Positions 1 through 64,000 of a stretch of DNA of 64,000 nt are shown piece by piece. This stretch comes from Psychrobacillus psychrodurans (GTDB taxonomy: Bacteria > Bacillota > Bacilli > Bacillales_A > Planococcaceae). The stretch spans positions 62,001-126,000 of the forward strand of contig FOUN01000007.1 of assembly GCA_900114885.1 (NCBI GenBank), written 5' to 3'. The translations under genes were made by a program, and so were the position numbers. The notes under the pieces are model-generated. The model searched no databases. It was not told the DNA's origin and saw nothing but the letters and a program-made list of their open reading frames with translations. The stretch's first letter is position 1. Each line of letters begins with the position of its first letter.

Positions 1-1044
1 TTCCCTTAACAGCTTTGCGCGAAACATATCCCGCTCAGAGGTGTTCAATGAAGTACCTGCATATTTTTGTAGAAATCCTGGTTGCATAAACACCATACAT
101 TCATTCAATATAGTCACATCCACATCTTCAATGAGTCCTATATCTATCCCTAATCGCACATCCGATAGGCATCTTGCCGCTTCATCTGTCGCCATAATAC
201 GGGCAAATGATAAAGTTCCTAAAGATCGATATAGTCGGTCTTCTAGTGTATTGGCCGAATGCTTTAGAAGTGCATCCCGTGCTTCTCTTTCTTTTTGAAT
301 AATTTGTTCGGTAATACTCTGAAGATCAGCAAGTATGTCCTCTTCTGACTTACCAAGTGTGGTTTGGTTGGACACTTGGTATACATTACCGAGCGCTTCA
401 CTACCTTCTCCGTAGATTCCTCTTACAACCATTCCTAGTCTTGAAATGATAGTGACGATTCTATTCATTTGCTTCGTCATCGTTAATGCGGGTAAATGCA
501 TCATTACAGATGCACGTAAACCAGTACCTGTATTGGTAGGGCAGCTTGTTAAATATCCAAACTGCTCGTCAAAAGCATATGGTAATTCCTTATCTAAAAC
601 ACGATCTAACATATCTGCCTGAGCATAGGCCTCTTGAATTTGAAGCCCTGGAAAAAGACATTGTATACGAATATGATCCTCTTCGTTGACCATCACACTA
701 ACGGATTCATCATTTGACAATAAAACAGAGCCAGTCATTGGCGAGTTAGCAAGCTTTGGACTGATTAAATGTTTTTCTACTAACACCTGACGACTTAGTT
801 CAGATACATCCTTTATATGGATGGAAGAAAATTGCATCTGTAATTCGTCACTTGCGTCCAACAAAGTGGAGGAAACAGATTGGTCAATTTTATGCGCCTC
901 ATCTTCTGTAAATGCTAAAGGAAAACGATAGCCATTCAGATTTCTTGCTAAGCGAATTCTTGTACTCATAACAATATCCGAATGCTTACCCTCTCCCGCC
1001 ATCCAACTAGAAATTGAGTTGTCTAAAAAACGTTCAATTGACAT
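1..1044 (-). CDS. mcsB: McsB protein arginine kinase (3' end cut by window edge)
   Basis: This is the ATP:guanido-phosphotransferase family kinase that phosphorylates arginines on proteins, marking them for ClpC-ClpP degradation and inactivating CtsR. The reading frame is open from the ATG at 1044 to base 1, giving 348 codons. Relatives are about 355-365 residues, so only a short C-terminal tail is missing. The active-site stretch LTSCPTNTGTGLRAS places the catalytic Cys near residue 168, and NEEDHIRIQ precedes it around residue 120. The start overlaps the end of mcsA by 11 bases, which indicates translational coupling. clpC is expected next, beyond the window. Identification is secure. Confidence 0.96.
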   Translation of the reverse strand, partial: MSIERFLDNSISSWMAGEGKHSDIVMSTRIRLARNLNGYRFPLAFTEDEAHKIDQSVSSTLLDASDELQMQFSSIHIKDVSELSRQVLVEKHLISPKLANSPMTGSVLLSNDESVSVMVNEEDHIRIQCLFPGLQIQEAYAQADMLDRVLDKELPYAFDEQFGYLTSCPTNTGTGLRASVMMHLPALTMTKQMNRIVTIISRLGMVVRGIYGEGSEALGNVYQVSNQTTLGKSEEDILADLQSITEQIIQKEREARDALLKHSANTLEDRLYRSLGTLSFARIMATDEAARCLSDVRLGIDIGLIEDVDVTILNECMVFMQPGFLQKYAGTSLNTSERDMFRAKLLRE

Positions 1045-1579
1045 CAGTTTGGTCACCTCCTGTAGAAAGCTGACTTTCCAAATCTCTCGCTTCATCCCTT
1101 AACTTTGCGGCTTCCTCAAAACTTTCAGTGTCAATCGCGTCTTTCATTTGAGAACGAATTGCTTCTATTCGTTTTTTAATAGCAATTTTCTCCCCAAGCG
1201 CACCTGGAGCCTTTCCAATATGCGTTGTATTGCCGTTATGTAGTCTCTTAAATACATTAGGCAACTGCTTGCGGAAACTGTTATAGCAATTTGCACAACC
1301 AAATTTCCCTTCATCTAAAAAATGCTGTATCGACCAACCGCATTCATCGCATACGATCATATTTTTAGGTTGTTTTTGTTGCATTGGCTGCTGTTCTGTT
1401 TGACCAAACCAATTCGATAATAGCTGATGTAGAGATAACGGATCTTGTTTATACTCTACATAAAACGGGTGGAGGCTATTTGCACAGACCTCACAATAAT
1501 GTCTTTCAAAGTGTTCACCGTTATGCACTTGCGTAACCGTTACTTTAGCTGGTCTTTGCTTACAATTTTCACAAATCAC
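1034..1579 (-). CDS. mcsA: McsA, zinc-binding activator of McsB
   Basis: McsA is the cofactor that activates the McsB arginine kinase and helps deliver CtsR to ClpC. The 181-residue protein has four CxxC zinc pairs (Cys3/6, 29/32, 77/80, 95/98) in its N-terminal half. A C-terminal UVR-type coiled segment of alternating acidic and basic residues runs from about residue 130 to 172. It lies 17 bases after ctsR and overlaps mcsB, matching the ctsR-mcsA-mcsB-clpC operon of Bacillales. Regulation should come from the CtsR operator upstream of ctsR. Confidence 0.95.
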   Translation of the reverse strand: MICENCKQRPAKVTVTQVHNGEHFERHYCEVCANSLHPFYVEYKQDPLSLHQLLSNWFGQTEQQPMQQKQPKNMIVCDECGWSIQHFLDEGKFGCANCYNSFRKQLPNVFKRLHNGNTTHIGKAPGALGEKIAIKKRIEAIRSQMKDAIDTESFEEAAKLRDEARDLESQLSTGGDQTDVN

Positions 1580-1596
1580 CTTTCAACACACCCCGT

Positions 1597-2070
1597 TCAT
1601 TTTTCACTTTTTTCATATTTTAACGTTAATAACATGGCACATAGTATACGTGATCGTAGTTCATCTCTCGCAGGAAGCGGAATTGCTAAAGTCGTTCGGT
1701 TTAAAGCTGCTAAAATAAGTTTAGCTTCACGTTTAGATATAACATCCTCATCGATTAACCGGAAAACAATATCTTCGGTAACGGATTCAGAAGCCCCGTT
1801 TTCTAGTGTCTGTATAATATGCTCTATTAAATCAGCTTTCGTATGAGCTCGAACGCGGAGGATTCGAATATATCCCCCTCCACCTCGTTTACTTTCTACT
1901 AAGTATCCTCGATCTTGGGTAAACCTTGTATTGATAACATAATTTATTTGAGATGGAACACACTGAAACTTTTCTGCAATTTCACTTCGCTTAATTTCAA
2001 TTTGTTCCTTACTTCCTTCTTCTATAATAGCCTTTAAATACCCTTCAATTATGTCAGATATATTTTTCAT
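1597..2070 (-). CDS. ctsR: CtsR, repressor of class III heat-shock genes
   Basis: CtsR is the DNA-binding repressor of clp genes, relieved by heat and by McsA/McsB. I place the start at the ATG at 2070, giving 157 residues beginning MKNISDIIEGYLK. It sits behind an AGAGGTG ribosome site; an in-frame GTG six codons upstream lies across that same site and is unlikely. The winged-helix N-terminal part contains the conserved glycine-rich wing (ESKRGGGGYIRI) near residues 58-70. Length and order match the B. subtilis family. Expression is autoregulated through the operator at 2097-2113. Confidence 0.95.
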   Translation of the reverse strand: MKNISDIIEGYLKAIIEEGSKEQIEIKRSEIAEKFQCVPSQINYVINTRFTQDRGYLVESKRGGGGYIRILRVRAHTKADLIEHIIQTLENGASESVTEDIVFRLIDEDVISKREAKLILAALNRTTLAIPLPARDELRSRILCAMLLTLKYEKSEK

Positions 2071-2096
2071 CTTCTCACCTCTTCTCACAAACTGAC

Positions 2097-2113
2097 TTTG
2101 ACTAACTTTGACT
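2097..2113 (-). promoter_or_regulatory. CtsR operator (tandem heptads)
   Basis: On the minus strand the sequence reads AGTCAAA-GTT-AGTCAAA, a direct repeat of the CtsR heptad with a 3-base spacer. This matches the known RGTCAAA-NAN-RGTCAAA consensus except in the spacer. It lies just downstream of the -10 element and 27 bases before the ctsR start, where bound CtsR would block initiation. Confidence 0.9.
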
Positions 2114-2115
2114 AT

Positions 2116-2144
2116 ATTATAACGAGAATTTTTCGCATGTGCAA
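2116..2144 (-). promoter_or_regulatory. Sigma-A promoter of ctsR operon
   Basis: On the minus strand TTGCAC (2144-2139) is followed after 17 bases by a perfect TATAAT (2121-2116). The CtsR operator follows immediately. This is seen directly; no transcript start was measured. Confidence 0.75.
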
Positions 2145-2161
2145 TTGATACGATTTGCCCT

Positions 2162-2199
2162 GAAAAAAGAAAAAAACTACAAACAGTCGTTTGTAGTTT
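2162..2199 (-). terminator. Rho-independent terminator after the GNAT gene
   Basis: The 11-bp stem arms 2174-2184 and 2189-2199 enclose a 4-base loop. On the minus strand they are followed by a run rich in T (2176 down to 2162). It ends the GNAT transcript and insulates the ctsR promoter. Confidence 0.85.
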
Positions 2200-2229
2200 A
2201 GGATATATTAATATGAATATTCCTATTCA

Positions 2230-2691
2230 TTAAATCTTTTTTCGTTCATACGTTAGTTGAGTAATAAAGAAATCGGGTTCTATTTCGACATCCACTAATT
2301 TTGTAAAATTATGTCTTTCATATAATGTGATTGCTGGTGTATTTTTTGCACCAGTTGATACAACTATCTTTTTTTCATTTCCATAGACGTTTAATAGATA
2401 ACTTAATAACTCTGATGCAATTCCTTTTCGAAAATGATTAGGATCTACTACAAGCCTACAAATGTCAATTAGTTCCTCTGTACCTTCATAAGAAAGAAAA
2501 CCTACTAATTTCGAGCCATCCAACTTCCCGAGAAATTGTTCTTTAGAACTTTTTATATTTTCTACTGTATCTAAAAGCTGTGGTATTCCATCGAATCCTA
2601 TTAAATCAGCTTCAACTTTATATGCTGGTAGTTGAATTGATAGAATACTCTCAGCGACTTTTTCATCATTGTGATTGACTAATTGAATCAT
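2230..2691 (-). CDS. GNAT-family N-acetyltransferase
   Basis: This 153-residue protein has the GNAT fold pattern. A mid-protein strand (residues about 78-85) is followed by the acetyl-CoA loop VDPNHFRKGIASELLSYLL (about 86-105), which carries the R-x-G-x-A signature, and then by the YERHNF motif near 131 typical of the last helix-strand unit. The substrate cannot be told from sequence. It starts at an ATG 20 bases downstream of rsgA and may be cotranscribed with it. A terminator follows. Confidence 0.85.
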   Translation of the reverse strand: MIQLVNHNDEKVAESILSIQLPAYKVEADLIGFDGIPQLLDTVENIKSSKEQFLGKLDGSKLVGFLSYEGTEELIDICRLVVDPNHFRKGIASELLSYLLNVYGNEKKIVVSTGAKNTPAITLYERHNFTKLVDVEIEPDFFITQLTYERKKI

Positions 2692-2711
2692 TCGTTATCA
2701 CCTATCTATAA

Positions 2712-3767
2712 TCAGATTTTCTTTTTATAATTATTTCGTTGGGACTTCGCTATTTGCTTCCATTTATTCGTTTCAGCTTTTTTAGCTATTGCATCGTTTT
2801 TACGATCGATATGTGCAAGCTCTCTCATTAGTTTTACATAACTTTTGTATCGTTCTCGTTTGAGCGTACCATTGTAAATAGCCTCTTGAATTGCACAGCC
2901 CGGCTCTTTTACATGCTGGCAATCACGGAAGCGACACGCTAACGCTAGGTCTTCGATGTCCTGAAAGCTAGCACTAACTCCTTCACTCGTATCCCAAAGC
3001 TGAAACTCCCTCATACCAGGTGTATCAATTAATAAGCCCCCTTGTGGTAACAGCGTCAGTTCTCTATGTGTAGTCGTATGGCGCCCTTTACTATCATCTG
3101 TCCTTATATCATTTACAGCCATTACTTCTACACCTGATAATGCGTTAATCAAAGAGGATTTCCCTACTCCTGAAGATCCTAAAAGTGCGCCAGTTTTATG
3201 TGCAGCCAACAGATTCCCCAGAAGATCAATACCCTCTCCTGTAACACTACTCACTGCAAATATATCTACACCAAATGCAATAGCCTCAACTTCTTTAATA
3301 TAATATTCTAGGTCTTCACAGGTATCTTTTTTCGTTAACACCACAACCGGCGTCGCCCCTGAATCCCATGCCGCCAATAGGTATCTCTCTAGTCTACGGA
3401 CATTGAAGTCATGATTAAGTGACATAACCAAAAATACAAAATCAACGTTTACAGCGATTAATTGAATTTCCGTAGTCAATCCCGCCATTTTCCTAGAGAA
3501 CTGCGAGCTGCGAGGAAGCACTTCATGAATGATTCCTTTTTCCTCACCAGGCATCTGATCAAGCACTACCCAGTCTCCAACTGCCGGAAATGCTTCCCTA
3601 TTATGCTCAAACTTAAATTTCCCGGAAAGTGAACTTAGTAACTCTCCTTCATTGGTCATAACTCTATATAAATTTTTATGTTCCAGTAAAACGCGACCTG
3701 CGATTCCACTACCTGTCATTTTTTCTTCCCAATTATTATTCCATCCATATTGTTCGATTAAATTCAA
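2712..3767 (-). CDS. rsgA: RsgA-family circularly permuted GTPase, long form
   Basis: RsgA-type GTPases act in 30S ribosomal subunit maturation. The 351-residue protein shows the circularly permuted order: OB-fold region first, then G4 TKKD (145-148), G1 GSSGVGKS (197-204), G3 DTPG (248-251), and a C-terminal zinc site Cys278/Cys283/His285/Cys291. It is longer than the roughly 300-residue B. subtilis CpgA type, so it may be a second paralogue; the canonical copy would lie outside the window. The start is a TTG behind AGGAGG. The upstream leader ORF and terminator suggest attenuation control. Confidence 0.88.
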   Translation of the reverse strand: MNLIEQYGWNNNWEEKMTGSGIAGRVLLEHKNLYRVMTNEGELLSSLSGKFKFEHNREAFPAVGDWVVLDQMPGEEKGIIHEVLPRSSQFSRKMAGLTTEIQLIAVNVDFVFLVMSLNHDFNVRRLERYLLAAWDSGATPVVVLTKKDTCEDLEYYIKEVEAIAFGVDIFAVSSVTGEGIDLLGNLLAAHKTGALLGSSGVGKSSLINALSGVEVMAVNDIRTDDSKGRHTTTHRELTLLPQGGLLIDTPGMREFQLWDTSEGVSASFQDIEDLALACRFRDCQHVKEPGCAIQEAIYNGTLKRERYKSYVKLMRELAHIDRKNDAIAKKAETNKWKQIAKSQRNNYKKKI

Positions 3768-3793
3768 TTTTACTTCCTCCTAATTTTCCGTAT

Positions 3794-3830
3794 AAAAAAA
3801 CCATGACTGCACAAATCAGCAGTCATGGTT
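3794..3830 (-). terminator. Leader terminator upstream of rsgA
   Basis: A perfect 12-bp stem (3819-3830 with 3799-3810, 8-base loop) is followed on the minus strand by seven Ts (3800-3794). It sits between the leader ORF and the rsgA start, so transcripts from the promoter at 3960-3989 must read through it to reach rsgA. Confidence 0.85.
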
Positions 3831-3862
3831 TCCCGGTCATTAGTAAAGAAGCATGTATCTGG

Positions 3863-3928
3863 TTAGAGACATACAGAGTGGGACATCATGAACTTACTGA
3901 TTCGTGGATACGTATATAGATTTGCCAT
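3863..3928 (-). CDS. 21-residue leader peptide upstream of rsgA
   Basis: A short ORF with an ATG at 3928 sits 9 bases after an AAAGGAG ribosome site (about 3938-3944). It encodes a peptide starting MANLYTYPRISKF and ending MSHSVCL, then TAA. The promoter lies before it and an intrinsic terminator after it, the arrangement of a translation-sensing attenuator. There is no run of a single amino acid's codons, so ribosome stalling by an inhibitor or by the peptide fits better than amino-acid sensing. I do not recognise the peptide. The function is inferred; the ORF, ribosome site and hairpin are seen. Confidence 0.6.
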   Translation of the reverse strand: MANLYTYPRISKFMMSHSVCL

Positions 3929-3959
3929 AATGCCTCACTCCTTTCTTTAAGTTATTTTC

Positions 3960-3989
3960 AGAATACTACAAGTATTAGCAATCTGTCAA
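3960..3989 (-). promoter_or_regulatory. Promoter of the leader-rsgA transcript
   Basis: On the minus strand a perfect TTGACA (3989-3984) is followed after 18 bases by TATTCT (3965-3960). The leader ORF begins about 30 bases further on. Confidence 0.6.
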
Positions 3990-4053
3990 CATATAATTAT
4001 GCAACTTGCTATTTTGAATAAAGGACTTTAATAATACTGCTGATTTTCGTTTC

Positions 4054-4225
4054 ATGCGGACGCTTTCCGCGGGCGAGGCCGAGCCTCCTTGGGCCAGTAT
4101 GATGCTAATTATAAATTGTCGACATACGCATTTTAATACTTAGCCTTCGTTCCTATAAACGCTCCCTGTGGAGTCTCGACTTTCTCGCTTATCCCGCTGG
4201 AGTCGCCGCATTCCACTGCAATCAA
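4054..4225. repeat. Dispersed Bacillaceae-type intergenic repeat, copy 1
   Basis: This GC-rich block in an AT-rich gap of about 540 bp contains GACGCTTTCCGCGGGCGAGG near its left end and GGAGTCGCCGCATTCCACT near its right end. I recognise this as the kind of intergenic repeat scattered in Bacillaceae genomes. A second, reverse-oriented partial copy lies at 26929-26992. An AT-rich stretch (about 4096-4140) interrupts the middle. Nothing else is evident from 4226 to 4468. Confidence 0.6.
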
Positions 4226-4468
4226 TAAAGCGAGTAGTAATTAATCATTAATTAGAATAAAAAAATTCTATTAAAAACAATGAATATGCAAGGTCATATA
4301 CAGACCCTATCCACCTTAAGACAACTGAACGAGTAGAAATCAACAAAAAATCTAGCCTCTACCTGAATAGAAAAATGCAGATATAGAAGCTTTAAGTGCC
4401 CTTACACAAATGAACAAATCTTCAATAAAAATGATTTCTACTTCCAACACTTGGTGTAAAGAAGCCAT

Positions 4469-5428
4469 TTAATTATAAAGATGACATGCCACAAAATGCC
4501 CTGCTTCCTGCTCCTTCCAAACCGGTCTTTTGTCTGTACAAATAGACATAGCGTGTGCACATCTTGTACGGAACACGCAACCAGAAGGTGGATTGATAGG
4601 ACTCGGAAGCTCTCCTTGCAATAGTATACGTTCCCGTGATTCCTCTATATCAGGGTCTGGAATCGGAATCGCGGATAACAATGCCTGTGTATAGGGGTGT
4701 AGTGGCTCATCATACAATTGGTTACTTGTAGTTAGTTCTACCATATGCCCCAGGTACATGACCCCAATTCGGTCAGAGATGTACTTGACCATCGATAAAT
4801 CATGTGCGATAAACAAATAAGTTAGATTTTTTTCTTTTTGTAGCCGCTGGAGCAACTTCACTACTTGTGCTTGTACCGACACATCCAACGCTGAAATTGG
4901 CTCATCCGCGATTATAAACTCTGGATCTAATGCAAGAGCACGAGCTATGCCAATTCGTTGTCGTTGCCCTCCAGAAAATTCATGAGGATAGCGATTAGCA
5001 TGGTCTTTGTTTAGTCCGACATCCTCTAGTAACTCATACACTCTAGACTTTAACTCTTCTTTTTTATATAGTTTATGTATTTCCATTGGTTCTGCAATAA
5101 TTTCAAACACAGTGGAACGTGGATTTAAGGATGCATAAGGATCCTGGAAGATCATTTGCATCTTTTTCAAGTATCCTGTTCTTTCTTTGCTACTCATCTC
5201 ATGCACATTTTTATCTTCAAACAGAACTTTTCCCTCTGTTCTATTGTATAACCCTAAAATAGTTCGACCTGCTGTCGATTTACCACAACCCGATTCTCCA
5301 ACTAAACCAAATGTTTCTCCTTTGACTATATCAAAACTTATCCCATCGACTGCTTTTAACGTCTCCCCGCTCCCAATGTCAAAATGACGCTTCAAATCTT
5401 GAACAGATAATAGAACTTTTTCCGTCAT
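4469..5428 (-). CDS. ykfD: Oligopeptide ABC transporter ATP-binding protein (YkfD/OppF type)
   Basis: This is the second ATPase of the peptide importer encoded by the dpp-ykf operon. The 319-residue protein has Walker [10 protein letters not shown] (about 45-53), the Q-loop QDPYASLNPRST, signature FSGGQRQRIGIARAL, Walker B FIIADEPISALD and the C-terminal peptide-transporter extension PPSGCVFRTRCAHA. It is the last gene of the operon, 11 bases after ykfC. With DppD it should form the heterodimer that energises the DppB-DppC pore. Confidence 0.9.
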   Translation of the reverse strand: MTEKVLLSVQDLKRHFDIGSGETLKAVDGISFDIVKGETFGLVGESGCGKSTAGRTILGLYNRTEGKVLFEDKNVHEMSSKERTGYLKKMQMIFQDPYASLNPRSTVFEIIAEPMEIHKLYKKEELKSRVYELLEDVGLNKDHANRYPHEFSGGQRQRIGIARALALDPEFIIADEPISALDVSVQAQVVKLLQRLQKEKNLTYLFIAHDLSMVKYISDRIGVMYLGHMVELTTSNQLYDEPLHPYTQALLSAIPIPDPDIEESRERILLQGELPSPINPPSGCVFRTRCAHAMSICTDKRPVWKEQEAGHFVACHLYN

Positions 5429-5439
5429 GTGATTCCCCC

Positions 5440-6363
5440 CTAAACGGCATATCTTCTAACTGCACAAATTTCCTTTTCTAACTTAGATTCTGCTAATACT
5501 AAAATTTCTACTGTTTTCCCAGTTGAATGAGAATGCAAAAGTTGTCCATTCCCATAATAAAAACCAACATGTCTAACGCTTCCAGTACCTTCATCATTTG
5601 CGAAGAATATTAAATCTCCCTTTTTCCAAAGAGAAGGATTGTGTATAGGAATTTCTTCTCCCATTTTTGCCTGGTCACTTGCATCCCGTGGAATTATATA
5701 CCCACAAGCCTTCATCATATTATAGGAAAAACCGGAACAATCATAACCATATGGGGACATCCCACCCCAAAGGTAAGGCAAGTCTAAATACTTTTCCCCT
5801 AGAGCAACTGCCTCTTCTGCAGACTTCTTAGGAAGCTGCATCAAAGATAGTGCAAATTGAGCTTGGCCTTTCGATAATAGCGCTTTGCCATGTGGAGTAT
5901 GAACCGTATAAAATACTTCCCCCTCTGATATTATCGGTAGAATAGTATTAAACGGTAAAACGAGCAAAGGGTTATGCTGTAAGTCCCATAGCTGTGCTTT
6001 TGCAGACGAAACTCTTACAATTCCTTTGTTATTCACTTGTCCAGCCGGCTTTATTTGTGACAGTGGAATCCATCCTGGATAACCGCGATTATCTTTTTTA
6101 GAGGGCTGCCAAATAGCAACAACCTTTGCCCATTCCCCTTCTATCTCCTCCAGAAACAATGGCTCTCCGTAAAGAAGCTGTGTTTGCACACGATTTTCAT
6201 TACATAACGCTAATCTTTCTTTGTATGGTAGTGCCTCAAGCCATTCCACCAATAACACAGGATTTGATATTCCTGGATTATCTATCTCTCTTGCAGAATT
6301 AGGTTCAGTCCAAATTGTTCCAACCTTTACAGCGCAAACCCATTCTTTCGTTTCAACTGGCAT
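5440..6363 (-). CDS. ykfC: YkfC-like gamma-D-glutamyl-L-amino acid endopeptidase (NlpC/P60)
   Basis: This predicted cytoplasmic cysteine peptidase cleaves L-Ala-gamma-Glu-DAP-type murein peptides. The 307-residue protein has no signal peptide. SH3b-like segments occupy about residues 1-180. The C-terminal NlpC/P60 domain carries YDCSGF (catalytic Cys near 210) and RHVGFYYGNGQ (His near 266), followed by HSHS. Position and length match B. subtilis YkfC. It works on the products released by the carboxypeptidase YkfA and alongside the epimerase YkfB. Confidence 0.9.
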   Translation of the reverse strand: MPVETKEWVCAVKVGTIWTEPNSAREIDNPGISNPVLLVEWLEALPYKERLALCNENRVQTQLLYGEPLFLEEIEGEWAKVVAIWQPSKKDNRGYPGWIPLSQIKPAGQVNNKGIVRVSSAKAQLWDLQHNPLLVLPFNTILPIISEGEVFYTVHTPHGKALLSKGQAQFALSLMQLPKKSAEEAVALGEKYLDLPYLWGGMSPYGYDCSGFSYNMMKACGYIIPRDASDQAKMGEEIPIHNPSLWKKGDLIFFANDEGTGSVRHVGFYYGNGQLLHSHSTGKTVEILVLAESKLEKEICAVRRYAV

Positions 6364-6374
6364 CTTTTGGCCTC

Positions 6375-7457
6375 CTAATCCAAATTTACATGTGTTATTC
6401 CTAATCCTAGTTCATTAGAAAACGACATTTTACTTTTTTCATAGATAACTCCACCGACTATTAAATCATTATCCAGCATCAACGGTGCGTCAAAATCGAA
6501 ATATCGAATATTCGGCTGACTAGCGGCAAAATGAGCTGCAGCTGTGATGCCTAATTTCGTTTCAATCATGCTCCCTACCATACACCCCACACCATTCGCC
6601 TCTGCAAGTGCATTTATTTTTTTTCCGTGATAAATCCCCCCAGATTTCATTAGCTTTATGTTTATCAAATCAGCAGCTCTTATTTTTAGAACTTGTTTAG
6701 CGTCCTGCACGGAAAAAACACTCTCATCGGCCATAATTGGAGTATAAGTATGATCAGTAACATACTTTAAGCCCTCTAGATCCCAAGCAGGGACTGGTTG
6801 CTCTACAAATTCGATTGATAGACCTGCATCTTCCATTAAACTAATTGCTTTTACCGCCTCTTTTGCATTCCATCCTTGGTTAGCATCGAGTCTTAACTTT
6901 GGAGTCATTCCCACACGTTTTCGAATAGCATGAATTCGTTCGATATCATCTTTTATATCACCAATACCTACCTTGACCTTTAGAACTTTAAATCCATCCT
7001 TTATATACTGTTCCGCATCATCGGCCATCTCGGCCGGGTCATTCACACTAACCGTAAAATCCGTTTCAATCGTATCCCGATATCCACCTAGAAATTGATA
7101 TAAAGGAAGACCCGCATACCTAGCAAGTATGTCGTGAATAGCCATGTCTACAGCTGCTTTAGCACTCGTATTTCTTACTAAGGCTGTGTTTAGTTTCTGA
7201 AATACTTGTTCACTTTGTAAAATATTCAAACCTATTAACTGGGGTGCTATTACTTCGTTAATAGCGTAGCGGATACTATCCATTGATTCTCCAGTGATTA
7301 CATGTGTTGGTGGAGCCTCTCCATAACCAACTAATCCATCACTCGTCACAATAGTCACATACACTGAGTAAGCCGTTGTCACTGTTCGTAGAGCAGTTTT
7401 GAAAGGTTTGGTGAGAGGAATTGCCACATCAAATGTCTCAATCGATTTTATATACAA
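6375..7457 (-). CDS. ykfB: L-Ala-D/L-Glu epimerase (YkfB)
   Basis: This enolase-superfamily dipeptide epimerase converts L-Ala-D-Glu to L-Ala-L-Glu so that ordinary peptidases can finish the breakdown. The 360-residue protein shows the catalytic KVKVG lysine motif (about 160), metal ligands in RLDANQGW, EFVEQPV and IMADESV, and the second lysine in NIKLMKSGG (about 268). It lies between ykfA and ykfC with gaps under 20 bases. Confidence 0.93.
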   Translation of the reverse strand: MYIKSIETFDVAIPLTKPFKTALRTVTTAYSVYVTIVTSDGLVGYGEAPPTHVITGESMDSIRYAINEVIAPQLIGLNILQSEQVFQKLNTALVRNTSAKAAVDMAIHDILARYAGLPLYQFLGGYRDTIETDFTVSVNDPAEMADDAEQYIKDGFKVLKVKVGIGDIKDDIERIHAIRKRVGMTPKLRLDANQGWNAKEAVKAISLMEDAGLSIEFVEQPVPAWDLEGLKYVTDHTYTPIMADESVFSVQDAKQVLKIRAADLINIKLMKSGGIYHGKKINALAEANGVGCMVGSMIETKLGITAAAHFAASQPNIRYFDFDAPLMLDNDLIVGGVIYEKSKMSFSNELGLGITHVNLD

Positions 7458-7471
7458 TCTTCTCTCCCCCT

Positions 7472-8395
7472 TTATTCCACTCCAGGTAATATTGTTAGAG
7501 ATAAGTTATTTGCGTCCAATTCTGCTTCCATTCCAAGTGGTATAGCGAAATGAGGCTCGCAATGCCCTATTTTAAATCCTTTCACCGCAGGCTTACCTAA
7601 TTTACCGATATAATGGTCAAACACTTCATCTAAAGATAAAGTAACCGGTCTTTTTTTAGGTTCCGCATCACTAAAATCTCCAATAACAAACCCAGCCGCT
7701 GCATCTAAAATACCTGCTTGGCGTAGTTGGTTAAGCATACCATCGACTTTGTATGGCTCTTCGCCCACATCTTCTATAAAGAGAAGTTTTCCTTTTGTGT
7801 TAACCTCATATTTCGTACCTATACCATTAGCTAATAGTGATAAATTACCTCCTGTAAGTTCTCCTCTCACAATACCCGGAGAAACTTGTGTCAATGGAGA
7901 GATTGATTCGGTATAAAATAGCTCCATCGGATTAAATAGTTGCTGAAACATTTTTTTGGATAGCTCCGAGAATGTATCCTTTCCCACATCCGATGCTAAC
8001 ATTGGTCCATGGAAGGTGACGATATCCGAATATAGATTCATCCCTGTATGTAGAAAGGTTATATCCGAGTAGCCCCAAAATATTTTTGGATTCTCATGCA
8101 TCAATTGAAAATCGATTTGATCTGTGTAACGCGCAGAACCGTAGCCACCACCTGCACAAATAATTCCTGCGATATCCGGGTTAGCGAACATTTCATGTAA
8201 ATCTTCTAAACGTTCCTCATCGGTACCAGCTAAATAACCATGTATATTTTCTACACTTTTACCTAGCTGATATGACAAACCGAGCTCCTCTAAAAAGGCA
8301 AAGGAACGCTTTAAATTATCTAAATTTGGCGGACTTGAAGGAGCAATAATGCCAATAGTATCCCCTTTTTGTAATCGTTTCGGACGAATCTTCAT
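7472..8395 (-). CDS. ykfA: LD-carboxypeptidase (YkfA/LdcA, peptidase S66)
   Basis: This is a serine LD-carboxypeptidase family member that trims murein peptides. I start it at the ATG at 8395, beginning MKIRPKRLQKGDTIGI, 9 bases after AAAGGAG, giving 307 residues. The S66 motifs GYSDITF (nucleophile Ser near 114), FIEDVGEEPYK (Glu near 207) and GHCEPH (His near 280) are all present. The frame stays open for 89 more codons upstream, but that stretch has no family similarity. The 284-base gap before it is unusual for this operon and holds a terminator-like hairpin. Confidence 0.92.
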   Translation of the reverse strand: MKIRPKRLQKGDTIGIIAPSSPPNLDNLKRSFAFLEELGLSYQLGKSVENIHGYLAGTDEERLEDLHEMFANPDIAGIICAGGGYGSARYTDQIDFQLMHENPKIFWGYSDITFLHTGMNLYSDIVTFHGPMLASDVGKDTFSELSKKMFQQLFNPMELFYTESISPLTQVSPGIVRGELTGGNLSLLANGIGTKYEVNTKGKLLFIEDVGEEPYKVDGMLNQLRQAGILDAAAGFVIGDFSDAEPKKRPVTLSLDEVFDHYIGKLGKPAVKGFKIGHCEPHFAIPLGMEAELDANNLSLTILPGVE

Positions 8396-8469
8396 ATGTA
8401 ATATCTCCTTTATAATGAAAGCTTTGTAAACTAACTCACAGCAAAGTTTAACATAGCTACTACGAAAGA

Positions 8470-8496
8470 AAAGGGCGGCACCATAAGAGGCACCGC
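8470..8496 (-). terminator. Intercistronic stem-loop between dppE and ykfA
   Basis: On the minus strand GCGGTGCC (8496-8489) pairs with GGTGCCGC (8482-8475), two pairs being G-T, around a 6-base loop. CCTTTTC follows. It may partly terminate transcription or protect the 3' end of dppE mRNA, keeping the binding protein in excess over the enzymes. The functional role is inferred. Confidence 0.45.
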
Positions 8497-8679
8497 AGTC
8501 TTTCTTAATCGCTTGTGCAATTATTCTTTTTCTAGCGCATAGCCCCTCGAGTCGCTTCAAGATTTTAGAAAAGGCAAATAACTCCTTTACGTGAAGTTCT
8601 TCCATTACTTGACAGGGGTCAGTCGTTACGACACGATGTCGCGAACTGAGACTAACTACCAAAGCACAGCATTAGCTCT

Positions 8680-10332
8680 TTACTCTTTGTCAGCCCATTT
8701 TAAATCCATGTATCCAACTGGATGTCTTACGATTCCTGAAATTGTTGGTTTTTCAAGTGTCACTTGATTGTAATAGTGAACTGGGAAAATAGGCATTTCA
8801 TCCATTAATAACGCGTCTGCTTGGATTAGCATTTCCCAACGTTTTACTTCGTCTGTTTCCTTTTTAATATCGGCAATTAGTTTATCAAACTCTGCATTCG
8901 ACCATGTCGTACGATTCATAGAAGAATCTGTAATGAAGCTTTCTAATGCATTCACTGGATCAGCATAGTCAAATAAGAAGGAAGAACGAGACAATTGATA
9001 TTTAAACTCTTTTTGCTCGGTCGCAAACACACTTGCTTCTACATTTTGTAGTGTTACATCTACTCCTAACACTTCTTTAAATTTACTTTGCAACGCTTCT
9101 GCTATTTTCTTATGGGTATCACTTGTAGAATAAGTTAAATTTACTTCTGGTAACACTGTGTAACCCTCTTCTGCCATACCTTCAGCTAAAAGCGTTTTTG
9201 CTTTTTCTGCATCAAAACCTACAAGCTTACCTGCTGTTTCTCTGAATTCTTTACCATCTGGACCTACAAATCCGTAAGGAATAAAGCCTTCCGCTGGTTT
9301 TTCACCATTCTTTGTTACAAACTCGACGATTTCTTGTTGATCAACAGCCATACCAAAAGCTTGACGGATTTTTTTATTCGTAAAAGGCTCTTGTGAAACA
9401 TTAAAGCGATAGAAATATAGTCCTGCCTGGTCTTCATTTTTAAGTTCAGGGTCATTCATTAACTGATCTGCTAATTCAGATGGTACACCCGACACATCTA
9501 ATTCCCCTGTTTCGTACATTTGGTATTCTGTATTGGAGTCATCTACCATTGCCCATTCTACTGTATCAAGCTTCACAGTATCTGCATCCCAATAGTTTTC
9601 ATTTTTTGCAAATGTAAAGCTAACATCATGTTCCCATGCAGTTAACTTGAACGGACCGTTCCCTACGAATGTATCTGCTTCAGTAAACCACGTTGCATTC
9701 TCTGTAGCTACTTTCTCATTCACTGGGAAGAAACTAGGGTTTGTAATAATATTCAAGAATGCTTCGGTTGGAGCATTCAACTTCACTTCAAATACTTTTT
9801 CCTCTAATGCTTTAATAGCAACATCCTCAGCCGTACCTTCCCCACTATTATAAGCTTCAGCTCCATCAATGAAATATGCCAAAAATGCTGCCGGAGACGC
9901 CGTTTCCGGATTTAACATATGCAACCATCCGTAGACGAAGTCACTTGCTAATACAGGCTCACCATTAGACCATTTCGCATCATCTCGAATTGTAAATGTA
10001 TATGTCAGTCCATCTTCTGTTACATCAATTTTTTCAGCTGTCGCAGGCTCCGCCACATGGTCTTTTGAAAGTCGTACAAGTCCTTCCATTAAATTATTCA
10101 GTGCATTCCAAGAAACTGCATCAAATCCTACAGATGGATCAAATGAGGTTGGCTCATTTCCATTATTTAATTTGAGTACTTTTTCTGTTTCCGTTTCTGC
10201 TGCAGTTTCCTTCTCTTCTCCTTCATTACCTGTATTAGTTTTCGGTGTTTCACCCGCATCTTTCGTGGCTGTACAAGCACTTAACACAAGGACAAATAAC
10301 GCTACTACAAATAATGATAACCATTTCTTCAT
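8680..10332 (-). CDS. dppE: DppE-like oligopeptide-binding lipoprotein
   Basis: This is the extracellular solute-binding protein of the peptide importer (SBP family 5). I start it at the ATG at 10332 (MKKWLSLFVV), behind GGGGGA. The 550-residue protein has a lipoprotein signal with lipobox VLSAC (Cys near 20), a low-complexity Thr/Glu-rich linker, then the domain with NEPTSFDPSVGFDAV and TYTFTIRDDAKWSNGEPV. In B. subtilis the homologue binds murein tripeptide; the same ligand is likely here from the gene context. Confidence 0.93.
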   Translation of the reverse strand: MKKWLSLFVVALFVLVLSACTATKDAGETPKTNTGNEGEEKETAAETETEKVLKLNNGNEPTSFDPSVGFDAVSWNALNNLMEGLVRLSKDHVAEPATAEKIDVTEDGLTYTFTIRDDAKWSNGEPVLASDFVYGWLHMLNPETASPAAFLAYFIDGAEAYNSGEGTAEDVAIKALEEKVFEVKLNAPTEAFLNIITNPSFFPVNEKVATENATWFTEADTFVGNGPFKLTAWEHDVSFTFAKNENYWDADTVKLDTVEWAMVDDSNTEYQMYETGELDVSGVPSELADQLMNDPELKNEDQAGLYFYRFNVSQEPFTNKKIRQAFGMAVDQQEIVEFVTKNGEKPAEGFIPYGFVGPDGKEFRETAGKLVGFDAEKAKTLLAEGMAEEGYTVLPEVNLTYSTSDTHKKIAEALQSKFKEVLGVDVTLQNVEASVFATEQKEFKYQLSRSSFLFDYADPVNALESFITDSSMNRTTWSNAEFDKLIADIKKETDEVKRWEMLIQADALLMDEMPIFPVHYYNQVTLEKPTISGIVRHPVGYMDLKWADKE

Positions 10333-10387
10333 TCTAGTTCCCCCTTTGTAATTTATATGTGAATGCACTTACGCGCGCTCATCCTAT

Positions 10388-11512
10388 TCAAGATAACTCT
10401 TGTAATACTTTTGCACGTTCGTCTTGAAGCCAACAGTCAACCGCATGTGTATCAGATTTTGTTGTCGTAGAAGGATATACATGATCGCATACTTCCATCG
10501 CATACGGACATCTTGCCGTGAAAGGACATCCTTGCGGTGGCGAAAATAAATCTGGTGGTGTTCCTTCAATTGGCTGTAGCTCTTCTTCAACCAAATCCAG
10601 ACGTGGTACTGAATTTAAAAGTCCTTTCGTATATGGATGCTCTGGTGTGTAAAATATTGCACGCTTATCACCAATTTCTACTATTTTCCCTGCATACATT
10701 ACTGCTATTCGATCAGCTATTTTTGCAACGACTCCTAAATCATGAGTAATTAAAATAATCGATATATCTGTTTTTTGCTGAATCTCCTCAAAGAGTTCTA
10801 AAATTTGTGCTTGGATCGTTACATCGAGTGCTGTTGTTGGTTCATCTGCAATCAATAGCTCAGGTTCACAAATTAGCGCAATGGCAATTACGATTCGTTG
10901 ACGCATTCCACCAGAAAATTGATGAGGAAATTGCTTTAAACGTTCTGTAGGATTAGGTATCCCTACTAATTCCAACATTTCTATTGCTTTTTGCTTTGCA
11001 TCCTGTTTACTTACTTTTTTATGTGTCCGAAGTCCTTCAGTTAACTGCTCCCCTATCGTGAGAGTTGGGTTTAGTGCAGTCATTGGATCTTGGAAAATCA
11101 TTGATATATCAACGCCTTGAATTTTCCGCAGTTGCGGCTTCGACATATTCGTCAATTCTTTCCCTTTAAAAAGAACTCGGCCATTCTTAATAATTCCAGC
11201 AGGCTTTGGTATTAACCCCATAATCGCATTAGAAGTAACGCTTTTTCCACATCCCGATTCACCCACTATTGCAAGTGTTTCCCCTTGATGTAAATCGAAA
11301 CTAACCCCTCTAACCGCTTCAACCTCTCCACCATATGTTCGAAAAGAAACCTGAAGATTATTTACCTGTAGTACTTTTACATCTGACCTAACTTTCTTTG
11401 ACTTCTTTCTATTCTTTTGCACCCCAGAGGTACCTACTGGAAGAGATTTATCTACTTCATCAACTCGCTCTTTTATTTGTTCCTTTGCATGATCTAATTG
11501 ATGTTCATTCAT
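10388..11512 (-). CDS. dppD: DppD peptide ABC transporter ATP-binding protein with N-terminal extension
   Basis: This is the first ATPase of the importer. The 374-residue protein has Walker [10 protein letters not shown] (about 86), [15 protein letters not shown], Walker [13 protein letters not shown] and the C-terminal [12 protein letters not shown] extension. A lysine- and acid-rich tail of about 45 residues precedes the usual start of the domain ([11 protein letters not shown]). The ATG at 11512 sits 8 bases after AGGAGG within the end of dppC, so the extension appears to be translated. It lies 5 bases after dppC. Confidence 0.92.
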
Positions 11513-11517
11513 CCAAT

Positions 11518-12465
11518 CTACCTCCTCAGCTTCGGATCTAGAGCATCCTGCAGTCCATCCCCTAGCACATTAAATGCAAACATTGTTAAAGAAATAAACA
11601 ATGCAGGGAAGAATAAACGCCACCAATGACCAGATAAAATAACAGGAAGCGCATCATTTGCCATTACACCCCAGCTCGCAAATGGGGCCGCTATTCCTAA
11701 GCCTAAAAAACTTAGAAATGCTTCTGCAAAAATAGCACTCGGAACTGTAAGTGTCATCTGAACTATAATAGGACCCATCGTATTCGGTAATAAGTTTTTC
11801 CGGATAATTCTAGAGCTCTTCGCACCAAACGACTTGGATGCTGTGACGAACTCATAATTTTTTATTTGTAATACCTGTCCTCGTACAATTCGAGCCATCC
11901 CTACCCATCCAGTTACTGTAAGAGCAACAATAATGGTCGTCAAACTTGCACCCATTATAACCATCAATAGTATGACTACTAACAAATGTGGTAATCCATA
12001 AAGCACTTCTACCACACGCATCATGAAGGAATCTGTGCGTCCACCTTTATATCCACTAATACCGCCGTAAATAATGCCAATAAAGAAATCAATTAGTGCA
12101 GCCATCACTCCAACAAATATGGAAATACGGGCACCGTACCAGGTTCTTGTAAATACGTCTCGTCCTGCTTCATCTGTACCAAACCAATGAGCTGCGGATG
12201 GAGGCTGATTTTGACTAGGGTAATCAGTAGCTGTAACTGAATAGGGAGAAAAAATAGGACCAAATACCGCGAAAAGCATTAGTAAAATAAGAAAGATTAA
12301 TCCTCCCATCGCCAATTTATTTTTTCGTAAACGGCGCCAAGCATCCTTCCAATAGGATAATGAGGGTCTAACAACTGTTTCTGCACTGCCCTGCTTCTTC
12401 GGAAGAGGTCGAAACCATTCATCCTTAACATGCTGAGGGGACACTACTTCTTGTGAATTTGTCAT
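11518..12465 (-). CDS. dppC: DppC peptide ABC transporter permease
   Basis: This integral membrane permease has 315 residues. A cytoplasmic N-terminal tail of about 50 residues is followed by a first membrane helix (about 52-73) and a BPD_transp_1 core with FGTDEAGRDVFTRTWYGARIS and several helices. The EAA loop motif reads SFGAKSSRIIRKNLLPN (about 208-224). It pairs with DppB to form the pore. The start overlaps the dppB stop in a TAATG arrangement. Confidence 0.93.
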   Translation of the reverse strand: MTNSQEVVSPQHVKDEWFRPLPKKQGSAETVVRPSLSYWKDAWRRLRKNKLAMGGLIFLILLMLFAVFGPIFSPYSVTATDYPSQNQPPSAAHWFGTDEAGRDVFTRTWYGARISIFVGVMAALIDFFIGIIYGGISGYKGGRTDSFMMRVVEVLYGLPHLLVVILLMVIMGASLTTIIVALTVTGWVGMARIVRGQVLQIKNYEFVTASKSFGAKSSRIIRKNLLPNTMGPIIVQMTLTVPSAIFAEAFLSFLGLGIAAPFASWGVMANDALPVILSGHWWRLFFPALFISLTMFAFNVLGDGLQDALDPKLRR

Positions 12466-13400
12466 TAGGCATCCCCCTCCTTACGGTGTAATTTTATGCG
12501 TGGGTCCAGTAATCCATAGACAATATCTACAATGAAAAGCATGAACACCAGAAATGCGCTATAAAACACAGTTGTCCCCATTATTACTGGATAATCTCGG
12601 TTATTAATACTCTCTACGAAATATTTGCCCATTCCTGGAATAGCAAAAATACGCTCGATTACAAAAGTTCCTGTTAGTATTCCCGCAAGCATAGTCCCCA
12701 AAATAGTCACTACTGGCATAAGTGCATTTCTTAATGCATGGCGGATAATTATCCTTACTGGTGATAATCCTTTTGCACGAGCCATTTTTATATAATCCTG
12801 TGTTAGCACTTCCAACATACTAGATCTAGTTAAACGAGCAATGATAGCTGTAGGCCCTGTTGCAAGAGCTATTACGGGCAATACCATATGTAACGGACTA
12901 GACCAGGTTGCCGCCGGAAGCAAGTCCCAAGTAACGGCAAGTTGTTGGATAAGTAATGTAGCAAGGACGAAGTTAGGAACAGATATACCAATAACTGCAA
13001 ATGTCATAGCAAAATAATCTATTAGACCATTATGTCGAAGAGCAGCAATCGTTCCTAGTATTATTCCTGATAGCAAAGCTACTAAAATAGTGACCATCCC
13101 AAGTTCAAAGGAGATTGGAAATCCCCGTGCCAACAAATCATTTACAGATTCATTTGGTTTTTTAATCGAAGGACCAAAGTCAAATGTGACAATAGATTTT
13201 AAATAGCTTAAATATTGAACATGAAGTGGTTCATCCAATTTATAAAACTTTTCTAAGTTTGCTTGAATAGTAGGATTAGTCGTCCGCTCTCCTTCAAATG
13301 GAGAACCTGGTATTAAGTGCATCAATACGAAAGTCAATGTCGCGATGATTAAAATCGTTGCAATCATCATGAGAAAACGCTTAATAATATATTTCTGCAT
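12465..13400 (-). CDS. dppB: DppB peptide ABC transporter permease
   Basis: This 311-residue permease of the OppB/DppB type has about six membrane helices. The first spans residues 7-29, and the exported motif SPFEGERTTNPTIQANL follows. The EAA loop is KMARAKGLSPVRIIIRHALRNAL (about 200-222), with the conserved family ending DIVYGLLDPRIKL. It starts 12 bases after dppA and overlaps dppC by one base. Confidence 0.93.
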   Translation of the reverse strand: MQKYIIKRFLMMIATILIIATLTFVLMHLIPGSPFEGERTTNPTIQANLEKFYKLDEPLHVQYLSYLKSIVTFDFGPSIKKPNESVNDLLARGFPISFELGMVTILVALLSGIILGTIAALRHNGLIDYFAMTFAVIGISVPNFVLATLLIQQLAVTWDLLPAATWSSPLHMVLPVIALATGPTAIIARLTRSSMLEVLTQDYIKMARAKGLSPVRIIIRHALRNALMPVVTILGTMLAGILTGTFVIERIFAIPGMGKYFVESINNRDYPVIMGTTVFYSAFLVFMLFIVDIVYGLLDPRIKLHRKEGDA

Positions 13401-13412
13401 CCAAAATCCCCC

Positions 13413-14237
13413 TTAACAGAATTTAGCTTGTAACGCTAATTCCACCATAACAAGCATTGCTCGGTAAGCCTCTAATATATCTTTAGCTTTAAACTTCACC
13501 GTTGTAGTCCCTTCTATAATTTCACAACCTGGCATTAAAGCTGCCCACTCCGCTTGACCGTAGTTAACAAATTCGATTCGTAATATCGGGTTTTCAGGTG
13601 GTGTTAGAGGTTTTATTTGCTCTCGTTTTTCAATAGCCTCGGCTACTTTTTCTCTAAGCAAGGCATGTGATTTTAGAGGGTGTAACGTTTTTACAGCTGA
13701 ACGAGAAATAGACTCTTTCATCACTGCAGTTACTACGCCGGGTAAAAGATCTTGCGCTTCCCTACAGGCACCGTCGTCTCCTGCCACCATAATAACAGGC
13801 ACCCCATAATAGCCTGCTACGTAAGCATTTAATCCAAGTTCTCCAACCACTACATCATTTATGTACATATTCCGAACCCCAAAAATCATCGAGTGACTCA
13901 TGACACCCGGTTGTCCAGCACGCGAATGATAACCAGCGAACACTGCTCCTAAATACGTTTCGTCTAGCGCATGCACCATTGAATAAGGCTTAAAATCTCC
14001 TGTAATTAAGGATGCATCTGGATGTAATTCTTCTACGAGAAGATTATTCATCTTAGAATGACTGTCATTGACTAATATTTCTTTTATACCTTTTGATATA
14101 GCACCTTCTACAATTGCATTAGCTTCCTGGGTCATTATACGTCTCGCCCGTTCGTAATTATGCTTATTAGACTCTACAAACGTATAGTCTGGTAAACCAG
14201 TAATCCCTTCCATATCGACTGATAAAAATAACTTCAT
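13413..14237 (-). CDS. dppA: DppA D-aminopeptidase (M55)
   Basis: This is a zinc D-amino acid-specific aminopeptidase that acts on D-Ala-containing peptides. I start it at the ATG at 14237 (MKLFLSVDMEGITG), just after GGGGGAG, giving 274 residues. The SVDMEG metal motif (Asp8, Glu10), HSRAGQPGVMSHS (His near 103-114) and the GDDG stretch are family hallmarks. It is the first gene of the dpp-ykf operon, as in B. subtilis. Confidence 0.95.
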   Translation of the reverse strand: MKLFLSVDMEGITGLPDYTFVESNKHNYERARRIMTQEANAIVEGAISKGIKEILVNDSHSKMNNLLVEELHPDASLITGDFKPYSMVHALDETYLGAVFAGYHSRAGQPGVMSHSMIFGVRNMYINDVVVGELGLNAYVAGYYGVPVIMVAGDDGACREAQDLLPGVVTAVMKESISRSAVKTLHPLKSHALLREKVAEAIEKREQIKPLTPPENPILRIEFVNYGQAEWAALMPGCEIIEGTTTVKFKAKDILEAYRAMLVMVELALQAKFC

Positions 14238-14283
14238 ATTACTCCCCCATATCATTCTATTTTTCTTTTTGAAAACCGAAATA

Positions 14284-14313
14284 ATTATAAACTTTATCAA
14301 AATATACTGAAAA
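14284..14313 (-). promoter_or_regulatory. Putative promoter of the dpp-ykf operon
   Basis: On the minus strand TTTTCA (14313-14308) is followed after 18 bases by a perfect TATAAT (14289-14284), 46 bases before dppA. The -35 is weak, which suits a regulated promoter. A CodY-like box overlaps it. Confidence 0.5.
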
Positions 14314-14315
14314 TT
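14301..14315 (-). promoter_or_regulatory. CodY-like box at the dpp-ykf promoter
   Basis: The minus strand reads AATTTTCAGTATATT, which matches 13 of 15 positions of the CodY consensus AATTTTCWGAAAATT. It overlaps the -35 region. CodY is the known nutritional repressor of dpp in B. subtilis, so repression in amino-acid-rich conditions is a reasonable inference. Confidence 0.6.
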
Positions 14316-14392
14316 ACAATATATCTAAATACATAGATATTATTTTATGCGAATACTTTAAAAGAAAATGTAAGGCTTTTAGTAAGTTAAAT

Positions 14393-14429
14393 AAAAAAAG
14401 CAAATGCACTTTTTACAAAAGGCATTTGC
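14393..14429 (-). terminator. Terminator after the CotD-like gene
   Basis: The 8-bp stem arms 14422-14429 and 14400-14407 are followed on the minus strand by seven Ts (14399-14393). It separates the coat protein gene from the dpp promoter. Confidence 0.8.
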
Positions 14430-14473
14430 TCGTACTTTCTAAATAACGTAGAAGAAACTACAATATCGATGAA

Positions 14474-14827
14474 TTATCTATTCTGACCTGGGAAGAACTG
14501 TTGCTGTCCGAATTGTTGTTGCCCAAACTGTTGTCCAAATGGCTGACCAAAAGATTGTTGTGGAAACTGTCCTTGTTGCATAGGAAATGCCTGTTGGCTT
14601 CCAGGTGCCATTACATTTTGGTTGGTCACTGTGTAAAAATGTTGAGGGACGTTTACGATATGTTCTCTATTCACATTTACAATTGGGTGGATAACAGGTT
14701 GCATTCTTGGTGAGAACGAATCACGCACTCGGTATTGCGGGGGACAAACAACTGGTTGCGCAGCTGGTTGATGCCACTGCGTTTGATGACAGGAATTACA
14801 GGAACAGGGTTGACGATGTTGATTCAT
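14474..14827 (-). CDS. CotD-like spore coat protein with Gln-rich tail
   Basis: I start this at the ATG at 14827 (MNQHRQPCSCNSC), 8 bases after AAGGAGGTG, giving 117 residues. A Cys/His/Gln-rich N-terminus is followed by a middle section (VRDSFSPRMQPVIHPIVNVN) with the HPIV/NVNREH style of inner coat protein CotD. The tail is Gln-Phe-Gly-rich, with FGQQ-type units repeated from about residue 85. CotD membership is judged by motif style only. Expression in the mother cell during sporulation is expected. Confidence 0.65.
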   Translation of the reverse strand: MNQHRQPCSCNSCHQTQWHQPAAQPVVCPPQYRVRDSFSPRMQPVIHPIVNVNREHIVNVPQHFYTVTNQNVMAPGSQQAFPMQQGQFPQQSFGQPFGQQFGQQQFGQQQFFPGQNR

Positions 14828-15007
14828 GGTTAATTCACCTCCTTCTTGCACTACTATTAGTAAATGCAAGAGGACAGCAAGCAAACTAGACAAACATCTC
14901 CATTAAATTAAAAATAAAAATTGCTATTTTAGCTTTCATTACGAAATAGAAGTTTCAATATCATCTAAAATGGAAATACTTAAAAGAATCGGGACAAAGT
15001 GTATTGG

Positions 15008-15035
15008 TTGATTTGATACCATTTTATAGTATAGT
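15008..15035 (+). promoter_or_regulatory. Possible promoter of the betaine transporter gene
   Basis: TTGATT (15008-15013) and TATAGT (15030-15035) are spaced by 16 bases, 33 bases before the start codon. This is a moderate match to the sigma-A consensus. Confidence 0.4.
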
Positions 15036-15068
15036 TAACTGTTTAACTTTAATTATGTAGGGGGAAAC

Positions 15069-16562
15069 ATGAAAAAATTATCAAAGGTATTTTATATTAC
15101 AATGAGTTTAATAGTTTTAGCGGTCGGTTACGGGGCTTTAGCTCCCGCAAGTTTCGAGGCTATTACCACAACTATTAAGAATTTTGTTGCTTCGTCATTT
15201 GGTTGGTACTACATGATACTTATGACGTTTATGCTAGCGTTAAGCATTTTCTTCATCTTTAGTCCATACGGAAAAATCCGACTCGGAAAAGATACAGATC
15301 GTCCACAGTTTTCAACTATTACTTGGATTGCTATGCTATTTTCTGCCGGTATGGGAATTGGGCTTGTCTTTTATGGTGCTGCTGAACCTTTATCACATTA
15401 TGCCATCGATCCTGCGACAACAGAGCCAAATACTAGTGCAGCTTTTAAAGAATCACTCCGCCAAACTTTCTTCCACTGGGGATTCCATGTTTGGGCAATG
15501 TATGGAGTAGTTGCCCTGTCTCTTGCTTTCTTTCAGTTCCGCAAAGGGGAACCAGGCTTAATTTCTTCTACATTGAAGCCGATTTTCGGCAAAAAGATGG
15601 AAGGCCCTTGGGGTACACTTGTGGATGTGCTAGCTGTTTTCGCTACAGCGTTCGGTGTTGCTACTTCTCTCGGATTCGGTGCAGTTCAAATTAACGGAGG
15701 GTTAAATTACTTATTCGGCTTTAAAATTGGGATTATGTCTCAAATTATCATTATAGCGGTTGTCACTGTTCTTTTCGTAATGTCCGCTTGGTCAGGATTA
15801 AGTAAAGGGATAAAATATTTATCCAATACGAATTTGATATTGGCTCTTGCTCTACTTGGGTTTGTCATCATACTTGGACCAACATTATTAATTTTTGATA
15901 TGTTAACGGATTCTTTTGGGGGTTATTTGGCAAATATCGTACAAATGAGCTTCCGAACGTCTCCATTAAATGCTGGACATCGTGAATGGCTTAATAACTG
16001 GACTATCTTCTATTGGGCATGGTGGATTTCTTGGGCACCATTTGTTAGTATGTTCATCGCTCGAGTTTCTAAAGGACGCACGATTCGCGAGTTTGTCACA
16101 GGTGTTCTTGTAGCTCCTACTATACTAGGAGCCTTTTGGTTTTCGGCTTTTGGTACGACAGCAATCGATTTTCAAAAAAGAGGAGTTTCCGACTTAGCTC
16201 AAGCCTCGACCGAATTGACGATTTTTGAAATGTTCAACCTGATGCCCCTCTCTACCGTTATTTCTGTATTTGCAGTTATATTAATTAGTTCCTTTTTCAT
16301 TACTTCAGCAGATTCTGCTACTTTCGTTCTTGGTATGCAGTCGACAAATGGATCACTGACACCACCGAACAAAGTAAAGCTTGCTTGGGGATTTGCACTA
16401 TCTGTAATTGCAATTATATTGTTATCCGTTAATGGGTTGGATGCATTGCAAAATACAATAATTATTGCTGCCTTACCATTTTCGTTTGTAATGCTACTAA
16501 TGATTATTTCGCTTTTGAAGGCATTAAAAGCAGAAGCAAAAGCAATGAAAATAAAAAAATAA
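15069..16562 (+). CDS. opuD: BCCT-family glycine betaine transporter (OpuD-like)
   Basis: This is a sodium-coupled uptake system for glycine betaine or related osmolytes. The 497-residue protein has about 12 membrane helices. The family signature is WAWWISWAPFVSMFIARVSKGRT (about 318-340, split here only for description), and AGMGIGLVFYGAAEPL lies near residues 93-108. It has a solitary position, its own ribosome site (AGGGGG) and terminator. The substrate assignment to betaine rests on family resemblance; choline or carnitine cannot be excluded. Confidence 0.88.
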   Translation: MKKLSKVFYITMSLIVLAVGYGALAPASFEAITTTIKNFVASSFGWYYMILMTFMLALSIFFIFSPYGKIRLGKDTDRPQFSTITWIAMLFSAGMGIGLVFYGAAEPLSHYAIDPATTEPNTSAAFKESLRQTFFHWGFHVWAMYGVVALSLAFFQFRKGEPGLISSTLKPIFGKKMEGPWGTLVDVLAVFATAFGVATSLGFGAVQINGGLNYLFGFKIGIMSQIIIIAVVTVLFVMSAWSGLSKGIKYLSNTNLILALALLGFVIILGPTLLIFDMLTDSFGGYLANIVQMSFRTSPLNAGHREWLNNWTIFYWAWWISWAPFVSMFIARVSKGRTIREFVTGVLVAPTILGAFWFSAFGTTAIDFQKRGVSDLAQASTELTIFEMFNLMPLSTVISVFAVILISSFFITSADSATFVLGMQSTNGSLTPPNKVKLAWGFALSVIAIILLSVNGLDALQNTIIIAALPFSFVMLLMIISLLKALKAEAKAMKIKK

Positions 16563-16563
16563 C

Positions 16564-16598
16564 AAAAATGCCAAGGGTTTTATTCCCTTGGCATTTTT
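16564..16598. terminator. Bidirectional terminator after opuD
   Basis: A perfect 14-bp stem (16564-16577 and 16585-16598) with a 7-base loop and A/T runs on both sides. It ends the transporter transcript and could also serve the minus-strand operon that stops at 16712. Confidence 0.85.
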
Positions 16599-16711
16599 GT
16601 TAAGTTACTTTCTTACCCATTATCAAATGAGATGCGAGAAAGAAAGTTATATTTTACTCGTTTACAGTCTTCAACAAATGAGTATGGAATGTAATCGAGA
16701 TGTTACACAGA

Positions 16712-17812
16712 TTAACCCCAAACTTCTTTAGAGATATCAACAATATATTTTAGTTTTTCCCATTGTTGTTCTTCGGTAAGCTTATTACCGTGATGGGTGG
16801 AAGCAAAGCCGCATTGAGGACTAATACTTAGTTGCTCTAATGGTACATATTGAATTGCTTCTTCAATTCGAGCAAGAATGTTGTCCTTGTTTTCTAATTC
16901 ACCTGTTTTAGAGGTGAAAATACCTAAAACTACTTTTGCTCCTCCGTTTGGTATATGAGCAAGGGGCTGAAAATCTCCAGAACGATTATCATCGTATTCT
17001 AAGAAGAATCCATCCACTTTTTCTTTTGCAAATAATGTCGGAGCTATCAAAGCATAGCTTCCACCAAAAGCCCAAGTAGATTGATAGTTTCCACGGCATA
17101 GATGTGTCGTGACTACTAAGTCTGCTGGTTTACTTTCTAGGATACCATTGACGACCCTTAGAGCGAGATCTATTAAGTATTCTCTTTCTCCTTCTTTATA
17201 TGGAATATCTGGAGAAGAAAGACCTGCAATATAAACATCGTCAATTTGTAAATATCTAACTCCTGCCTTATAAAAGGCTTGTATAGTTTCTTGATAAGCA
17301 GCAATTACATCCTTTGCAAATTCTTCTACATCTGGATAGACTTTCTCATCTCGGATTCCAGGATGGAACAATTGGTTAGGACTTGGGATAGTTTGTTTGG
17401 CAACAGCACGACCAGCTACAATCTCATTAAAATCAATAAAGTCTTGGATAAATGGATGATCTGGGTTGAAAGAGATTTTGCCGATATTGCGAACTTCGTA
17501 TTTCTCTGTTTCTATCCCTTCAAATATATACCCTTTTTCGGGTACATACCCTTCAAAACCATTTAAATGCTCTAAGAAGTCTAAATGCCACCAGTCGCGA
17601 CGAAACTCTCCATCTGTCACAAGCTCTAGACCTACCTCGATTTGCTTATCAACGATTCTTTGAATTTCTTTAGTTTCAACTGCTTTTAATTGTTCTCTAG
17701 TAATCGTTCCCTCCTTGTATTCTTTTCTCGCGGTTAATAAACTTTCTGGCCTTAACAAACTTCCTACATGGTCTGCTCTAAATGGTGCTTGAATAGCTGT
17801 TTTAACTGGCAA
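16712..17812 (-). CDS. MetE-like cobalamin-independent methyltransferase (YxjG/YxjH family)
   Basis: This protein corresponds to the catalytic C-terminal half of methionine synthase MetE, as in B. subtilis YxjG/YxjH, and probably methylates homocysteine. I prefer the TTG at 17812, 9 bases after AAGGAG; the ATG at 17821 directly abuts that site. Counted from the TTG, the zinc ligands are His237/Cys239 (HLC), Glu272 and Cys334 (SPQCGF). It follows the cyclase gene by 15 bases, and both sit behind the SAM-I riboswitch at 18655-18758. The methyl donor is not known from sequence. Confidence 0.88.
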   Translation of the reverse strand: MPVKTAIQAPFRADHVGSLLRPESLLTARKEYKEGTITREQLKAVETKEIQRIVDKQIEVGLELVTDGEFRRDWWHLDFLEHLNGFEGYVPEKGYIFEGIETEKYEVRNIGKISFNPDHPFIQDFIDFNEIVAGRAVAKQTIPSPNQLFHPGIRDEKVYPDVEEFAKDVIAAYQETIQAFYKAGVRYLQIDDVYIAGLSSPDIPYKEGEREYLIDLALRVVNGILESKPADLVVTTHLCRGNYQSTWAFGGSYALIAPTLFAKEKVDGFFLEYDDNRSGDFQPLAHIPNGGAKVVLGIFTSKTGELENKDNILARIEEAIQYVPLEQLSISPQCGFASTHHGNKLTEEQQWEKLKYIVDISKEVWG

Positions 17813-17827
17813 TTTATCCATCTCCTT

Positions 17828-18565
17828 TTATGGTAAAATAGCAAATGATCGTACTGGGAATCCAGAGGCTTTCTCTGGTTTTGGAACGATATTGAATATA
17901 ATAGCTCCTTTTGCAGGGAGCTTATCTAAGTTCGTTAATAGCTCTATTTGGTAAGTATCTTGTTCAAGCACGTAATATTCTCCATGTAATGCGCCATTTT
18001 TTAGATAATCCACACTTGAATCAGTGTCAAATGTTTCATGTCCTATAGCTTTAACCTTTCTTTCTTGGAATAAGAACTTTAATGCTTCTATTCCCCATCC
18101 TGGTACGTGATTATTACCATCTGTATCTTTATTATTAAATGCTTTTTCGTCTGGCCAACGTTTACTCCAATCAGTACGAAGTACGACAAATGAGCCTTCT
18201 TCGATTTTTCCATGTGCTTTTTCAAATGTTAAAATATCATCCACTGATAAAGTAAAGTCATTATCTTCAGCAGCTTCCTTAGACTGGTCAATGACAACTA
18301 ATGGTAATACGAGTTCTTTTAATTCCAGTTCTTCTAAGTAACGAGAATCTCTAACAAAATGAATTGGTGCGTCTATATGCGTGCCATATTGCCCTGCAAA
18401 TTGAAAGCTTTGTGCAAAAAATCCATCGTCATGATTAAACAATGTGTCTATTTCAGCTGCCTTAAAAGCTGAAAAATGTGGTGAGTTTGCTCCGAATATA
18501 TGTGTTAAATCTACCCACTGCTTTTCTTTTAAAGTGTTGAAGGCTTTTAATAATTCCGATGACAT
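17828..18565 (-). CDS. Putative cyclase-family metal hydrolase (kynurenine formamidase-like)
   Basis: The 245-residue protein belongs to the cyclase/arylformamidase family. The metal motif QYGTHIDAPIHF (residues 59-70) supplies His63, Asp65 and His69, and a second site GHETFDTDSS lies near residue 180. Family members hydrolyse formamides or cyclic amides. There is no tryptophan pathway nearby; the gene is the first of a SAM-riboswitch operon with a MetE-like enzyme. A role in sulfur or one-carbon metabolism is therefore inferred, and the substrate is unknown. Confidence 0.8.
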   Translation of the reverse strand: MSSELLKAFNTLKEKQWVDLTHIFGANSPHFSAFKAAEIDTLFNHDDGFFAQSFQFAGQYGTHIDAPIHFVRDSRYLEELELKELVLPLVVIDQSKEAAEDNDFTLSVDDILTFEKAHGKIEEGSFVVLRTDWSKRWPDEKAFNNKDTDGNNHVPGWGIEALKFLFQERKVKAIGHETFDTDSSVDYLKNGALHGEYYVLEQDTYQIELLTNLDKLPAKGAIIFNIVPKPEKASGFPVRSFAILP

Positions 18566-18600
18566 ATTTGATTTCTCCCCCTATTTTTATAGTTTAAATC

Positions 18601-18635
18601 AAATAAAACCCCTTCTTAGAAACAAGAAGAGGTTT
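18601..18635 (-). terminator. SAM riboswitch expression-platform terminator
   Basis: A 12-bp stem (18624-18635 with 18606-18617, including one G-T pair) is followed by TTTTATTT on the minus strand. It lies between the SAM-I aptamer and the cyclase gene, where it would form when SAM is bound. Confidence 0.88.
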
Positions 18636-18654
18636 ACACGTCACCAGTGATTAT

Positions 18655-18758
18655 TCTCTTCTTATCTTCAAGCTAACGCTTCTGGAATTAGCACAGTACA
18701 TAATTGCCTGTTGCTGAGGTATCATAGGGCCAAGTCCCTCCACCTCTCTTGATAAGAA
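18655..18758 (-). ncRNA. SAM-I (S-box) riboswitch upstream of cyclase-metE-like operon
   Basis: The minus strand carries the S-box signature: CTTATCAAGAGAGGTGGAGG, then CCTATGATACCTCAGCAAC, then TGTGCTAATTCCAGAAGC, and the closing GATAAG that pairs with the 5' CTTATC as P1. The K-turn and SAM-binding core segments are intact. It should terminate transcription when SAM is abundant. Confidence 0.95.
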
Positions 18759-18782
18759 AGTTGTTTTATTTGATTAATGCCT

Positions 18783-18811
18783 AGTATACAAATAGAAATT
18801 ATATAAGTCAA
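18783..18811 (-). promoter_or_regulatory. Promoter of the SAM-riboswitch operon
   Basis: On the minus strand TTGACT (18811-18806) is followed after 17 bases by TATACT (18788-18783), about 25 bases before the aptamer. Confidence 0.75.
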
Positions 18812-18825
18812 CAATAATTTTTGAT

Positions 18826-19251
18826 TTATTTAGAATATATTCTTTTTAATGAATCTCGTTGGTCCTCTTTTAGGTTTATCTTTGATCGAATTGCTTTGGC
18901 CATTTCTTCTGCTTCTTCTACTGTTTCTGCTAGATTTAACTCCATCAAAGTGGCAACAGCCATTGTCCCTGCTCTTCCACCACCTGAATTACAGTGAAAG
19001 TAGACATTTTTACCCTGGTTATATGCTTGAACGACTTCATGGATACCAGCTTTAATTGAATCAACCTGTTCGTTTTGTCCATCCAAAATCGGTTGATGTA
19101 CCTTTAAATTTTCAGCAGGATGATCTTTAGATGCAACCCTTAGGTCGAAAATAATATCTATTTGTTCATTAGCTAATAGAGGTTCAACCCCATCTACGCC
19201 TCCTACAAATATGCGATTCGGGATTAAGGCTTCATAATTATTTTTTTCCAT
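18826..19251 (-). CDS. Small dual-specificity-type protein phosphatase
   Basis: I start this at the ATG at 19251 (MEKNNYEALIPNR), preceded by AGGAGAGG, giving 141 residues. The P-loop HCNSGGGRAGT places the catalytic Cys87 and Arg93 in the C-x5-R motif, and the upstream FDLR (about 35-38) supplies the usual aspartate region. The compact size and the opening IPNRIFVGG resemble cyclin-dependent or dual-specificity phosphatases of bacteria. The substrate is unknown. The gene is solitary, sharing the minus strand with the upstream operon promoter region. Confidence 0.8.
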   Translation of the reverse strand: MEKNNYEALIPNRIFVGGVDGVEPLLANEQIDIIFDLRVASKDHPAENLKVHQPILDGQNEQVDSIKAGIHEVVQAYNQGKNVYFHCNSGGGRAGTMAVATLMELNLAETVEEAEEMAKAIRSKINLKEDQRDSLKRIYSK

Positions 19252-19423
19252 ACTACCTCTCCTTTGTTTTAGATTCATTATAACAGGGAGACTATGAGAT
19301 AATAAGAAAAGTGCAAGCGTCTATGGAAACCTAGAAAAGCGTTGGAGCTAGACAGACACTGAATAAAAGGTTATACATTTTAATTAATAAGAAAAGAGAT
19401 TGTGATGAAAGTGAGGGATTCCT

Positions 19424-20386
19424 ATGATTCGCACGATTGGTATAACGACCGATCATGATATAGTAAGTGACTTTCCATTAGAGGATATAAAACAAAAAAA
19501 GTTTGAATGGTACTGGATTGATATTGGTGAGCCCTCCAAGGAAGAGGAGCTTATACTTAGTTCTTTTTTTCATTTTCACCCACTCGCTATTGAAGACTGC
19601 CTACAAAGACTGCAGCGACCTAAGGTAGATTATTATGATGGATACAACTTCTTTGTTTTACATACGCTTAACGAGGAGACATTAGAGGCAGAAGAGTTAG
19701 ATATATTTGTAGGTCAGGATTATGTAGTGTCATTTCATTTCCATCCAATGCATGAAATGGAGCAGGCACGAGAGCGTATTAGACAAAATCCACAAGGCTG
19801 GGATAGAGGTGCTATCCATGCAACTTATCATATAGTCGATAAAGTGGTGGATGCCTATTTTCCGATTGTCTACAAAATTGAAGACTATTTAAATGCTGTA
19901 GAAGATAAGCTCACTTATGATATGCGCCATTTTTCTATGGATTTGGTGTTCGATCTTCGAGGAGATTTGCTACGTTTAAGACGTACAGTTATTCCTATGA
20001 GAGATTTACTCTATCGAATTTTAAATTCAGAACGAATGAATTTACAACAAACTGAGCACACCTATTTTGCAGATATTTACGATCATTTAATACGACTGAC
20101 AGAGATGATTGAATCGAACCGTGAACTTACCGCCGATATCCGGGATAGTCATATGTCGATAAATTCTAGTCGGATGAACCGTATTATGATGATACTAACG
20201 ATTGTATCAACCGTTTTCATCCCCTTAACGTTTATCGTGGGAGTATATGGAATGAACTTCAAGAACATGCCCGAGCTTGAGTGGAAATATAGTTATTTTG
20301 TAGTGTTGGGCGCTATAGCTCTCATTGCTATTTCAATGCTTGGTTGGTTCAAGTACAAAGGGTGGTTTAACTTGTTTAAAGACTAA
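19424..20386 (+). CDS. corA: CorA-family divalent cation (Mg2+) transporter
   Basis: This pentameric ion channel family member has 320 residues. A long cytoplasmic alpha/beta domain is followed by two C-terminal membrane helices (about 258-280 and 293-312). The signature YGMNFKNMPE sits just after the first helix. The start is an ATG 6 bases after GAGGG. A palindromic repeat begins 4 bases after the stop codon. Confidence 0.92.
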   Translation: MIRTIGITTDHDIVSDFPLEDIKQKKFEWYWIDIGEPSKEEELILSSFFHFHPLAIEDCLQRLQRPKVDYYDGYNFFVLHTLNEETLEAEELDIFVGQDYVVSFHFHPMHEMEQARERIRQNPQGWDRGAIHATYHIVDKVVDAYFPIVYKIEDYLNAVEDKLTYDMRHFSMDLVFDLRGDLLRLRRTVIPMRDLLYRILNSERMNLQQTEHTYFADIYDHLIRLTEMIESNRELTADIRDSHMSINSSRMNRIMMILTIVSTVFIPLTFIVGVYGMNFKNMPELEWKYSYFVVLGAIALIAISMLGWFKYKGWFNLFKD

Positions 20387-20390
20387 CATA

Positions 20391-20475
20391 AGCAAAACTG
20401 ACAAAAGACGCTCGGTCCTTTAAGATCAAAATCTATTTCTATTGTTTTCGAAGAGCTTTGGACAGACGTTTTGCT
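20391..20475. repeat. Palindromic MITE-like repeat, copy 1
   Basis: An 85-bp element bounded by inverted termini AGCAAAAC and GTTTTGCT, with inner GGTCC...GGACAG arms. It shares a long, largely identical segment with 40847-40925, in the same orientation and also just after a plus-strand membrane protein gene. It could fold into one large hairpin. No coding content is seen. Confidence 0.7.
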
Positions 20476-20516
20476 ATATCTTCTTTTTTTCATGAATAAT
20501 TTAATTCTGTTTATCT

Positions 20517-20629
20517 TTACTTGCTCTTGCCTATTGTTTACTTGCTTCCATCTCTGGCTTACTTGCAGTCAAGAATAGTTTACTTGCTCTAAGTCAATAT
20601 TTACTTGTGGTCTATTGTCTATTACTTGC
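20517..20629. repeat. Six-copy array with exact 21-bp period (TTACTTGC core)
   Basis: The octamer TTACTTGC begins at 20517, 20538, 20559, 20580 and 20622, with TTACTTGT at 20601. Every interval is exactly 21 bp, while the 13 bases between cores vary. The reading frame lacking stops here has no start codon, so a protein repeat is unlikely. The spacing of two helical turns would put all cores on one DNA face. Confidence 0.8.
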
Positions 20630-20808
20630 GAAACGGATAATTTTTCCAAAACTCTTTATTCATTCAAAACTTAAATGTGCAGAAATGTAATAGTTGTGTC
20701 TTTAAATGCTTCTTCATATTCATCGTGCTTTCATAGAGACTTGCTTTAATTTGTATTAAAACTCACTTAATTGATGGTAGCGGAAATCATAGCGGTATTA
20801 TTCATTTT

Positions 20809-21624
20809 TTATTGATTGGCTGTCCAATAATAAAACAAGGCTGTAAATGTAAGTTTTTCTTCATGTGTCAAATTATGTGCTAGGGACACATGAATATTCA
20901 TCGCCTGTACTTCAAAGGCAGGATGTGTAGCATATGGAAATATTCCAAACCGATACTTAGCTAATCTATAGCCGTCTAAGTCATTCACATCAATATCTCC
21001 ATACATACTTTTAGCTTCCATTTGAAGCAACTTTTCGTTATTTGCATCAAATATAATAGCTCTATTTTTTATGGACATTGATGGCAAAACAATAGTAGTT
21101 ACATGCAGATTATTATGGTCACACACCTTTATTTCTAAAAATTTCAGCCTATTTTTAATGGTGAATTTAGAAACTAACTTCTCGTCCATTGTTTTTAATT
21201 GATAAGTAATTGGAAAGAACATACCAGTTTTAAAAATATTTAATGACGATAGTTTCCTTCGAAAAGGCTGTTCTTCAGTAGGGTTGATTTTATATAAGCG
21301 TTCACCTGTACTAGATACTAAATAAGTTTGAGGGATTAGTGAAACATCTCGTTGAAAATTGAGTTCTTGAACAGGAAAATTAGCTGAGTAATAATCGCTG
21401 TCTATTTTCTTCTCATCCGGCAACTTTTCTGATGCATGTTGAAAGAAAAAAGATGAGCTATACAAAACAAATAACGCAAAACCAATGGCAAAATGATTTT
21501 CAAAGTCTTTCCACATAACGTCTTTAAAAACGATCAGTAAAACTATGTATATTCCTATTAAAAGTATCGATCCAAACTTTGTACATTTGGCTGTTTTTTC
21601 GTAAATATGCTTCAAAGTATTCAC
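20809..21624 (-). CDS. Membrane-anchored protein of unknown function (possible tubby/LURP-like domain)
   Basis: The 271-residue protein begins with two predicted membrane helices (about 18-36 and 46-62). A soluble C-terminal domain rich in beta strands follows, with repeated short hydrophobic strands (for example YQLKTMDEKLVSKFTIKNR) that recall tubby C-terminal or LURP-one-like folds. That resemblance is weak and I would not assign a function. The gene stands alone between the 21-bp array and the next minus-strand membrane protein. Confidence 0.6.
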   Translation of the reverse strand: MNTLKHIYEKTAKCTKFGSILLIGIYIVLLIVFKDVMWKDFENHFAIGFALFVLYSSSFFFQHASEKLPDEKKIDSDYYSANFPVQELNFQRDVSLIPQTYLVSSTGERLYKINPTEEQPFRRKLSSLNIFKTGMFFPITYQLKTMDEKLVSKFTIKNRLKFLEIKVCDHNNLHVTTIVLPSMSIKNRAIIFDANNEKLLQMEAKSMYGDIDVNDLDGYRLAKYRFGIFPYATHPAFEVQAMNIHVSLAHNLTHEEKLTFTALFYYWTANQ

Positions 21625-21694
21625 CTCTAATTATCATACGATGAAATAGAGGATATAGTTTCAAATAATATAGAAAACACAATTACAATATGAT

Positions 21695-21734
21695 CAAAAA
21701 AACCGTAAAGACTATAAACCTAAAGTCTTTACGG
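21695..21734 (-). terminator. Terminator after the 125-residue membrane protein gene
   Basis: An 11-bp stem (21724-21734 with 21703-21713) is followed on the minus strand by seven Ts. It lies just past the stop codon at 21739. Confidence 0.85.
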
Positions 21735-21738
21735 GGGT

Positions 21739-22116
21739 TCATTGTTTCTCTAACGCTCTTCCAAATAGCTTACCGATAAAATACCACAGAATATATATAC
21801 CTACTACAATACATACAAAGTACAGGACACTTTCCGTTTTTTCCGGTAGACCTATAGGTTCTAAGAAAATTTGAATTGTAACTAACACATAAATGATAGC
21901 AGCAATACCTGCTAGTAATACGATACCGATAATAGATAGCTGGGAATAGGTTAGTTGTTTAATATGGTGACGATGTTTCGTTAATTCCAAAAGAACGACG
22001 AGTATTATTGCTGTGAAAGTGATAGTAACTTCTTGTAGATAAATCGAATTGATTAAATATAAGACGAGCAGCGTAATCATCAGATATTTGTATAGTTCAT
22101 CAATTTGTTTTAGCAC
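21739..22116 (-). CDS. Small multi-pass membrane protein, function unknown
   Basis: The 125-residue hydrophobic protein has about four predicted membrane helices (about 11-28, 30-48, 61-84 and 98-116), separated by a basic loop TKHRHHIKQ. I recognise no family. It begins with GTG about 8 bases after AGGAAG, 19 bases downstream of the thioesterase gene, so the two probably share a transcript. Confidence 0.65.
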   Translation of the reverse strand: MLKQIDELYKYLMITLLVLYLINSIYLQEVTITFTAIILVVLLELTKHRHHIKQLTYSQLSIIGIVLLAGIAAIIYVLVTIQIFLEPIGLPEKTESVLYFVCIVVGIYILWYFIGKLFGRALEKQ

Positions 22117-22135
22117 TTAGCCACTTCCTACTCTT

Positions 22136-22609
22136 TTAGTATTTCATTTCTAAGCGTTGTTTTCGATGAGCACGTCTAGCAGGTCCTGTTTCATAAAGAC
22201 GTTTTTCAGCTTCAGTTTCTGGATGTATGCCTGGTACTGGTATAGGCTTCCCATTATCATCAACTGCGACCATCGTTACATAAGATTCTGTTGTTAGTTT
22301 CTCTTCCCCAGTAATTAGGTTTGTTGATGTTACTCGAACATAAACCTCCATCGAAGAACGCCCCGCATTAGAAACAACTGCTTCTAACTCTAGTACATCT
22401 CCTACCTTTGCAGATGAAAGAAAGTCTACAGAGTCAATAGAAGCTGTAACTACAGCACCTTGTGCATGTTTCATAGAAGATATGGCTGCAATCTCATCGA
22501 TAAATGCCAACACTCTTCCACCAAAAATTGTTTCGTGATGATTTGTATCCGGGGGTAATATTAAATGTGTTTGAATAGTTCTTGATTGACTCATTGGATT
22601 GGTGTTCAT
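22136..22609 (-). CDS. Acyl-CoA thioesterase, hotdog fold (YkhA-like)
   Basis: The 157-residue single hotdog-domain protein matches the acyl-CoA hydrolase type. It has DTNHHETIFGGRVLAFIDEIAAI (N-x-x-x-x-x-FGG...D pattern, catalytic Asp near 38), followed by VTASIDSVDFLSSAKVGD. It would release fatty acids from acyl-CoA in the cytoplasm. The chain-length preference is not visible. The start is an ATG after GAGGAG. Confidence 0.88.
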   Translation of the reverse strand: MNTNPMSQSRTIQTHLILPPDTNHHETIFGGRVLAFIDEIAAISSMKHAQGAVVTASIDSVDFLSSAKVGDVLELEAVVSNAGRSSMEVYVRVTSTNLITGEEKLTTESYVTMVAVDDNGKPIPVPGIHPETEAEKRLYETGPARRAHRKQRLEMKY

Positions 22610-22659
22610 TATTCTAACTCCTCTTATATAGATAGTCTATGTTTAGTATAGCATGTTCA

Positions 22660-23628
22660 TTAATCTGAGCCAGAATTTGATGCTGTTGCAGCGCTAGTAG
22701 CTGCAATAGTAGAAATCATAATAGCTTGTTGCGCCTGTAATATAAGCTCTAGCGAAGTTGCCATGGAAATCGCGGCAGTTGCATAAGCCTCCTTTGAGGA
22801 TCTTAAGGACAATCCAAAAGCAATAGGGAGCGCTGAGTCTTTATACCATGAAAATAATTTCATACTTGCAATGGATTCATAGTTTGCTACAATCTGGTTC
22901 AATTGTTCCTCCCCTAATTTTAAAGCTGCCATAAATCCTATAATCGGATATTGTGCCTGAGAAGTTTTTATTTTGACGCTTTTTAATCCGTCTCGGATAA
23001 TTACTGCTCTGCCCACCATATTTTCTTCATACTCTGGGTTGGAATACGTAAGGACCTGGGACATCCACTGTAGTTCATTTCCGGAATAGAATTTATGTTG
23101 CTTTAACTCTTTGTAATAGCGGTTCATCGTTTCAGCTCGAACAGCCGTATCACCTTCCATTTTGCCCAAGAACATTGCATATGGATAATCATCTGTAGAT
23201 GTTAGAAAGCGATGATGTGCCTTCATATCATCCATTAATTTTTGTGCCATTTTCATTTCAAATGGCCATTGATCTTTTTGCTCCGACATCATGAGTGCTG
23301 CCAAATACGTATAGCTATTCACTTTAAAACCAAACTGTTTTAAGGCATCTGCTTTTTCCATTAACAGATTTACTGCCTGTTCTGGTTCTGCCCCTGAAAC
23401 ATCTAATGTGGCAACGAATAAAGGATTTAGGTGGGAGCGTAAAGCAGAGAAGATTCCTGCTCTCTTTTTCAAATGACTCGCTACCTCTCGATATCTATTT
23501 TCATCAAAATCCTTCTCTAAAGTTACATAGTACCCTGCAAGTGACAAGGTTATTCGTTTATCTACGGCCCAACCTAATGTTTTTTTCAATTCATTAAATG
23601 TTTGTTCTAACTTTTTTTCAACGCTCAT
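22660..23628 (-). CDS. DUF4003-family protein
   Basis: The 322-residue protein has no signal peptide or clear membrane helix and is mostly alpha-helical. Helices carry ALRSHLNPLFVATLD and KLMDDMKAHHRFLTSTDDYPYAMFLGK, which I associate with the DUF4003 family of Bacillales. The C-terminal tail is alanine/serine-rich and low in complexity. The function is unknown. It starts 8 bases after AAAGGAGTGA and is divergent from the pseudouridine synthase gene, with a short shared upstream region. Confidence 0.72.
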   Translation of the reverse strand: MSVEKKLEQTFNELKKTLGWAVDKRITLSLAGYYVTLEKDFDENRYREVASHLKKRAGIFSALRSHLNPLFVATLDVSGAEPEQAVNLLMEKADALKQFGFKVNSYTYLAALMMSEQKDQWPFEMKMAQKLMDDMKAHHRFLTSTDDYPYAMFLGKMEGDTAVRAETMNRYYKELKQHKFYSGNELQWMSQVLTYSNPEYEENMVGRAVIIRDGLKSVKIKTSQAQYPIIGFMAALKLGEEQLNQIVANYESIASMKLFSWYKDSALPIAFGLSLRSSKEAYATAAISMATSLELILQAQQAIMISTIAATSAATASNSGSD

Positions 23629-23719
23629 TTATATCACTCCTTTCCTAATTTACGCTATTACTCTAATTTAGTTTCAACTTTTGTTATAATTAATACAATA
23701 AGAAAAGTAGGTGTCTATA

Positions 23720-24424
23720 ATGCGTATTAATAAGTTTCTAAGTGAAGCAGGGATCATTTCTAGACGAGGTGCGGACAAGTGGATCACTGATGGCAGAGTC
23801 ATGATTAACGGGAAAATGGCAGAACTCGGCAGTAAAGTAGAAGCTGGAGATGATGTACGAGTAGATGGTGAGCAAATTGTTGTTGAACAACCACTTGTGT
23901 ACCTAGTATTAAATAAACCTGTAGGAATAACTAGTACAACAGAAAGTCATATAAAAGGAAATATTATAGATTACGTAAACCATCCACTTCGTATCTTCCA
24001 CATCGGTCGTTTAGACAAAGATTCTGATGGTTTAATATTACTAACAAATGATGGAGATATAGTAAATGAAATACTTCGTGCAGAAAACCGCCATGAGAAA
24101 GAGTATGTTGTGACAGTCAATGAGAAAATTACTGATACATTTATAGAGAATATGGCTACTGGAGTAAATATACTAGGTACCAAAACACTGCCTTGTAAAG
24201 TTAAAAAAATTGGACCAAAAACATTCAATATAATCTTAACCCAAGGTTTAAATCGTCAAATTCGAAGAATGTGTTCCGCTTTAGGTTTTACAGTGAAAAG
24301 ACTACAACGAATTCGAATTATGAACATTTCGATCGAAAGTCTTCCTATTGGCGAATGGAGAGAACTTACACCTACTGAAAAAGCGCAACTATTTAAGACG
24401 CTTAACTACTCGCCAAAACGGTAA
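23720..24424 (+). CDS. rluF: rRNA pseudouridine synthase (RluF/RsuA family)
   Basis: This enzyme isomerises a uridine in 23S rRNA. From the ATG at 23720 it is 234 residues: an S4 RNA-binding domain (about 1-60, MRINKFLSEAGIISRRGADKW) and a catalytic domain with the HIGRLDKDSDGLILLTNDG motif (catalytic Asp near 100) and GLNRQIRRMCSALG. The RluF-like subgroup is my best match; other RsuA-family members are possible. An in-frame GTG three codons earlier overlaps the ribosome site. Confidence 0.88.
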   Translation: MRINKFLSEAGIISRRGADKWITDGRVMINGKMAELGSKVEAGDDVRVDGEQIVVEQPLVYLVLNKPVGITSTTESHIKGNIIDYVNHPLRIFHIGRLDKDSDGLILLTNDGDIVNEILRAENRHEKEYVVTVNEKITDTFIENMATGVNILGTKTLPCKVKKIGPKTFNIILTQGLNRQIRRMCSALGFTVKRLQRIRIMNISIESLPIGEWRELTPTEKAQLFKTLNYSPKR

Positions 24425-24446
24425 TAGTACATCAGGAGGTGAAAAT

Positions 24447-25166
24447 ATGTTAGCTCTTAAAAATACCGAGAACTTAACTGGAGCACTTATAAGCGGTGAT
24501 TATTGGGATTTAGATGAACTTTGTACTGCACTACATCGTTTAACAGGGAAAGAATCACGTTACCTCGATTGGCAAGGTGCTCGCATGCGTCTGCTAAGTA
24601 TTATGCACGATCTAAGAAATACTTACCAGGGAAACAGTAATGTAGAAAGTGTTGGCAACGGCTTGAAGAAAGATACGATGAAAAATCACGATTTTATCGC
24701 ATCACAGAACAATATTTATTTTTCAACAGAGATACTATGGCCAGAGCTTATATTTACTTTAGTTGCAATCAACGATTTTATCAATCTTCACAAAAAATAC
24801 GAACAGGCTACGGATTTAGAAATTCATATAGTGAATGCTCGTAAGTTTCAAGCTCTTATTGCAGAGGGTCTGAAAGAGAATATGTCAGAAGAATCGTATA
24901 CCTTTATTATGCAACAGGTGCTAAGCTCCAATGCAAATGCAGAAGAGTATGCCATTCAATACATCGACTTACTTAATATTTCCTATATCGATATGTCTAG
25001 GGACCGACGTATTCAGTCTTTTGAATCGATTGTACACAATATTGTCGTCCAATCGAAAGACTATAGTAGTTTTAAAAATAAAATTTTAACAGAGACAAAC
25101 AAAACTAAAAGTACAATACATGACTTCCGTATGAACGTAGAATATCCAGAGTATATTGAATGGTAG
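24447..25166 (+). CDS. Conserved protein of unknown function (239 residues)
   Basis: The start is set at the ATG at 24447, 7 bases after AGGAGG, 22 bases after the pseudouridine synthase stop. The protein is soluble and mainly helical. Recognisable stretches are ISGDYWDLDELCTALHRLTG near the start and LEIHIVNARKFQALIAEGL in the middle. I suspect a small uncharacterised Bacillales family (DUF6904-like), but could not confirm it. Close spacing suggests cotranscription with rluF. A strong terminator follows. Confidence 0.7.
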   Translation: MLALKNTENLTGALISGDYWDLDELCTALHRLTGKESRYLDWQGARMRLLSIMHDLRNTYQGNSNVESVGNGLKKDTMKNHDFIASQNNIYFSTEILWPELIFTLVAINDFINLHKKYEQATDLEIHIVNARKFQALIAEGLKENMSEESYTFIMQQVLSSNANAEEYAIQYIDLLNISYIDMSRDRRIQSFESIVHNIVVQSKDYSSFKNKILTETNKTKSTIHDFRMNVEYPEYIEW

Positions 25167-25187
25167 ACTTATAGTTGTATAACAAAA

Positions 25188-25213
25188 AAGCAGTCCCAAA
25201 AATGGGACTGCTT
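25188..25213. terminator. Bidirectional terminator between convergent genes
   Basis: Arms 25188-25198 and 25203-25213 form an 11-bp stem with a 4-base loop, flanked by A and T runs. It serves both the plus-strand unknown gene and the minus-strand MurE-like gene. Confidence 0.88.
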
Positions 25214-25222
25214 TTCTTTACT

Positions 25223-26764
25223 TTATGAGTTTCCAGCAACTCGCTTTTCAAGCGGTTGGAATAGTTTCTTTTTATCAACATTTGGACGAATGACTTCTAG
25301 TTGCTCTAGTGCAAGTTTTGCACCGTAATCCATTCCTTGGCAACCAGCTAATAACAGTAAGTCTCCATCTGCAACGTCGTATAGACTATGGTTAATCGCT
25401 TCCGGTAACTCCTCGTAAAGTTGAACTTCGATACCTGCTTCCTCCATAACTTCCTGGAATACTGCAAGCTCACTTTCCGAAACGATATCCTTTTGCGTCA
25501 CATGGGAGCGACTTAATGTAGTAATTACTTCATGGATACCAAGTTTTGGTGCCCATTTAGCAATGGTCTCTGCATTTTCTCTGTTCACCGTTACCCCACG
25601 ATCACCGCGAATAGCATAGACAAGCTTGATACGTTTAAAGTCCATCTTTTCTAATGTACCTAACGTAATATCTATATTCCCACTGTTAGCAAAGTGGTCA
25701 TCAATAATTTTAAAATCATCTTCAAAAATAATTTCAAAACGACGTTCTACCCCTACAAACTCCGCTAAACTCTTTTGGATAGTTGCAACTGGCACCTCAT
25801 ATAATAGCCCAATCACAATACTGACCATTGAATTATATACCGAGTGGAAACCAGGAGTAGAAAGTTCAACTGTAAAACTTTGCCGTGGTATAACGAGATC
25901 CTGTGTCACTAAATCCTGTCGAATTTCTACTGTAAACTTTGCTCTACCAGTTGATAGGTCTAAGTTTGTACAAATGACATCTGCAGATTGCTCTTCGACT
26001 CCAATGGTGATAACCTTCGCTTTTGTTCTATTCACAAGTGAAGCTGAATACGAATCATCTAAGTTCAAAATAGCAACTTTATCAGCACCAGCATTTCGAA
26101 TAAGACTAGACTTATGATTAAAATAATTTTCAAAAGACGAGTGCAGATCGATATGCTCACGGCTAATATTATTTAGTGTAACAATATCAAAATCCACACA
26201 GCCTACGCGATTTAGTTCTAAAGCGGATGAGGAAACTTCCATTGTTGCATGACTTACATTTTCATCCACCATTTGTGCATAAAAACGTTGTAAATCTAGA
26301 GATTCTGGAGTTGTTAATTCAGAAGGCTCTGCATAATCTCCTATTTTCACTACTACTGTTCCCATAAGCCCCGTTTTCAAGCCATGGTTTTCTAAAATTG
26401 CATTTGTCATAAATGAAGTTGACGTCTTTCCGTTAGTCGCTGTAATCCCAATCGTTTTCAACTTACGAGTAGGGTGATTATAGAAAGCATCAGCAAGTGT
26501 AGCAAGGGCCACTCGTCCATTCTCAACTTTATATTGAGGTACTTCAATACCATCAATAAATTCTTCTACTACTAAAGCAACTGCACCATTGCCAACAGCT
26601 TGTCCTGCAAATTGATGTCCATCTACTTTAAAGCCTTTTATACATACAAACACCTGCCCTTTTTCCACTTTGCGCGAATTATAGGCAAGTCCCGTTATTT
26701 CAATAGGTCCAGCATTTTTAGTTTCTAAAACAGGTATATGCTTCATTAAATTTGTAATTTCCAT
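25223..26764 (-). CDS. Divergent MurE-like Mur ligase
   Basis: Mur ligases join an amino acid to a UDP-MurNAc peptide using ATP. From the ATG at 26764 the protein is 513 residues. The N-terminal VFVCIKGFKVDGHQFA region, the P-loop TATNGKTS, the EVSSSALELNRV region and the FNHKSSLI lysine are conserved. The C-terminal domain is not canonical: the DNPR-type diaminopimelate/lysine motif is replaced by LSRSHVTQKD, DYAHTP by DDHFANSG, and GKGHE by GCQGMD. This looks like a paralogue with a different acceptor or amino acid, not the housekeeping MurE. Confidence 0.8.
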   Translation of the reverse strand: MEITNLMKHIPVLETKNAGPIEITGLAYNSRKVEKGQVFVCIKGFKVDGHQFAGQAVGNGAVALVVEEFIDGIEVPQYKVENGRVALATLADAFYNHPTRKLKTIGITATNGKTSTSFMTNAILENHGLKTGLMGTVVVKIGDYAEPSELTTPESLDLQRFYAQMVDENVSHATMEVSSSALELNRVGCVDFDIVTLNNISREHIDLHSSFENYFNHKSSLIRNAGADKVAILNLDDSYSASLVNRTKAKVITIGVEEQSADVICTNLDLSTGRAKFTVEIRQDLVTQDLVIPRQSFTVELSTPGFHSVYNSMVSIVIGLLYEVPVATIQKSLAEFVGVERRFEIIFEDDFKIIDDHFANSGNIDITLGTLEKMDFKRIKLVYAIRGDRGVTVNRENAETIAKWAPKLGIHEVITTLSRSHVTQKDIVSESELAVFQEVMEEAGIEVQLYEELPEAINHSLYDVADGDLLLLAGCQGMDYGAKLALEQLEVIRPNVDKKKLFQPLEKRVAGNS

Positions 26765-26928
26765 CAAACAGCCACCTTTTATAGTAAATCTTCTCCATCA
26801 GTTTACCTCAATTACGATAAGAATTAAACTCATATAATATAGAGTCAATTTATAAATACTTGTATTAGTCAAAAACACGAATATTTACGCTATATAACAT
26901 TTTTTTTACTTTTTAAAAGTCAATCCTG

Positions 26929-26992
26929 TTGATTGGAGCGGAGTGCGGCGACTCTAGAGGGAATAGCGCGAGCTGTGAGCCCCGTAGGAACG
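26929..26992. repeat. Dispersed Bacillaceae-type intergenic repeat, copy 2 (inverted)
   Basis: The reverse complement contains CTCTAGAGTCGCCGCACTCC followed by GCTCCAATCAA, matching the right end of the copy at 4054-4225, and CGTTCCTACGGGGCTC, matching its CGTTCCT part. Sequence to about 27075 is also unusually GC-rich for an intergenic region and may belong to the element. The rest of the 26765-27085 gap shows nothing further. Confidence 0.6.
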
Positions 26993-27086
26993 TACAACAG
27001 GAACCCAGCTGAGTGCACCACACCGGTTACTATAGTCTCCCCCAAGCTGTTCACACCGTAGTCGTCAACTTGTGGGCTTGTTATTA

Positions 27087-27125
27087 AAAACAAAAACCAA
27101 GAAGTACACGACTTCTCGGTTTTTG
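27087..27125 (-). terminator. Terminator after the DUF6509-like gene
   Basis: A 14-bp stem with one G-T pair (27112-27125 with 27092-27105, loop of 6) is followed by a T-rich run on the minus strand. It begins right at the stop codon at 27127. Confidence 0.8.
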
Positions 27126-27126
27126 T

Positions 27127-27420
27127 TTATATAATGTCGTTATAATGCTCTTTACAAAATGCAAGAACTATTGCTTCTTCTTCCTCTTCTAAGCCGAAAT
27201 CTAACACTTTACCGTTGCTTCGATTTAAAAAATGATATTGTACAATGCGTGCTTCGCTTTCTTCTATCACTAGAATCACACGTAAATCTAATGAATTACT
27301 CTCATCAAAAAGTTCATCATCTTCTGGCACTTCTATTCCAAGCAGAAGTTCAAAGCGATCGCCTGTTATGATTCCTGTTGGATCGTTTAACTTATCAACC
27401 TCGTAGGATGTTATTTTCAA
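27127..27420 (-). CDS. Small acidic protein, DUF6509-like
   Basis: I prefer the TTG at 27420 (MKITSYEVDKLNDPTGI), 8 bases after GGAGG; the upstream GTG at 27429 overlaps that site. The 97-residue protein is acidic, with the stretch LEEEEEAIVLAFCKEHY near its end, which I associate with DUF6509. There is no signal peptide or membrane helix. The function is unknown. Confidence 0.65.
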   Translation of the reverse strand: MKITSYEVDKLNDPTGIITGDRFELLLGIEVPEDDELFDESNSLDLRVILVIEESEARIVQYHFLNRSNGKVLDFGLEEEEEAIVLAFCKEHYNDII

Positions 27421-27526
27421 AAAGTCCACCTCCGTACCTATAGTTTATCATTTTTAATAGATAATAATCTATTTTCGTTATTATTGATATAATATGCTTA
27501 ATACCCATAAACTAAGGAGTGGAAAA

Positions 27527-27703
27527 ATGCGTCTAAATCCTGAAAAGTTAATTTATATTTTAGTTCCTTTATATCTTTTACTTTTAGTGTTCGGAAAAAA
27601 TATAAATGAAGTAGTTTACTCTATACTTTCCTTTGTCTTAGGAATCTCTATGCTTTATTTGGCTTATAAACTCCTAAAAAAACAACGAAAAGAACGCAAA
27701 TAG
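27527..27703 (+). CDS. Small two-helix membrane protein
   Basis: From the ATG at 27527, 7 bases after AAGGAG, this encodes 58 residues. Two hydrophobic segments (about 8-22 and 27-45) are followed by a strongly basic tail, KLLKKQRKERK. This suggests a small membrane protein with a cytoplasmic C-terminus. No family is recognised. A terminator follows at 27710-27736. Confidence 0.6.
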   Translation: MRLNPEKLIYILVPLYLLLLVFGKNINEVVYSILSFVLGISMLYLAYKLLKKQRKERK

Positions 27704-27709
27704 GATCAG

Positions 27710-27736
27710 TCCTGCTCAAATTTTAGCAGGATTTTT
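27710..27736 (+). terminator. Terminator after the small membrane protein gene
   Basis: TCCTGCT (27710-27716) pairs with AGCAGGA (27725-27731), followed by five Ts. It overlaps the end of the convergent serine hydrolase gene. Confidence 0.75.
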
Positions 27737-28727
27737 CCACTTCAAGTAACATTGCGTAAGCTCCTTTAGATTTGTTGGAACAGACAGCAAGTACTAAGTC
27801 ACTAGAAGGATAGTAGGCTGAGTGAAAACTCACTCCTGGGTCATATCCCATAACATGGTATTTATAGACTTCTTTTTCTTGCTTCTCAATCCAAACCCCG
27901 TACCCATAATAACTATTCTCTTCTTCCTGAACATGTGGAGTCAGTAGTATGGTTTTATCTTTTAATAAATTACCTTGTATAAGAGCTTCCCAAAATAACA
28001 CCATATCCTCAGCAGAGACAAATGCTCCGCCATCTGATCCACCCTGTATGGGAAGGGAATACATATTCGTTTTCCACTTTCCATCTTCGAAATCTATGTA
28101 ACCAATTGCGGTTCTAGCAGGTAATGCATCTAATGCAAAATAACCTGAGTTCTTCATCCCTGCTTTATCCAAAATATTCTGCTGAACATATTCAGTAAAT
28201 AGCATTCCACTTACTTTTTCTACGATCAAACCGAGAACTATATATCCCGCATTATTATAAGAAAACTTTTCTCCAGGTATAAACTTCTGCTGCTCCTGCT
28301 GAAATAAAGGTAAAAAATCATACAGTCGACGAATATGGTACATCGGAGTTTTTATCCATAACTCTTCAAAGTCATCCATTACTTCCTCATCAAAATAATC
28401 TGGAATACCTGAAGTATGCGTTAATAAATGATGGACTGTTACATCTTCATGGAAATTCGGAAAAGAGATATCTAATACATCTTTTAATAGGGTATCAAAA
28501 CTCAATTTGCCTTCTTCCACCAGCTGCACAATCGCAACTGCAGTGAAAATTTTGCACCCCGAAGCAATACCAAAGCGAGTATCCTTCTCATTTAAAATGG
28601 TTTCCGCACGATTAGCGTATCCAAAACTAGACTGTACTTGCACCAATTCTCCTTGTTTGACAAAGATAGATCCTGAAAATTGATTTTCCGTTTGAATATT
28701 TTCTAATTGATTCGTTAAATTACTCAT
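27723..28727 (-). CDS. Serine hydrolase, class C beta-lactamase family
   Basis: The 334-residue protein belongs to the beta-lactamase/DD-peptidase/esterase fold. It has SGCK (S-x-x-K, near residue 56) in FGIASGCKIFTA, YNNAGY (Y-x-N, near 152) and a GGSDGG stretch near residue 230 in place of the usual H/K-T-G. It lacks a signal peptide, so it is probably cytoplasmic. Such enzymes are often esterases or D-aminopeptidases and need not confer resistance. It follows the DUF4825-like gene by 12 bases. Confidence 0.82.
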   Translation of the reverse strand: MSNLTNQLENIQTENQFSGSIFVKQGELVQVQSSFGYANRAETILNEKDTRFGIASGCKIFTAVAIVQLVEEGKLSFDTLLKDVLDISFPNFHEDVTVHHLLTHTSGIPDYFDEEVMDDFEELWIKTPMYHIRRLYDFLPLFQQEQQKFIPGEKFSYNNAGYIVLGLIVEKVSGMLFTEYVQQNILDKAGMKNSGYFALDALPARTAIGYIDFEDGKWKTNMYSLPIQGGSDGGAFVSAEDMVLFWEALIQGNLLKDKTILLTPHVQEEENSYYGYGVWIEKQEKEVYKYHVMGYDPGVSFHSAYYPSSDLVLAVCSNKSKGAYAMLLEVEKSC

Positions 28728-28739
28728 AACAAAACACCC

Positions 28740-29258
28740 CTATTTTGTATATTGGTCTATCCAATTGGTCGTTGTATTTTTCATTAGCGGTTGTTGAACT
28801 TTCTCTTTAAATACAGCAGGATCTATTAAGATATCAAAGTCTGATCCAAACCATCGTTCCACGTTCTCCCTTGTTACCGAATAGGATTGGTCTGAAAAAC
28901 GCATATTAATTACTTCTAGATTCTTTATCAAAACAAAAGCTGCCGTTGAATTGTATATAACAGACTTCTCATCGCTACTAGTATTGTATTTTACAATGAA
29001 TGTGAATGTATCTGGTTCCAGTTCTACTATATCTCTGTGATTAGAAAGAGGAAGATTATTAAATAGATTTGTGATATTAGAATTATTACCCATATATTCA
29101 TTTTCGTAGGCAAGGACTTTTTTAAAGTTATGAGTCTCTACAGAGAGTTGTTCCACATCTTCCTGCTCTACTTGTTTCTGATTATTGCTTAGCACATAAA
29201 CTACACCTAGCAATAATATTAAAGCAATTGCAATAACTAATCCGATTGTCTTCTGCAA
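28740..29258 (-). CDS. Membrane-anchored DUF4825-like protein
   Basis: A single N-terminal membrane helix (VIAIALILLLGVVYVL) is followed by an extracellular domain of about 140 residues with NNLPLSNHRDIVELEP and TAAFVLIKNLEVINMRF, resembling DUF4825. The start is uncertain. The TTG at 29258 has an AGGGGTG site at good spacing; in-frame GTGs at 29267 and 29276 do not. The region is probably cotranscribed with the serine hydrolase. Confidence 0.6.
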   Translation of the reverse strand: MQKTIGLVIAIALILLLGVVYVLSNNQKQVEQEDVEQLSVETHNFKKVLAYENEYMGNNSNITNLFNNLPLSNHRDIVELEPDTFTFIVKYNTSSDEKSVIYNSTAAFVLIKNLEVINMRFSDQSYSVTRENVERWFGSDFDILIDPAVFKEKVQQPLMKNTTTNWIDQYTK

Positions 29259-29341
29259 ATATTTCACCCCTGACACTTACTAACTAATTAGACTTACACG
29301 ATTAATCCGAACTTATCCACATTCTTTATCTACTAAAAGCT

Positions 29342-29380
29342 CTTCAGCAAGTTATCCACATGTGGGTAACTTGCTGGAAG
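29342..29380. repeat. 39-bp near-perfect palindrome
   Basis: The sequence reads nearly the same on both strands around the centre CCACATGTGG, with arms CTTCAGCAAGTTA and TAACTTGCTGGAAG. It lies in the gap between the VOC gene and the DUF4825-like gene. It lacks a T run on either side, so an operator or a cruciform is as likely as a terminator. Confidence 0.5.
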
Positions 29381-29415
29381 AATCTATATTCTTACAGCTG
29401 TGGATTAAATTTTAC

Positions 29416-30069
29416 TCATTGTATCCTTAATCTACCTTCGACGTTCACTTGAATTGTTTTTCCATCTTCTAGCACAATTTCTAATGGAGAAGTTTCTCTG
29501 ACTTTTTTAGAAAAATACCATCGCCGCTTTGGAGGAACTAATAAAATAAACGTATCTTTTTTTCCTAAAAAGTTTAACTCATCAGGTTCAATTTGGAAAT
29601 GACCTGAAATAGGAATACCAATTTCTTGAAGCTTCTCTCCTGCTTCTTCTACAAATGGAGTAGTAATACTTACCTCACTTAGGTTTAAAAATGACTCAAT
29701 GCTGAAGTCACTCCATTTATCTACATTTCGTCTAGCAATAAGTTCAATGACGTTCCCCGCAGGATCCTCAAAGTAAAATGCATCTGCTTCAAATCGAGCA
29801 TAATATATTTCATCAACTGCTGCTTCTCTATTTAGTATTATTCTTTCTTTTGCCCAATGCTTCGCAAGTGTAAACTGATTACCCGGTATATTAATAGCCA
29901 AATGATACGAATTCTGTAATTCGGAATGCCGAAAAATAAGCGTCGTAGTTCCAATAGATATTTGAAAATGTTCGTCTGTTGATGCTTCTATAGGAATTTC
30001 TAAAACATTTCCATAGAACCCTCGCAATTGTTTTAATTGATTCGTATATAGTGATACCTTCTTAAACAT
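29416..30069 (-). CDS. VOC-family (glyoxalase-like) protein
   Basis: The 217-residue protein opens with the vicinal-oxygen-chelate pattern LYTNQLKQLRGFYGNVLEIPI. A later FYFEDPAGNVIELIAR motif (about 118-133) supplies a metal-ligand Glu. The C-terminal half may be a degenerate second VOC unit. Metal and substrate are unknown. It starts after GGAGGGG and follows the ASCH gene by 13 bases, probably in one transcript. Confidence 0.78.
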   Translation of the reverse strand: MFKKVSLYTNQLKQLRGFYGNVLEIPIEASTDEHFQISIGTTTLIFRHSELQNSYHLAINIPGNQFTLAKHWAKERIILNREAAVDEIYYARFEADAFYFEDPAGNVIELIARRNVDKWSDFSIESFLNLSEVSITTPFVEEAGEKLQEIGIPISGHFQIEPDELNFLGKKDTFILLVPPKRRWYFSKKVRETSPLEIVLEDGKTIQVNVEGRLRIQ

Positions 30070-30082
30070 GTTTTCCCCTCCA

Positions 30083-30526
30083 TTACTTAACGTCTATAAG
30101 TTCAAAACGCTCGCAAACAAGTAGCATGTCTTCTGAAAATACCCTACCTACACCCTTTAACTCATTTGTGAAAAATTCGATATGTACCTTCCGCCAATGT
30201 TCGTAGGAGCGATCCCCTTCTCCTTCCGCATAAGCAAAGTCCGAGGGTACTTCGTTCATAGGCATTATTTTCACGTCAGACGTCCGTATTATACATACAG
30301 GTTCATCCTTACTATTAAGCACAACACTATAATCATCCACCTTTGGAAGTGGCTCTTTCTCTAATTCATAAAGTAGATGTAACGAGCATGTAGCGGATTT
30401 TACTCCATTCTTTACTAGCTGAGCCAGTTCATCTGGGATTCCACCAAACTGCCAAGAAGTTACCGATAATGGTGTTTCTTTTCCTTTCCAATAAGTATCC
30501 CAATACTTTTGCGCTAATTTATTCAT
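30083..30526 (-). CDS. ASCH domain protein
   Basis: Starting at the ATG at 30526 behind GAGG, the protein has 147 residues. It has the ASCH pattern: SWQFGGIPDELAQLVKNGVKSATCSL (GxK-SAT segment near 32-50) and a YSVVLNSKDEPVCIIRTSDVKIMP strand pair, ending in an EGDRSYEHWRKVH helix. ASCH domains bind RNA or cleave modified nucleosides; the role here is not known. Confidence 0.85.
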   Translation of the reverse strand: MNKLAQKYWDTYWKGKETPLSVTSWQFGGIPDELAQLVKNGVKSATCSLHLLYELEKEPLPKVDDYSVVLNSKDEPVCIIRTSDVKIMPMNEVPSDFAYAEGEGDRSYEHWRKVHIEFFTNELKGVGRVFSEDMLLVCERFELIDVK

Positions 30527-30735
30527 ATATAAAACCTCATTCAACTTTTATTTTTTCGTTAAATTCAGTATATTAAACTATTTCCATAATTACTATTGCA
30601 ACTTGGTGGATTTATACGTACAACGTATGCTATAACAATAACACTGCAACTAATTGATCATGATTTCAGTATAATTGTATGTATTTTACTTCAATAGAAC
30701 GCTCGAACTATCCACTTACAAAGGAGCTCATACAA

Positions 30736-31905
30736 ATGACGAATAAACTCTATTATGATGATTCTAGAATTCAATCCTTTCAAGCGAAAGTAATAGAACA
30801 ACAAGCTGATTATGTTGTACTTTCCGAGACCGCCTTTTACCCTACTGGAGGTGGACAGCCGCATGATCTCGGTCTATTAAACGGTATCGAAGTGACAAAT
30901 GTAGAAGTAATAAACGGTGAAATAAGACATTTTCTTACTTATCCTTTACCTGAAAATACCACGGATGTAAATGGGCAGATTAACTGGGAGCGACGTTTCG
31001 ATCATATGCAGCAGCATGCTGGACAGCATATTCTTTCAGCAGCCTTTGAACAATTATATGGATACCAAACGATTAGCTTTCATCTTGGGAAAGATACAGT
31101 CACGATTGACTTAAATATCACAGAAGTGTCCGAACAACAATTAACGGAAGCGGAACAACTTGCAAATCAAATCATTCTCGAAGATCGTCTTATTAAGACA
31201 AAATGGGTAATGGAAGAGGAATTATCCAATTATAATCTACGTAAAGAGACATCTTTAAAAGAAAATATTAGACTCGTCATAATTCCCGACTTCGATTACA
31301 ATGCGTGTGGTGGAACTCATCCAACATCAACAGCACAAGTACGTGCCATTAAAATTCTGCAAACAGAGAGACAGAAGAAGATTGTTCGAGTGGAATTTAT
31401 TTGTGGAGAAAGGATTCTTACGCATTTACATAGAAAGCATAAGGTACTAACAAACTTAGTTAGCACATTAAGTACTCCTGAAGATAAAATAATGAATGCA
31501 ACAAAAAATCTGTTAGAGCAAAATTCAAGACTCGCAAAACAAGTAGCAGATTTATCAAATTCTCTTTTAACATATGAAGCACAAGAGTTAAGAGAAAATG
31601 CTGATGGAAATACAATCACTTGCATATTTGAAAATAGATCCATGCAGGAGCTTCAAAAACTTGCAAAATTAGTAATTAATGAAATGCCAAACACAATATG
31701 TATTTTGGTTTCAAATAATGAGGACAAATTACAAATCATTGCTGTAAAAGGAAACTATATAGAACAAAGTATGAAAGAGTTAATTGCGCTTGTCCTTCCA
31801 TATATCAATGGAAAGGGTGGCGGCAATGAGCGAATGGCTCAAGGTGGTGGAGAGAAAATTTTAACAAGTGAGCAATTAATCGAAAAGGTAATATCCTATA
31901 TCTGA
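30736..31905 (+). CDS. Alanyl-tRNA editing protein, AlaX-L type with DHHA1 domain
   Basis: This stand-alone editing factor is related to AlaRS and hydrolyses mischarged Ser- or Gly-tRNA(Ala). I choose the ATG at 30736, 9 bases after AAAGGAG, giving 389 residues. Zinc ligands are the HAGQH motif (His94, His98) and CGGTH (Cys191, His195). A coiled region (about 240-275) links to a C-terminal DHHA1 domain ending with the GGGN and AQGGG motifs. This matches the long AlaX class. Confidence 0.9.
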   Translation: MTNKLYYDDSRIQSFQAKVIEQQADYVVLSETAFYPTGGGQPHDLGLLNGIEVTNVEVINGEIRHFLTYPLPENTTDVNGQINWERRFDHMQQHAGQHILSAAFEQLYGYQTISFHLGKDTVTIDLNITEVSEQQLTEAEQLANQIILEDRLIKTKWVMEEELSNYNLRKETSLKENIRLVIIPDFDYNACGGTHPTSTAQVRAIKILQTERQKKIVRVEFICGERILTHLHRKHKVLTNLVSTLSTPEDKIMNATKNLLEQNSRLAKQVADLSNSLLTYEAQELRENADGNTITCIFENRSMQELQKLAKLVINEMPNTICILVSNNEDKLQIIAVKGNYIEQSMKELIALVLPYINGKGGGNERMAQGGGEKILTSEQLIEKVISYI

Positions 31906-31975
31906 TAGGCACCGTTCCACAAATATCCTCCTTACATATACTAAGTTGATTACTTTATGAAAGGAGGATTTAACA

Positions 31976-32485
31976 ATGAACAATCAATTTCCTTTTCCAC
32001 AAGATTCAGGAGGTCCTCAAGGTTTCCCTTCAATTGAAGGTCAACAATTTGGAAATCAACGGTTTCCTGGAAGCATGATGCCTCCATTCGGACAACAACA
32101 GTTCCCTGGGAATATGTTCCCCCCATTCGGGCAACAGGGGCCATCATTTCCTCCTAGCTTTCCGCCAGGTGGACAACAGGGACCATCATTTCCTCCTAGT
32201 TTTCCACCTGGTGGGCAACAGGGTGGGCAACAAGGAGCTCCAACTAGTCCCCCACCTTCTTTCGTTCCACAAAGACAAAGCGTTGGAGTATTTGCTGTAG
32301 ACCCTGGTTCTATTCGTGGATGTTTGTTCCGCAATACGTATGTATGGTTGAATAACGGCAATGCATTTTGGCTTTACCCAACTCATGTTGGAAGAAGATC
32401 CATTGCAGGATTTAGATGGAACGGATTCATGTGGACTTTTTACGGAACCGACTTAGAGAGAATTTCCTCTTTTCAATGTTTTTAA
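31976..32485 (+). CDS. Pro/Gly/Gln-rich repeat protein with conserved aromatic C-terminal domain
   Basis: The 169-residue protein starts after AAAGGAGG. Residues 1-95 are a low-complexity Gln/Pro/Gly/Phe region with two copies of a 14-residue unit (GQQGPSFPPSFPPG) encoded by a 42-bp tandem repeat at about 32128-32211. The C-terminal 70 residues (VFAVDPGSIRGCLFRNTYVW, then WLYPTHVGRRSIAGFRW) form a domain I have seen in Bacillus proteins loosely labelled as transporters. It has no membrane helix and a surface or spore role is likelier. The function is unproven. Confidence 0.65.
   Translation: MNNQFPFPQDSGGPQGFPSIEGQQFGNQRFPGSMMPPFGQQQFPGNMFPPFGQQGPSFPPSFPPGGQQGPSFPPSFPPGGQQGGQQGAPTSPPPSFVPQRQSVGVFAVDPGSIRGCLFRNTYVWLNNGNAFWLYPTHVGRRSIAGFRWNGFMWTFYGTDLERISSFQCF
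32128..32211 (+). repeat. 42-bp coding tandem repeat
   Basis: Two adjacent units of 42 bp, differing at a few third positions, encode GQQGPSFPPSFPPG twice. Copy number may vary between strains. Confidence 0.7.
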
Positions 32486-32498
32486 TACGGTGAATCTA

Positions 32499-32522
32499 CC
32501 GAGCATATTGCTCGGTTTTTTT
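32499..32522 (+). terminator. Terminator after the Gln-rich protein gene
   Basis: CCGAGCA (32499-32505) pairs with TGCTCGG (32509-32515), followed by seven Ts. Confidence 0.9.
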
Positions 32523-32657
32523 ATTTTAGGAATTTTAAAAACCATGGTATTTGTCATATGACACATGTATATATTCTTTACAAATGTTATCATACAAAGT
32601 AAGATATACTTAGCTAGCTAAATAAAATCCATTTACATTAAAGGAGTGCTACAGTCG

Positions 32658-33053
32658 ATGAATCCACTGATTCACGAGCTTTTTCAAAGATCTCGTTTTT
32701 TAACACAGGAAGCTAATCATACATTAAAAAAGTTTAACTTGTTCACTTCTCAGTGGTCAGTTCTTTACTGTATACAACGACATAAAGAAATGACATTGAC
32801 ACAAATTTGGAAATACTTAAACGTGGAAGCACCTACTATTACAAGAACTGTAAATAGATTAGCTGAGCTTGGCTGGATCGAAATCTGCTCTGGTAAAGAT
32901 AAACGAGAGAAAATTGTAAAACTGTCGGAACATGCATTACAGCAGTACCCTGCTATCAAAACAGCTATGATGGAATTTGAGGATCAAATGGTCGCAGGTT
33001 TATCCAAAGAAGAAGAAGTTCAGTTGTTTGAACTCCTAAAAAAAATTAGATAA
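32658..33053 (+). CDS. MarR-family transcriptional regulator
   Basis: Starting at the ATG at 32658, 11 bases after AAAGGAG, this 131-residue protein has the winged helix-turn-helix of MarR. LTQIWKYLNVEAPTITRTVNRL (about 50-72) is the recognition region, and GWIEICSGKDKREKIVKLS is the wing. It lies 119 bases before an MFS transporter gene on the same strand, so it probably represses that exporter. The inducer is unknown. Confidence 0.88.
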   Translation: MNPLIHELFQRSRFLTQEANHTLKKFNLFTSQWSVLYCIQRHKEMTLTQIWKYLNVEAPTITRTVNRLAELGWIEICSGKDKREKIVKLSEHALQQYPAIKTAMMEFEDQMVAGLSKEEEVQLFELLKKIR

Positions 33054-33081
33054 ATTAAAATTTCCATTAGGTGGTTTTCAC

Positions 33082-33139
33082 GGGCAGTTCTTTCCAGTGG
33101 TCGCTTGGGTTGAGCCTTGTAGCGGGAGTATTACTGCCC
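33082..33139. repeat. GC-rich inverted repeat between marR-like and MFS genes
   Basis: GGGCAGT (33082-33088) and ACTGCCC (33133-33139) are exact complements, 44 bases apart. The interior CGCTTGGGTTGAGCCTTGTAGCG can pair further. This could be an RNA structure controlling the TTG-started MFS gene, or a partial terminator. No known riboswitch class fits. Confidence 0.45.
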
Positions 33140-33172
33140 ATCTAAAACGATATAGCCAGGAGGAATATTACC

Positions 33173-34342
33173 TTGAAACATAAAGAGCCTATTTGGACGA
33201 AAGCTTTTCTTAGTTTGTTTACTACAAACTTTTCTATTTTCATTATTTTTTACGGACTCGTATCCGCACTTCCACTTTACGCCACTGATGTACTGTCGCG
33301 TTCAGACGAAGATGCGGGTTTATTAATGACTATCTTTTTAATTTCCGCAATTGTTACACGACCTTTTTCTGGCAAGATCTTAGAACTATTTGGAAAACGA
33401 AAGGTATTATGGCTAACTTTGTTCCTGTATCTAATATGTACAGGGCTTTATTATTTTATTGAACCTTTTGAAGCTTTATTAGTACTTCGGTTTGTACAAG
33501 GTATTTTCTTTAGTATCGCCACTACGGCGAGTGGTTCAATGGCTGCGGATAATATCCCTATTTCTAGACGTGGTGCTGGACTTGGTTATTTTACTATGTC
33601 AACAAATTTAGCGGTTGTTGTCGGTCCGTTAATTGCTTTGACACTCATGCAAAACTTCTCGTATGATGCGATGTTTTTATCCTTAACAGTTTTACTACTA
33701 ATTGGTTCTATTGCTGCATTATTGATACCTGCAGATAACAAGTCCAGAGCTACCGTTCCTAGATCGAAGTTAACGTGGAATGATCTTTTTGAAAAAAAAG
33801 CGTTACCTGTTGCATTAATAGCTAGTTTAGTCGCTTTTTCTTATGCTAGTGTACTTTCATACCTCTCTATTTACTCTCAAGAAAAAGGGGTACTTCACTT
33901 AACAAGTAGCTTTTTCGCTGTCTTTGCAATCATGATGCTAACTACACGACCATTTACAGGTCGTATTTTTGATGAAAAAGGACCTAAATATATTGTTATT
34001 CCCGGTCTTGTCTCTTTCATGATTGGACTTGCTCTACTTGCTTTTATGAACTCGCCATTCCTTTTCTTACTCTCCGGTGCATTTATAGGATTAGGCTATG
34101 GTGCAGTCGTTCCAAGTTTTCAAACACTTGCGATACAGTCTACTAAGACTGAGCGAAGTGGATATGCTACAGCAACATTTTTTACACTATTTGATACCGG
34201 TCTCGCAGTAGGTTCCTACATTCTGGGCCTTGTTGCCACTCAGCTCGGCTATCAGAACTTGTATCTATTCTCTATTATTTTCCTTGTTATAGCACTTGTT
34301 TTATTTATATTACGAGTAAAAAAAGTACAACGTCCTATGTAG
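33173..34342 (+). CDS. MFS efflux transporter
   Basis: The 389-residue protein has 12 predicted membrane helices and begins at a TTG 10 bases after AGGAGG. The motif A-like loop RPFSGKILELFGKRKVL lies between helices 2 and 3, with a mirrored RPFTGRIFDEKGPK in the second half, as in drug/H+ antiporters. The substrate is unknown. Pairing with the MarR gene suggests inducible export. Confidence 0.87.
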   Translation: MKHKEPIWTKAFLSLFTTNFSIFIIFYGLVSALPLYATDVLSRSDEDAGLLMTIFLISAIVTRPFSGKILELFGKRKVLWLTLFLYLICTGLYYFIEPFEALLVLRFVQGIFFSIATTASGSMAADNIPISRRGAGLGYFTMSTNLAVVVGPLIALTLMQNFSYDAMFLSLTVLLLIGSIAALLIPADNKSRATVPRSKLTWNDLFEKKALPVALIASLVAFSYASVLSYLSIYSQEKGVLHLTSSFFAVFAIMMLTTRPFTGRIFDEKGPKYIVIPGLVSFMIGLALLAFMNSPFLFLLSGAFIGLGYGAVVPSFQTLAIQSTKTERSGYATATFFTLFDTGLAVGSYILGLVATQLGYQNLYLFSIIFLVIALVLFILRVKKVQRPM

Positions 34343-34362
34343 TAGAGGCGTTGTACTTTTTT
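34321..34362 (+). terminator. Terminator after the MFS gene
   Basis: A 12-bp stem (34321-34332 with 34349-34360) followed by Ts. The left arm overlaps the last codons of the gene. Confidence 0.8.
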
Positions 34363-34450
34363 GTTGGTAACTTTTTCATCTATTACGTATATATACGCCC
34401 TTTATTTGGTAATACTTGTACCATTATAGTATTTCAAGGAGGACAATTAG

Positions 34451-34987
34451 ATGAGAAAACAATTCGTAATTCCACTACTTTTAGCAGTCACGGCACTAGG
34501 AGGATGTAATTTCCCTTCTGCAGACGCTGACTTAAAAGATGCAGTGCAGGTTTCATTATTAAACACAGAAGGTAAAGAAATAGGAAAAGCAACTTTGTCA
34601 GAGCATTCAAAAGGAGTGCATATACTATTAAAAGCAGAGGGTCTAACTCCTGGAGTTAAAGCGATTCACTTCCATGAAAAAGCAAGCTGTGAGAAACCTA
34701 CTTTTGAATCAGCTGGCTCTCACTTTAATCCAACTGGTAAAGAGCATGGTTTTGAAAACCCAAAAGGCTATCATTTAGGAGATTTACCAAACATTGAGGT
34801 TGGAGAAGATGGTAAAGTAGAATTAGAGACGGTATCGCCAGCGGTAGTGTTGACTGCGGGAAAAAGTAACTCATTATTAGATACAGATGGTAGCGCCATT
34901 ATTATTCATGAAAATGCAGATGACTATAAAACCGACCCTTCTGGCAATTCAGGAGGTAGAATTGTTTGTGGAGAAATTAGCAAGTAG
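34451..34987 (+). CDS. sodC: Cu/Zn superoxide dismutase-like lipoprotein (SodC/YojM)
   Basis: The 178-residue protein has a lipoprotein signal with lipobox ALGGC (Cys19). All expected metal ligands are visible: His73 and His75 (HFH), His91, His99, His108, Asp111 and His153, with the disulfide pair Cys80/Cys173 and active-site Arg170. B. subtilis YojM is known to lack part of the copper site, so this one may be an active dismutase at the cell surface. It is followed 14 bases later by the CAP protein gene. Confidence 0.88.
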   Translation: MRKQFVIPLLLAVTALGGCNFPSADADLKDAVQVSLLNTEGKEIGKATLSEHSKGVHILLKAEGLTPGVKAIHFHEKASCEKPTFESAGSHFNPTGKEHGFENPKGYHLGDLPNIEVGEDGKVELETVSPAVVLTAGKSNSLLDTDGSAIIIHENADDYKTDPSGNSGGRIVCGEISK

Positions 34988-35001
34988 TTTGGAGGTATGA
35001 C

Positions 35002-36084
35002 ATGAGAAAAATTGGCTGGTTACTACTTTTTGTTTTAGCACTTTTCTTTTCTAGACCATTATGGGAAGAGTATACAGTGGAATACGTTGATCTTTCATTT
35101 TTAGAGCCAGTAGATGAATGGATTGATTCACTAGAAGTAGAACAATATTTGAATGAAGCAAAAGCGTACTGGATGCAAATAAAAGATGAACCAGACACCC
35201 ATATTGCGTCAGATCAAGAAACACTACCAGGAACAGGCATTGAGTTAGACCAAATAAAAATGGGCATGAAAAAAAGTGAGATTGAGAAAATTCATGGTAA
35301 TGCTAAACGAGTTAGTCTAAATGAATATAATTTAGTATGGCATACTTACCATGAAAACTACCGGAATTTCATGATGGTTTCCTATGATAGTAACAACAGG
35401 GTAAACGCTATGTTTACCAATCAACCTTCTGAATCTTCCTTTCTAGGTTTACAAATGAATAGTACTAGAGAAGAGGTACTTTCTCGGTTAGAGGAGCCCA
35501 TTAAGAAACTGAAAAAAGGTAATATCATCTATCTCCTACCCGACGCTGGTGAATATGATTTGTTTTTAATCGATAATAACTATGTAACATTTTTCTATGA
35601 TCTTCATGAAAATAATACTATCACTGCAATTCAGGTAGTCGAAAAATCCGTTGAGAAAAACCATGAATCGACTTTTGGAGAGCCATCCGACGAACTGAAA
35701 AAGGGGTTTGAATTTCAACTTTTCGATCTCACAAATGCCGCCCGAGTAGTACATGGTCTTTCCGTCCTCTCCTACGATGAAAGTGTGAGCAACACCGCTC
35801 GAAAGCATAGTGAGGATATGGCCATTCACAACTATTTTAGTCATGAAAACCTAGAGGGGAAATCTCCGTTTAATCGATTGGAAGAAGATGGGTTGAGCTT
35901 TTCCTATGCTGGAGAAAATCTGGCATATGGACAAACCAGTAGTATCTTTGCTCATGAGGGATTGATGAATTCATTAGGGCACCGAAAAAACATTTTAAGT
36001 GTCCATTATGAAAATCTTGGCGTCGGTACGGCTTTTGATGAAAAATCAACTCCTTACTACACAGAAAACTTTTTTACAAATTGA
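35002..36084 (+). CDS. CAP-domain protein with CAP-associated N-terminal domain (YlbC-like)
   Basis: The 360-residue protein has an N-terminal hydrophobic anchor or signal (about 5-18). A CAP-associated domain (about 80-220) carries two related GMKKSEIEKIHG and QMNSTREEVLSRL units. The C-terminal CAP/SCP domain (about 236-358) has HSEDMAIHNYFSHENLEGKSPF and HRKNILSVHYENLGVG. The role is unknown. It is probably secreted or surface-bound and cotranscribed with sodC. Confidence 0.85.
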   Translation: MRKIGWLLLFVLALFFSRPLWEEYTVEYVDLSFLEPVDEWIDSLEVEQYLNEAKAYWMQIKDEPDTHIASDQETLPGTGIELDQIKMGMKKSEIEKIHGNAKRVSLNEYNLVWHTYHENYRNFMMVSYDSNNRVNAMFTNQPSESSFLGLQMNSTREEVLSRLEEPIKKLKKGNIIYLLPDAGEYDLFLIDNNYVTFFYDLHENNTITAIQVVEKSVEKNHESTFGEPSDELKKGFEFQLFDLTNAARVVHGLSVLSYDESVSNTARKHSEDMAIHNYFSHENLEGKSPFNRLEEDGLSFSYAGENLAYGQTSSIFAHEGLMNSLGHRKNILSVHYENLGVGTAFDEKSTPYYTENFFTN

Positions 36085-36085
36085 G

Positions 36086-36135
36086 AGGTTGTCCAAAAGT
36101 CAGTGCTTACTGATTTCTGTGACAACCTTGTTTTT
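36086..36135 (+). terminator. Terminator after the CAP protein gene
   Basis: AGGTTGTC (36086-36093) pairs with GACAACCT (36121-36128), with an inner AGTC/GATT hairpin, followed by TGTTTTT. The convergent alkD gene ends at 36140. Confidence 0.75.
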
Positions 36136-36139
36136 AACT

Positions 36140-36814
36140 TTATTTAAAATGCTTCAATGCTTCCCTCTTACTTAAAGGGGCAAGTGTGTGACTTCCTACG
36201 AATTCTTGTACTACTTTCGGACGTGTTTTGGCGTATTCTCTTAACACCCAACCAATTGACTTTTGAAGAAAGAACTCTTTAGATGCTGCATGCCGTTCAA
36301 TGGTCGCAAATAATAGCTCTTCATTCGTTTTCTCCTTGTATTTTAACTGATGCAGAATAGAAGCTCTATTCGTCCACATATTCGATGATTTTGCCCACTC
36401 CACCATCACATCTTCACCTTGTTCTCTATTAGACATAACAATATCTCCTACTATCTTAGGTGCGATAGAATCCACACTATCCCACCAAGACTTCGTTTCA
36501 ATGAGACTTTGACAGTAGGATAAATTCTTTACAGTCAATTGTTGTTTATATTTTCCTAACAATTCAATTGCTATATAATGATATTCTCTTTCCTCTAACT
36601 GGAACAAAGCCCATACTTCCTTTTCCATATCTTCGAATGTCGGAAGTTCCATTTCTTTAGTCATCGTTTTGAAAATCATTCGTCGCTCTGGTGTTTTAAT
36701 ACCTAAGAACGGAAAATGGCTTTTCATATACTTAATCATCGGAAATGCATTTTCCTCATTACGATGTGGCTCCATATAATCTTTTACTTTCGCTATTGTC
36801 CATTCTTTTTTCAC
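36140..36814 (-). CDS. DNA alkylation repair protein (AlkD-like HEAT-repeat glycosylase)
   Basis: The 224-residue protein has the AlkD pattern: FLGIKTPERRMIFK (about 35-48), YIAIELLGKYKQ, TKSWWDSVDSIAPKIVG (about 107-123) and QKSIGWVLREYAKTRP near 185-200. These enzymes excise 3-methyl and 7-methyl purines. The start overlaps the stop of the nitroreductase gene by 4 bases (ATGA). Confidence 0.92.
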   Translation of the reverse strand: MKKEWTIAKVKDYMEPHRNEENAFPMIKYMKSHFPFLGIKTPERRMIFKTMTKEMELPTFEDMEKEVWALFQLEEREYHYIAIELLGKYKQQLTVKNLSYCQSLIETKSWWDSVDSIAPKIVGDIVMSNREQGEDVMVEWAKSSNMWTNRASILHQLKYKEKTNEELLFATIERHAASKEFFLQKSIGWVLREYAKTRPKVVQEFVGSHTLAPLSKREALKHFK

Positions 36815-37542
36815 TTGAGATGAAATCCTTTACTTGCTAAAAAGTCAGCCATATGTGGTCTTCTAGGCTTCTCCAGAAAATCAGCCATTGACTTAGTCCA
36901 ATTTGCTGTTTTTTGATTGGAACCACGGCTTGTATAATATGCTTCCATTGTTTGATCGTACTCTGGTAATAGTACTTCATATTTGGCACTATTATAGCTA
37001 TTCTCATGCAATATTGCCTCCAATGGAAGGCGAGGTTTCACTTCGTTTTGCTCATCTGGAATACCAAGAGTAATAGCAAATAGAGGAAATACCCCTGTTG
37101 GCAAATCAAACAAATGACTAATTGCGGTTGGTTCGTTACGTACCCCACCTATATAACAAATACCAAATCCTTTGGCTTCGGCTGCAATGACTAAATTTTG
37201 TGCAAAAAGAGCTACATCAACTGCTCCTACTAACACATTTTCAGTTGTATCTATATCAATATCTGTTTGTTGTAATTTACCCGCCACTTGCAAACGATGA
37301 AAATCAGCACATAATAATAATGCCGCTCCAGCAGTTTCAAACTGCTTAGGGTTTTTAGACAATCTACCAAGCTCTTCCTTTTTTTGTTTATCATTTACCC
37401 ATATAACACTATATGCTTGGACAAAATGAGAACTAGCAGCATGTTGCGCCGTCTCCACAAGCTCAGAAACTTCCTCTTTAGTTAACATGTAATTTTTATA
37501 TTTTCTGACTGACGAATGCTTTCTTAATAACTCTTGAACCAA
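36811..37542 (-). CDS. NADPH-dependent flavin oxidoreductase (NfsA/NfrA-like nitroreductase)
   Basis: The 243-residue FMN enzyme of the nitroreductase superfamily opens with HSSVRKYKNYMLTKEEVSELVETAQHAASSHFVQAYSV (FMN-binding Arg and Ser region) and has GFGICYIGGVRNEP (about 136-149) near the flavin phosphate site. It begins with TTG behind GAGGG. Members reduce flavins, nitroaromatics or quinones. It is coupled to alkD by overlapping codons, which suggests a joint role in chemical damage. Confidence 0.88.
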   Translation of the reverse strand: MVQELLRKHSSVRKYKNYMLTKEEVSELVETAQHAASSHFVQAYSVIWVNDKQKKEELGRLSKNPKQFETAGAALLLCADFHRLQVAGKLQQTDIDIDTTENVLVGAVDVALFAQNLVIAAEAKGFGICYIGGVRNEPTAISHLFDLPTGVFPLFAITLGIPDEQNEVKPRLPLEAILHENSYNSAKYEVLLPEYDQTMEAYYTSRGSNQKTANWTKSMADFLEKPRRPHMADFLASKGFHLK

Positions 37543-37655
37543 GGTTAGAACCCTCTTTCATCGTAAGATTACATATAGTATAACCGATACTTTCATCTGG
37601 ACGAAATGAAAAGCGAAGTATAGAGCCATTAGCCCTTTACTTCGCTTCATTAATA

Positions 37656-38012
37656 TTATTCTTGTAATTGTTTGTTCTCTTCTGATGTAAATGCTCGGGA
37701 TCTCGTTAAAAATCGTTTGCCTTCCACACCTTCTAAAGAAAACATTCCTCCCCGACCATCCACTACATCTATAATCAGCTGTGTATGCTTCCAATAATCA
37801 AACTGGCTTTTGTGCATATAAAATGGAACATCACCTATTTTACCAAGAAGTACATCTTGGTCTCCAACGATTAAATCACCATCCGTATAACACATAGGAG
37901 AAGAACCATCGCAGCACCCTCCTGATTGATGAAACATAAGAGGTCCGTGCTTACCTTTTAATAGTTCAATGAGTTCTAGTGCAGCGTCTGTAGCAATTAC
38001 ACGTTCAACCAT
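37656..38012 (-). CDS. DUF779 protein paired with aldehyde dehydrogenase
   Basis: The 118-residue protein has the DUF779 signature FHQSGGCCDGSSPMC near residues 27-41, a cluster of three cysteines, and the ending GKRFLTRSRAFT. The gene sits 57 bases after the aldehyde dehydrogenase gene, an association that is widespread in bacteria. Its function is unknown; a metal or redox role fits the Cys cluster. Confidence 0.85.
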   Translation of the reverse strand: MVERVIATDAALELIELLKGKHGPLMFHQSGGCCDGSSPMCYTDGDLIVGDQDVLLGKIGDVPFYMHKSQFDYWKHTQLIIDVVDGRGGMFSLEGVEGKRFLTRSRAFTSEENKQLQE

Positions 38013-38069
38013 CTACACTCTTCCTTTCTTTTTTCCGCATTATCGGAGGCAGATGAAAGGTTTACTTTA

Positions 38070-39590
38070 TCAAAAGAATCCTTGCTTATTTTCACTATAG
38101 CTTACAAGAAGGTTTTTCGTTTGTTGGTAGTGGTTAAGCATCATCAGATGGTTTTCACGACCAATACCAGACATCTTGTATCCACCAAATGCAGCATGTG
38201 CTGGATACTGATGATAACAGTTTGTCCATACACGACCAGCTTGAATTTTACGTCCGAATTGATAAGCGGTGTTCATATTACGCGTCCAAATACCGGACCC
38301 TAAACCATATAGTGTATCATTAGCAATTTCTAATGCTTCTTCTTTTGTTTTAAACGTTGTTACTGAAACGACTGGTCCAAAAATTTCTTCTTGGAATATA
38401 CGCATTTTGTTATTTCCTTTGAAGACAGTTGGTTTAATATAGTAACCTTCTGCCAATACTCCGTCTAATTTGTTTTGCTCTCCGCCGATTAAACACTCTG
38501 CTCCTTCTTGCTTTCCAATATCTAAGTATGAAAGGATTTTTTCCATTTGTTCATTGGAGGCTTGGGCACCCATCATAACAGTTGAATCCAATGGATTCCC
38601 TATTTTAATAGCTTCTACACGCGCAATTACTCGTTCAATGAATTTATCATAGATAGATTCTTGAATCAGAACACGTGACGGACAGGTACATACTTCCCCT
38701 TGGTTCAATGCGAACATAACGAATCCTTCAACAGCTTTATCTAAAAATGCATCATCTTCATCCATAATGTCTTCGAAGAAAATATTTGGTGATTTTCCTC
38801 CAAGCTCTAATGTCACCGGTATTAAGTTTTGAGAAGCATATTGCATGATTAAACGACCAGTTGTTGTTTCACCAGTAAATGCAATTTTACTAATACGCGG
38901 ACTAGATGCTAAGGGTTTCCCTGCCTCTAAACCGAAACCATTTACAATATTCACAACTCCAGGAGGCAAAAGATCTCCAATTAGCTCCATTAGTACTAAA
39001 ATAGACGCCGGTGTTTGCTCTGCCGGCTTCAAGACCACGCAATTACCTGCTGCAAGTGCTGGTGCCAGCTTCCAAACAGCCATTAGAATCGGGAAATTCC
39101 AAGGTATGATTTGTCCTACTACCCCTAGTGGTTCATGGAAATGATACGCTACTGTATCGTTATCAATTTGACTTAAGCCGCCTTCTTGTGCACGAATGGC
39201 ACCTGCAAAATAACGAAAATGATCAATAGCGAGCGGAATATCGGCATTTAAAGTTTCTCTAACTGCTTTTCCGTTATCCCACGTTTCAGCTACTGCTAGT
39301 AATTCTAAGTTTTCTTCTATTCTATTTGCAATTTTATTTAATATATTTGCTCTTTCAGCAACTGAAGTGGAACCCCACGCATCTTTTGCTACATGAGCTG
39401 CATCTAAAGCATGCTCAATATCTTCTGAAGTGGAACGAGCAACATGTGTAAATACTTTACCTGTAACTGGGGTAACATTTTCAAAGTATTGTCCTTTTAC
39501 CGGGGGTGTCCACTCGCCATTAATATAGTTTTCATACTTGTCCTTAAATGAAACCTTCGAGCCTTCTGTATTCGGAAATGCATAAACCAT
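38070..39590 (-). CDS. NAD-dependent aldehyde dehydrogenase (acetaldehyde-type)
   Basis: The 506-residue ALDH has the cofactor-site motif [21 protein letters not shown], active-site glutamate in LELGGKSPN (about 271) and catalytic Cys in [11 protein letters not shown] (about 306). The N-terminal sequence and length match the ExaC/AcoD acetaldehyde dehydrogenases that pair with DUF779. A cre-like site lies upstream at 39654-39667, suggesting carbon catabolite control. Confidence 0.92.
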
Positions 39591-39653
39591 TTTCTATTTC
39601 CTCCCCTTCATATCTATTTAGCACATTCCATATCGTATGCTAGATTCGTTTTA

Positions 39654-39667
39654 TGTATGCGCTTTCA
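39654..39667 (-). promoter_or_regulatory. cre-like site (CcpA operator) upstream of aldehyde dehydrogenase
   Basis: The minus strand reads TGAAAGCGCATACA, one mismatch from the cre consensus TGWNANCGNTNWCA. It is 64 bases before the start codon. Catabolite repression of the operon is inferred. Confidence 0.5.
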
Positions 39668-39940
39668 AAACTATTAAAATAAAAAATAGTCTTCGTTTCA
39701 TTTTGACAGACTATACAAAATATTTCAACAATAATAATTTACTGAGAAAATTTATTTTATACTGTTGTTACTGGACAATTTGCAACTTTTTCATAGCCTG
39801 CTACTTGTGTTCATAATGATTTATTTGCGGAATAGGAACTTTACTATTCTCTCTTTCTTACAAAGCTTTCCTACTTTCTATATACAGAATTTTTCTATAA
39901 ACTAAGTATAGGATTACTTTTAGAAAAGAGGAGATTAACA
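39668..39940. other. Divergent upstream region of aldehyde dehydrogenase and yitT
   Basis: This AT-rich non-coding stretch lies between divergent genes. I see several A/T runs but no hairpin with a T run and no convincing -24/-12 (sigma-54) pair. Promoters for both genes must lie here, but I cannot assign them with confidence. Confidence 0.4.
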
Positions 39941-40837
39941 TTGAGTGATTTAGCGAGTGAATTGAAACCTGTCAAAAACCCTCACCGTAGCACCCCAAAG
40001 AAAGTCGTATTCGTACGTTTACTCATGATTGCCATAGGAGCTATATTAATGGCTATTGGATTAGAATTATTTCTAGTTCCTAATCAGATATTGGACGGTG
40101 GCGTTGTAGGCGTATCCATCATCCTGTACCACTTAACTGGAGTCCGTTTAGGGATCTTTATATTTGTCCTGAACATTCCATTCTTTTTCCTCGGATATAA
40201 ACAAATAGGAAAAACCTTTGCATTATCTACACTATTCGGTATTACCATACTATCGATATGCACTTCTTTCTTACATAATATTGATGCTATTACTCCTGAT
40301 TTATTACTTGCCACTGTTTTTGGTGGTATTGTTTTAGGCACGGGCGTTGGGCTAGTTATTCGTTATGGAGGCTCTTTAGACGGTTCCGAAATTCTTGCAA
40401 TTTTATTTAATAAGGCTACCCCTTTTTCAGTTGGGGAGATCATCATGATTATAAATCTGGTCATCTTTACAATTGCTGGGTTTGTCTTTACGTGGGAACA
40501 AGCAATGTATTCGTTTTTAGCTTATTTTATAGCCTTTAAAACAATAGATATTGTCATTCAAGGGTTAGATGAGTCAAAATCAGTCTATATCATTAGTGAA
40601 AAGATAGAAGATATCGGTGATGCTATTATGGATCGTTTAGGGCGTGGTGTAACCTATTTACATGGTGAAGGTGCTTTTACTGGAGAAAACAAAAAAGTTA
40701 TCTTTACAGTCATTACACGATTAGAAGAAGCAAAATTAAAGTCTATCGTAGAAGAAATAGATGACCATGCATTTTTAGCAGTCGGCAATATCGCCGAGGT
40801 GCGTGGTGGTCGCTTTAAAAAGAAGGATATACATTAA
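39941..40837 (+). CDS. YitT-family membrane protein (DUF161 + DUF2179)
   Basis: The 298-residue protein begins with TTG after GAGGAG. About five to six membrane helices (residues 25-200) include the repeated LFLVPNQILDGGVVGVSIILY and GTGVGLVIRYGGSLDGSEILA motifs of the YitT family. A cytoplasmic DUF2179 domain follows (about 215-295, DRLGRGVTYLHGEGAFTG). Transport substrate unknown. A palindromic repeat follows the stop codon. Confidence 0.87.
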   Translation: MSDLASELKPVKNPHRSTPKKVVFVRLLMIAIGAILMAIGLELFLVPNQILDGGVVGVSIILYHLTGVRLGIFIFVLNIPFFFLGYKQIGKTFALSTLFGITILSICTSFLHNIDAITPDLLLATVFGGIVLGTGVGLVIRYGGSLDGSEILAILFNKATPFSVGEIIMIINLVIFTIAGFVFTWEQAMYSFLAYFIAFKTIDIVIQGLDESKSVYIISEKIEDIGDAIMDRLGRGVTYLHGEGAFTGENKKVIFTVITRLEEAKLKSIVEEIDDHAFLAVGNIAEVRGGRFKKKDIH

Positions 40838-40846
40838 GAAAAACTG

Positions 40847-40925
40847 AGCTAAACGACATGCCTGTCCCTTTAAGGGCAAAATCTGTTTCTATCGTTTTCA
40901 AAGGGCCTTGGACAGACGTTTTGCT
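40847..40925. repeat. Palindromic MITE-like repeat, copy 2
   Basis: This shares the segment ending GGACAGACGTTTTGCTATAT and most of the preceding 70 bases with 20391-20475. Its termini AGCTAAAC and GTTTTGCT are imperfect inverted repeats, and CTGTCCC pairs with GGACAG inside. It has the same strand and position relative to the preceding gene as copy 1. Confidence 0.7.
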
Positions 40926-40930
40926 ATATT

Positions 40931-40999
40931 ATTACCGAGTGAATTTTAGTGGTATTGGTTGTGACGGACATCACAACCAATACCACTTTTTTCGGTAAT
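40931..40999 (+). terminator. Long perfect-stem terminator after yitT
   Basis: A perfect 17-bp stem (40948-40964 with 40971-40987, 6-base loop) is followed by six Ts. An outer ATTACCGA/TCGGTAAT pair (40931-40938, 40992-40999) encloses it. Confidence 0.85.
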
Positions 41000-41105
41000 C
41001 TTATCTTATGGCGTTTTTCTGTCCGTCACCCTTCTATAACTCTTAAAAAGAGGTTATTAAGTTTTTGGATAACTAGAGAAAGGATACTTTCCAATTGATA
41101 GAGCA

Positions 41106-41133
41106 AGCTCACGAAGATGCAATTTCGTGAGCT
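41106..41133. other. Isolated hairpin in the yitT-methyltransferase gap
   Basis: AGCTCACGAA (41106-41115) and TTCGTGAGCT (41124-41133) form a perfect 10-bp stem with an 8-base loop but only a weak T run. It may be a weak terminator for either convergent transcript. The rest of 41000-41265 shows nothing recognisable. Confidence 0.45.
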
Positions 41134-41265
41134 ATTTCACTTCTATATAGTAAACACTTATTATTTCTCTTTATTTCCACTAGTATAAAAGAAAATCTAC
41201 TTTCTCCATAGCCTTACAGAACAGTGTCCCTAGAGATGGTGAATCGGAATCCCCTTCCTATTAGC

Positions 41266-42219
41266 TTATTCACAAACAACTATTTCGCGTATAAACTGTT
41301 GTTTTTTCGTAATACAGCGGTCTTTTATGTGTAAACCTACTGTTTCCAATCGATCATCCATCGATTCTATCGTTACAATTACTACTTTTTGGGCAATTCT
41401 ACGGGCATGCTTTAAAATGGTAAATTGTTCTTCCCAAGATGCATTAGTATACAAATTATAAGGCAAATCTATAATCGCTACGTCATACATCTCTCCAATG
41501 TCTTGAATGGCACTCTTTCGAACATCTCCATTCAAACCAAAATAAGCAATATTTTCTCGAGATCCTTCACATACAAGTGGGTTAATATCTCTTCCCACAA
41601 TATCTATACCCATCGATAATGCTTCAACCAGTACTGTACCAATTCCACAGCAAGGATCAATAGCCCTCACACCTTTCGGATGTGGAACTGCGATATTAGC
41701 TACCGCTCTGGCTACTCTTGTACTAAGGGCAGTAGAATACTCACGCGGTTTCTTTATATGATTAAACCAAATAGGCTCACTTTTCGTGTATAACCCGAAA
41801 TACCAACGATCACCAAATGGAACTATTGCAAACAACTGATCCGGATGATGTAAATCGAAATCACCTTGCATTTCACTTCCAATAGTCCTTTCTATATGAA
41901 GTCGTTCCGCATTCTCAATCTTATCAATGCCTTGTCGATCATTTATTTTTAAGAAAATAACTTTATTCGTTTCACCCTCTGAACCGAAATTCGGGGCTTG
42001 AGCGATAATTTCCTTTACTGTGTCCCCTTCTGCTAAAACTTCTAATCTTCCTTTCATAAAAGGGCTTCTACTAGGATCTATTTTTACAGGACTCTTTAAA
42101 ATTTTCATTTCTGTGTCTATATCAAAAAAAGAGCGCATCTCTAGATGACATAGAGAACGCTCGGCCTCATTATATGCGTATGTATATATAAATGCCGATT
42201 GTCGGCTGTTGTTTATCAA
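41266..42219 (-). CDS. TRM11-like SAM-dependent RNA methyltransferase
   Basis: From the TTG at 42219, 7 bases after GGAGGG, the protein has 317 residues. A divergent N-terminal domain is followed by a Rossmann methyltransferase with the SAM motif DPCCGIGTVLVEAL (about 188-201), the acidic end of strand 2 in DIVGRDINPLV, and the catalytic DLPYNLY (N/D-PPY-type motif, about 252-258). This pattern belongs to the TRM11/THUMP-methyltransferase group that makes m2G-type tRNA changes, though no full THUMP domain is evident. Target unknown. Confidence 0.8.
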   Translation of the reverse strand: MINNSRQSAFIYTYAYNEAERSLCHLEMRSFFDIDTEMKILKSPVKIDPSRSPFMKGRLEVLAEGDTVKEIIAQAPNFGSEGETNKVIFLKINDRQGIDKIENAERLHIERTIGSEMQGDFDLHHPDQLFAIVPFGDRWYFGLYTKSEPIWFNHIKKPREYSTALSTRVARAVANIAVPHPKGVRAIDPCCGIGTVLVEALSMGIDIVGRDINPLVCEGSRENIAYFGLNGDVRKSAIQDIGEMYDVAIIDLPYNLYTNASWEEQFTILKHARRIAQKVVIVTIESMDDRLETVGLHIKDRCITKKQQFIREIVVCE

Positions 42220-42358
42220 TGTTATTCCCTCCAATAGTACTTCTATTATACCACGGGTAGCTGTTCAAAATCATTTTGGTGTAGTGAATAGTAATTCATA
42301 ATTCAATGGAATATAATACAATTAAGTTTCAGAATTTTTGGTTAAATGAGGGATGTAG

Positions 42359-44020
42359 ATGGAATGGGACGTCATTATAGTCGGTGCTGGACTTGCAGGA
42401 CTAGTTGCTACCGCTGAACTTGCGGAGGCTGGAAGGAAAGTTTTACTGCTAGATCAAGAACCTGAAGCATCACTTGGAGGGCAAGCTTGGTGGTCGTTTG
42501 GAGGATTATTTCTAGTAGATTCCCCAGAACAACGAAGATTAGGAATTCATGACTCCTATGATTTGGCTTGGCAGGATTGGTTAGGAACTGCAGGCTTCGA
42601 CCGTGAAGAGGATGAAGATCACTGGGCAAGAAAATGGGCGGAGGCTTATGTTCGCTTTGCGGCAGAGGAAAAACGAAATTGGCTTCATGCACAAGGTATT
42701 CGATTTTTCCCTGTAGTAGGTTGGGCAGAACGCGGAGGCTATCTTGCAGATGGCCACGGGAACTCGGTACCGAGGTTTCATATCGTATGGGGTACAGGAC
42801 CAGGTATTGTGAAGCCATTTGAGACTAGAGTTCGAGCTGCCATGTCAAAAGGAAATGTTGAATATAAACCGCGCCATCAGGTAGATGAACTTCTTATGGA
42901 CAATGGACGAGTTATTGGTGTGAGCGGTTCATTATTGACCCCTAGTTCTGCTGCTCGTGGAGAACCAAGCCCTAGAGATGTGATTGGAAATTTTCAATAT
43001 GTAGCTAAAGCCGTTATGGTAACAAGTGGTGGAATTGGCGCTAATCATGATTTAGTGAGGGAAAACTGGCCTTCTAGACTTGGCAAACCTCCTAAGCGTA
43101 TGATTTCTGGAGTTCCAGAGCATGTAGATGGACGTATGCTTGCCATTACAGAGAAGGCTGGAGGTCGCTTAGTAAACAAAGATCGTATGTGGCACTATAC
43201 AGAAGGTATTAAAAATTGGAATCCTATCTGGCCACATCATGGGATACGTATACTCCCAGGTCCATCTTCTATTTGGTTAGATGCCACAGGACAGCGTTTT
43301 TCTGCTCCTAACTTTCCTGGTTTCGATACATTGGGAACACTTGAGGCTATTCAAAAAACTGGATATGATTACTCTTGGTTTATACTTACAGAGAAAATTA
43401 TTGAAAAAGAATTTGCACTTTCCGGATCAGAGCAAAATCCAGATTTAACCGAAAAGAGTATTAAACAAGTACTGAAGCGAATTTTACCAGGACCTACTTC
43501 CCCAGTAAAAGCTTTCATGGAAAAAGGAGAAGACTTCGTCGTATCCAACAATTTAGCCAACCTTGTAGATGGGATGAATAAAATTACCGGGGACAATCTA
43601 TTAAATTTGGAGCATATTGAGAGACAACTAGTCGCTAGAGATCGTGAAATCGATAATAAATTTACAAAAGATCTTCAAATTACTGCCCTTAGAGGTGCTA
43701 GGAACTATATAGGGGATAAATTAATACGAGCAGCATCTCCCCATAAACTATTAGACCCTAAAAACGGCCCTTTAATTGCGGTTCGGTTAAATATCGTAAC
43801 TAGGAAAACATTAGGTGGACTGCAAACCGACTTAGATGGTCGAGTACTAAATGATAATGGAATTCCCATACCTGGTCTTTATGCAGCAGGTGAAGTAACC
43901 GGTTTTGGCGGAGGCGGAGTTCATGGATATCGCTCTTTAGAAGGAACCTTTTTAGGAGGATGTATCTTTACAGGAAGAGAAGCTGGAAGAGCACTGGTTC
44001 GCAGATTAAATCAAAATTAA
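42359..44020 (+). CDS. FAD-binding dehydrogenase (3-ketosteroid dehydrogenase-like)
   Basis: The 553-residue flavoprotein belongs to the fumarate reductase/succinate dehydrogenase flavoprotein fold. It has the N-terminal dinucleotide motif DVIIVGAGLAGLVATAELAE and, near the C-terminus, GLYAAGEVTGFGGGGVHGYRSLEGTFLGG for FAD binding. This subgroup is annotated as FAD-binding dehydrogenase or KstD-like. The substrate is unknown and no steroid genes are nearby. It is a solitary gene with its own terminator. Confidence 0.85.
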   Translation: MEWDVIIVGAGLAGLVATAELAEAGRKVLLLDQEPEASLGGQAWWSFGGLFLVDSPEQRRLGIHDSYDLAWQDWLGTAGFDREEDEDHWARKWAEAYVRFAAEEKRNWLHAQGIRFFPVVGWAERGGYLADGHGNSVPRFHIVWGTGPGIVKPFETRVRAAMSKGNVEYKPRHQVDELLMDNGRVIGVSGSLLTPSSAARGEPSPRDVIGNFQYVAKAVMVTSGGIGANHDLVRENWPSRLGKPPKRMISGVPEHVDGRMLAITEKAGGRLVNKDRMWHYTEGIKNWNPIWPHHGIRILPGPSSIWLDATGQRFSAPNFPGFDTLGTLEAIQKTGYDYSWFILTEKIIEKEFALSGSEQNPDLTEKSIKQVLKRILPGPTSPVKAFMEKGEDFVVSNNLANLVDGMNKITGDNLLNLEHIERQLVARDREIDNKFTKDLQITALRGARNYIGDKLIRAASPHKLLDPKNGPLIAVRLNIVTRKTLGGLQTDLDGRVLNDNGIPIPGLYAAGEVTGFGGGGVHGYRSLEGTFLGGCIFTGREAGRALVRRLNQN

Positions 44021-44093
44021 TAAGAAAACTATTCTGATTGAGGATTTGAAATATATACAAAAAAAGTATGAAGGATTCCAAAACTCATTACTT

Positions 44094-44130
44094 AAAAGAC
44101 GACATGATTAGTATAGTCATGTCGTCTTTT
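44094..44130. terminator. Bidirectional terminator after the FAD dehydrogenase gene
   Basis: A perfect 14-bp stem (44094-44107 and 44117-44130), AT-flanked, lies between convergent genes. Confidence 0.85.
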
Positions 44131-44157
44131 ATTGTTTTTATATATTACTGCTCTTCC

Positions 44158-44958
44158 TCACTGTAAGTAGTTATATATTTCCTCCCCAATTTGAGAAAGA
44201 ATTCGCTTCGATATTAAATCGTCTTCATCTTTTGATAAAACCGTTGCGATAAACTCTCGGTCACCTACATAAAAAATTCCAACGTCGTGACGAGTTCCCG
44301 GAATCCACCCTGTCTTATTAGCTAACTCCCATGGTGCCTTTCCATGATCAAAATCAGAATATGGAGAAGGTAATTTCTCTGGCAAACAATCACGTACTTG
44401 TTGTTTTTTCATGACATCTACCATTTGGTCACTAGCTTTATTACTCACTAATCCCCCTATAGCCATCTCATGTAAAAGGACACTTATGTCCACAGCTGCT
44501 ATGCAATTAGCACCTTTCGGATTAGGCTTACTTAACATAAGCTTGTTAAGAAAAGTGCTATATACCATACCAACTTCTTTCATCGTATTTTGGATACTTT
44601 CTACTCCTACCAGGTCGATTAATAGATTTGTTGCTGTATTATCACTTTGGATAATCATCAGCATAATAATGTCTTTAAGAGGTAACGATGAGCCCGGAGT
44701 AAAATGTTGAATTACACCTGAGCCTCCCACATAATCTTGTTCATCAAGAATTATTAAATCGGTGAGAGCCAAATCTCCCCGTTCCACTGCACTATATACC
44801 GAGGCCATGATAGGTAACTTAATAACACTTGCCGCATAAAAAAGCTCCTGTTCGTTATGCTCCCATTTCTCCCCTGAATTCAAGTCCTCTAAAACGATTC
44901 CCCAAGTCCCTTTTGACGGTACAATCAATTTCTCAATCCTACTTACAAGCTTCTCCAA
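44158..44958 (-). CDS. Class A beta-lactamase-like serine hydrolase without signal peptide
   Basis: The 266-residue protein has S-V-I-K (Ser44, Lys47), SDN (105-107) and KTG (215-217), the three class A boxes in order. It has no N-terminal signal peptide, and I see no ExxLN omega-loop motif carrying the deacylating glutamate of true beta-lactamases. It is therefore more likely a cytoplasmic esterase or peptidase. The start is a TTG behind GGGGGATGG. Confidence 0.82.
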   Translation of the reverse strand: MEKLVSRIEKLIVPSKGTWGIVLEDLNSGEKWEHNEQELFYAASVIKLPIMASVYSAVERGDLALTDLIILDEQDYVGGSGVIQHFTPGSSLPLKDIIMLMIIQSDNTATNLLIDLVGVESIQNTMKEVGMVYSTFLNKLMLSKPNPKGANCIAAVDISVLLHEMAIGGLVSNKASDQMVDVMKKQQVRDCLPEKLPSPYSDFDHGKAPWELANKTGWIPGTRHDVGIFYVGDREFIATVLSKDEDDLISKRILSQIGEEIYNYLQ

Positions 44959-45033
44959 AATCCATCCCCCTATAATAAATCAATTTGTTTTATTATAGAT
45001 CACAGTTATTTATTTGAATATTACAACAAACAG

Positions 45034-45067
45034 AAAAAGTGAACCGAATTGCATCAGTTCACTTTTT
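45034..45067. terminator. Terminator after the 58-residue gene
   Basis: Arms 45034-45044 and 45057-45067 form an 11-bp stem with A and T flanks, just past the stop at 45075. Confidence 0.75.
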
Positions 45068-45074
45068 TGATGTC

Positions 45075-45251
45075 TTATAAATCTTGATAATCTCTTTGAT
45101 ATTTACCGCCGTCTTTTACTTCTGAATGATATAGAGCCTTTAAAGCAAAGCTTTTCTCTAAATCATGCTCCTTCATAACTTCTTTTAACCGCTTGCTTAA
45201 TTCTGGGCTATATTTTACTAACTCTTCCATTTTAGATTTCGAATATTGCAT
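45075..45251 (-). CDS. Small protein of unknown function (58 residues)
   Basis: I start it at the ATG at 45251 (MQYSKSKMEELVKYS), behind AAGGAA. The 58-residue product is charged and helical, with no membrane segment and no recognised family. It is divergent from the TetM/EF-G-like GTPase gene, and their starts are about 100 bases apart. Confidence 0.5.
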   Translation of the reverse strand: MQYSKSKMEELVKYSPELSKRLKEVMKEHDLEKSFALKALYHSEVKDGGKYQRDYQDL

Positions 45252-45321
45252 ATTGTATTCCTTCTTCCTTCGTTGTTTAGTCTTCCTAGTATAGCACTGA
45301 ACAGGTTGTTTCACCGTAATT

Positions 45322-45330
45322 TGTTATAAT
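45322..45330 (+). promoter_or_regulatory. Extended -10 promoter of the TetM-like gene
   Basis: TGTTATAAT is an extended -10 element, 20 bases before the start codon. No good -35 is present. The short 5' leader leaves little room for a leader peptide. Confidence 0.5.
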
Positions 45331-45349
45331 TAAGTTCAGAGGTGAGAAC

Positions 45350-47275
45350 ATGCATAAAACCATTGGAATTCTTGCACATGTAGATGCTGGAAAGACTACT
45401 TTTTCGGAGCAGCTGCTTTACCATACAAATACAATAAGACAACGAGGAAGAGTTGACCACCAAGACTCGTTTCTTGATAGCCATACAATAGAAAAAAATA
45501 GAGGAATTACTATCTTTGCTGACCAAGGAATCTTTACTCACAATAATTCTACATACAATATTATCGATACTCCCGGGCATGTAGATTTTTCTCCAGAAAT
45601 GGAGCGTGCTATTCAAGTAATGGACTATGCCATTATTCTTATTAGTGCAGTAGACGGCATTGAGGGTCATACAGAAACTGTCTGGCAATTACTGCGTAAA
45701 CACAAAGTACCAACTTTTTTCTTTATCAATAAAACTGACTATGAAGGGACTGACCCAGCAAGCATTCTTGCTGAAATACGTGACACCTTATCGGACGACG
45801 TATGCGATATAACAAATACTTTCGACGAAGAACTAATTGAATTTATTGCTGAGAGAGATGAGACCTTATTAGAAACGTATATGGACAGCGGATTTGATAA
45901 GGACTTATGGACAAAAACGCTTCAGCAAATGATAAAGGAAAATAAAGTCTTCGCATGTGCCAGTGGCTCCGCATTAAAGGATTTTGGAATAATAGAGTTT
46001 TTAGAGAAACTAGATTTATTAACTACAACCTCCTATAAAGCAGACGATGCATTTGCAGCGCAAGTGTATAAAATTCGACATGATGAAAGTGGAAACCGTG
46101 TTACCTTTTTGAAATTAGTTAATGGAACGTTAAAAGTCCGTGATAGTGTAACCTACAACGAACAAACCGAAAAAATAACACAAATTCGGTTATATAGTGG
46201 CAATAAGTTTAAAACCATAGATCAGGCTATAGCAGGTGAACTAGTTGCTGTGACAGGCTTAACGAACGCTTCCATTGGGGATGGACTCGGCTCTCTTACA
46301 CAGAAAACTGCGTTCGATATGATTCCCACGTTAAAATCTAAAGTTCTCTTTGGTACTTCTATCCATGTAAAGGAAGTATTGCGTAGCTTTAAACTATTAG
46401 ATGCAGAAGATCCCTCTCTACGTGTATTTTGGGATGAGTATTTTCAAGAAATACATGTCCATGTAATGGGAGTTATCCAGCTAGAAGTACTCGAACAAAT
46501 AGTTTTGGAACGATTTGGTTTTCACGTATCTTTTGGTGAGCCTAAAATTTTATATAAAGAGACTATTGATAACTCCGTTCGAGGATATGGTCATTTCGAA
46601 CCTTTAAAACATTATGCTGAAGTGCACTTATTAATCGAGCCTGCTGCCAGAAACAGTGGAATTACCTTTGCAAATGTTTGTCATGCGAATGATTTATCCA
46701 TAGGCCATCAAAATCTAGTTAGCCATCACCTTTTCGAAAGAGAACATCATGGTTTACTAACAGGATCCTCCTTAACAGATGTGAAAATTACTTTGCTAAC
46801 TGGTCGCGGACATAACGAGCATACGCATGGTGGTGACTTTAGAGAAGCCACGTACCGTGCACTTCGACAAGGATTAGAAAAAGCTGAAAACATCTTACTT
46901 GAGCCATTTTATGACTTTACGATTAAAGTACATATGGACTTAATAGGCAGAGTATTATCCGATATTCAACAAGCAGCAGGAACCTTTGAACCTCCAGAAA
47001 ATATTGGAGATAAAGTTCTCGTAAAAGGAAGAGTACCTGTGGCTACATTTATGAAATATAGCACCATTTTTGCTTCATTCACCCACGGCAAAGGATCTCT
47101 TAGCTTAGTGTTTGGTGGTTATGATCGTTGTCACAATACACAAGAAATCATTGAAGCACTTGGTTACATTAAAGAAGCAGACCCTGAATATACATCTACT
47201 TCTATTTTTTGTGCTAAAGGAAAAGGATATCCCGTCTACTGGGATGAGGCCGAAGCAGCTATGCACTGCCTATAA
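45350..47275 (+). CDS. TetM/EF-G-like ribosomal translation GTPase
   Basis: The 641-residue protein is the length of tetracycline ribosomal protection proteins and has the EF-G domain order. It shows G1 AHVDAGKTT (8-16), G2 region NRGITI, G3 DTPGHVDF (73-80), G4 NKTD (about 127) and, late, the domain IV TGRGHNEHTHGGDFREA loop. TetM-family proteins have similar layout but a different loop sequence (YSPVSTPADFR). I would call it a chromosomal ribosome-protection-like factor; resistance is not proven. Confidence 0.83.
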   Translation: MHKTIGILAHVDAGKTTFSEQLLYHTNTIRQRGRVDHQDSFLDSHTIEKNRGITIFADQGIFTHNNSTYNIIDTPGHVDFSPEMERAIQVMDYAIILISAVDGIEGHTETVWQLLRKHKVPTFFFINKTDYEGTDPASILAEIRDTLSDDVCDITNTFDEELIEFIAERDETLLETYMDSGFDKDLWTKTLQQMIKENKVFACASGSALKDFGIIEFLEKLDLLTTTSYKADDAFAAQVYKIRHDESGNRVTFLKLVNGTLKVRDSVTYNEQTEKITQIRLYSGNKFKTIDQAIAGELVAVTGLTNASIGDGLGSLTQKTAFDMIPTLKSKVLFGTSIHVKEVLRSFKLLDAEDPSLRVFWDEYFQEIHVHVMGVIQLEVLEQIVLERFGFHVSFGEPKILYKETIDNSVRGYGHFEPLKHYAEVHLLIEPAARNSGITFANVCHANDLSIGHQNLVSHHLFEREHHGLLTGSSLTDVKITLLTGRGHNEHTHGGDFREATYRALRQGLEKAENILLEPFYDFTIKVHMDLIGRVLSDIQQAAGTFEPPENIGDKVLVKGRVPVATFMKYSTIFASFTHGKGSLSLVFGGYDRCHNTQEIIEALGYIKEADPEYTSTSIFCAKGKGYPVYWDEAEAAMHCL

Positions 47276-47294
47276 ATTTAAGGAGGAATAGTTC

Positions 47295-47762
47295 ATGATC
47301 GCTACAATTCATAACGAAAAGGGAATCTATCTCGCACGATTCGAAAGACAGTTCGATCACTCAGTGGAAACTGTTTGGGAAATGCTAACGGATAATGAGA
47401 AATTGAAACAATGGTTTGATGAATTAGAGATTGTCGATTTACGCCAAGATGGGTTAATTCAGTTCGATCTGCAGGACGGTTCATACGAGGATATGAAGAT
47501 TCTGGATTATGAACCACTAAAGACTTTAGTGTTTGAATGGGGCCAGGATATCGCAAGATTCGAATTATCCTCTTTATCCAATGGTTGCAAATTAGTATTT
47601 GTAGAAACAATTTCTACTATAACTGAACATACTCCGAAAGATTTAGCTGGTTGGCATGTTTGTTTAGATGTTATAAAAGCATTGCTAGATGGAAATTCGA
47701 TTAAGCGTGAAGATGATTGGAAAATCTGGTTCCAGAAATATAAAGAGCTTCTAAATAATTGA
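47295..47762 (+). CDS. SRPBCC (AHSA1/START-like) protein
   Basis: The 155-residue protein begins after AAGGAGG, 19 bases downstream of the GTPase gene, so they are probably cotranscribed. The AHSA1-type pattern is visible: ERQFDHSVETVWEMLTDNEKLKQWF near the start, a run of short strands, then a C-terminal helix (LAGWHVCLDVIKALLDG). The cavity ligand is unknown. Confidence 0.83.
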   Translation: MIATIHNEKGIYLARFERQFDHSVETVWEMLTDNEKLKQWFDELEIVDLRQDGLIQFDLQDGSYEDMKILDYEPLKTLVFEWGQDIARFELSSLSNGCKLVFVETISTITEHTPKDLAGWHVCLDVIKALLDGNSIKREDDWKIWFQKYKELLNN

Positions 47763-47799
47763 TAATACAGAAGCCTTTTTAACTTCTGCAAAACTACTA

Positions 47800-47827
47800 A
47801 AGCACTCCTTTTGCTGTCAGAGTGCTT
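47800..47827. terminator. Probable terminator between convergent genes
   Basis: AAGCACTC (47800-47807) and GAGTGCTT (47820-47827) pair around a 12-base loop. T runs on either side are weak, so confidence is limited. Confidence 0.4.
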
Positions 47828-47830
47828 TAC

Positions 47831-48439
47831 TTAATCCAATCGGTAGATTAAAAACCGTTCGTTATTATTTTCTTCGTATAAACCAGGGAGTCGAATCTCC
47901 TTGCATAATTCAAATACTGTTTGGATTTCAAGAAAATGACTATATTCTGTGGTTGGATAATAGAGAATGACATCCACTGAACGTGGAAAATCTTCCACCG
48001 ACCTTAGAATATTATCTATAACCTTTTGAAAAATCTGTAGAGAAAATGGATTAAAAAAATAAAACCGATTATCCTCTTTCTCTATATCATATCCTTCTGC
48101 AAATATATGTTCAAACTGAATGGAAGCTCTCGATTTCTTGGCACGCTCCATATATCTAGCTAAGTTCTCCATAGCCTCCTGATAGAGTTGCCCACTCATT
48201 TCTACCCCAACCGCTGAGGCATGTAAATGGTGGTAAACGTAAAAAGGGAATCTTCCCTTGCCACATCCAAAATCCACAAAACGATCGGTAGATTTCCACT
48301 CCTCATATTCGTCAAAAAGAACCTCTAAAGCTGAATACGGTGTTGCTTCATATCTATTGTAATGAGACGATTGATGCTGCCACTCTTTTACACCCTCTGT
48401 CTTAATACGTAATAATCTGTCATGTTCTTGTTCTTTCAC
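47831..48439 (-). CDS. Class I SAM-dependent methyltransferase
   Basis: The 202-residue protein has the SAM motif I FVDFGCGKGRFPFYVYHH (about 57-73) and an acidic VGVEM strand-2 end near residue 80. The likely catalytic NPF stretch is FYFFNPFSLQIF. The start is GTG, 6 bases after GGAGG. The substrate cannot be inferred. It follows the CapA-like gene by 14 bases. Confidence 0.82.
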   Translation of the reverse strand: MKEQEHDRLLRIKTEGVKEWQHQSSHYNRYEATPYSALEVLFDEYEEWKSTDRFVDFGCGKGRFPFYVYHHLHASAVGVEMSGQLYQEAMENLARYMERAKKSRASIQFEHIFAEGYDIEKEDNRFYFFNPFSLQIFQKVIDNILRSVEDFPRSVDVILYYPTTEYSHFLEIQTVFELCKEIRLPGLYEENNNERFLIYRLD

Positions 48440-48453
48440 ATGTTACCTCCAGC

Positions 48454-49560
48454 TTACTTTACTCCAAATACATGCTGTTGAACCCACGCATCTGTTTTCC
48501 CAATCTCACCCTCAACATCTTTTAAAAAGTTAACCGTATAGGTCTCACCCTTCATAACAGCTGTCGATATGAAGCTAGGATTCTCTATAGTCATTACTTG
48601 TTCACCATTCACATTTTTCTTTAAAACTTCTATTTTAGCAATCCCACCAATATTAGTATACTCATCTTTTTGACCCGAGAAAAAATTTCCTAACGAATAA
48701 AACACATGTGTCCGATGACCACTTTCTGAAATAATCAGTTCATAAGGTTGAATAACATGAGGGTGATGACCAAATATAATATCTGCACCTGCATCTGCAA
48801 TCGACTGTGCCAGCTTTTTCTGCGTATCATTAGCCTCAAGGTTATATTCTGCCCCCCAATGGATGCTAACAATAATAAAGTCTACTTTTGCTTTTAACTC
48901 TTCAATATCCCCTACAATTCGATTCTCATCTATCTGATTTACTAAATAGCCCTTTCCTTCTGGAGTTTCATGCCCATTTGTTCCATACGTATATCCCAGA
49001 AGTCCAAGTGATATATTATCCACTTGGAATATTCTATCGGCCTGTTGATCCTCTATCGATTTATAAGCACCAATATACGGCATTTCTACCTTCTCCATCT
49101 GTTGAATTGCTTCTAGAAGACCTTCTTCTCCTTGATCGAGTGTATGATTATTAGCTATCGATAAAACGTCTACACCAGCATCTTTTAAGTCTCCAATAAT
49201 ATGTGGAGGACTAGAAAAGTTAGGATAACCAGACACTCCAAATGCTCCACCTGCCGGTAAGGATTCTTGATTTGCTATTAACAAATCAATGGATTTCAAT
49301 TCATCTAGCACAGGAGAAAAAGAAGGAATAAAACTCATATAATTATAAAGCGGTAAATGTAGTAATACATCTCCAATCATCGCAATCTCTATTTTTTCTT
49401 CCCCATAATTCATATAAAATGTCGAAAATTGTTTCCCGTGGAACTCTTTATTAAATTGAGTAGGTTTCTCTATTTGTAGATTAAAGTATAACAATACTGA
49501 AATAACAACGACTAAAAAAGCAGCTAAAGCCTTGATAAATAACACCTCCACTCCAATCAT
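48454..49560 (-). CDS. CapA-family putative metallophosphatase, membrane-anchored
   Basis: The 368-residue protein has an N-terminal membrane helix (about 9-26) and an extracellular CapA/PgsA domain with IAMIGDVLLHLP (about 58), SIANNHTLDQGEEGL, SIHWGAEYN and GHHPHVIQPYE metal-binding motifs. CapA proteins act in poly-gamma-glutamate or related surface polymer handling; no pgs genes are nearby. The ATG at 49560 has no clear ribosome site. A GTG at 49545 lies 5 bases after GGAG and may be the true start. Confidence 0.83.
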   Translation of the reverse strand: MIGVEVLFIKALAAFLVVVISVLLYFNLQIEKPTQFNKEFHGKQFSTFYMNYGEEKIEIAMIGDVLLHLPLYNYMSFIPSFSPVLDELKSIDLLIANQESLPAGGAFGVSGYPNFSSPPHIIGDLKDAGVDVLSIANNHTLDQGEEGLLEAIQQMEKVEMPYIGAYKSIEDQQADRIFQVDNISLGLLGYTYGTNGHETPEGKGYLVNQIDENRIVGDIEELKAKVDFIIVSIHWGAEYNLEANDTQKKLAQSIADAGADIIFGHHPHVIQPYELIISESGHRTHVFYSLGNFFSGQKDEYTNIGGIAKIEVLKKNVNGEQVMTIENPSFISTAVMKGETYTVNFLKDVEGEIGKTDAWVQQHVFGVK

Positions 49561-49711
49561 GTACTTCGATTGCGTTACTTATACAAAATAATCTTTATAT
49601 ACTTATAAGGATAATAGCCGCTGTCTATTCTCGGCCCTTTCATAGTATACAAGACAGACAACATTTCTTATATACAATTATGTTGCTGAAAAATAGCAAA
49701 GGAAGGTAAAC

Positions 49712-51337
49712 ATGAACTTAGAAAATAGCAAATGGTACAAGTGGCTGCCTAGGAGAGGTCGTCCTTTACGAGTACGAAAAAAAGGAGTTATAAGTAATGC
49801 TCAAAAGTCGAGCAACAAAGTAGGAGTTGTGCTCCCGGTGTATAACCAAGAAAGGGAGTATTTATTTGATTGTGTACAGGCTATTGAGAACCAAACGTAC
49901 CGAAACTTTGAATTAGTAATTGTCATTGATGGGGCAAATGCTCAAACTGTAAAAGCAGTATATGAAGCATCTAAGCTTTTAACATGTAAGTTTTCCATTA
50001 TTCATCGCGTTTTCAATAAGGGCATAGCTTACTCCTTAAATGAAGGCTTTGAAAAATTGCTTGATTGCCCCCTTTTGACTTGGATATCTAGTGATAATAA
50101 ACAATGGCCAAACTTCCTTGAAAAATTAGTAGAAACGATGAAGAACGCTACTCCCGAAACAGTTTTAGTATATTCGCTTTACCATCCTATTGATGAAAAA
50201 GGACTCTCTCGAGATTTAAATAACACTTGGTATCAAGCACTCAATGAGATGATGAAACGGCCAAAAGAAGAAATTATGTTAACTTGTTTTATTGGTGCTT
50301 CCTTTCTCTTTACTAGAGAAGCATATGAACAAGCAGATGGCTATGACCCTAAATATGGACTAGTTTCTGACTACGAATTTTGGATTAGATTAATGCCTCT
50401 AGGTGAATTTTTATTCTTGCCAGAACCTCTCATGGATTATCGTCTAAATGGTAAACATTCTTTAACGACGATAACGGCCTCTGAAGATTTATTTCTCCAA
50501 AGTATGTCCGCAAGTTTAGATCATAGAAGAAAAAATGGTGATAACCCTAAAGTCACTGTTATTATTACGGCCTGTAACCACGAAAAGTATATAAAAGAAT
50601 GTATACAAAGTGTATTAAGCCAATCATTTTCTAATTTTCACATTGTCGTAATAGATGTAGGTTCAACCGATTCGACTTTAAGTAAAATCTATTCAATGCA
50701 CGATACTCGAATCATTCCCATTCATATAAGTAAAAGACATAAAGCTGATGCTCTCAATATCGGATTGGAATATGTTCTTGGAGAGTACGTATTAGAATTA
50801 GACGGAGATGATTGGATTGATCCCGCTACACTGGAGACCATGGTGAATGAAATGGATTCACTTGCCGAAAATGTAGGTTTGGTCTTTGCAAACAGAAAGA
50901 TTTGGTTCGAAGAAAACGGTGTTTTACGTGAGGGATCTATTCACAAGGGGCTTAACTATGCAGACAAATATGAAGTATTGGAAAAGTTTCAAACGCATTG
51001 CCCAAGAATGTATCGTTACTCCGCACTTAAAGAATTAAATGGTTGGATGTCTACAATTCAAGGAGAACCTCTTTTAGCAGATGATTTTGCAATGTTCTTA
51101 CGTCTTGCTGAGCACTACAAGCTACACTGGATTGACAAAGACTTATATCATCAGCGTCGACATAACACCAATATAACTATAAAAGAAAAGGAAATATTAA
51201 ATAACCAATTCCGTATACTTGCTCAAGAAACATTACTACGTTGGGGGAATCTGTATAAAGCAAATTTTGAAGTAATTGATGGTACTATAACGAAAATCAA
51301 TTTAGTTCCCACTGGAAAAGAGATGACTAAACAATGA
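49712..51337 (+). CDS. Glycosyltransferase with two GT2 domains
   Basis: The 541-residue protein contains two tandem GT-A family 2 domains. The first opens with VGVVLPVYNQEREYLFDCVQAIENQTY (about 37-64), the second with KVTVIITACNHEKYIKECIQSVLSQSF (about 278-304) and has LDGDDW as the DxD motif (about 362). The N-terminus is basic (LPRRGRPLRVRKK). It ends in a 4-base overlap with the epimerase gene, which should supply UDP-ManNAc. A surface or spore polysaccharide is likely; the acceptor is unknown. Confidence 0.87.
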   Translation: MNLENSKWYKWLPRRGRPLRVRKKGVISNAQKSSNKVGVVLPVYNQEREYLFDCVQAIENQTYRNFELVIVIDGANAQTVKAVYEASKLLTCKFSIIHRVFNKGIAYSLNEGFEKLLDCPLLTWISSDNKQWPNFLEKLVETMKNATPETVLVYSLYHPIDEKGLSRDLNNTWYQALNEMMKRPKEEIMLTCFIGASFLFTREAYEQADGYDPKYGLVSDYEFWIRLMPLGEFLFLPEPLMDYRLNGKHSLTTITASEDLFLQSMSASLDHRRKNGDNPKVTVIITACNHEKYIKECIQSVLSQSFSNFHIVVIDVGSTDSTLSKIYSMHDTRIIPIHISKRHKADALNIGLEYVLGEYVLELDGDDWIDPATLETMVNEMDSLAENVGLVFANRKIWFEENGVLREGSIHKGLNYADKYEVLEKFQTHCPRMYRYSALKELNGWMSTIQGEPLLADDFAMFLRLAEHYKLHWIDKDLYHQRRHNTNITIKEKEILNNQFRILAQETLLRWGNLYKANFEVIDGTITKINLVPTGKEMTKQ

Positions 51338-52452
51338 AGGTATTAATTATATTTGGGACTCGTCCAGAGGGTATAAAATTTGCACCAATTATACAGGAAC
51401 TAACGAATACGAAAGAAATGGATTGCGTTTTGGTAAATACAGGACAGCATCGAGAAATACTCGACCAAGTATTATCACTATTTTCAATTACCCCCCACTA
51501 CCAATTAAACCTCATGAAACCAAATCAAACATTAGAAGAAATAACATCGGAAATGATAAAAAAAATTGGAGAAGTATATGAGAAGGAAAATCCCGATTTA
51601 GTGTTAGTGCTTGGTGACACTGTAACGACTTTCACAGGTGCCTATACAGCTTTCTTACACCGCATTCCAGTCGGTCATATTGAGGCTGGCTTGCGCACAT
51701 TTAAAATGTACTCTCCTTTTCCAGAGGAAATGTATCGAAAACTTGTCACTAGTCTTAGTAGCTATCACTTTGCCCCAACGGAAAAAAGCAAAAATAACCT
51801 CTTACAAGAAGGTATTCCAGAGAACAGAATTTTCGTAGTAGGGAATCCAGTAATAGATGCACTCCTTGATGTTACTGGTAGACCATATACCTTCCCACCA
51901 AACATACAAAAAATAATAAATAATAATCGACGCATTGTTTTAGTGACTACACATCGACGCGAAAATTTTATAAAACTAGAAGGTATCTACCTAGCTCTCA
52001 AACAGTTATTAGAGGATTTCGATGACATAGAAATTATCTTTCCGGTCCATCCTAATCCAAATGTAAGAAAACAAGTACAGAAACATTTATATACAGACAA
52101 TATTAGCTCTCGTATACATTTAATTGACCCATTGGACTACGAATGCTTCTCTCACCTAATGAAGCATTCCTATCTCATAATTACAGATTCTGGAGGTATA
52201 CAGGAAGAAGCGCCAGCACTTAATGTTCCAGTGCTAGTTGTCAGGGAAAGCACAGAACGTATCGAAGGAGTGGAAACCGGAACGTTACAATTGGTAGGGA
52301 CAGACAAAGAAAAAATTTTATCAGCTACCAGGAAACTACTTAAATATCCAAGTGAATACTCAAAAATGGCCAATACTCTTAATCCTTACGGAGACGGAAC
52401 CTCAGCAAAACAAATAGGCACCTTATTAAATAAAATAGAAAAGAAGATATGA
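51334..52452 (+). CDS. mnaA: UDP-N-acetylglucosamine 2-epimerase (MnaA/WecB)
   Basis: This enzyme converts UDP-GlcNAc to UDP-ManNAc for teichoic acid linkage units or other surface sugars. The 372-residue protein has IFGTRPEGIKFAP (about 5-17), HIEAGLRTF (about 113), the VTTHRRENF active-site segment (about 208) and TDSGGIQEEAP (about 284). The ATGA overlap with the glycosyltransferase indicates coupling. A second mnaA elsewhere in the genome is probable. Confidence 0.93.
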   Translation: MKVLIIFGTRPEGIKFAPIIQELTNTKEMDCVLVNTGQHREILDQVLSLFSITPHYQLNLMKPNQTLEEITSEMIKKIGEVYEKENPDLVLVLGDTVTTFTGAYTAFLHRIPVGHIEAGLRTFKMYSPFPEEMYRKLVTSLSSYHFAPTEKSKNNLLQEGIPENRIFVVGNPVIDALLDVTGRPYTFPPNIQKIINNNRRIVLVTTHRRENFIKLEGIYLALKQLLEDFDDIEIIFPVHPNPNVRKQVQKHLYTDNISSRIHLIDPLDYECFSHLMKHSYLIITDSGGIQEEAPALNVPVLVVRESTERIEGVETGTLQLVGTDKEKILSATRKLLKYPSEYSKMANTLNPYGDGTSAKQIGTLLNKIEKKI

Positions 52453-52475
52453 GTATGGCTACTCATACTTTTTTC
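52452..52475 (+). terminator. Terminator after mnaA
   Basis: AGTATG (52452-52457) pairs with CATACT (52464-52469), followed by six Ts. The left arm includes the end of the stop codon. Confidence 0.65.
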
Positions 52476-52507
52476 TATTTACATATGCAATGAAAGTACA
52501 ACACAAA

Positions 52508-52540
52508 AAAGAAAAGCATTTGCTAAGCATGCTTTTCTTT
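52508..52540. terminator. Second bidirectional terminator between mnaA and the MFS gene
   Basis: Arms 52508-52519 and 52529-52540 form a 12-bp stem with A/T flanks. It overlaps the last codons of the minus-strand MFS gene. Confidence 0.7.
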
Positions 52541-53746
52541 TTTTGATTGTGATCGACGATTCAGTAAAAACACATACAAAAATGCACCCGCTCCTAGTAA
52601 TCTCAATCCAGAGCTAATATACATAGAAGAATTCATGCCAATAAGATCTAAGGACCAGATCCCAATCTGTGGCGCAATAAACGCTACGAAGGCTAGAAGC
52701 ACATTATACGTTGTAATACAGTACGTACGATACCTTTCAGGTGATTGCTCCAACAACAAGTTAAATAATAGTAGGACAGTACCAGATAAGAAAAACCCTG
52801 AAGTTGTTTGAATTAGAGTTAAATAGTATAGGTTGGTAGATAGAACTGTTAAAAACGGAGTTGTTGCCATTCCAATTGCTGACCATATGAAGACTTGCAT
52901 ATTTGAATACTTATCCGCCCATTTCTTCCATAATGGAAAAGTTAGAAACTGCATAAGCATACTTCCAACGGAGAACATACTGATCCAAAAGATTGTTGCT
53001 CCTGCTATTCGAACATTATAAATATTAAACAGGCCCCAAGCCATTTGCCAACCAAAGTTAAATAACAGAGCAGCTACTAAAAACCAAACATAGCTGGAAT
53101 ATTTAAAAATACTCCAGTCCATCGATTTCTTTTTTATTTGCTCACCTGTTGTTTCAACAACATCTTCGTCTTGTCTTAATATGAAAAATACTTCTAGTAA
53201 TCCGAAACCAAGTGCTAATACAAACAGAACTTGATACGCAATAATACTCTCGGTGGCATCTCTCATTAGAACCCCAATTAGTAATGTTGAGATTAGTCCA
53301 ACCAACGTTAATAGACGATTACGGTCACTAAAAAATTGTCCTCTTCTCGATTCATCAATCATTCCACTTATCAATGTTTGCCACCCTACATTGGCTATCG
53401 TGTTCGGAACACTTATAAAAGCAATAATCCCTAGGAAAGCCCATGACTGAAGCGAATTAGAAGGTAAATAAACAACAAGTACAATTAGCAAGAACATTAA
53501 TCGCGCTAGTAAAACAGACATTGCCACTAGTTTCTTTTGGGTACTTGCTCGATTAAGTAAGATTGCTGCTGGTATGGTCATTAACAGTGCCACTAATGGA
53601 GGTAAAGAGCTTATTAAGCCTACTTGATAATTAGTAGCCCCTAAAATGGTTATAGCAAAAATAGGGAAAAAGTTATTGGAAAAGTTAAGCGCTATGGTAG
53701 ATGCCATTCCATGATAAATACTAATTTTTTCATTATATGGTCTCAA
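52523..53746 (-). CDS. MFS transporter (12 helices)
   Basis: The 407-residue integral membrane protein has about 12 helices. The early segment GAASYQVG-like GATNYQVGLISSLPPLVALLM and DRNRLLTLVGLIS in the loop are typical of the sugar-type or YfkF-like MFS group. The start appears to be TTG at 53746, with little ribosome site visible. The substrate is unknown and no regulator adjoins it. Confidence 0.78.
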   Translation of the reverse strand: MRPYNEKISIYHGMASTIALNFSNNFFPIFAITILGATNYQVGLISSLPPLVALLMTIPAAILLNRASTQKKLVAMSVLLARLMFLLIVLVVYLPSNSLQSWAFLGIIAFISVPNTIANVGWQTLISGMIDESRRGQFFSDRNRLLTLVGLISTLLIGVLMRDATESIIAYQVLFVLALGFGLLEVFFILRQDEDVVETTGEQIKKKSMDWSIFKYSSYVWFLVAALLFNFGWQMAWGLFNIYNVRIAGATIFWISMFSVGSMLMQFLTFPLWKKWADKYSNMQVFIWSAIGMATTPFLTVLSTNLYYLTLIQTTSGFFLSGTVLLLFNLLLEQSPERYRTYCITTYNVLLAFVAFIAPQIGIWSLDLIGMNSSMYISSGLRLLGAGAFLYVFLLNRRSQSKKEKHA

Positions 53747-54041
53747 TTTTTGTCAGCCCAATCAATTTTTAATAGAGGATATGCTAGAATTATATACTTG
53801 CTTTGACAGAAAACAAGTACTTCGAGACACAAAATTTTCATATTTTCCCTACGATAAAAACACCAGTAAATACTTGTTCATTTAGTGACAATAAGTGGTC
53901 TTTTATTTACAATTGATTCGTAAAGAGTATAATGTGTAGATGATGTAAAAGTACATTTACTGGGTATAATGGATTGCAGGTAGGACTGCATAATATATAA
54001 ACAAGCTTCACTTTATTTGAGAAAATGGGGTGGTATCAAAA

Positions 54042-54797
54042 ATGAATCAAGAACAACAACTGACGCTTGTAGAACATTTAACAGAACTTAGAAAAAGACT
54101 TATTATTGTTGCATCGACATTTATCCTCTCACTTGCCTTAGGATTTTGGTTAGCACCAAAAACACTCACGTTTTTAAAACAGCAACCTACAGCTGCTCAT
54201 GTAGAGTGGAATGTCTTCGGGTATACGGATGGTTTAATGATCTATGTAAAATGCGCGCTGATACTAGCCATATTAATAACTCTACCAATTGCATTACATC
54301 AGATATGGTTATTCGTAAGACCAGGCTTAAATGAAAACGAGGTAAAAGGGACGGGCTATTTTATTCCGGTGTCATTTCTTCTATTTTTGCTAGGGATTAG
54401 TTTTAGTTACTACATTCTTTTTCCACTTATGTTAAATTTCATGTCGAATATCAATGATTCAATTGGCGCTTTGGAAACGTATGGGATGAAACAGTATTTT
54501 ACTTTTATGTTTAACCTAGTTATTCCCGTAGGAATTGTATTTGAATTACCTGTAATTATACTATTCCTAACCAAATTGGGTATAATAACTCCAGACAGAT
54601 TAAGAAAAATGAGAAAAATATCTTACTTTGTATTAGTAGTAGTGGGAGTTTCTATTACTCCACCAGACTTTATCTCTGACTTTATCATTGTCGTCCCATT
54701 ATTATTGCTATTTGAAATTAGTATCCTTGTTTCGAGCTGGTCTTATAAAAAACAACTTGCGAAACGAGCACTTGAGGATAAAATGTTAGAACAATAA
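54042..54797 (+). CDS. tatC: TatC, twin-arginine translocase core subunit
   Basis: TatC recognises RR-signal peptides for export of folded proteins. From the ATG at 54042 behind GGGGTGG the protein has 251 residues with six membrane helices. The N-terminal LVEHLTELRKRLI signature (about 8-20) is present, and FELPVIILFLTKLGI appears near residue 165. It lies just before tatA, forming a minimal two-component Tat pair. Confidence 0.95.
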   Translation: MNQEQQLTLVEHLTELRKRLIIVASTFILSLALGFWLAPKTLTFLKQQPTAAHVEWNVFGYTDGLMIYVKCALILAILITLPIALHQIWLFVRPGLNENEVKGTGYFIPVSFLLFLLGISFSYYILFPLMLNFMSNINDSIGALETYGMKQYFTFMFNLVIPVGIVFELPVIILFLTKLGIITPDRLRKMRKISYFVLVVVGVSITPPDFISDFIIVVPLLLLFEISILVSSWSYKKQLAKRALEDKMLEQ

Positions 54798-54852
54798 ATT
54801 ACTGCACACTGGCCACTGAATTTATATACAAAGACTTAGAGGAGGAACTTCC

Positions 54853-55056
54853 ATGCCAAACATTGGAGTACCAGGATTAATCATCATTTTAATAATTGCT
54901 TTAATCGTATTCGGACCATCTAAATTACCTCAATTAGGTAAAGCAGTTGGACAAACATTAAGAGAATTCAAAAACTCTACAAAAGATATCGTTGATGATG
55001 TAACAGAAGAGTTTAAATTAGATGACAAAGAAACAGACGTTAAAAAGAAAGCTTAG
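54853..55056 (+). CDS. tatA: TatA, twin-arginine translocase pore subunit
   Basis: The 67-residue protein has one N-terminal membrane helix (about 6-21) ending in the [15 protein letters not shown] hinge. An amphipathic helix and charged tail follow. This is the TatA/E type. It starts 9 bases after GAGGAGG, 55 bases downstream of tatC. Confidence 0.95.
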
Positions 55057-55106
55057 TAAGAAACTATCCCTACCTTTTTCAATAGGTTTTGGATATTGAG
55101 CTATAG

Positions 55107-55147
55107 AAAAGGGCTTGTCATGACTAATCATGACAAGCCCTTTTTTA
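55107..55147 (+). terminator. Terminator after tatA
   Basis: Perfect 17-bp stem arms 55107-55123 and 55128-55144 with a 4-base loop, followed by Ts. Confidence 0.9.
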
Positions 55148-55400
55148 CGGTAATTTTATAGCGTTTATCTATTTAAAGTCGTCCTTACAATTTTTGGAAC
55201 AATCCGGTGGGTTTTCTGGTCTCCAAAGTGCCTAGAATACTTGATTGGTGAAACAGAAATCTATATACATTGAATCAATTTCATAAAGAATATTATATAG
55301 TTAAATCCGAACAACGTTGAAAAAAAACGATAATATATTGCGATATTAAGTAAACATTCGTATTTTTAAATGAAACAAGTAATTATGAAATTGACTCCAT
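55148..55400. other. Non-coding gap with no recognised element
   Basis: An AT-rich stretch between two terminators, downstream of both convergent transcripts. I see no ORF with a ribosome site, no repeat and no structured RNA. Confidence 0.4.
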
Positions 55401-55404
55401 TATA

Positions 55405-55446
55405 TAAAAAATCCCCTGTTATGCACCAATGCTTAACAGGGGATTT
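55405..55446 (-). terminator. Terminator after the TraB-family gene
   Basis: A perfect 13-bp stem (55434-55446 with 55409-55421, 12-base loop) is followed on the minus strand by Ts down to 55405. Confidence 0.85.
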
Positions 55447-55451
55447 ACTAC

Positions 55452-56618
55452 CTATAGATTTTTGAAAAATACCCGTATCACATCTGCCCCACCTATTATG
55501 GTTCCCAGCGATCCAAATAAGTTGGTTAATACAACGACAAGTAAAACTCTAGTTACTTTGTTTTTCCAAAAACCTTTAATCGTAAAGACATCTTCCGATA
55601 ACGTTTCAAAATCTGCTATCGTTGGACGCTTGATATACGCTTGGACAAGTCCTGAAAACCAACCTGAAGCTAAAATAGGATGAAGCGCTGTAACTGGTGC
55701 TGTTATAAATGCTGCTAGAATTGCTAATGGGTGTCCTAATGCAACTGCTGCTCCAACTGCCGCCATCGAACCTGTCCAAAGGACCCAACTCAATGCCTGA
55801 TCATAACCGGCAGAAGGATTTGCAAAGAACGTATACACGATTAATGCCACAATCAGAATCGGAATAGTCCAACCAATTATTTTAGGGACAACCGACTTTG
55901 GTGGTATAGCTGATAGCTTAACTAAATCCTGCTCTTTGTGAATTTCTTTTGTAATACCAGGTACATGGGCAGCTCCTAATACAGCAACAACTTTCACCCC
56001 CGGTGCTTCTTTAATTTTCTGCGCCAAATACTGATCACGTTCATCGATTAACGGTGTTTTAAGCTTGGGAAAGGATTCCGTAAACTCAGCTAATACAGCA
56101 TTTAACGTATCCTTGGATTTCATATTCTCCATTTCTTCTTCCGATATTGTATCCTTACTGAAAATACTAAAGAAAACGGAAGTAAGTAATTGCGATTTCC
56201 CAGTCCATCCAAGATTATGCCATATACGTGAAAAAGTAGTTTGGATATTACGATCTGCTAATACAAGCTCTGCTCCATTCTCTTTAGCACTTGCTATACC
56301 TTGAATCATTTCCTGACCTGGCTTAATATCAAACTGTTTAGCCATGCGATTTTGGAAAGAAGAAATTGCCAAGTTCATTAATAGTAGGGTAGCTTTCTTA
56401 TCCTTAATAACTTTAAAGATATCCGTCTGTTTCCACTTATTATTATCTTTTATAGATTGGTATCTTTGCTCATCCAATTCAATGCAAACAGAATCCGGTT
56501 GCTCTCTATCGATAACTTCCTTTACCTGCTCTGCACTTTGTCTTGAAACATGTGCCGTTCCGATTAATATAATCTCTTTATTATTCACATATAAACGTGT
56601 AATATTTTCCTCGGACAT
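55452..56618 (-). CDS. TraB/PrgY family membrane protein
   Basis: The 388-residue protein has an N-terminal TraB domain with IGTAHVSRQSAEQV (about 19-32), CIELDEQRYQ, and VLGAAHVPGI (about 214), the GxxH motifs shared with erythromycin esterase-like and TIKI folds. Three to four membrane helices follow in the C-terminal third. In enterococci the homologue lowers pheromone activity; in other bacteria the role is not known. The gene is monocistronic. Confidence 0.86.
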   Translation of the reverse strand: MSEENITRLYVNNKEIILIGTAHVSRQSAEQVKEVIDREQPDSVCIELDEQRYQSIKDNNKWKQTDIFKVIKDKKATLLLMNLAISSFQNRMAKQFDIKPGQEMIQGIASAKENGAELVLADRNIQTTFSRIWHNLGWTGKSQLLTSVFFSIFSKDTISEEEMENMKSKDTLNAVLAEFTESFPKLKTPLIDERDQYLAQKIKEAPGVKVVAVLGAAHVPGITKEIHKEQDLVKLSAIPPKSVVPKIIGWTIPILIVALIVYTFFANPSAGYDQALSWVLWTGSMAAVGAAVALGHPLAILAAFITAPVTALHPILASGWFSGLVQAYIKRPTIADFETLSEDVFTIKGFWKNKVTRVLLVVVLTNLFGSLGTIIGGADVIRVFFKNL

Positions 56619-56777
56619 AAACTACTTCCTTCACCTAATGTATTATCTCTTAGTTAGACTTCTAAAAGATTCTCTACCCTTCATAATGAAGCAGATTATC
56701 CTAAATTTCAACGATGTTTCCTCTTTATTTATAATAATTTTGAAAAAACTCTATTTGTAAAGAGCAATTTCTACTCA

Positions 56778-57797
56778 CTAAGCCCGAGTAAATCTTTTCT
56801 TCGCATAAACGTAAGTTACTGCCAGTGCCAAAACTAATACTGTTCCTTTAATAATATCAAATGCATAGTAAGGTAAATTTAAAATGGTTAAACCATTCAG
56901 TAGGATTCCAATAACTGCCGCTCCAAAAAAAGTGCCCAGTGCATTAGGCTTCCCAATTCCTAGTACGGAGTAGCCGACAAAAACTGCAGCAACCGCCTCC
57001 ATTAAAAGTGGGGTGCCGGCGTCAATTTGACCTGATCCTACCCTCGCTGTGAATAATATTCCAGCCAATGAAGCAAAAACACCCGAAATGGTGTAAGCGA
57101 TAAACTTCACTTTACGCGTGTTCACTCCCGACAAGGTTGCAGCTTCCTCATTTCCTCCCGTCATATACAGAATACGCCCCCAACGAGTATGATTGAGAAC
57201 AATATATGCTATTACCACGAGTATTAGCATAACCCAAACAGGTACAGGCAAACCAAGCAACCTACCTTGACCGATCCAAAGAAATGCCTCTGAGAATTGT
57301 CCTGGAGCTGTTTCACCAGAAGTAAGTGGCATATTATTGTAAATCGAGTATCCTTCCGTATATGTCCGATGAAACCCCGCAACAATATACATCGTACTTA
57401 ATGTAGCTAATAAATCAGGAATACCTATAATTACAATTAGGAAACTATTAACCAAACCAACTAATACTCCAACTATAATAGGCAAGATTAGTACGAGCCA
57501 TATAGGCATTTCATACCAAACCATTAGAGATGCGGTCACAACAGTCGATAGCGACATAGTAGACCCAACACTTAAGTCAAAACCTCCTACTACAAGTGTG
57601 AAGGTCACTCCCAATGCTAATAGGGTAACGATAGAAATAGAGCGTAGAATATCAGTGAAATTTGCATATGTAAAAAAAGCATCACTTATTGAACTGAAAT
57701 AAATAATAATACAAATAAGTAACGCAATTGCCCCAAACTTAAATAAAAAATTGACAGCTCTTTCTTGCAACTTATTGTTCTTTACCACCGCTTGCAT
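56778..57797 (-). CDS. Sugar-type ABC transporter permease (RbsC-like), methionine-salvage operon
   Basis: The 339-residue permease has about 9-10 membrane helices and the motifs FTLVVGGFDLSVGS (about 62-75) and GGNEEAATLSGVNTRKVK (about 214-231) of the RbsC/BPD_transp_2 group. It overlaps the ATPase gene by 26 bases. Its position at the end of the mtnKA operon suggests import of methylthioribose or a related 5-deoxy sugar; this is an inference. Confidence 0.88.
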   Translation of the reverse strand: MQAVVKNNKLQERAVNFLFKFGAIALLICIIIYFSSISDAFFTYANFTDILRSISIVTLLALGVTFTLVVGGFDLSVGSTMSLSTVVTASLMVWYEMPIWLVLILPIIVGVLVGLVNSFLIVIIGIPDLLATLSTMYIVAGFHRTYTEGYSIYNNMPLTSGETAPGQFSEAFLWIGQGRLLGLPVPVWVMLILVVIAYIVLNHTRWGRILYMTGGNEEAATLSGVNTRKVKFIAYTISGVFASLAGILFTARVGSGQIDAGTPLLMEAVAAVFVGYSVLGIGKPNALGTFFGAAVIGILLNGLTILNLPYYAFDIIKGTVLVLALAVTYVYAKKRFTRA

Positions 57798-59277
57798 AAA
57801 GCAAAATCCTTTCTTGGGTCGCTTCTTTCCGTGATAGTTCCTTCACGATTTGACCATCATACATAATTAAAATGCGATCAGAAATTCCTAGAACTTCATG
57901 AATTTCACTTGAAAAGTAAAGACAGCCCTTCCCTTTTTCAGCAAACTCACGAATCATCCTGTAAATGTCTGTTTTTGCACCAATGTCAACGCCTTTTGTT
58001 GGCTCATCAAACAAATAGAGAACCGAATCCAACGAAGTCCATTTGCCTATTGCAACTTTTTGCTGATTTCCTCCACTTAAATGAACAAGCGGCTTCTCTG
58101 TACTATTTGTTTTTATTTGTAATCGTTCAATGATCACCTTTGCAAAGGATTTTTCTTTCCGTTTATTCATAAATAGAAAACGAGAAAAATTTTGTAAATT
58201 AGGAAAAGATGCATTGGTTTGCAATGTTTCTTGAACAAATAGTCCTTCTTTTCGTCTCTCTTCTGGAATCAGGGCCATCCCTGCTTTTATCGCATCGTTT
58301 GGATGCTTTAACTTCAAGGTGTTTCCTAAAATTTCAATGCTTCCTTCTGTATGTGGAGAATATCCGAATAACGTTTTAGCTAGCTCTGTTTTTCCAGCCC
58401 CTACAAGACCGACAATACCAACAATTTCTCCTTCAGACACTTTAAAAGAAATATTCCTTACCTTCTCTCCTCTCGAAATATCTTTAACATGAAGTAATAC
58501 GTTTCCTAATGCGTGTGTTCGAACAGGAAAATCATTATGATAAGAAGTTCCTAGCATAGCTTCAATTATCTCTTCTTGGTTAGTCTCGGAAGTATTATAG
58601 GTTCCCACTAACGTACCTTCGCCCATAACAGTTATCCGATCGCAGATTTCAAATACTTCTGGTAATCGATGAGAAATGAATATACACCCTACTCCATTTG
58701 CTTTTAGTTTTTTAATAACTGAAAATAATTTTGTAGATTCAAGAAGAGATAGAGGTGCCGTTGGTTCGTCGAATATAATAATCTTTGCAGAACTAATAAG
58801 TGCACGAGCTATTAAAACCAACTGCTTTTCTGCTAAAGACAGCATAAATGCTGGTTTTTCTACTGGAATATCCTCAGCCTGTAGCTGCTTCAAGGCTTTC
58901 CGCGCTTCGCTATTTAATTTCTTTTTGGAGATAAACATATTAGTTCCAGCAACAATTGAATCCAGTAATATATTTTCTGCAACTGAGAGTTCTAAAACAA
59001 TAGCGGTATCCACCTCTTGATATACACAAAAAATTCCTAGATCCTTCGCGATTTTAGGAGAACGTATACGTATTTTTCTTCCTTCTAACAATATTTCTCC
59101 CATGTCTTGCTCATACACACCCGAGAGTACTTTCATTAGCGTACTTTTCCCAGCGCCGTTTACACCGAGTAAAGCATGTACTTCACCTTTTTTAAGATGA
59201 AATTCCGCTTTTTTCAAGGCATTAACTTTTCCAAATGATTTATCAATACCCTTCATGGAAAGAAAAGAATTAAGCAT
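57772..59277 (-). CDS. Sugar-type ABC transporter double ATPase (RbsA-like), methionine-salvage operon
   Basis: The 501-residue protein holds two ABC domains. The first has GVNGAGKST (about 38-46) but a degenerate signature LSLAEKQLVL; the second has GLVGAGKTE (about 287) and a full LSGGNQQKVAIGKW (about 400). The half-degenerate pattern is typical of RbsA/MglA carbohydrate importers. Starts after AAAGGAG. Confidence 0.9.
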   Translation of the reverse strand: MLNSFLSMKGIDKSFGKVNALKKAEFHLKKGEVHALLGVNGAGKSTLMKVLSGVYEQDMGEILLEGRKIRIRSPKIAKDLGIFCVYQEVDTAIVLELSVAENILLDSIVAGTNMFISKKKLNSEARKALKQLQAEDIPVEKPAFMLSLAEKQLVLIARALISSAKIIIFDEPTAPLSLLESTKLFSVIKKLKANGVGCIFISHRLPEVFEICDRITVMGEGTLVGTYNTSETNQEEIIEAMLGTSYHNDFPVRTHALGNVLLHVKDISRGEKVRNISFKVSEGEIVGIVGLVGAGKTELAKTLFGYSPHTEGSIEILGNTLKLKHPNDAIKAGMALIPEERRKEGLFVQETLQTNASFPNLQNFSRFLFMNKRKEKSFAKVIIERLQIKTNSTEKPLVHLSGGNQQKVAIGKWTSLDSVLYLFDEPTKGVDIGAKTDIYRMIREFAEKGKGCLYFSSEIHEVLGISDRILIMYDGQIVKELSRKEATQERILLYASGGKEQ

Positions 59278-59299
59278 GAATTTCTCCTTTCTTAGAAAA

Positions 59300-59325
59300 A
59301 GCCGCCCTATTAAAACAGGACAGCT
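59300..59325 (-). terminator. Intercistronic stem-loop between binding protein and ATPase genes
   Basis: On the minus strand AGCTGTCCT (59325-59317) pairs with AGGGCGGCT (59308-59300), with two G-T pairs and an 8-base loop. TTTTC follows. It may lower downstream expression so that the binding protein is in excess. Confidence 0.55.
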
Positions 59326-59334
59326 TAATTTTTT

Positions 59335-60417
59335 TTATCTGTTTTCTTCTAATCCTTTTAATTCATCTGTGTAACCCTGATCACTTGCTCCCCAACCTTC
59401 AATATAGTCACTTAGTTCACTAGTCGTTACTGTTTCTGCCGGTAATTTAGATGCATCAACAAAAACTGGTTCTAATACGACTTTTTCTTCTACATTCCCA
59501 CCGTTAATTTTTTGGTATAAATAACGGACTTGAATACGACCGATATCCTTAGGATCTACTGCTGCCGATGCAACCCATGGACTATTGTCATTTTGAATCA
59601 TCTGTAAATCTTCATCACTCATATCGATACTATATACCTTAATATCCGTACGTCCTGCTTGTTCTATCGCTCTAACTGCACCCTTTGCAAACTCGTCCCA
59701 AGCAGCCCAAACTGCAGTTATTTCACCTTTATTTGGATATTTTTTTAATACCGCTTCCATTTGTGATTGAGTGTCTAAAGCTGTATTTTGCGTGGCTGCA
59801 CCGAATGTTGCAATTTCTTTAATCCCTGGATTCTCTCCTAGAAAATTCTCATACGCTATTTGTCGTCTTTCCATCGGCGCAAAACCTGCTACCCATATTT
59901 TTACGATATTCGCATCACCATTTGAATCTACCGCTAGCTTCTCTAGCGTCATTTTAGCCATTTTTTCATCACCTTGTTCTAAAGAGGTTACCCCTTCGAC
60001 TTCTACTCCTGCATCAAATGCGACAACCGGAACCCCTTTTGCTACTGCATTCTCTACTCCTTGGTTCAGTGCTTCTTTTGTACCGTGATCTATTAATATA
60101 CCGTCTACTCCTTGATTCACCGCGGCATCTAAATTGGAGGCCATTTTAGATAAATCCCCTTCAGAAGTAAACACTGTTACATTTCCACCAAATTTCTCTA
60201 CCTGCTCTTTTACACCTTCAATATATTGAGCTGAAAATGTCCCTAAATTTTGTTGCATAACTAATGCAATTTTTTTACCAGTTAGCGGATGTTCTGAAGC
60301 CTCTCCCTTACTGCTAGATGATGTACTTGCTTCTCCTTCAGCTTTTGGTTGACATGCACCTAACAATACTCCAATAACCAAAATCGTGAATAACAACCAA
60401 TACTTATTAGTTTTCAT
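59335..60417 (-). CDS. Sugar-binding lipoprotein (periplasmic-binding protein 4 fold), methionine-salvage operon
   Basis: From the ATG at 60417, 8 bases after AAAGGAG, the protein has 360 residues. A lipoprotein signal ends in VLLGAC (Cys near 22), followed by a Ser/Glu-rich linker. The domain opens [24 protein letters not shown], with [17 protein letters not shown] (about 105). This is the ribose/galactose-type fold. The start overlaps the end of mtnA by 11 bases, tying it to methylthioribose salvage. Confidence 0.88.
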
Positions 60418-61474
60418 TAATTTTCTCCTTTTCAATTGATTTCGCTAATTGAGCGGAAATATTATCACAATAATCTGGATAAATAATTCCTTTTTCCGTT
60501 ATAATGGCAGTGATATATTTAGCTGGTGTCACATCAAAAGCAGGATTGAAAACTTTTGTATTTGATAGAGCAATAGACTTGCCGTTAATAAGTGTAATCT
60601 CCTCTGCCTTCCTTTCTTCTATTGGAATTTCTACTCCATTATTTATGGATAAATCAAATGTAGAGGATGGTGCTGCCACATAAAATGGAATTCCATATAC
60701 GAAAGCAAGAATAGCTAAGTTAAGAGTTCCTATCTTGTTTGCTGTATCTCCATTTTTTGCTATCCGGTCTGCACCAACAATAATTGCTTCTATTCCCTTT
60801 GCACTTATTGTGTGTGCAGCCATACTATCAGTTATAAGTGTCACATCGACTCCTGATTGCTGCAGCTCCCACACTGTCAGCTTGCCCCCCTGAAAGACAG
60901 GTCTAGTTTCACATGCGAATACTTCAAACTCTTTGCCAAGTTCCTTTCCTAGATGAAACGGAGCTAAAGCAGTACCATACTTTGCAGTGGCAATAGAACC
61001 CGCATTGCAAATGGTCATTACCTTGGTTTTATCACCTAGTAAATAAAGTCCAAATTCACCAATATTCCGACAGGACTCCTCATCTTCTTTGTGAATTACT
61101 ATTGCTTCTTCAATTAATATCTGCTTTGCATCCGAAACACTATCTACTAAACTCACTATTTTCAACAAACGGTCAAGTGCCCAAACTAAGTTGACAGCAG
61201 TTGGCCGGGATTCACCCAAATATGTTGCATCTTTTTTTAGTAATGCTAGAAAATCTATCATCGAATTTGTTTTATAGCCCTGGGCCTCAATAGCTAATCC
61301 ATATGCTGCCGTAATACCAATGGCAGGGGCACCACGAACTTTCAAGGTAATAATCGCCTCGTAAACATCTTTGAGTGCTTCAAGTTTTATATAGACAATT
61401 TCATGAGGAAGTTTCTGTTGATCTAAGACTACTAACTGCTTACCATCCCACTTAATCGATAATGGAATACTCAT
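60407..61474 (-). CDS. mtnA: MtnA, S-methyl-5-thioribose-1-phosphate isomerase
   Basis: MtnA isomerises methylthioribose-1-phosphate to methylthioribulose-1-phosphate. The 355-residue protein shows [14 protein letters not shown] (about 46-59), [19 protein letters not shown] with the catalytic Cys (about 158) and [17 protein letters not shown] with the catalytic Asp (about 237). It overlaps mtnK by 23 bases. Confidence 0.96.
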
Positions 61475-62660
61475 AAATAATTTCTCCTAGCAACTCAATT
61501 ACTGCATCTATTGAGTCTATTTCTTGACGACTCACTATTAATCTTTCTCCAGTTTTTAGAGTTTGTTTTTTTAGTAAAATTCGTTTCTTTTCGTTTTCAA
61601 TATTGTCCAAGTCTTTCACATGTGCGAGTCCAATTGTTCTACGAATAAGCTCACAGCCTGCGAATCCTAGTGAATCATGGAATATTTTTTCTAGCAAAAA
61701 TGCTTTGTATCCCTCTATATCTTTAAATGAATCGAATTCACTCTGTTCCAAAAAACCTGCAAATTTAGTAGAAAAAGTGGTCCAAGTGTTTCGTATATGA
61801 CCATGTATGACATCACGTTGTTTGCCTTCTCTGGTAATAGATTGGACTATTAAATTTGCTAAAAACAATCCTATATCAAAACCAATAGGACCGTAAAAAG
61901 CAAACTCTGGATCGATCACTTTAGTTTCTACTTCACTCGCAAAAACACTTCCTGTATGGAGATCTCCGTGCAGCAAGGCTTCCGCTTCGGTTAAAAAACT
62001 TCTTTTTAATTTTGCCACTTCAAGCTTTAATAACTTGTTGTTCCAGATTGCTTCTACTTCGACTTGTAATGCAGGTTCAAAGTCATTTGTTTCATGGTCA
62101 AAAAAAGGATCGGTAAAGATTAAATCCTCTGTGATCTTACACAATTCCGGATTTGAAAATTCTATTACAAGCGCTTTTTTCTCAAAGGGGTGAAGAGCAA
62201 AATCAGAAGTATGATAAAGTGTTAGAGCTAGGTAGTTCCCTATATCTGTCGATAATTTAGGGTAGGACTCACCTTTTATCAATCCTTCACGTACGATTGT
62301 GAGATGAGATAAATCTTCCATGACTGTGATAGCTAAATTTTCATCCGTTTCATAGACTTTTGGAACTAGATTGGCAGCATATTCTCCATGTTTTTTTAAG
62401 GCACTAGCTTCAATTTTTGCCCTTTTTAGAGTTAGCGGCCAGCTTTCCCCTATTACTTTTGCATAGGGCAAGGCCTGTTTAATAATAACTCCACTGCCAC
62501 TCGTTTGATCTGTTATAAGAAAAACATAATTTAGATTTCCATCACCAATTTCTTCGCAAGTTAATTTAGCTGTATTCGGGAACAAAGATAATTCGCTTGC
62601 TAGAGAAATTGCAGATTCTGGTGTTAATGATTGATATTGTTTTGTCGCTACTACCGCCAT
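61452..62660 (-). CDS. mtnK: MtnK, methylthioribose kinase
   Basis: MtnK phosphorylates 5-methylthioribose with ATP. The 402-residue protein has the protein kinase-like/APH fold with [14 protein letters not shown] (about 36-49), [12 protein letters not shown] (catalytic Asp near 230) and [17 protein letters not shown] (metal Asp near 247). It is the first gene behind the SAM-I riboswitch at 62735-62893. Confidence 0.96.
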
Positions 62661-62682
62661 TTAATTCTTCCTTTCATTCTCA

Positions 62683-62713
62683 AAATAAAAAACCTCTTTC
62701 CAAAAGAAAGAGG
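62683..62713 (-). terminator. Expression-platform terminator of the mtnK riboswitch
   Basis: GAAAGAGG/CCTCTTTC arms at 62706-62713 and 62693-62700 form an 8-bp stem on the minus strand, followed by a T-rich run. A competing TAAGAG pairing between aptamer and terminator could act as the antiterminator. Confidence 0.85.
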
Positions 62714-62734
62714 CCAAGAATAAGAGATTCTGAA

Positions 62735-62893
62735 CCTCTTATCTCTCAGAAAGTAAACTTTCTGATGGAATTAGCACCGTGCCTTACGGAATCTTACATT
62801 CCGGCGCATAAAGCGCCCCGTCTCACAACGGTATTACGGTCGGTTGCTGGGCGTCATCGGGCCATTATCCCTCTGCCTGCTCTTGATAAGAGT
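62735..62893 (-). ncRNA. SAM-I riboswitch upstream of mtnK
   Basis: The minus strand shows CTCTTATCAAGAGCAGGCAG, then the core CCCGATGACGCCCAGCAACC, a long variable arm, and ACGGTGCTAATTCCATCAGA, closed by GAGATAAGAG. The aptamer is about 50 nt longer than the others here because of an extended P3/P4 region rich in GC. SAM should terminate the mtnK operon. Confidence 0.95.
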
Positions 62894-62920
62894 GCGGTAC
62901 AAGTATGATGTTTGATTAGA

Positions 62921-62950
62921 ATCCTAGCATAATAGAAAAAGTTATGTCAA
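62921..62950 (-). promoter_or_regulatory. Promoter of the mtnK operon
   Basis: On the minus strand TTGACA (62950-62945) is followed after 18 bases by TAGGAT (62926-62921) with an upstream TGC, an extended -10. It lies about 30 bases before the aptamer. Confidence 0.65.
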
Positions 62951-62986
62951 CAGTATTTTGAATATATATACTTTTTAATTTTCTTG

Positions 62987-63015
62987 TTGACAGAAGTTTT
63001 ATTGCATGGAATAAT
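62987..63015 (+). promoter_or_regulatory. Promoter of mtnW
   Basis: TTGACA (62987-62992) and AATAAT (63010-63015) are spaced by 17 bases. It lies about 35 bases before the plus-strand aptamer and back to back with the mtnK promoter. Confidence 0.75.
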
Positions 63016-63049
63016 CAATATAATTTATTAAACATCAACTGAATATTTT

Positions 63050-63153
63050 TCTTATTTAGAGCAGGTGGAGGGACAAGCCCTATGATACCCGGCAACCGAT
63101 TCATTTTTGAACACGGTGCTAATTCTTGCAGCCAATAGGCTGAGAAATAAGAA
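63050..63153 (+). ncRNA. SAM-I riboswitch upstream of mtnW
   Basis: TCTTATTTAGAGCAGGTGGA opens the aptamer, then CCCTATGATACCCGGCAACC, ACGGTGCTAATTCTTGCAGC, and AAATAAGA closing P1. All S-box core segments are intact and the terminator follows at 63168. Confidence 0.95.
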
Positions 63154-63167
63154 GTTGTTAAACTATT

Positions 63168-63195
63168 AACCCCTTCTTATTTGAAGAGGTTTTTT
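63168..63195 (+). terminator. Expression-platform terminator of the mtnW riboswitch
   Basis: ACCCCTTC pairs with GAAGAGGT around TTATTT, followed by six Ts (63190-63195). Confidence 0.85.
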
Positions 63196-63265
63196 ATGTT
63201 ATCTGGTCAGCGCTAGTCTGGGCTACATAGACGCTTGCGCATTTATTTTAGTTAGGAGTGAAAAA

Positions 63266-64000
63266 ATGAGCGGAATCACTGCGCACTACCAACTATATGG
63301 AAAATCTGGCTCTTTTGAAAAAAAGGCAGAAGATATTGCACTTGGATTGACTATTGGTTCTTGGACTGACTTAGCTTTGTTAGAACAAGAACAGTTAAAA
63401 AAACATAAAGGAAATGTAATATCCGTTACCGAATCCAAGGATATCCAGCACCCCTTTCACCCTGAAAAAATAAAAGCAGAAATTAAAATATTCTACCCTG
63501 CTGCAAATTTTTCTACTGATATTCCAGCAATATTAACAACGGTCTATGGCAAACTATCCCTAGACGGTGAAGTGAAGTTATTAGATTTAGAATTCGATAC
63601 GAATCTTTTGTCTCATTTCCCCGGACCACGCTTTGGCATTAAGGGTGTTCGAGAAAAATTAGGAGTTTATGAACGTCCGCTAATCATGAGCATATTCAAA
63701 GGAGTCATTGGAAGAGACATAGAATATTTAGCAGAACAACTTAAACAACAGGCATATGGTGGAGTTGACCTTGTAAAAGATGACGAAATCCTATTCGATA
63801 ATCCACTAACTTCTTTTGAATCACGTATTGCTACTGGACGAGAAGTATTGAGACAGGTGTATGAAGAGACAGGACATCGTACTTTATATGCAGTAAATTT
63901 ATCAGGACGTACATTTGAATTAAAAGATAAGGCCAAAAAAGCCCGAGAACTTGGGGCAGATGCACTTTTATTTAATGTTCATACTTACGGATTAGATGCC
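63266..64000 (+). CDS. mtnW: MtnW, 2,3-diketo-5-methylthiopentyl-1-phosphate enolase (RuBisCO-like), 3' end cut by window edge
   Basis: This RuBisCO-like protein tautomerises the diketo-methylthiopentyl phosphate in methionine salvage. The first 245 codons are visible, about 60% of the roughly 405-415 residues usual for the family. The start is an ATG 7 bases after AGGAG. The key segment [10 protein letters not shown] (about 168-177) carries the carbamylated Lys and the metal-binding Asp/Glu, and the FPGPRFG turn lies near 118. mtnX, mtnB and mtnD are expected next, outside the window. Confidence 0.96.

Follow-up and report, generated by a model that had tools for sequence, protein, structure and literature searches.

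A ribosome-stall-sensing transcription attenuator probably controls an accessory RsgA gene in Psychrobacillus psychrodurans and its relatives

Ahead of a long-form rsgA gene in the window (the whole 64,000-nucleotide stretch of Psychrobacillus psychrodurans contig FOUN01000007.1 analysed here) we found a leader ORF whose 3′ half is predicted to pair either backward, with its own Shine-Dalgarno (SD) and start region, or forward, with the intrinsic terminator that precedes rsgA. Quite probably, this leader attenuates transcription in response to stalled ribosomes and so controls an accessory RsgA that is inducible by stress. We are highly confident that a conserved, translation-dependent attenuator is real, and the folding models make it fairly likely that its trigger is very early ribosome arrest; a role of the accessory RsgA in drug or translation stress is something we infer with about even confidence. 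Leader-ORF attenuators have flagged ribosome-protection genes before, as with vmlR and hflXr. RsgA is known chiefly for its part in 30S assembly, and the conserved attenuator of a second copy suggests a stress or resistance function that has yet to be studied. The finding could also explain why a second RsgA recurs.

An attenuator dependent on translation had been proposed at this place in a first-pass annotation made from the sequence alone. The promoter, SD, 21-codon ORF, terminator and TTG-started long-form rsgA that it described were all recovered in place on the minus strand. The features are as follows, with pairing strands taken from folds and duplex predictions.

3960-3989, minus strand: sigma-A type promoter, TTGACA (3989-3984) and TATTCT (3965-3960) with an 18-nt spacer, matching 10 of 12 consensus positions
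3938-3944, minus strand: leader-ORF SD, AAAGGAG, read from the sequence
3863-3928, minus strand: leader ORF of 21 codons plus TAA (3865-3863), ATG at 3928, peptide MANLYTYPRISKFMMSHSVCL
3925-3941, minus strand: predicted 5′ strand of the anti-antiterminator (AAT), the leader SD/start codon region
3875-3891, minus strand: predicted 3′ strand of the AAT, codons 13-18
3880-3906, minus strand: 5′ strand of the antiterminator (AT) duplex, end of codon 8 to codon 16
3810-3834, minus strand: 3′ strand of the AT duplex, the terminator 5′ arm and loop plus the GGGA just ahead
3845-3874, minus strand: post-ORF hairpin over the stop codon, then TTCTTT (3850-3845), from the fold, in the AT apex
3794-3831, minus strand: intrinsic terminator, hairpin 3831-3798 and then seven T to 3794
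2712-3767, minus strand: long-form rsgA, TTG start, 351 aa (PF03193 177.9 bits; TIGR00157 179 bits, cut-off 100)
2230-2691, minus strand: GNAT acetyltransferase ORF, 153 aa, 20 bp downstream of rsgA

A consensus promoter scan gave 6 sites in the 1-kb region against 3.4 expected, and the TATTCT box together with a TTGAC-like box recurs in most of the named Psychrobacillus leaders. The AT duplex (3906-3880 / 3834-3810) has 22 pairs at -28.2 kcal/mol and is mutually exclusive with the terminator. Its outer part consists of 10 pairs between CACGAATCAG (3906-3897) and CTGATTTGTG (3819-3810) in the terminator loop, and further inward UCCC pairs with GGGA. The antiterminator of the first-pass annotation, AAGTTCATG with CATGACT, is real but makes up only the inner part of this duplex of about 22 pairs, and the hairpin of the start region (3941-3925 / 3891-3875) was missing from it altogether. 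That hairpin is the AAT, with 16 pairs at a predicted -20.9 kcal/mol. As for the terminator, the hairpin followed by seven T was borne out, but its stem is longer than the 12 bp first given, with 13 perfect pairs and 15 in the computed fold. A simple consensus terminator scan gave another hairpin, at 4309, but not this terminator, which came from reading the sequence and from a separate hairpin/T-run script. The post-ORF hairpin and TTCTTT could possibly serve as an RNA polymerase pause element. Folding of the 193-nt leader gave a z of -6.2, beating 200 of 200 shuffles. A DNA search of the organism's own genome revealed no second copy of the leader, the 14 other matches being short and the best of them (E 0.014) being the terminator's own palindrome. 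Between an oppF-like ORF and the rsgA promoter, the window carries a repeat (4030-4230) found at 64 genomic places including itself (E <= 0.001), and other repeat-like sequence lies upstream of rsgA in Viridibacillus (L015-L017).

We propose that with no ribosome on the leader, or with one finishing the ORF, the AAT would re-form ahead of synthesis of the AT 3′ strand, and transcription would then stop at the terminator. If the ribosome were instead held at about codons 1-5, it would cover the SD and start codon, blocking the AAT and leaving codons 8-16 free, and with these codons free the AT would form and rsgA would be transcribed. Further along, at codons 6-15, the ribosome would itself cover the AT strand and rsgA would stay off, which makes this a codon-resolved prediction. 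The natural trigger would be early arrest by lincosamides, pleuromutilins or streptogramins A, with context-dependent phenicol/oxazolidinone arrest as the alternative. Reasoning from HflXr, it is likely that the RsgA paralogue made in response would act on blocked ribosomes or 30S subunits, clearing them or maturing them again.

To place the ribosome we folded the leader with a 31-nt footprint masked and the transcript cut just before the terminator 3′ arm. In this cut transcript of the window all of the AT formed while the P site was at codons 1-3. It was reduced with the P site at codon 4 or 5 and did not form from codon 6 through about codon 15, and a ribosome at codons 18-21 left the outer AT helix free. 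Among the 79 family leaders that carry the full pattern described below, the last P-site codon at which at least 70% of the AT pairs were retained was codon 4-8 in every case, and in the eight profiles inspected the AT was lost with a ribosome on the AT strand. From this masking profile, we read the leader as a sensor of ribosomes arrested on the first codons. Without a ribosome, the equilibrium fold of the cut window transcript gave a probability of 0.98 for the AT and 0.01 for the AAT, and the AT was likewise favoured in the eight profiles inspected except in L086 and L132. In the complete window transcript the terminator won in every state tried, the stalled states included. Since equilibrium folding gives the AT for the cut transcript and the terminator for the complete one, both states must rest on folding kinetics; in such a model the OFF state must depend on the AAT forming first, and the ON state on the AT lasting until the polymerase has passed.

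Within the family (Planococcaceae), a long-form RsgA was found at E <= 1e-85 in 212 of 261 genomes, and the order-level search was run on this same sample of 261. We hand-picked 100 upstream regions over the genera from the matches listed and added the window, which gave 101 leaders. Conservation of the ORF and its ribosome site among relatives had been set beforehand as one of two points on which the proposal should stand or fall, and here it stood: an ORF with an SD of at least 6 matching bases was present ahead of long-form rsgA at 98 of the 101 loci, where shuffles led us to expect 3.1. All 18 Psychrobacillus leaders have an ORF of 21 codons, over relatives it ranges from 20 to 29, and the alignment gaps inside it measure 3 nt in genus g17 and 3 and 9 nt in genus g13. 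A hairpin before a T-run was found by script in 18/18 Psychrobacillus leaders and 97/101 family loci, the script having taken in several loci a different hairpin from the one after the ORF, and in 82 of the 97 hairpin loci the ORF-terminator AT duplex was equalled or beaten by no more than 5 of 100 shuffles.

We defined the full pattern as this hairpin and duplex together with an ATG ORF of at least 14 codons and an AT edge 18-36 nt from the start. It was present in 79/101 long-form rsgA leaders of the family and, as a control, in one of the 56 genes of the window, namely rsgA itself; 18 of these 56 had an upstream hairpin with a T-run and 3 a strong duplex. The script missed the pattern at 22 of the 101 loci, including 6 of the 8 leaders of genus g12, which failed at the duplex test, suggesting that the ORF-terminator pairing is weaker in that genus. 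Twelve of the 22 misses were inspected by eye. In ten of these a strand of the ORF matches the loop of the terminator, and in the other two, L084 and L117, the match is only partial. In two Sporosarcina-like leaders, L108 and L114, about 190 and 250 extra bases separate ORF and terminator compared with L101; these insertions are related, lie inside the AT apical loop and leave both pairing strands intact.

The distance from the start codon to the AT edge was 21-33 nt in 87 of the 91 leaders with an ORF, a spacing that is partly built in since the script required the ORF to overlap the AT edge. Codons 3-8 of the leader peptide vary between species and the geometry stays constant; a limit set by masking at the early codons would explain why this distance is kept while the codons vary. 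As read from their sequences, the leader peptides appear to carry no arrest motif that marks an inducer. Residue 2 is Ala, Ser or Thr in 69 of 91 peptides, a raw count without a baseline, and such a residue would fit phenicol/oxazolidinone arrest. The motif TTNTTT, present in 18/18 Psychrobacillus leaders, is not general, occurring in 36/79 overall against 18.9 expected.

A comparison of the hairpin across relatives had also been called for, and it showed that the antiterminator pairing is kept through compensatory changes. We built MAFFT alignments with hand-named structures and ran 500 shuffles on each: A1, Psychrobacillus (18 rows); A2, the Sporosarcina-like genus g17 (18 rows); A3, genus g13 (21 rows, 20 distinct); and A4, five further genera (18 rows). 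The share of AT cells that are paired is 99.0%, 95.2%, 89.2% and 68.6% in A1 to A4, and pairing falls to 26-51% in all four when the partner is slid by 1-3 columns. Cells changed on both sides number 5, 3, 34 and 28, with shuffled means of 0.8, 0.5, 11.6 and 11.3. In A1 they fall in 3 pairs (0 and 1 of 500 shuffles reached the cell and pair counts) and in A2 also in 3 pairs (2/500 for both counts), and no shuffle of A3 or A4 had as many changed cells. The covariation score was reached by 0, 9, 0 and 0 of the 500 shuffles. Other counts showed no excess: the pair types in A2 (102/500) and A3 (479/500), the changed pairs in A3, whose number (5) equals the shuffled mean (347/500), and the changed pairs in A4 (66/500). 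The strands themselves differ by genus (GATCGGAC/GTCCGATC, CAAATCGG/CCGATTTG, CAAATTGG/CCAATTTG and GCAATTCGG/CCGAATTGC), and in L047 one AT pair has gone from A-U to U-A.

For the AAT, 98.6% of cells are paired in A1 and 94.0% in A2, with no excess of pairs changed on both sides (reached by 98/500 and 102/500 shuffles, respectively). In folds of the transcript as it stands before the AT 3′ strand, the start region pairs with the 3′ half of the ORF in 79 of 79. The modelled AAT is argued for mainly by this recurrence across folds, its covariation being weak. On comparative grounds, we take the forward pairing of the ORF 3′ half with the terminator 5′ arm and loop to be demonstrated, while the backward pairing with its own SD and start is predicted, with weaker comparative support than the AT.

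The product of the gene has the RsgA motifs GSSGVGKSS, DTPG, TKKD and CRFRDCQHVKEPGC, and both its GTPase and zinc-finger motifs are intact. It passes the cut-offs of PF03193 and TIGR00157 and falls short of those of two narrower RsgA models, NF008931 and NF008932. The best solved structures were 6h4d (141.6 bits), which we take to be Pseudomonas RsgA, then 5no2, 7boi and 2ykr (about 139 bits), presumably from E. coli, followed by 1t9h (127.8 bits) and 6zhl (91.2 bits), which we assume to be the B. subtilis and S. aureus proteins. The GNAT acetyltransferase ORF downstream is perhaps co-transcribed with rsgA. In named Psychrobacillus relatives protein identity is as high as 92-94%, and 18 further genomes belong to the genus of the window genome. 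A single in-frame TGA lies within the long-form RsgA match of eight genus g17 genomes (G165, G171, G182, G187, G188, G198, G209 and G212), and it may be near the C terminus.

An RsgA copy of at least 206 bits occurs in all 31 genomes searched, and we took it as the housekeeping one. With two or three RsgA genes in 18 of the 19 genomes of the window genus, sequence comparison identifies the window gene as an accessory paralogue beside housekeeping rsgA. No leader ORF was found upstream of the housekeeping gene in any of 20 regions, using nearly the same criterion. Because the gene is an accessory paralogue, a role in stress or drug tolerance is more likely than control of routine 30S maturation; with this amendment, the translation-dependent attenuator of the first-pass annotation is supported. 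The window genome has a third RsgA gene, as have five others in the genus; in the window genome it is a second long-form copy (L002, contig C8, 225215-226180) that is 46% identical. L002 has its own leader ORF, MATTYMVVWS, and terminator, and by eye this leader is nearly identical to those of L208-L210 from three family f3 genomes; it is possible that L002 was acquired by horizontal transfer.

The same attenuator could instead sense slow or scarce initiation, caused for example by defective 30S subunits, and so provide drug-free feedback on 30S maturation. The target is a 30S maturation GTPase, and masking gives the ON position to a ribosome poised at the start codon, both of which fit. However, when no ribosome is present the start region is already paired by the time the AT 3′ strand appears, which favours the OFF state, and a shortage of initiation should then lower rsgA rather than raise it. 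This argument is not firm, given that the cut window transcript favours the AT without a ribosome. What also speaks against such feedback is that the housekeeping rsgA, found in 31/31 genomes, lacks a leader of this kind (0/20), and we consider the feedback unlikely. A classical leader peptide, where the ribosome stalls when a single amino acid runs short, would have a similar layout of an ORF with alternative terminator. It was rejected because the leader peptides have no codon run; in addition, codons 3-8 differ between species as the geometry stays, and the target is not a biosynthetic gene, leaving this a most improbable explanation.

Extensive conserved pairing would also be expected of a ligand-binding riboswitch or of a leader bound by a protein, in either case with an incidental ORF, and this by itself would explain the conserved 3′ half of the ORF. 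It would not account for the SD and ORF kept in 98/101 loci, nor for L156 and L157, where the shared pairing strand is translated in a different frame and the ORF still ends just past it. Known riboswitches were rejected since no Rfam family reached its gathering score in the leader, where three sub-threshold matches only (E 0.38-0.76) were obtained. We think a leader of this sort very unlikely here. Elsewhere in the window there are three SAM riboswitches (18659-18758, 62736-62892 and 63049-63153). The last candidate is an ordinary terminator of an upstream transcript with a small ORF placed by chance. T-run hairpins are indeed common, preceding 18 of the 56 window genes, but the shuffle controls, the window controls and the compensatory changes all oppose it; the pattern counts in window genes and family leaders make the combination unlikely, and taking everything together we give it next to no credence. 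An attenuator that senses early ribosome stalls is the reading we retain.

Such an attenuator is already known in kind. In the vmlR leader of Bacillus subtilis (an ARE-ABCF), as excerpts of PMC9226507 describe it, an ORF inside an AAT hairpin is followed by a pause hairpin and a terminator, the pause hairpin forms the apex of the antiterminator, and arrest at initiation induces. The rsgA leader appears to be laid out in like fashion, with the ORF start in the predicted AAT, a candidate pause hairpin and T-rich motif in the AT apex, and a terminator. The excerpted description of vmlR differs in giving a 3-codon ORF, an extra SD-sequestering hairpin and an ABCF target, compared with 20-29 codons and a 30S GTPase for the rsgA leaders; the likeness to it is one of layout only, and TTNTTT is constant only in Psychrobacillus. 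A second parallel is hflXr (lmo0762/rli80) of Listeria monocytogenes, where, according to the portion of PMC6310831 used here, a second ribosome GTPase lies under an attenuator and confers drug resistance. In both cases a leader-ORF switch of terminator, antiterminator and anti-antiterminator, the last of these predicted for rsgA, stands ahead of the second copy of a GTPase associated with the ribosome. By the same portion of that source, HflXr is a homologue of a subunit-splitting factor with a 14-aa leader that carries an RLR macrolide motif, whereas the window has a 30S GTPase and no RLR. The window protein is an RsgA by PF03193 and TIGR00157 and not a homologue of HflX, and the comparison with HflXr covers the way of working only.

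An RsgA pair is also on record in Streptomyces coelicolor, where SCO6149/SCO5211 are named among paralogues in excerpts of PMC7157823, one being WblC-activated and rising with tetracycline. As excerpted, this WblC/WhiB7 case is one of transcription-factor control and not of an attenuator, and we compare it as an RsgA pair, leaving orthology to the long form aside. The main text of the premature-terminator survey PMC2965389, in the version consulted, is without the terms GTPase, yloQ and yjeQ, and PMC3669203, in excerpt, concerns the salt tolerance of rsgA mutants. Among the papers listed in searches of the open-access literature (subscription papers being mostly outside their scope) we found no report of an rsgA attenuator, and likewise no description of an interchange between terminator and SD as output or of the breadth of rsgA leaders.

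Beyond the family, the long form was found at E <= 1e-72 in 108 of 250 sampled Bacilli genomes, belonging to 44 of 105 genera. We collected 60 further leaders, nearly all from other families: 57, of which three are second copies, plus two Alkaliphilus loci and the second long-form copy of the window genome. A strong-SD ORF was present in 38 of these 60, compared with 3.8 expected, and 22 had none by script. Twelve leaders, from families f22, f11 and f36, were picked by eye as one type and aligned as A5. Pairing of the ORF 3′ strand (GTCACAGGAATCCTC in L172) with a strand further downstream is kept in 99.4% of the A5 cells; 8 changes affect both sides (0/500 shuffles), and the number of changed pairs shows no excess (3; 127/500 shuffles). 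The downstream strand can alternatively pair with the rsgA SD in 72 of 72 cells, a pairing without covariation in which 5 of 6 pairs are invariant. On sequence grounds A5 looks to be a translation-attenuation layout that follows the same logic. In L156 and L157 a 4-nt gap shifts the frame, with the ORF still stopping just past the pairing strand, which argues that translation across the strand is kept and not the peptide.

With a strand able to pair either with the ORF 3′ strand or with the rsgA SD, these 12 leaders resemble the translation attenuators of ermC type. In the ermC type, arrest on the upstream strand breaks the hairpin. The window locus is unlike them, as its output is a terminator and early arrest would be expected to free the upstream strand. 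Attenuators of ermC type are among those named in PMC6310831, as excerpted.

Two Listeria monocytogenes records have, by eye, an ORF (MAIVKMENLIINTGVFYL) together with GCTCC/GGAGC pairs that cover the rsgA SD. One long-form rsgA of Listeria monocytogenes (L213, 3001-4026), whose leader ORF and SD-covering hairpin were likewise seen by eye, adjoins pnp and rpsO. Tentatively, and with slightly less than even confidence, we suggest that a distinct long-form RsgA is across the Bacilli a drug-inducible GTPase dedicated to rescue of the small subunit, a 30S counterpart of HflXr. Ribosomes that freeze during initiation or at the first peptide bonds would be split or reset by it. A single early-stall logic would govern it through outputs that can be exchanged, transcription termination in the family of the window and SD sequestration in other families, including Listeria.

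A spread of the leader beyond Bacillota was unsupported, as only 2 of 9 Verrucomicrobiota leaders have an ORF by a laxer test (SD of at least 5) and nothing in the nine was consistent. A relative occurs on 46 plasmid records (20 listed), always at less than 60% identity; 43 of these plasmids are non-mobilizable, 2 are mobilizable and 1 is conjugative. Spread on plasmids was set aside as an explanation, as no resistance cassette pattern was seen among the plasmid matches listed. On plasmid pMGMM7 of Lysinibacillus fusiformis (L214), what appears to be a terminator remnant (TTGCGCAGATACAAGGTTTTTTTAT) lies upstream of a long-form rsgA, with no leader ORF seen in about 400 nt, and the gene itself stands directly ahead of a fosM-type gene.
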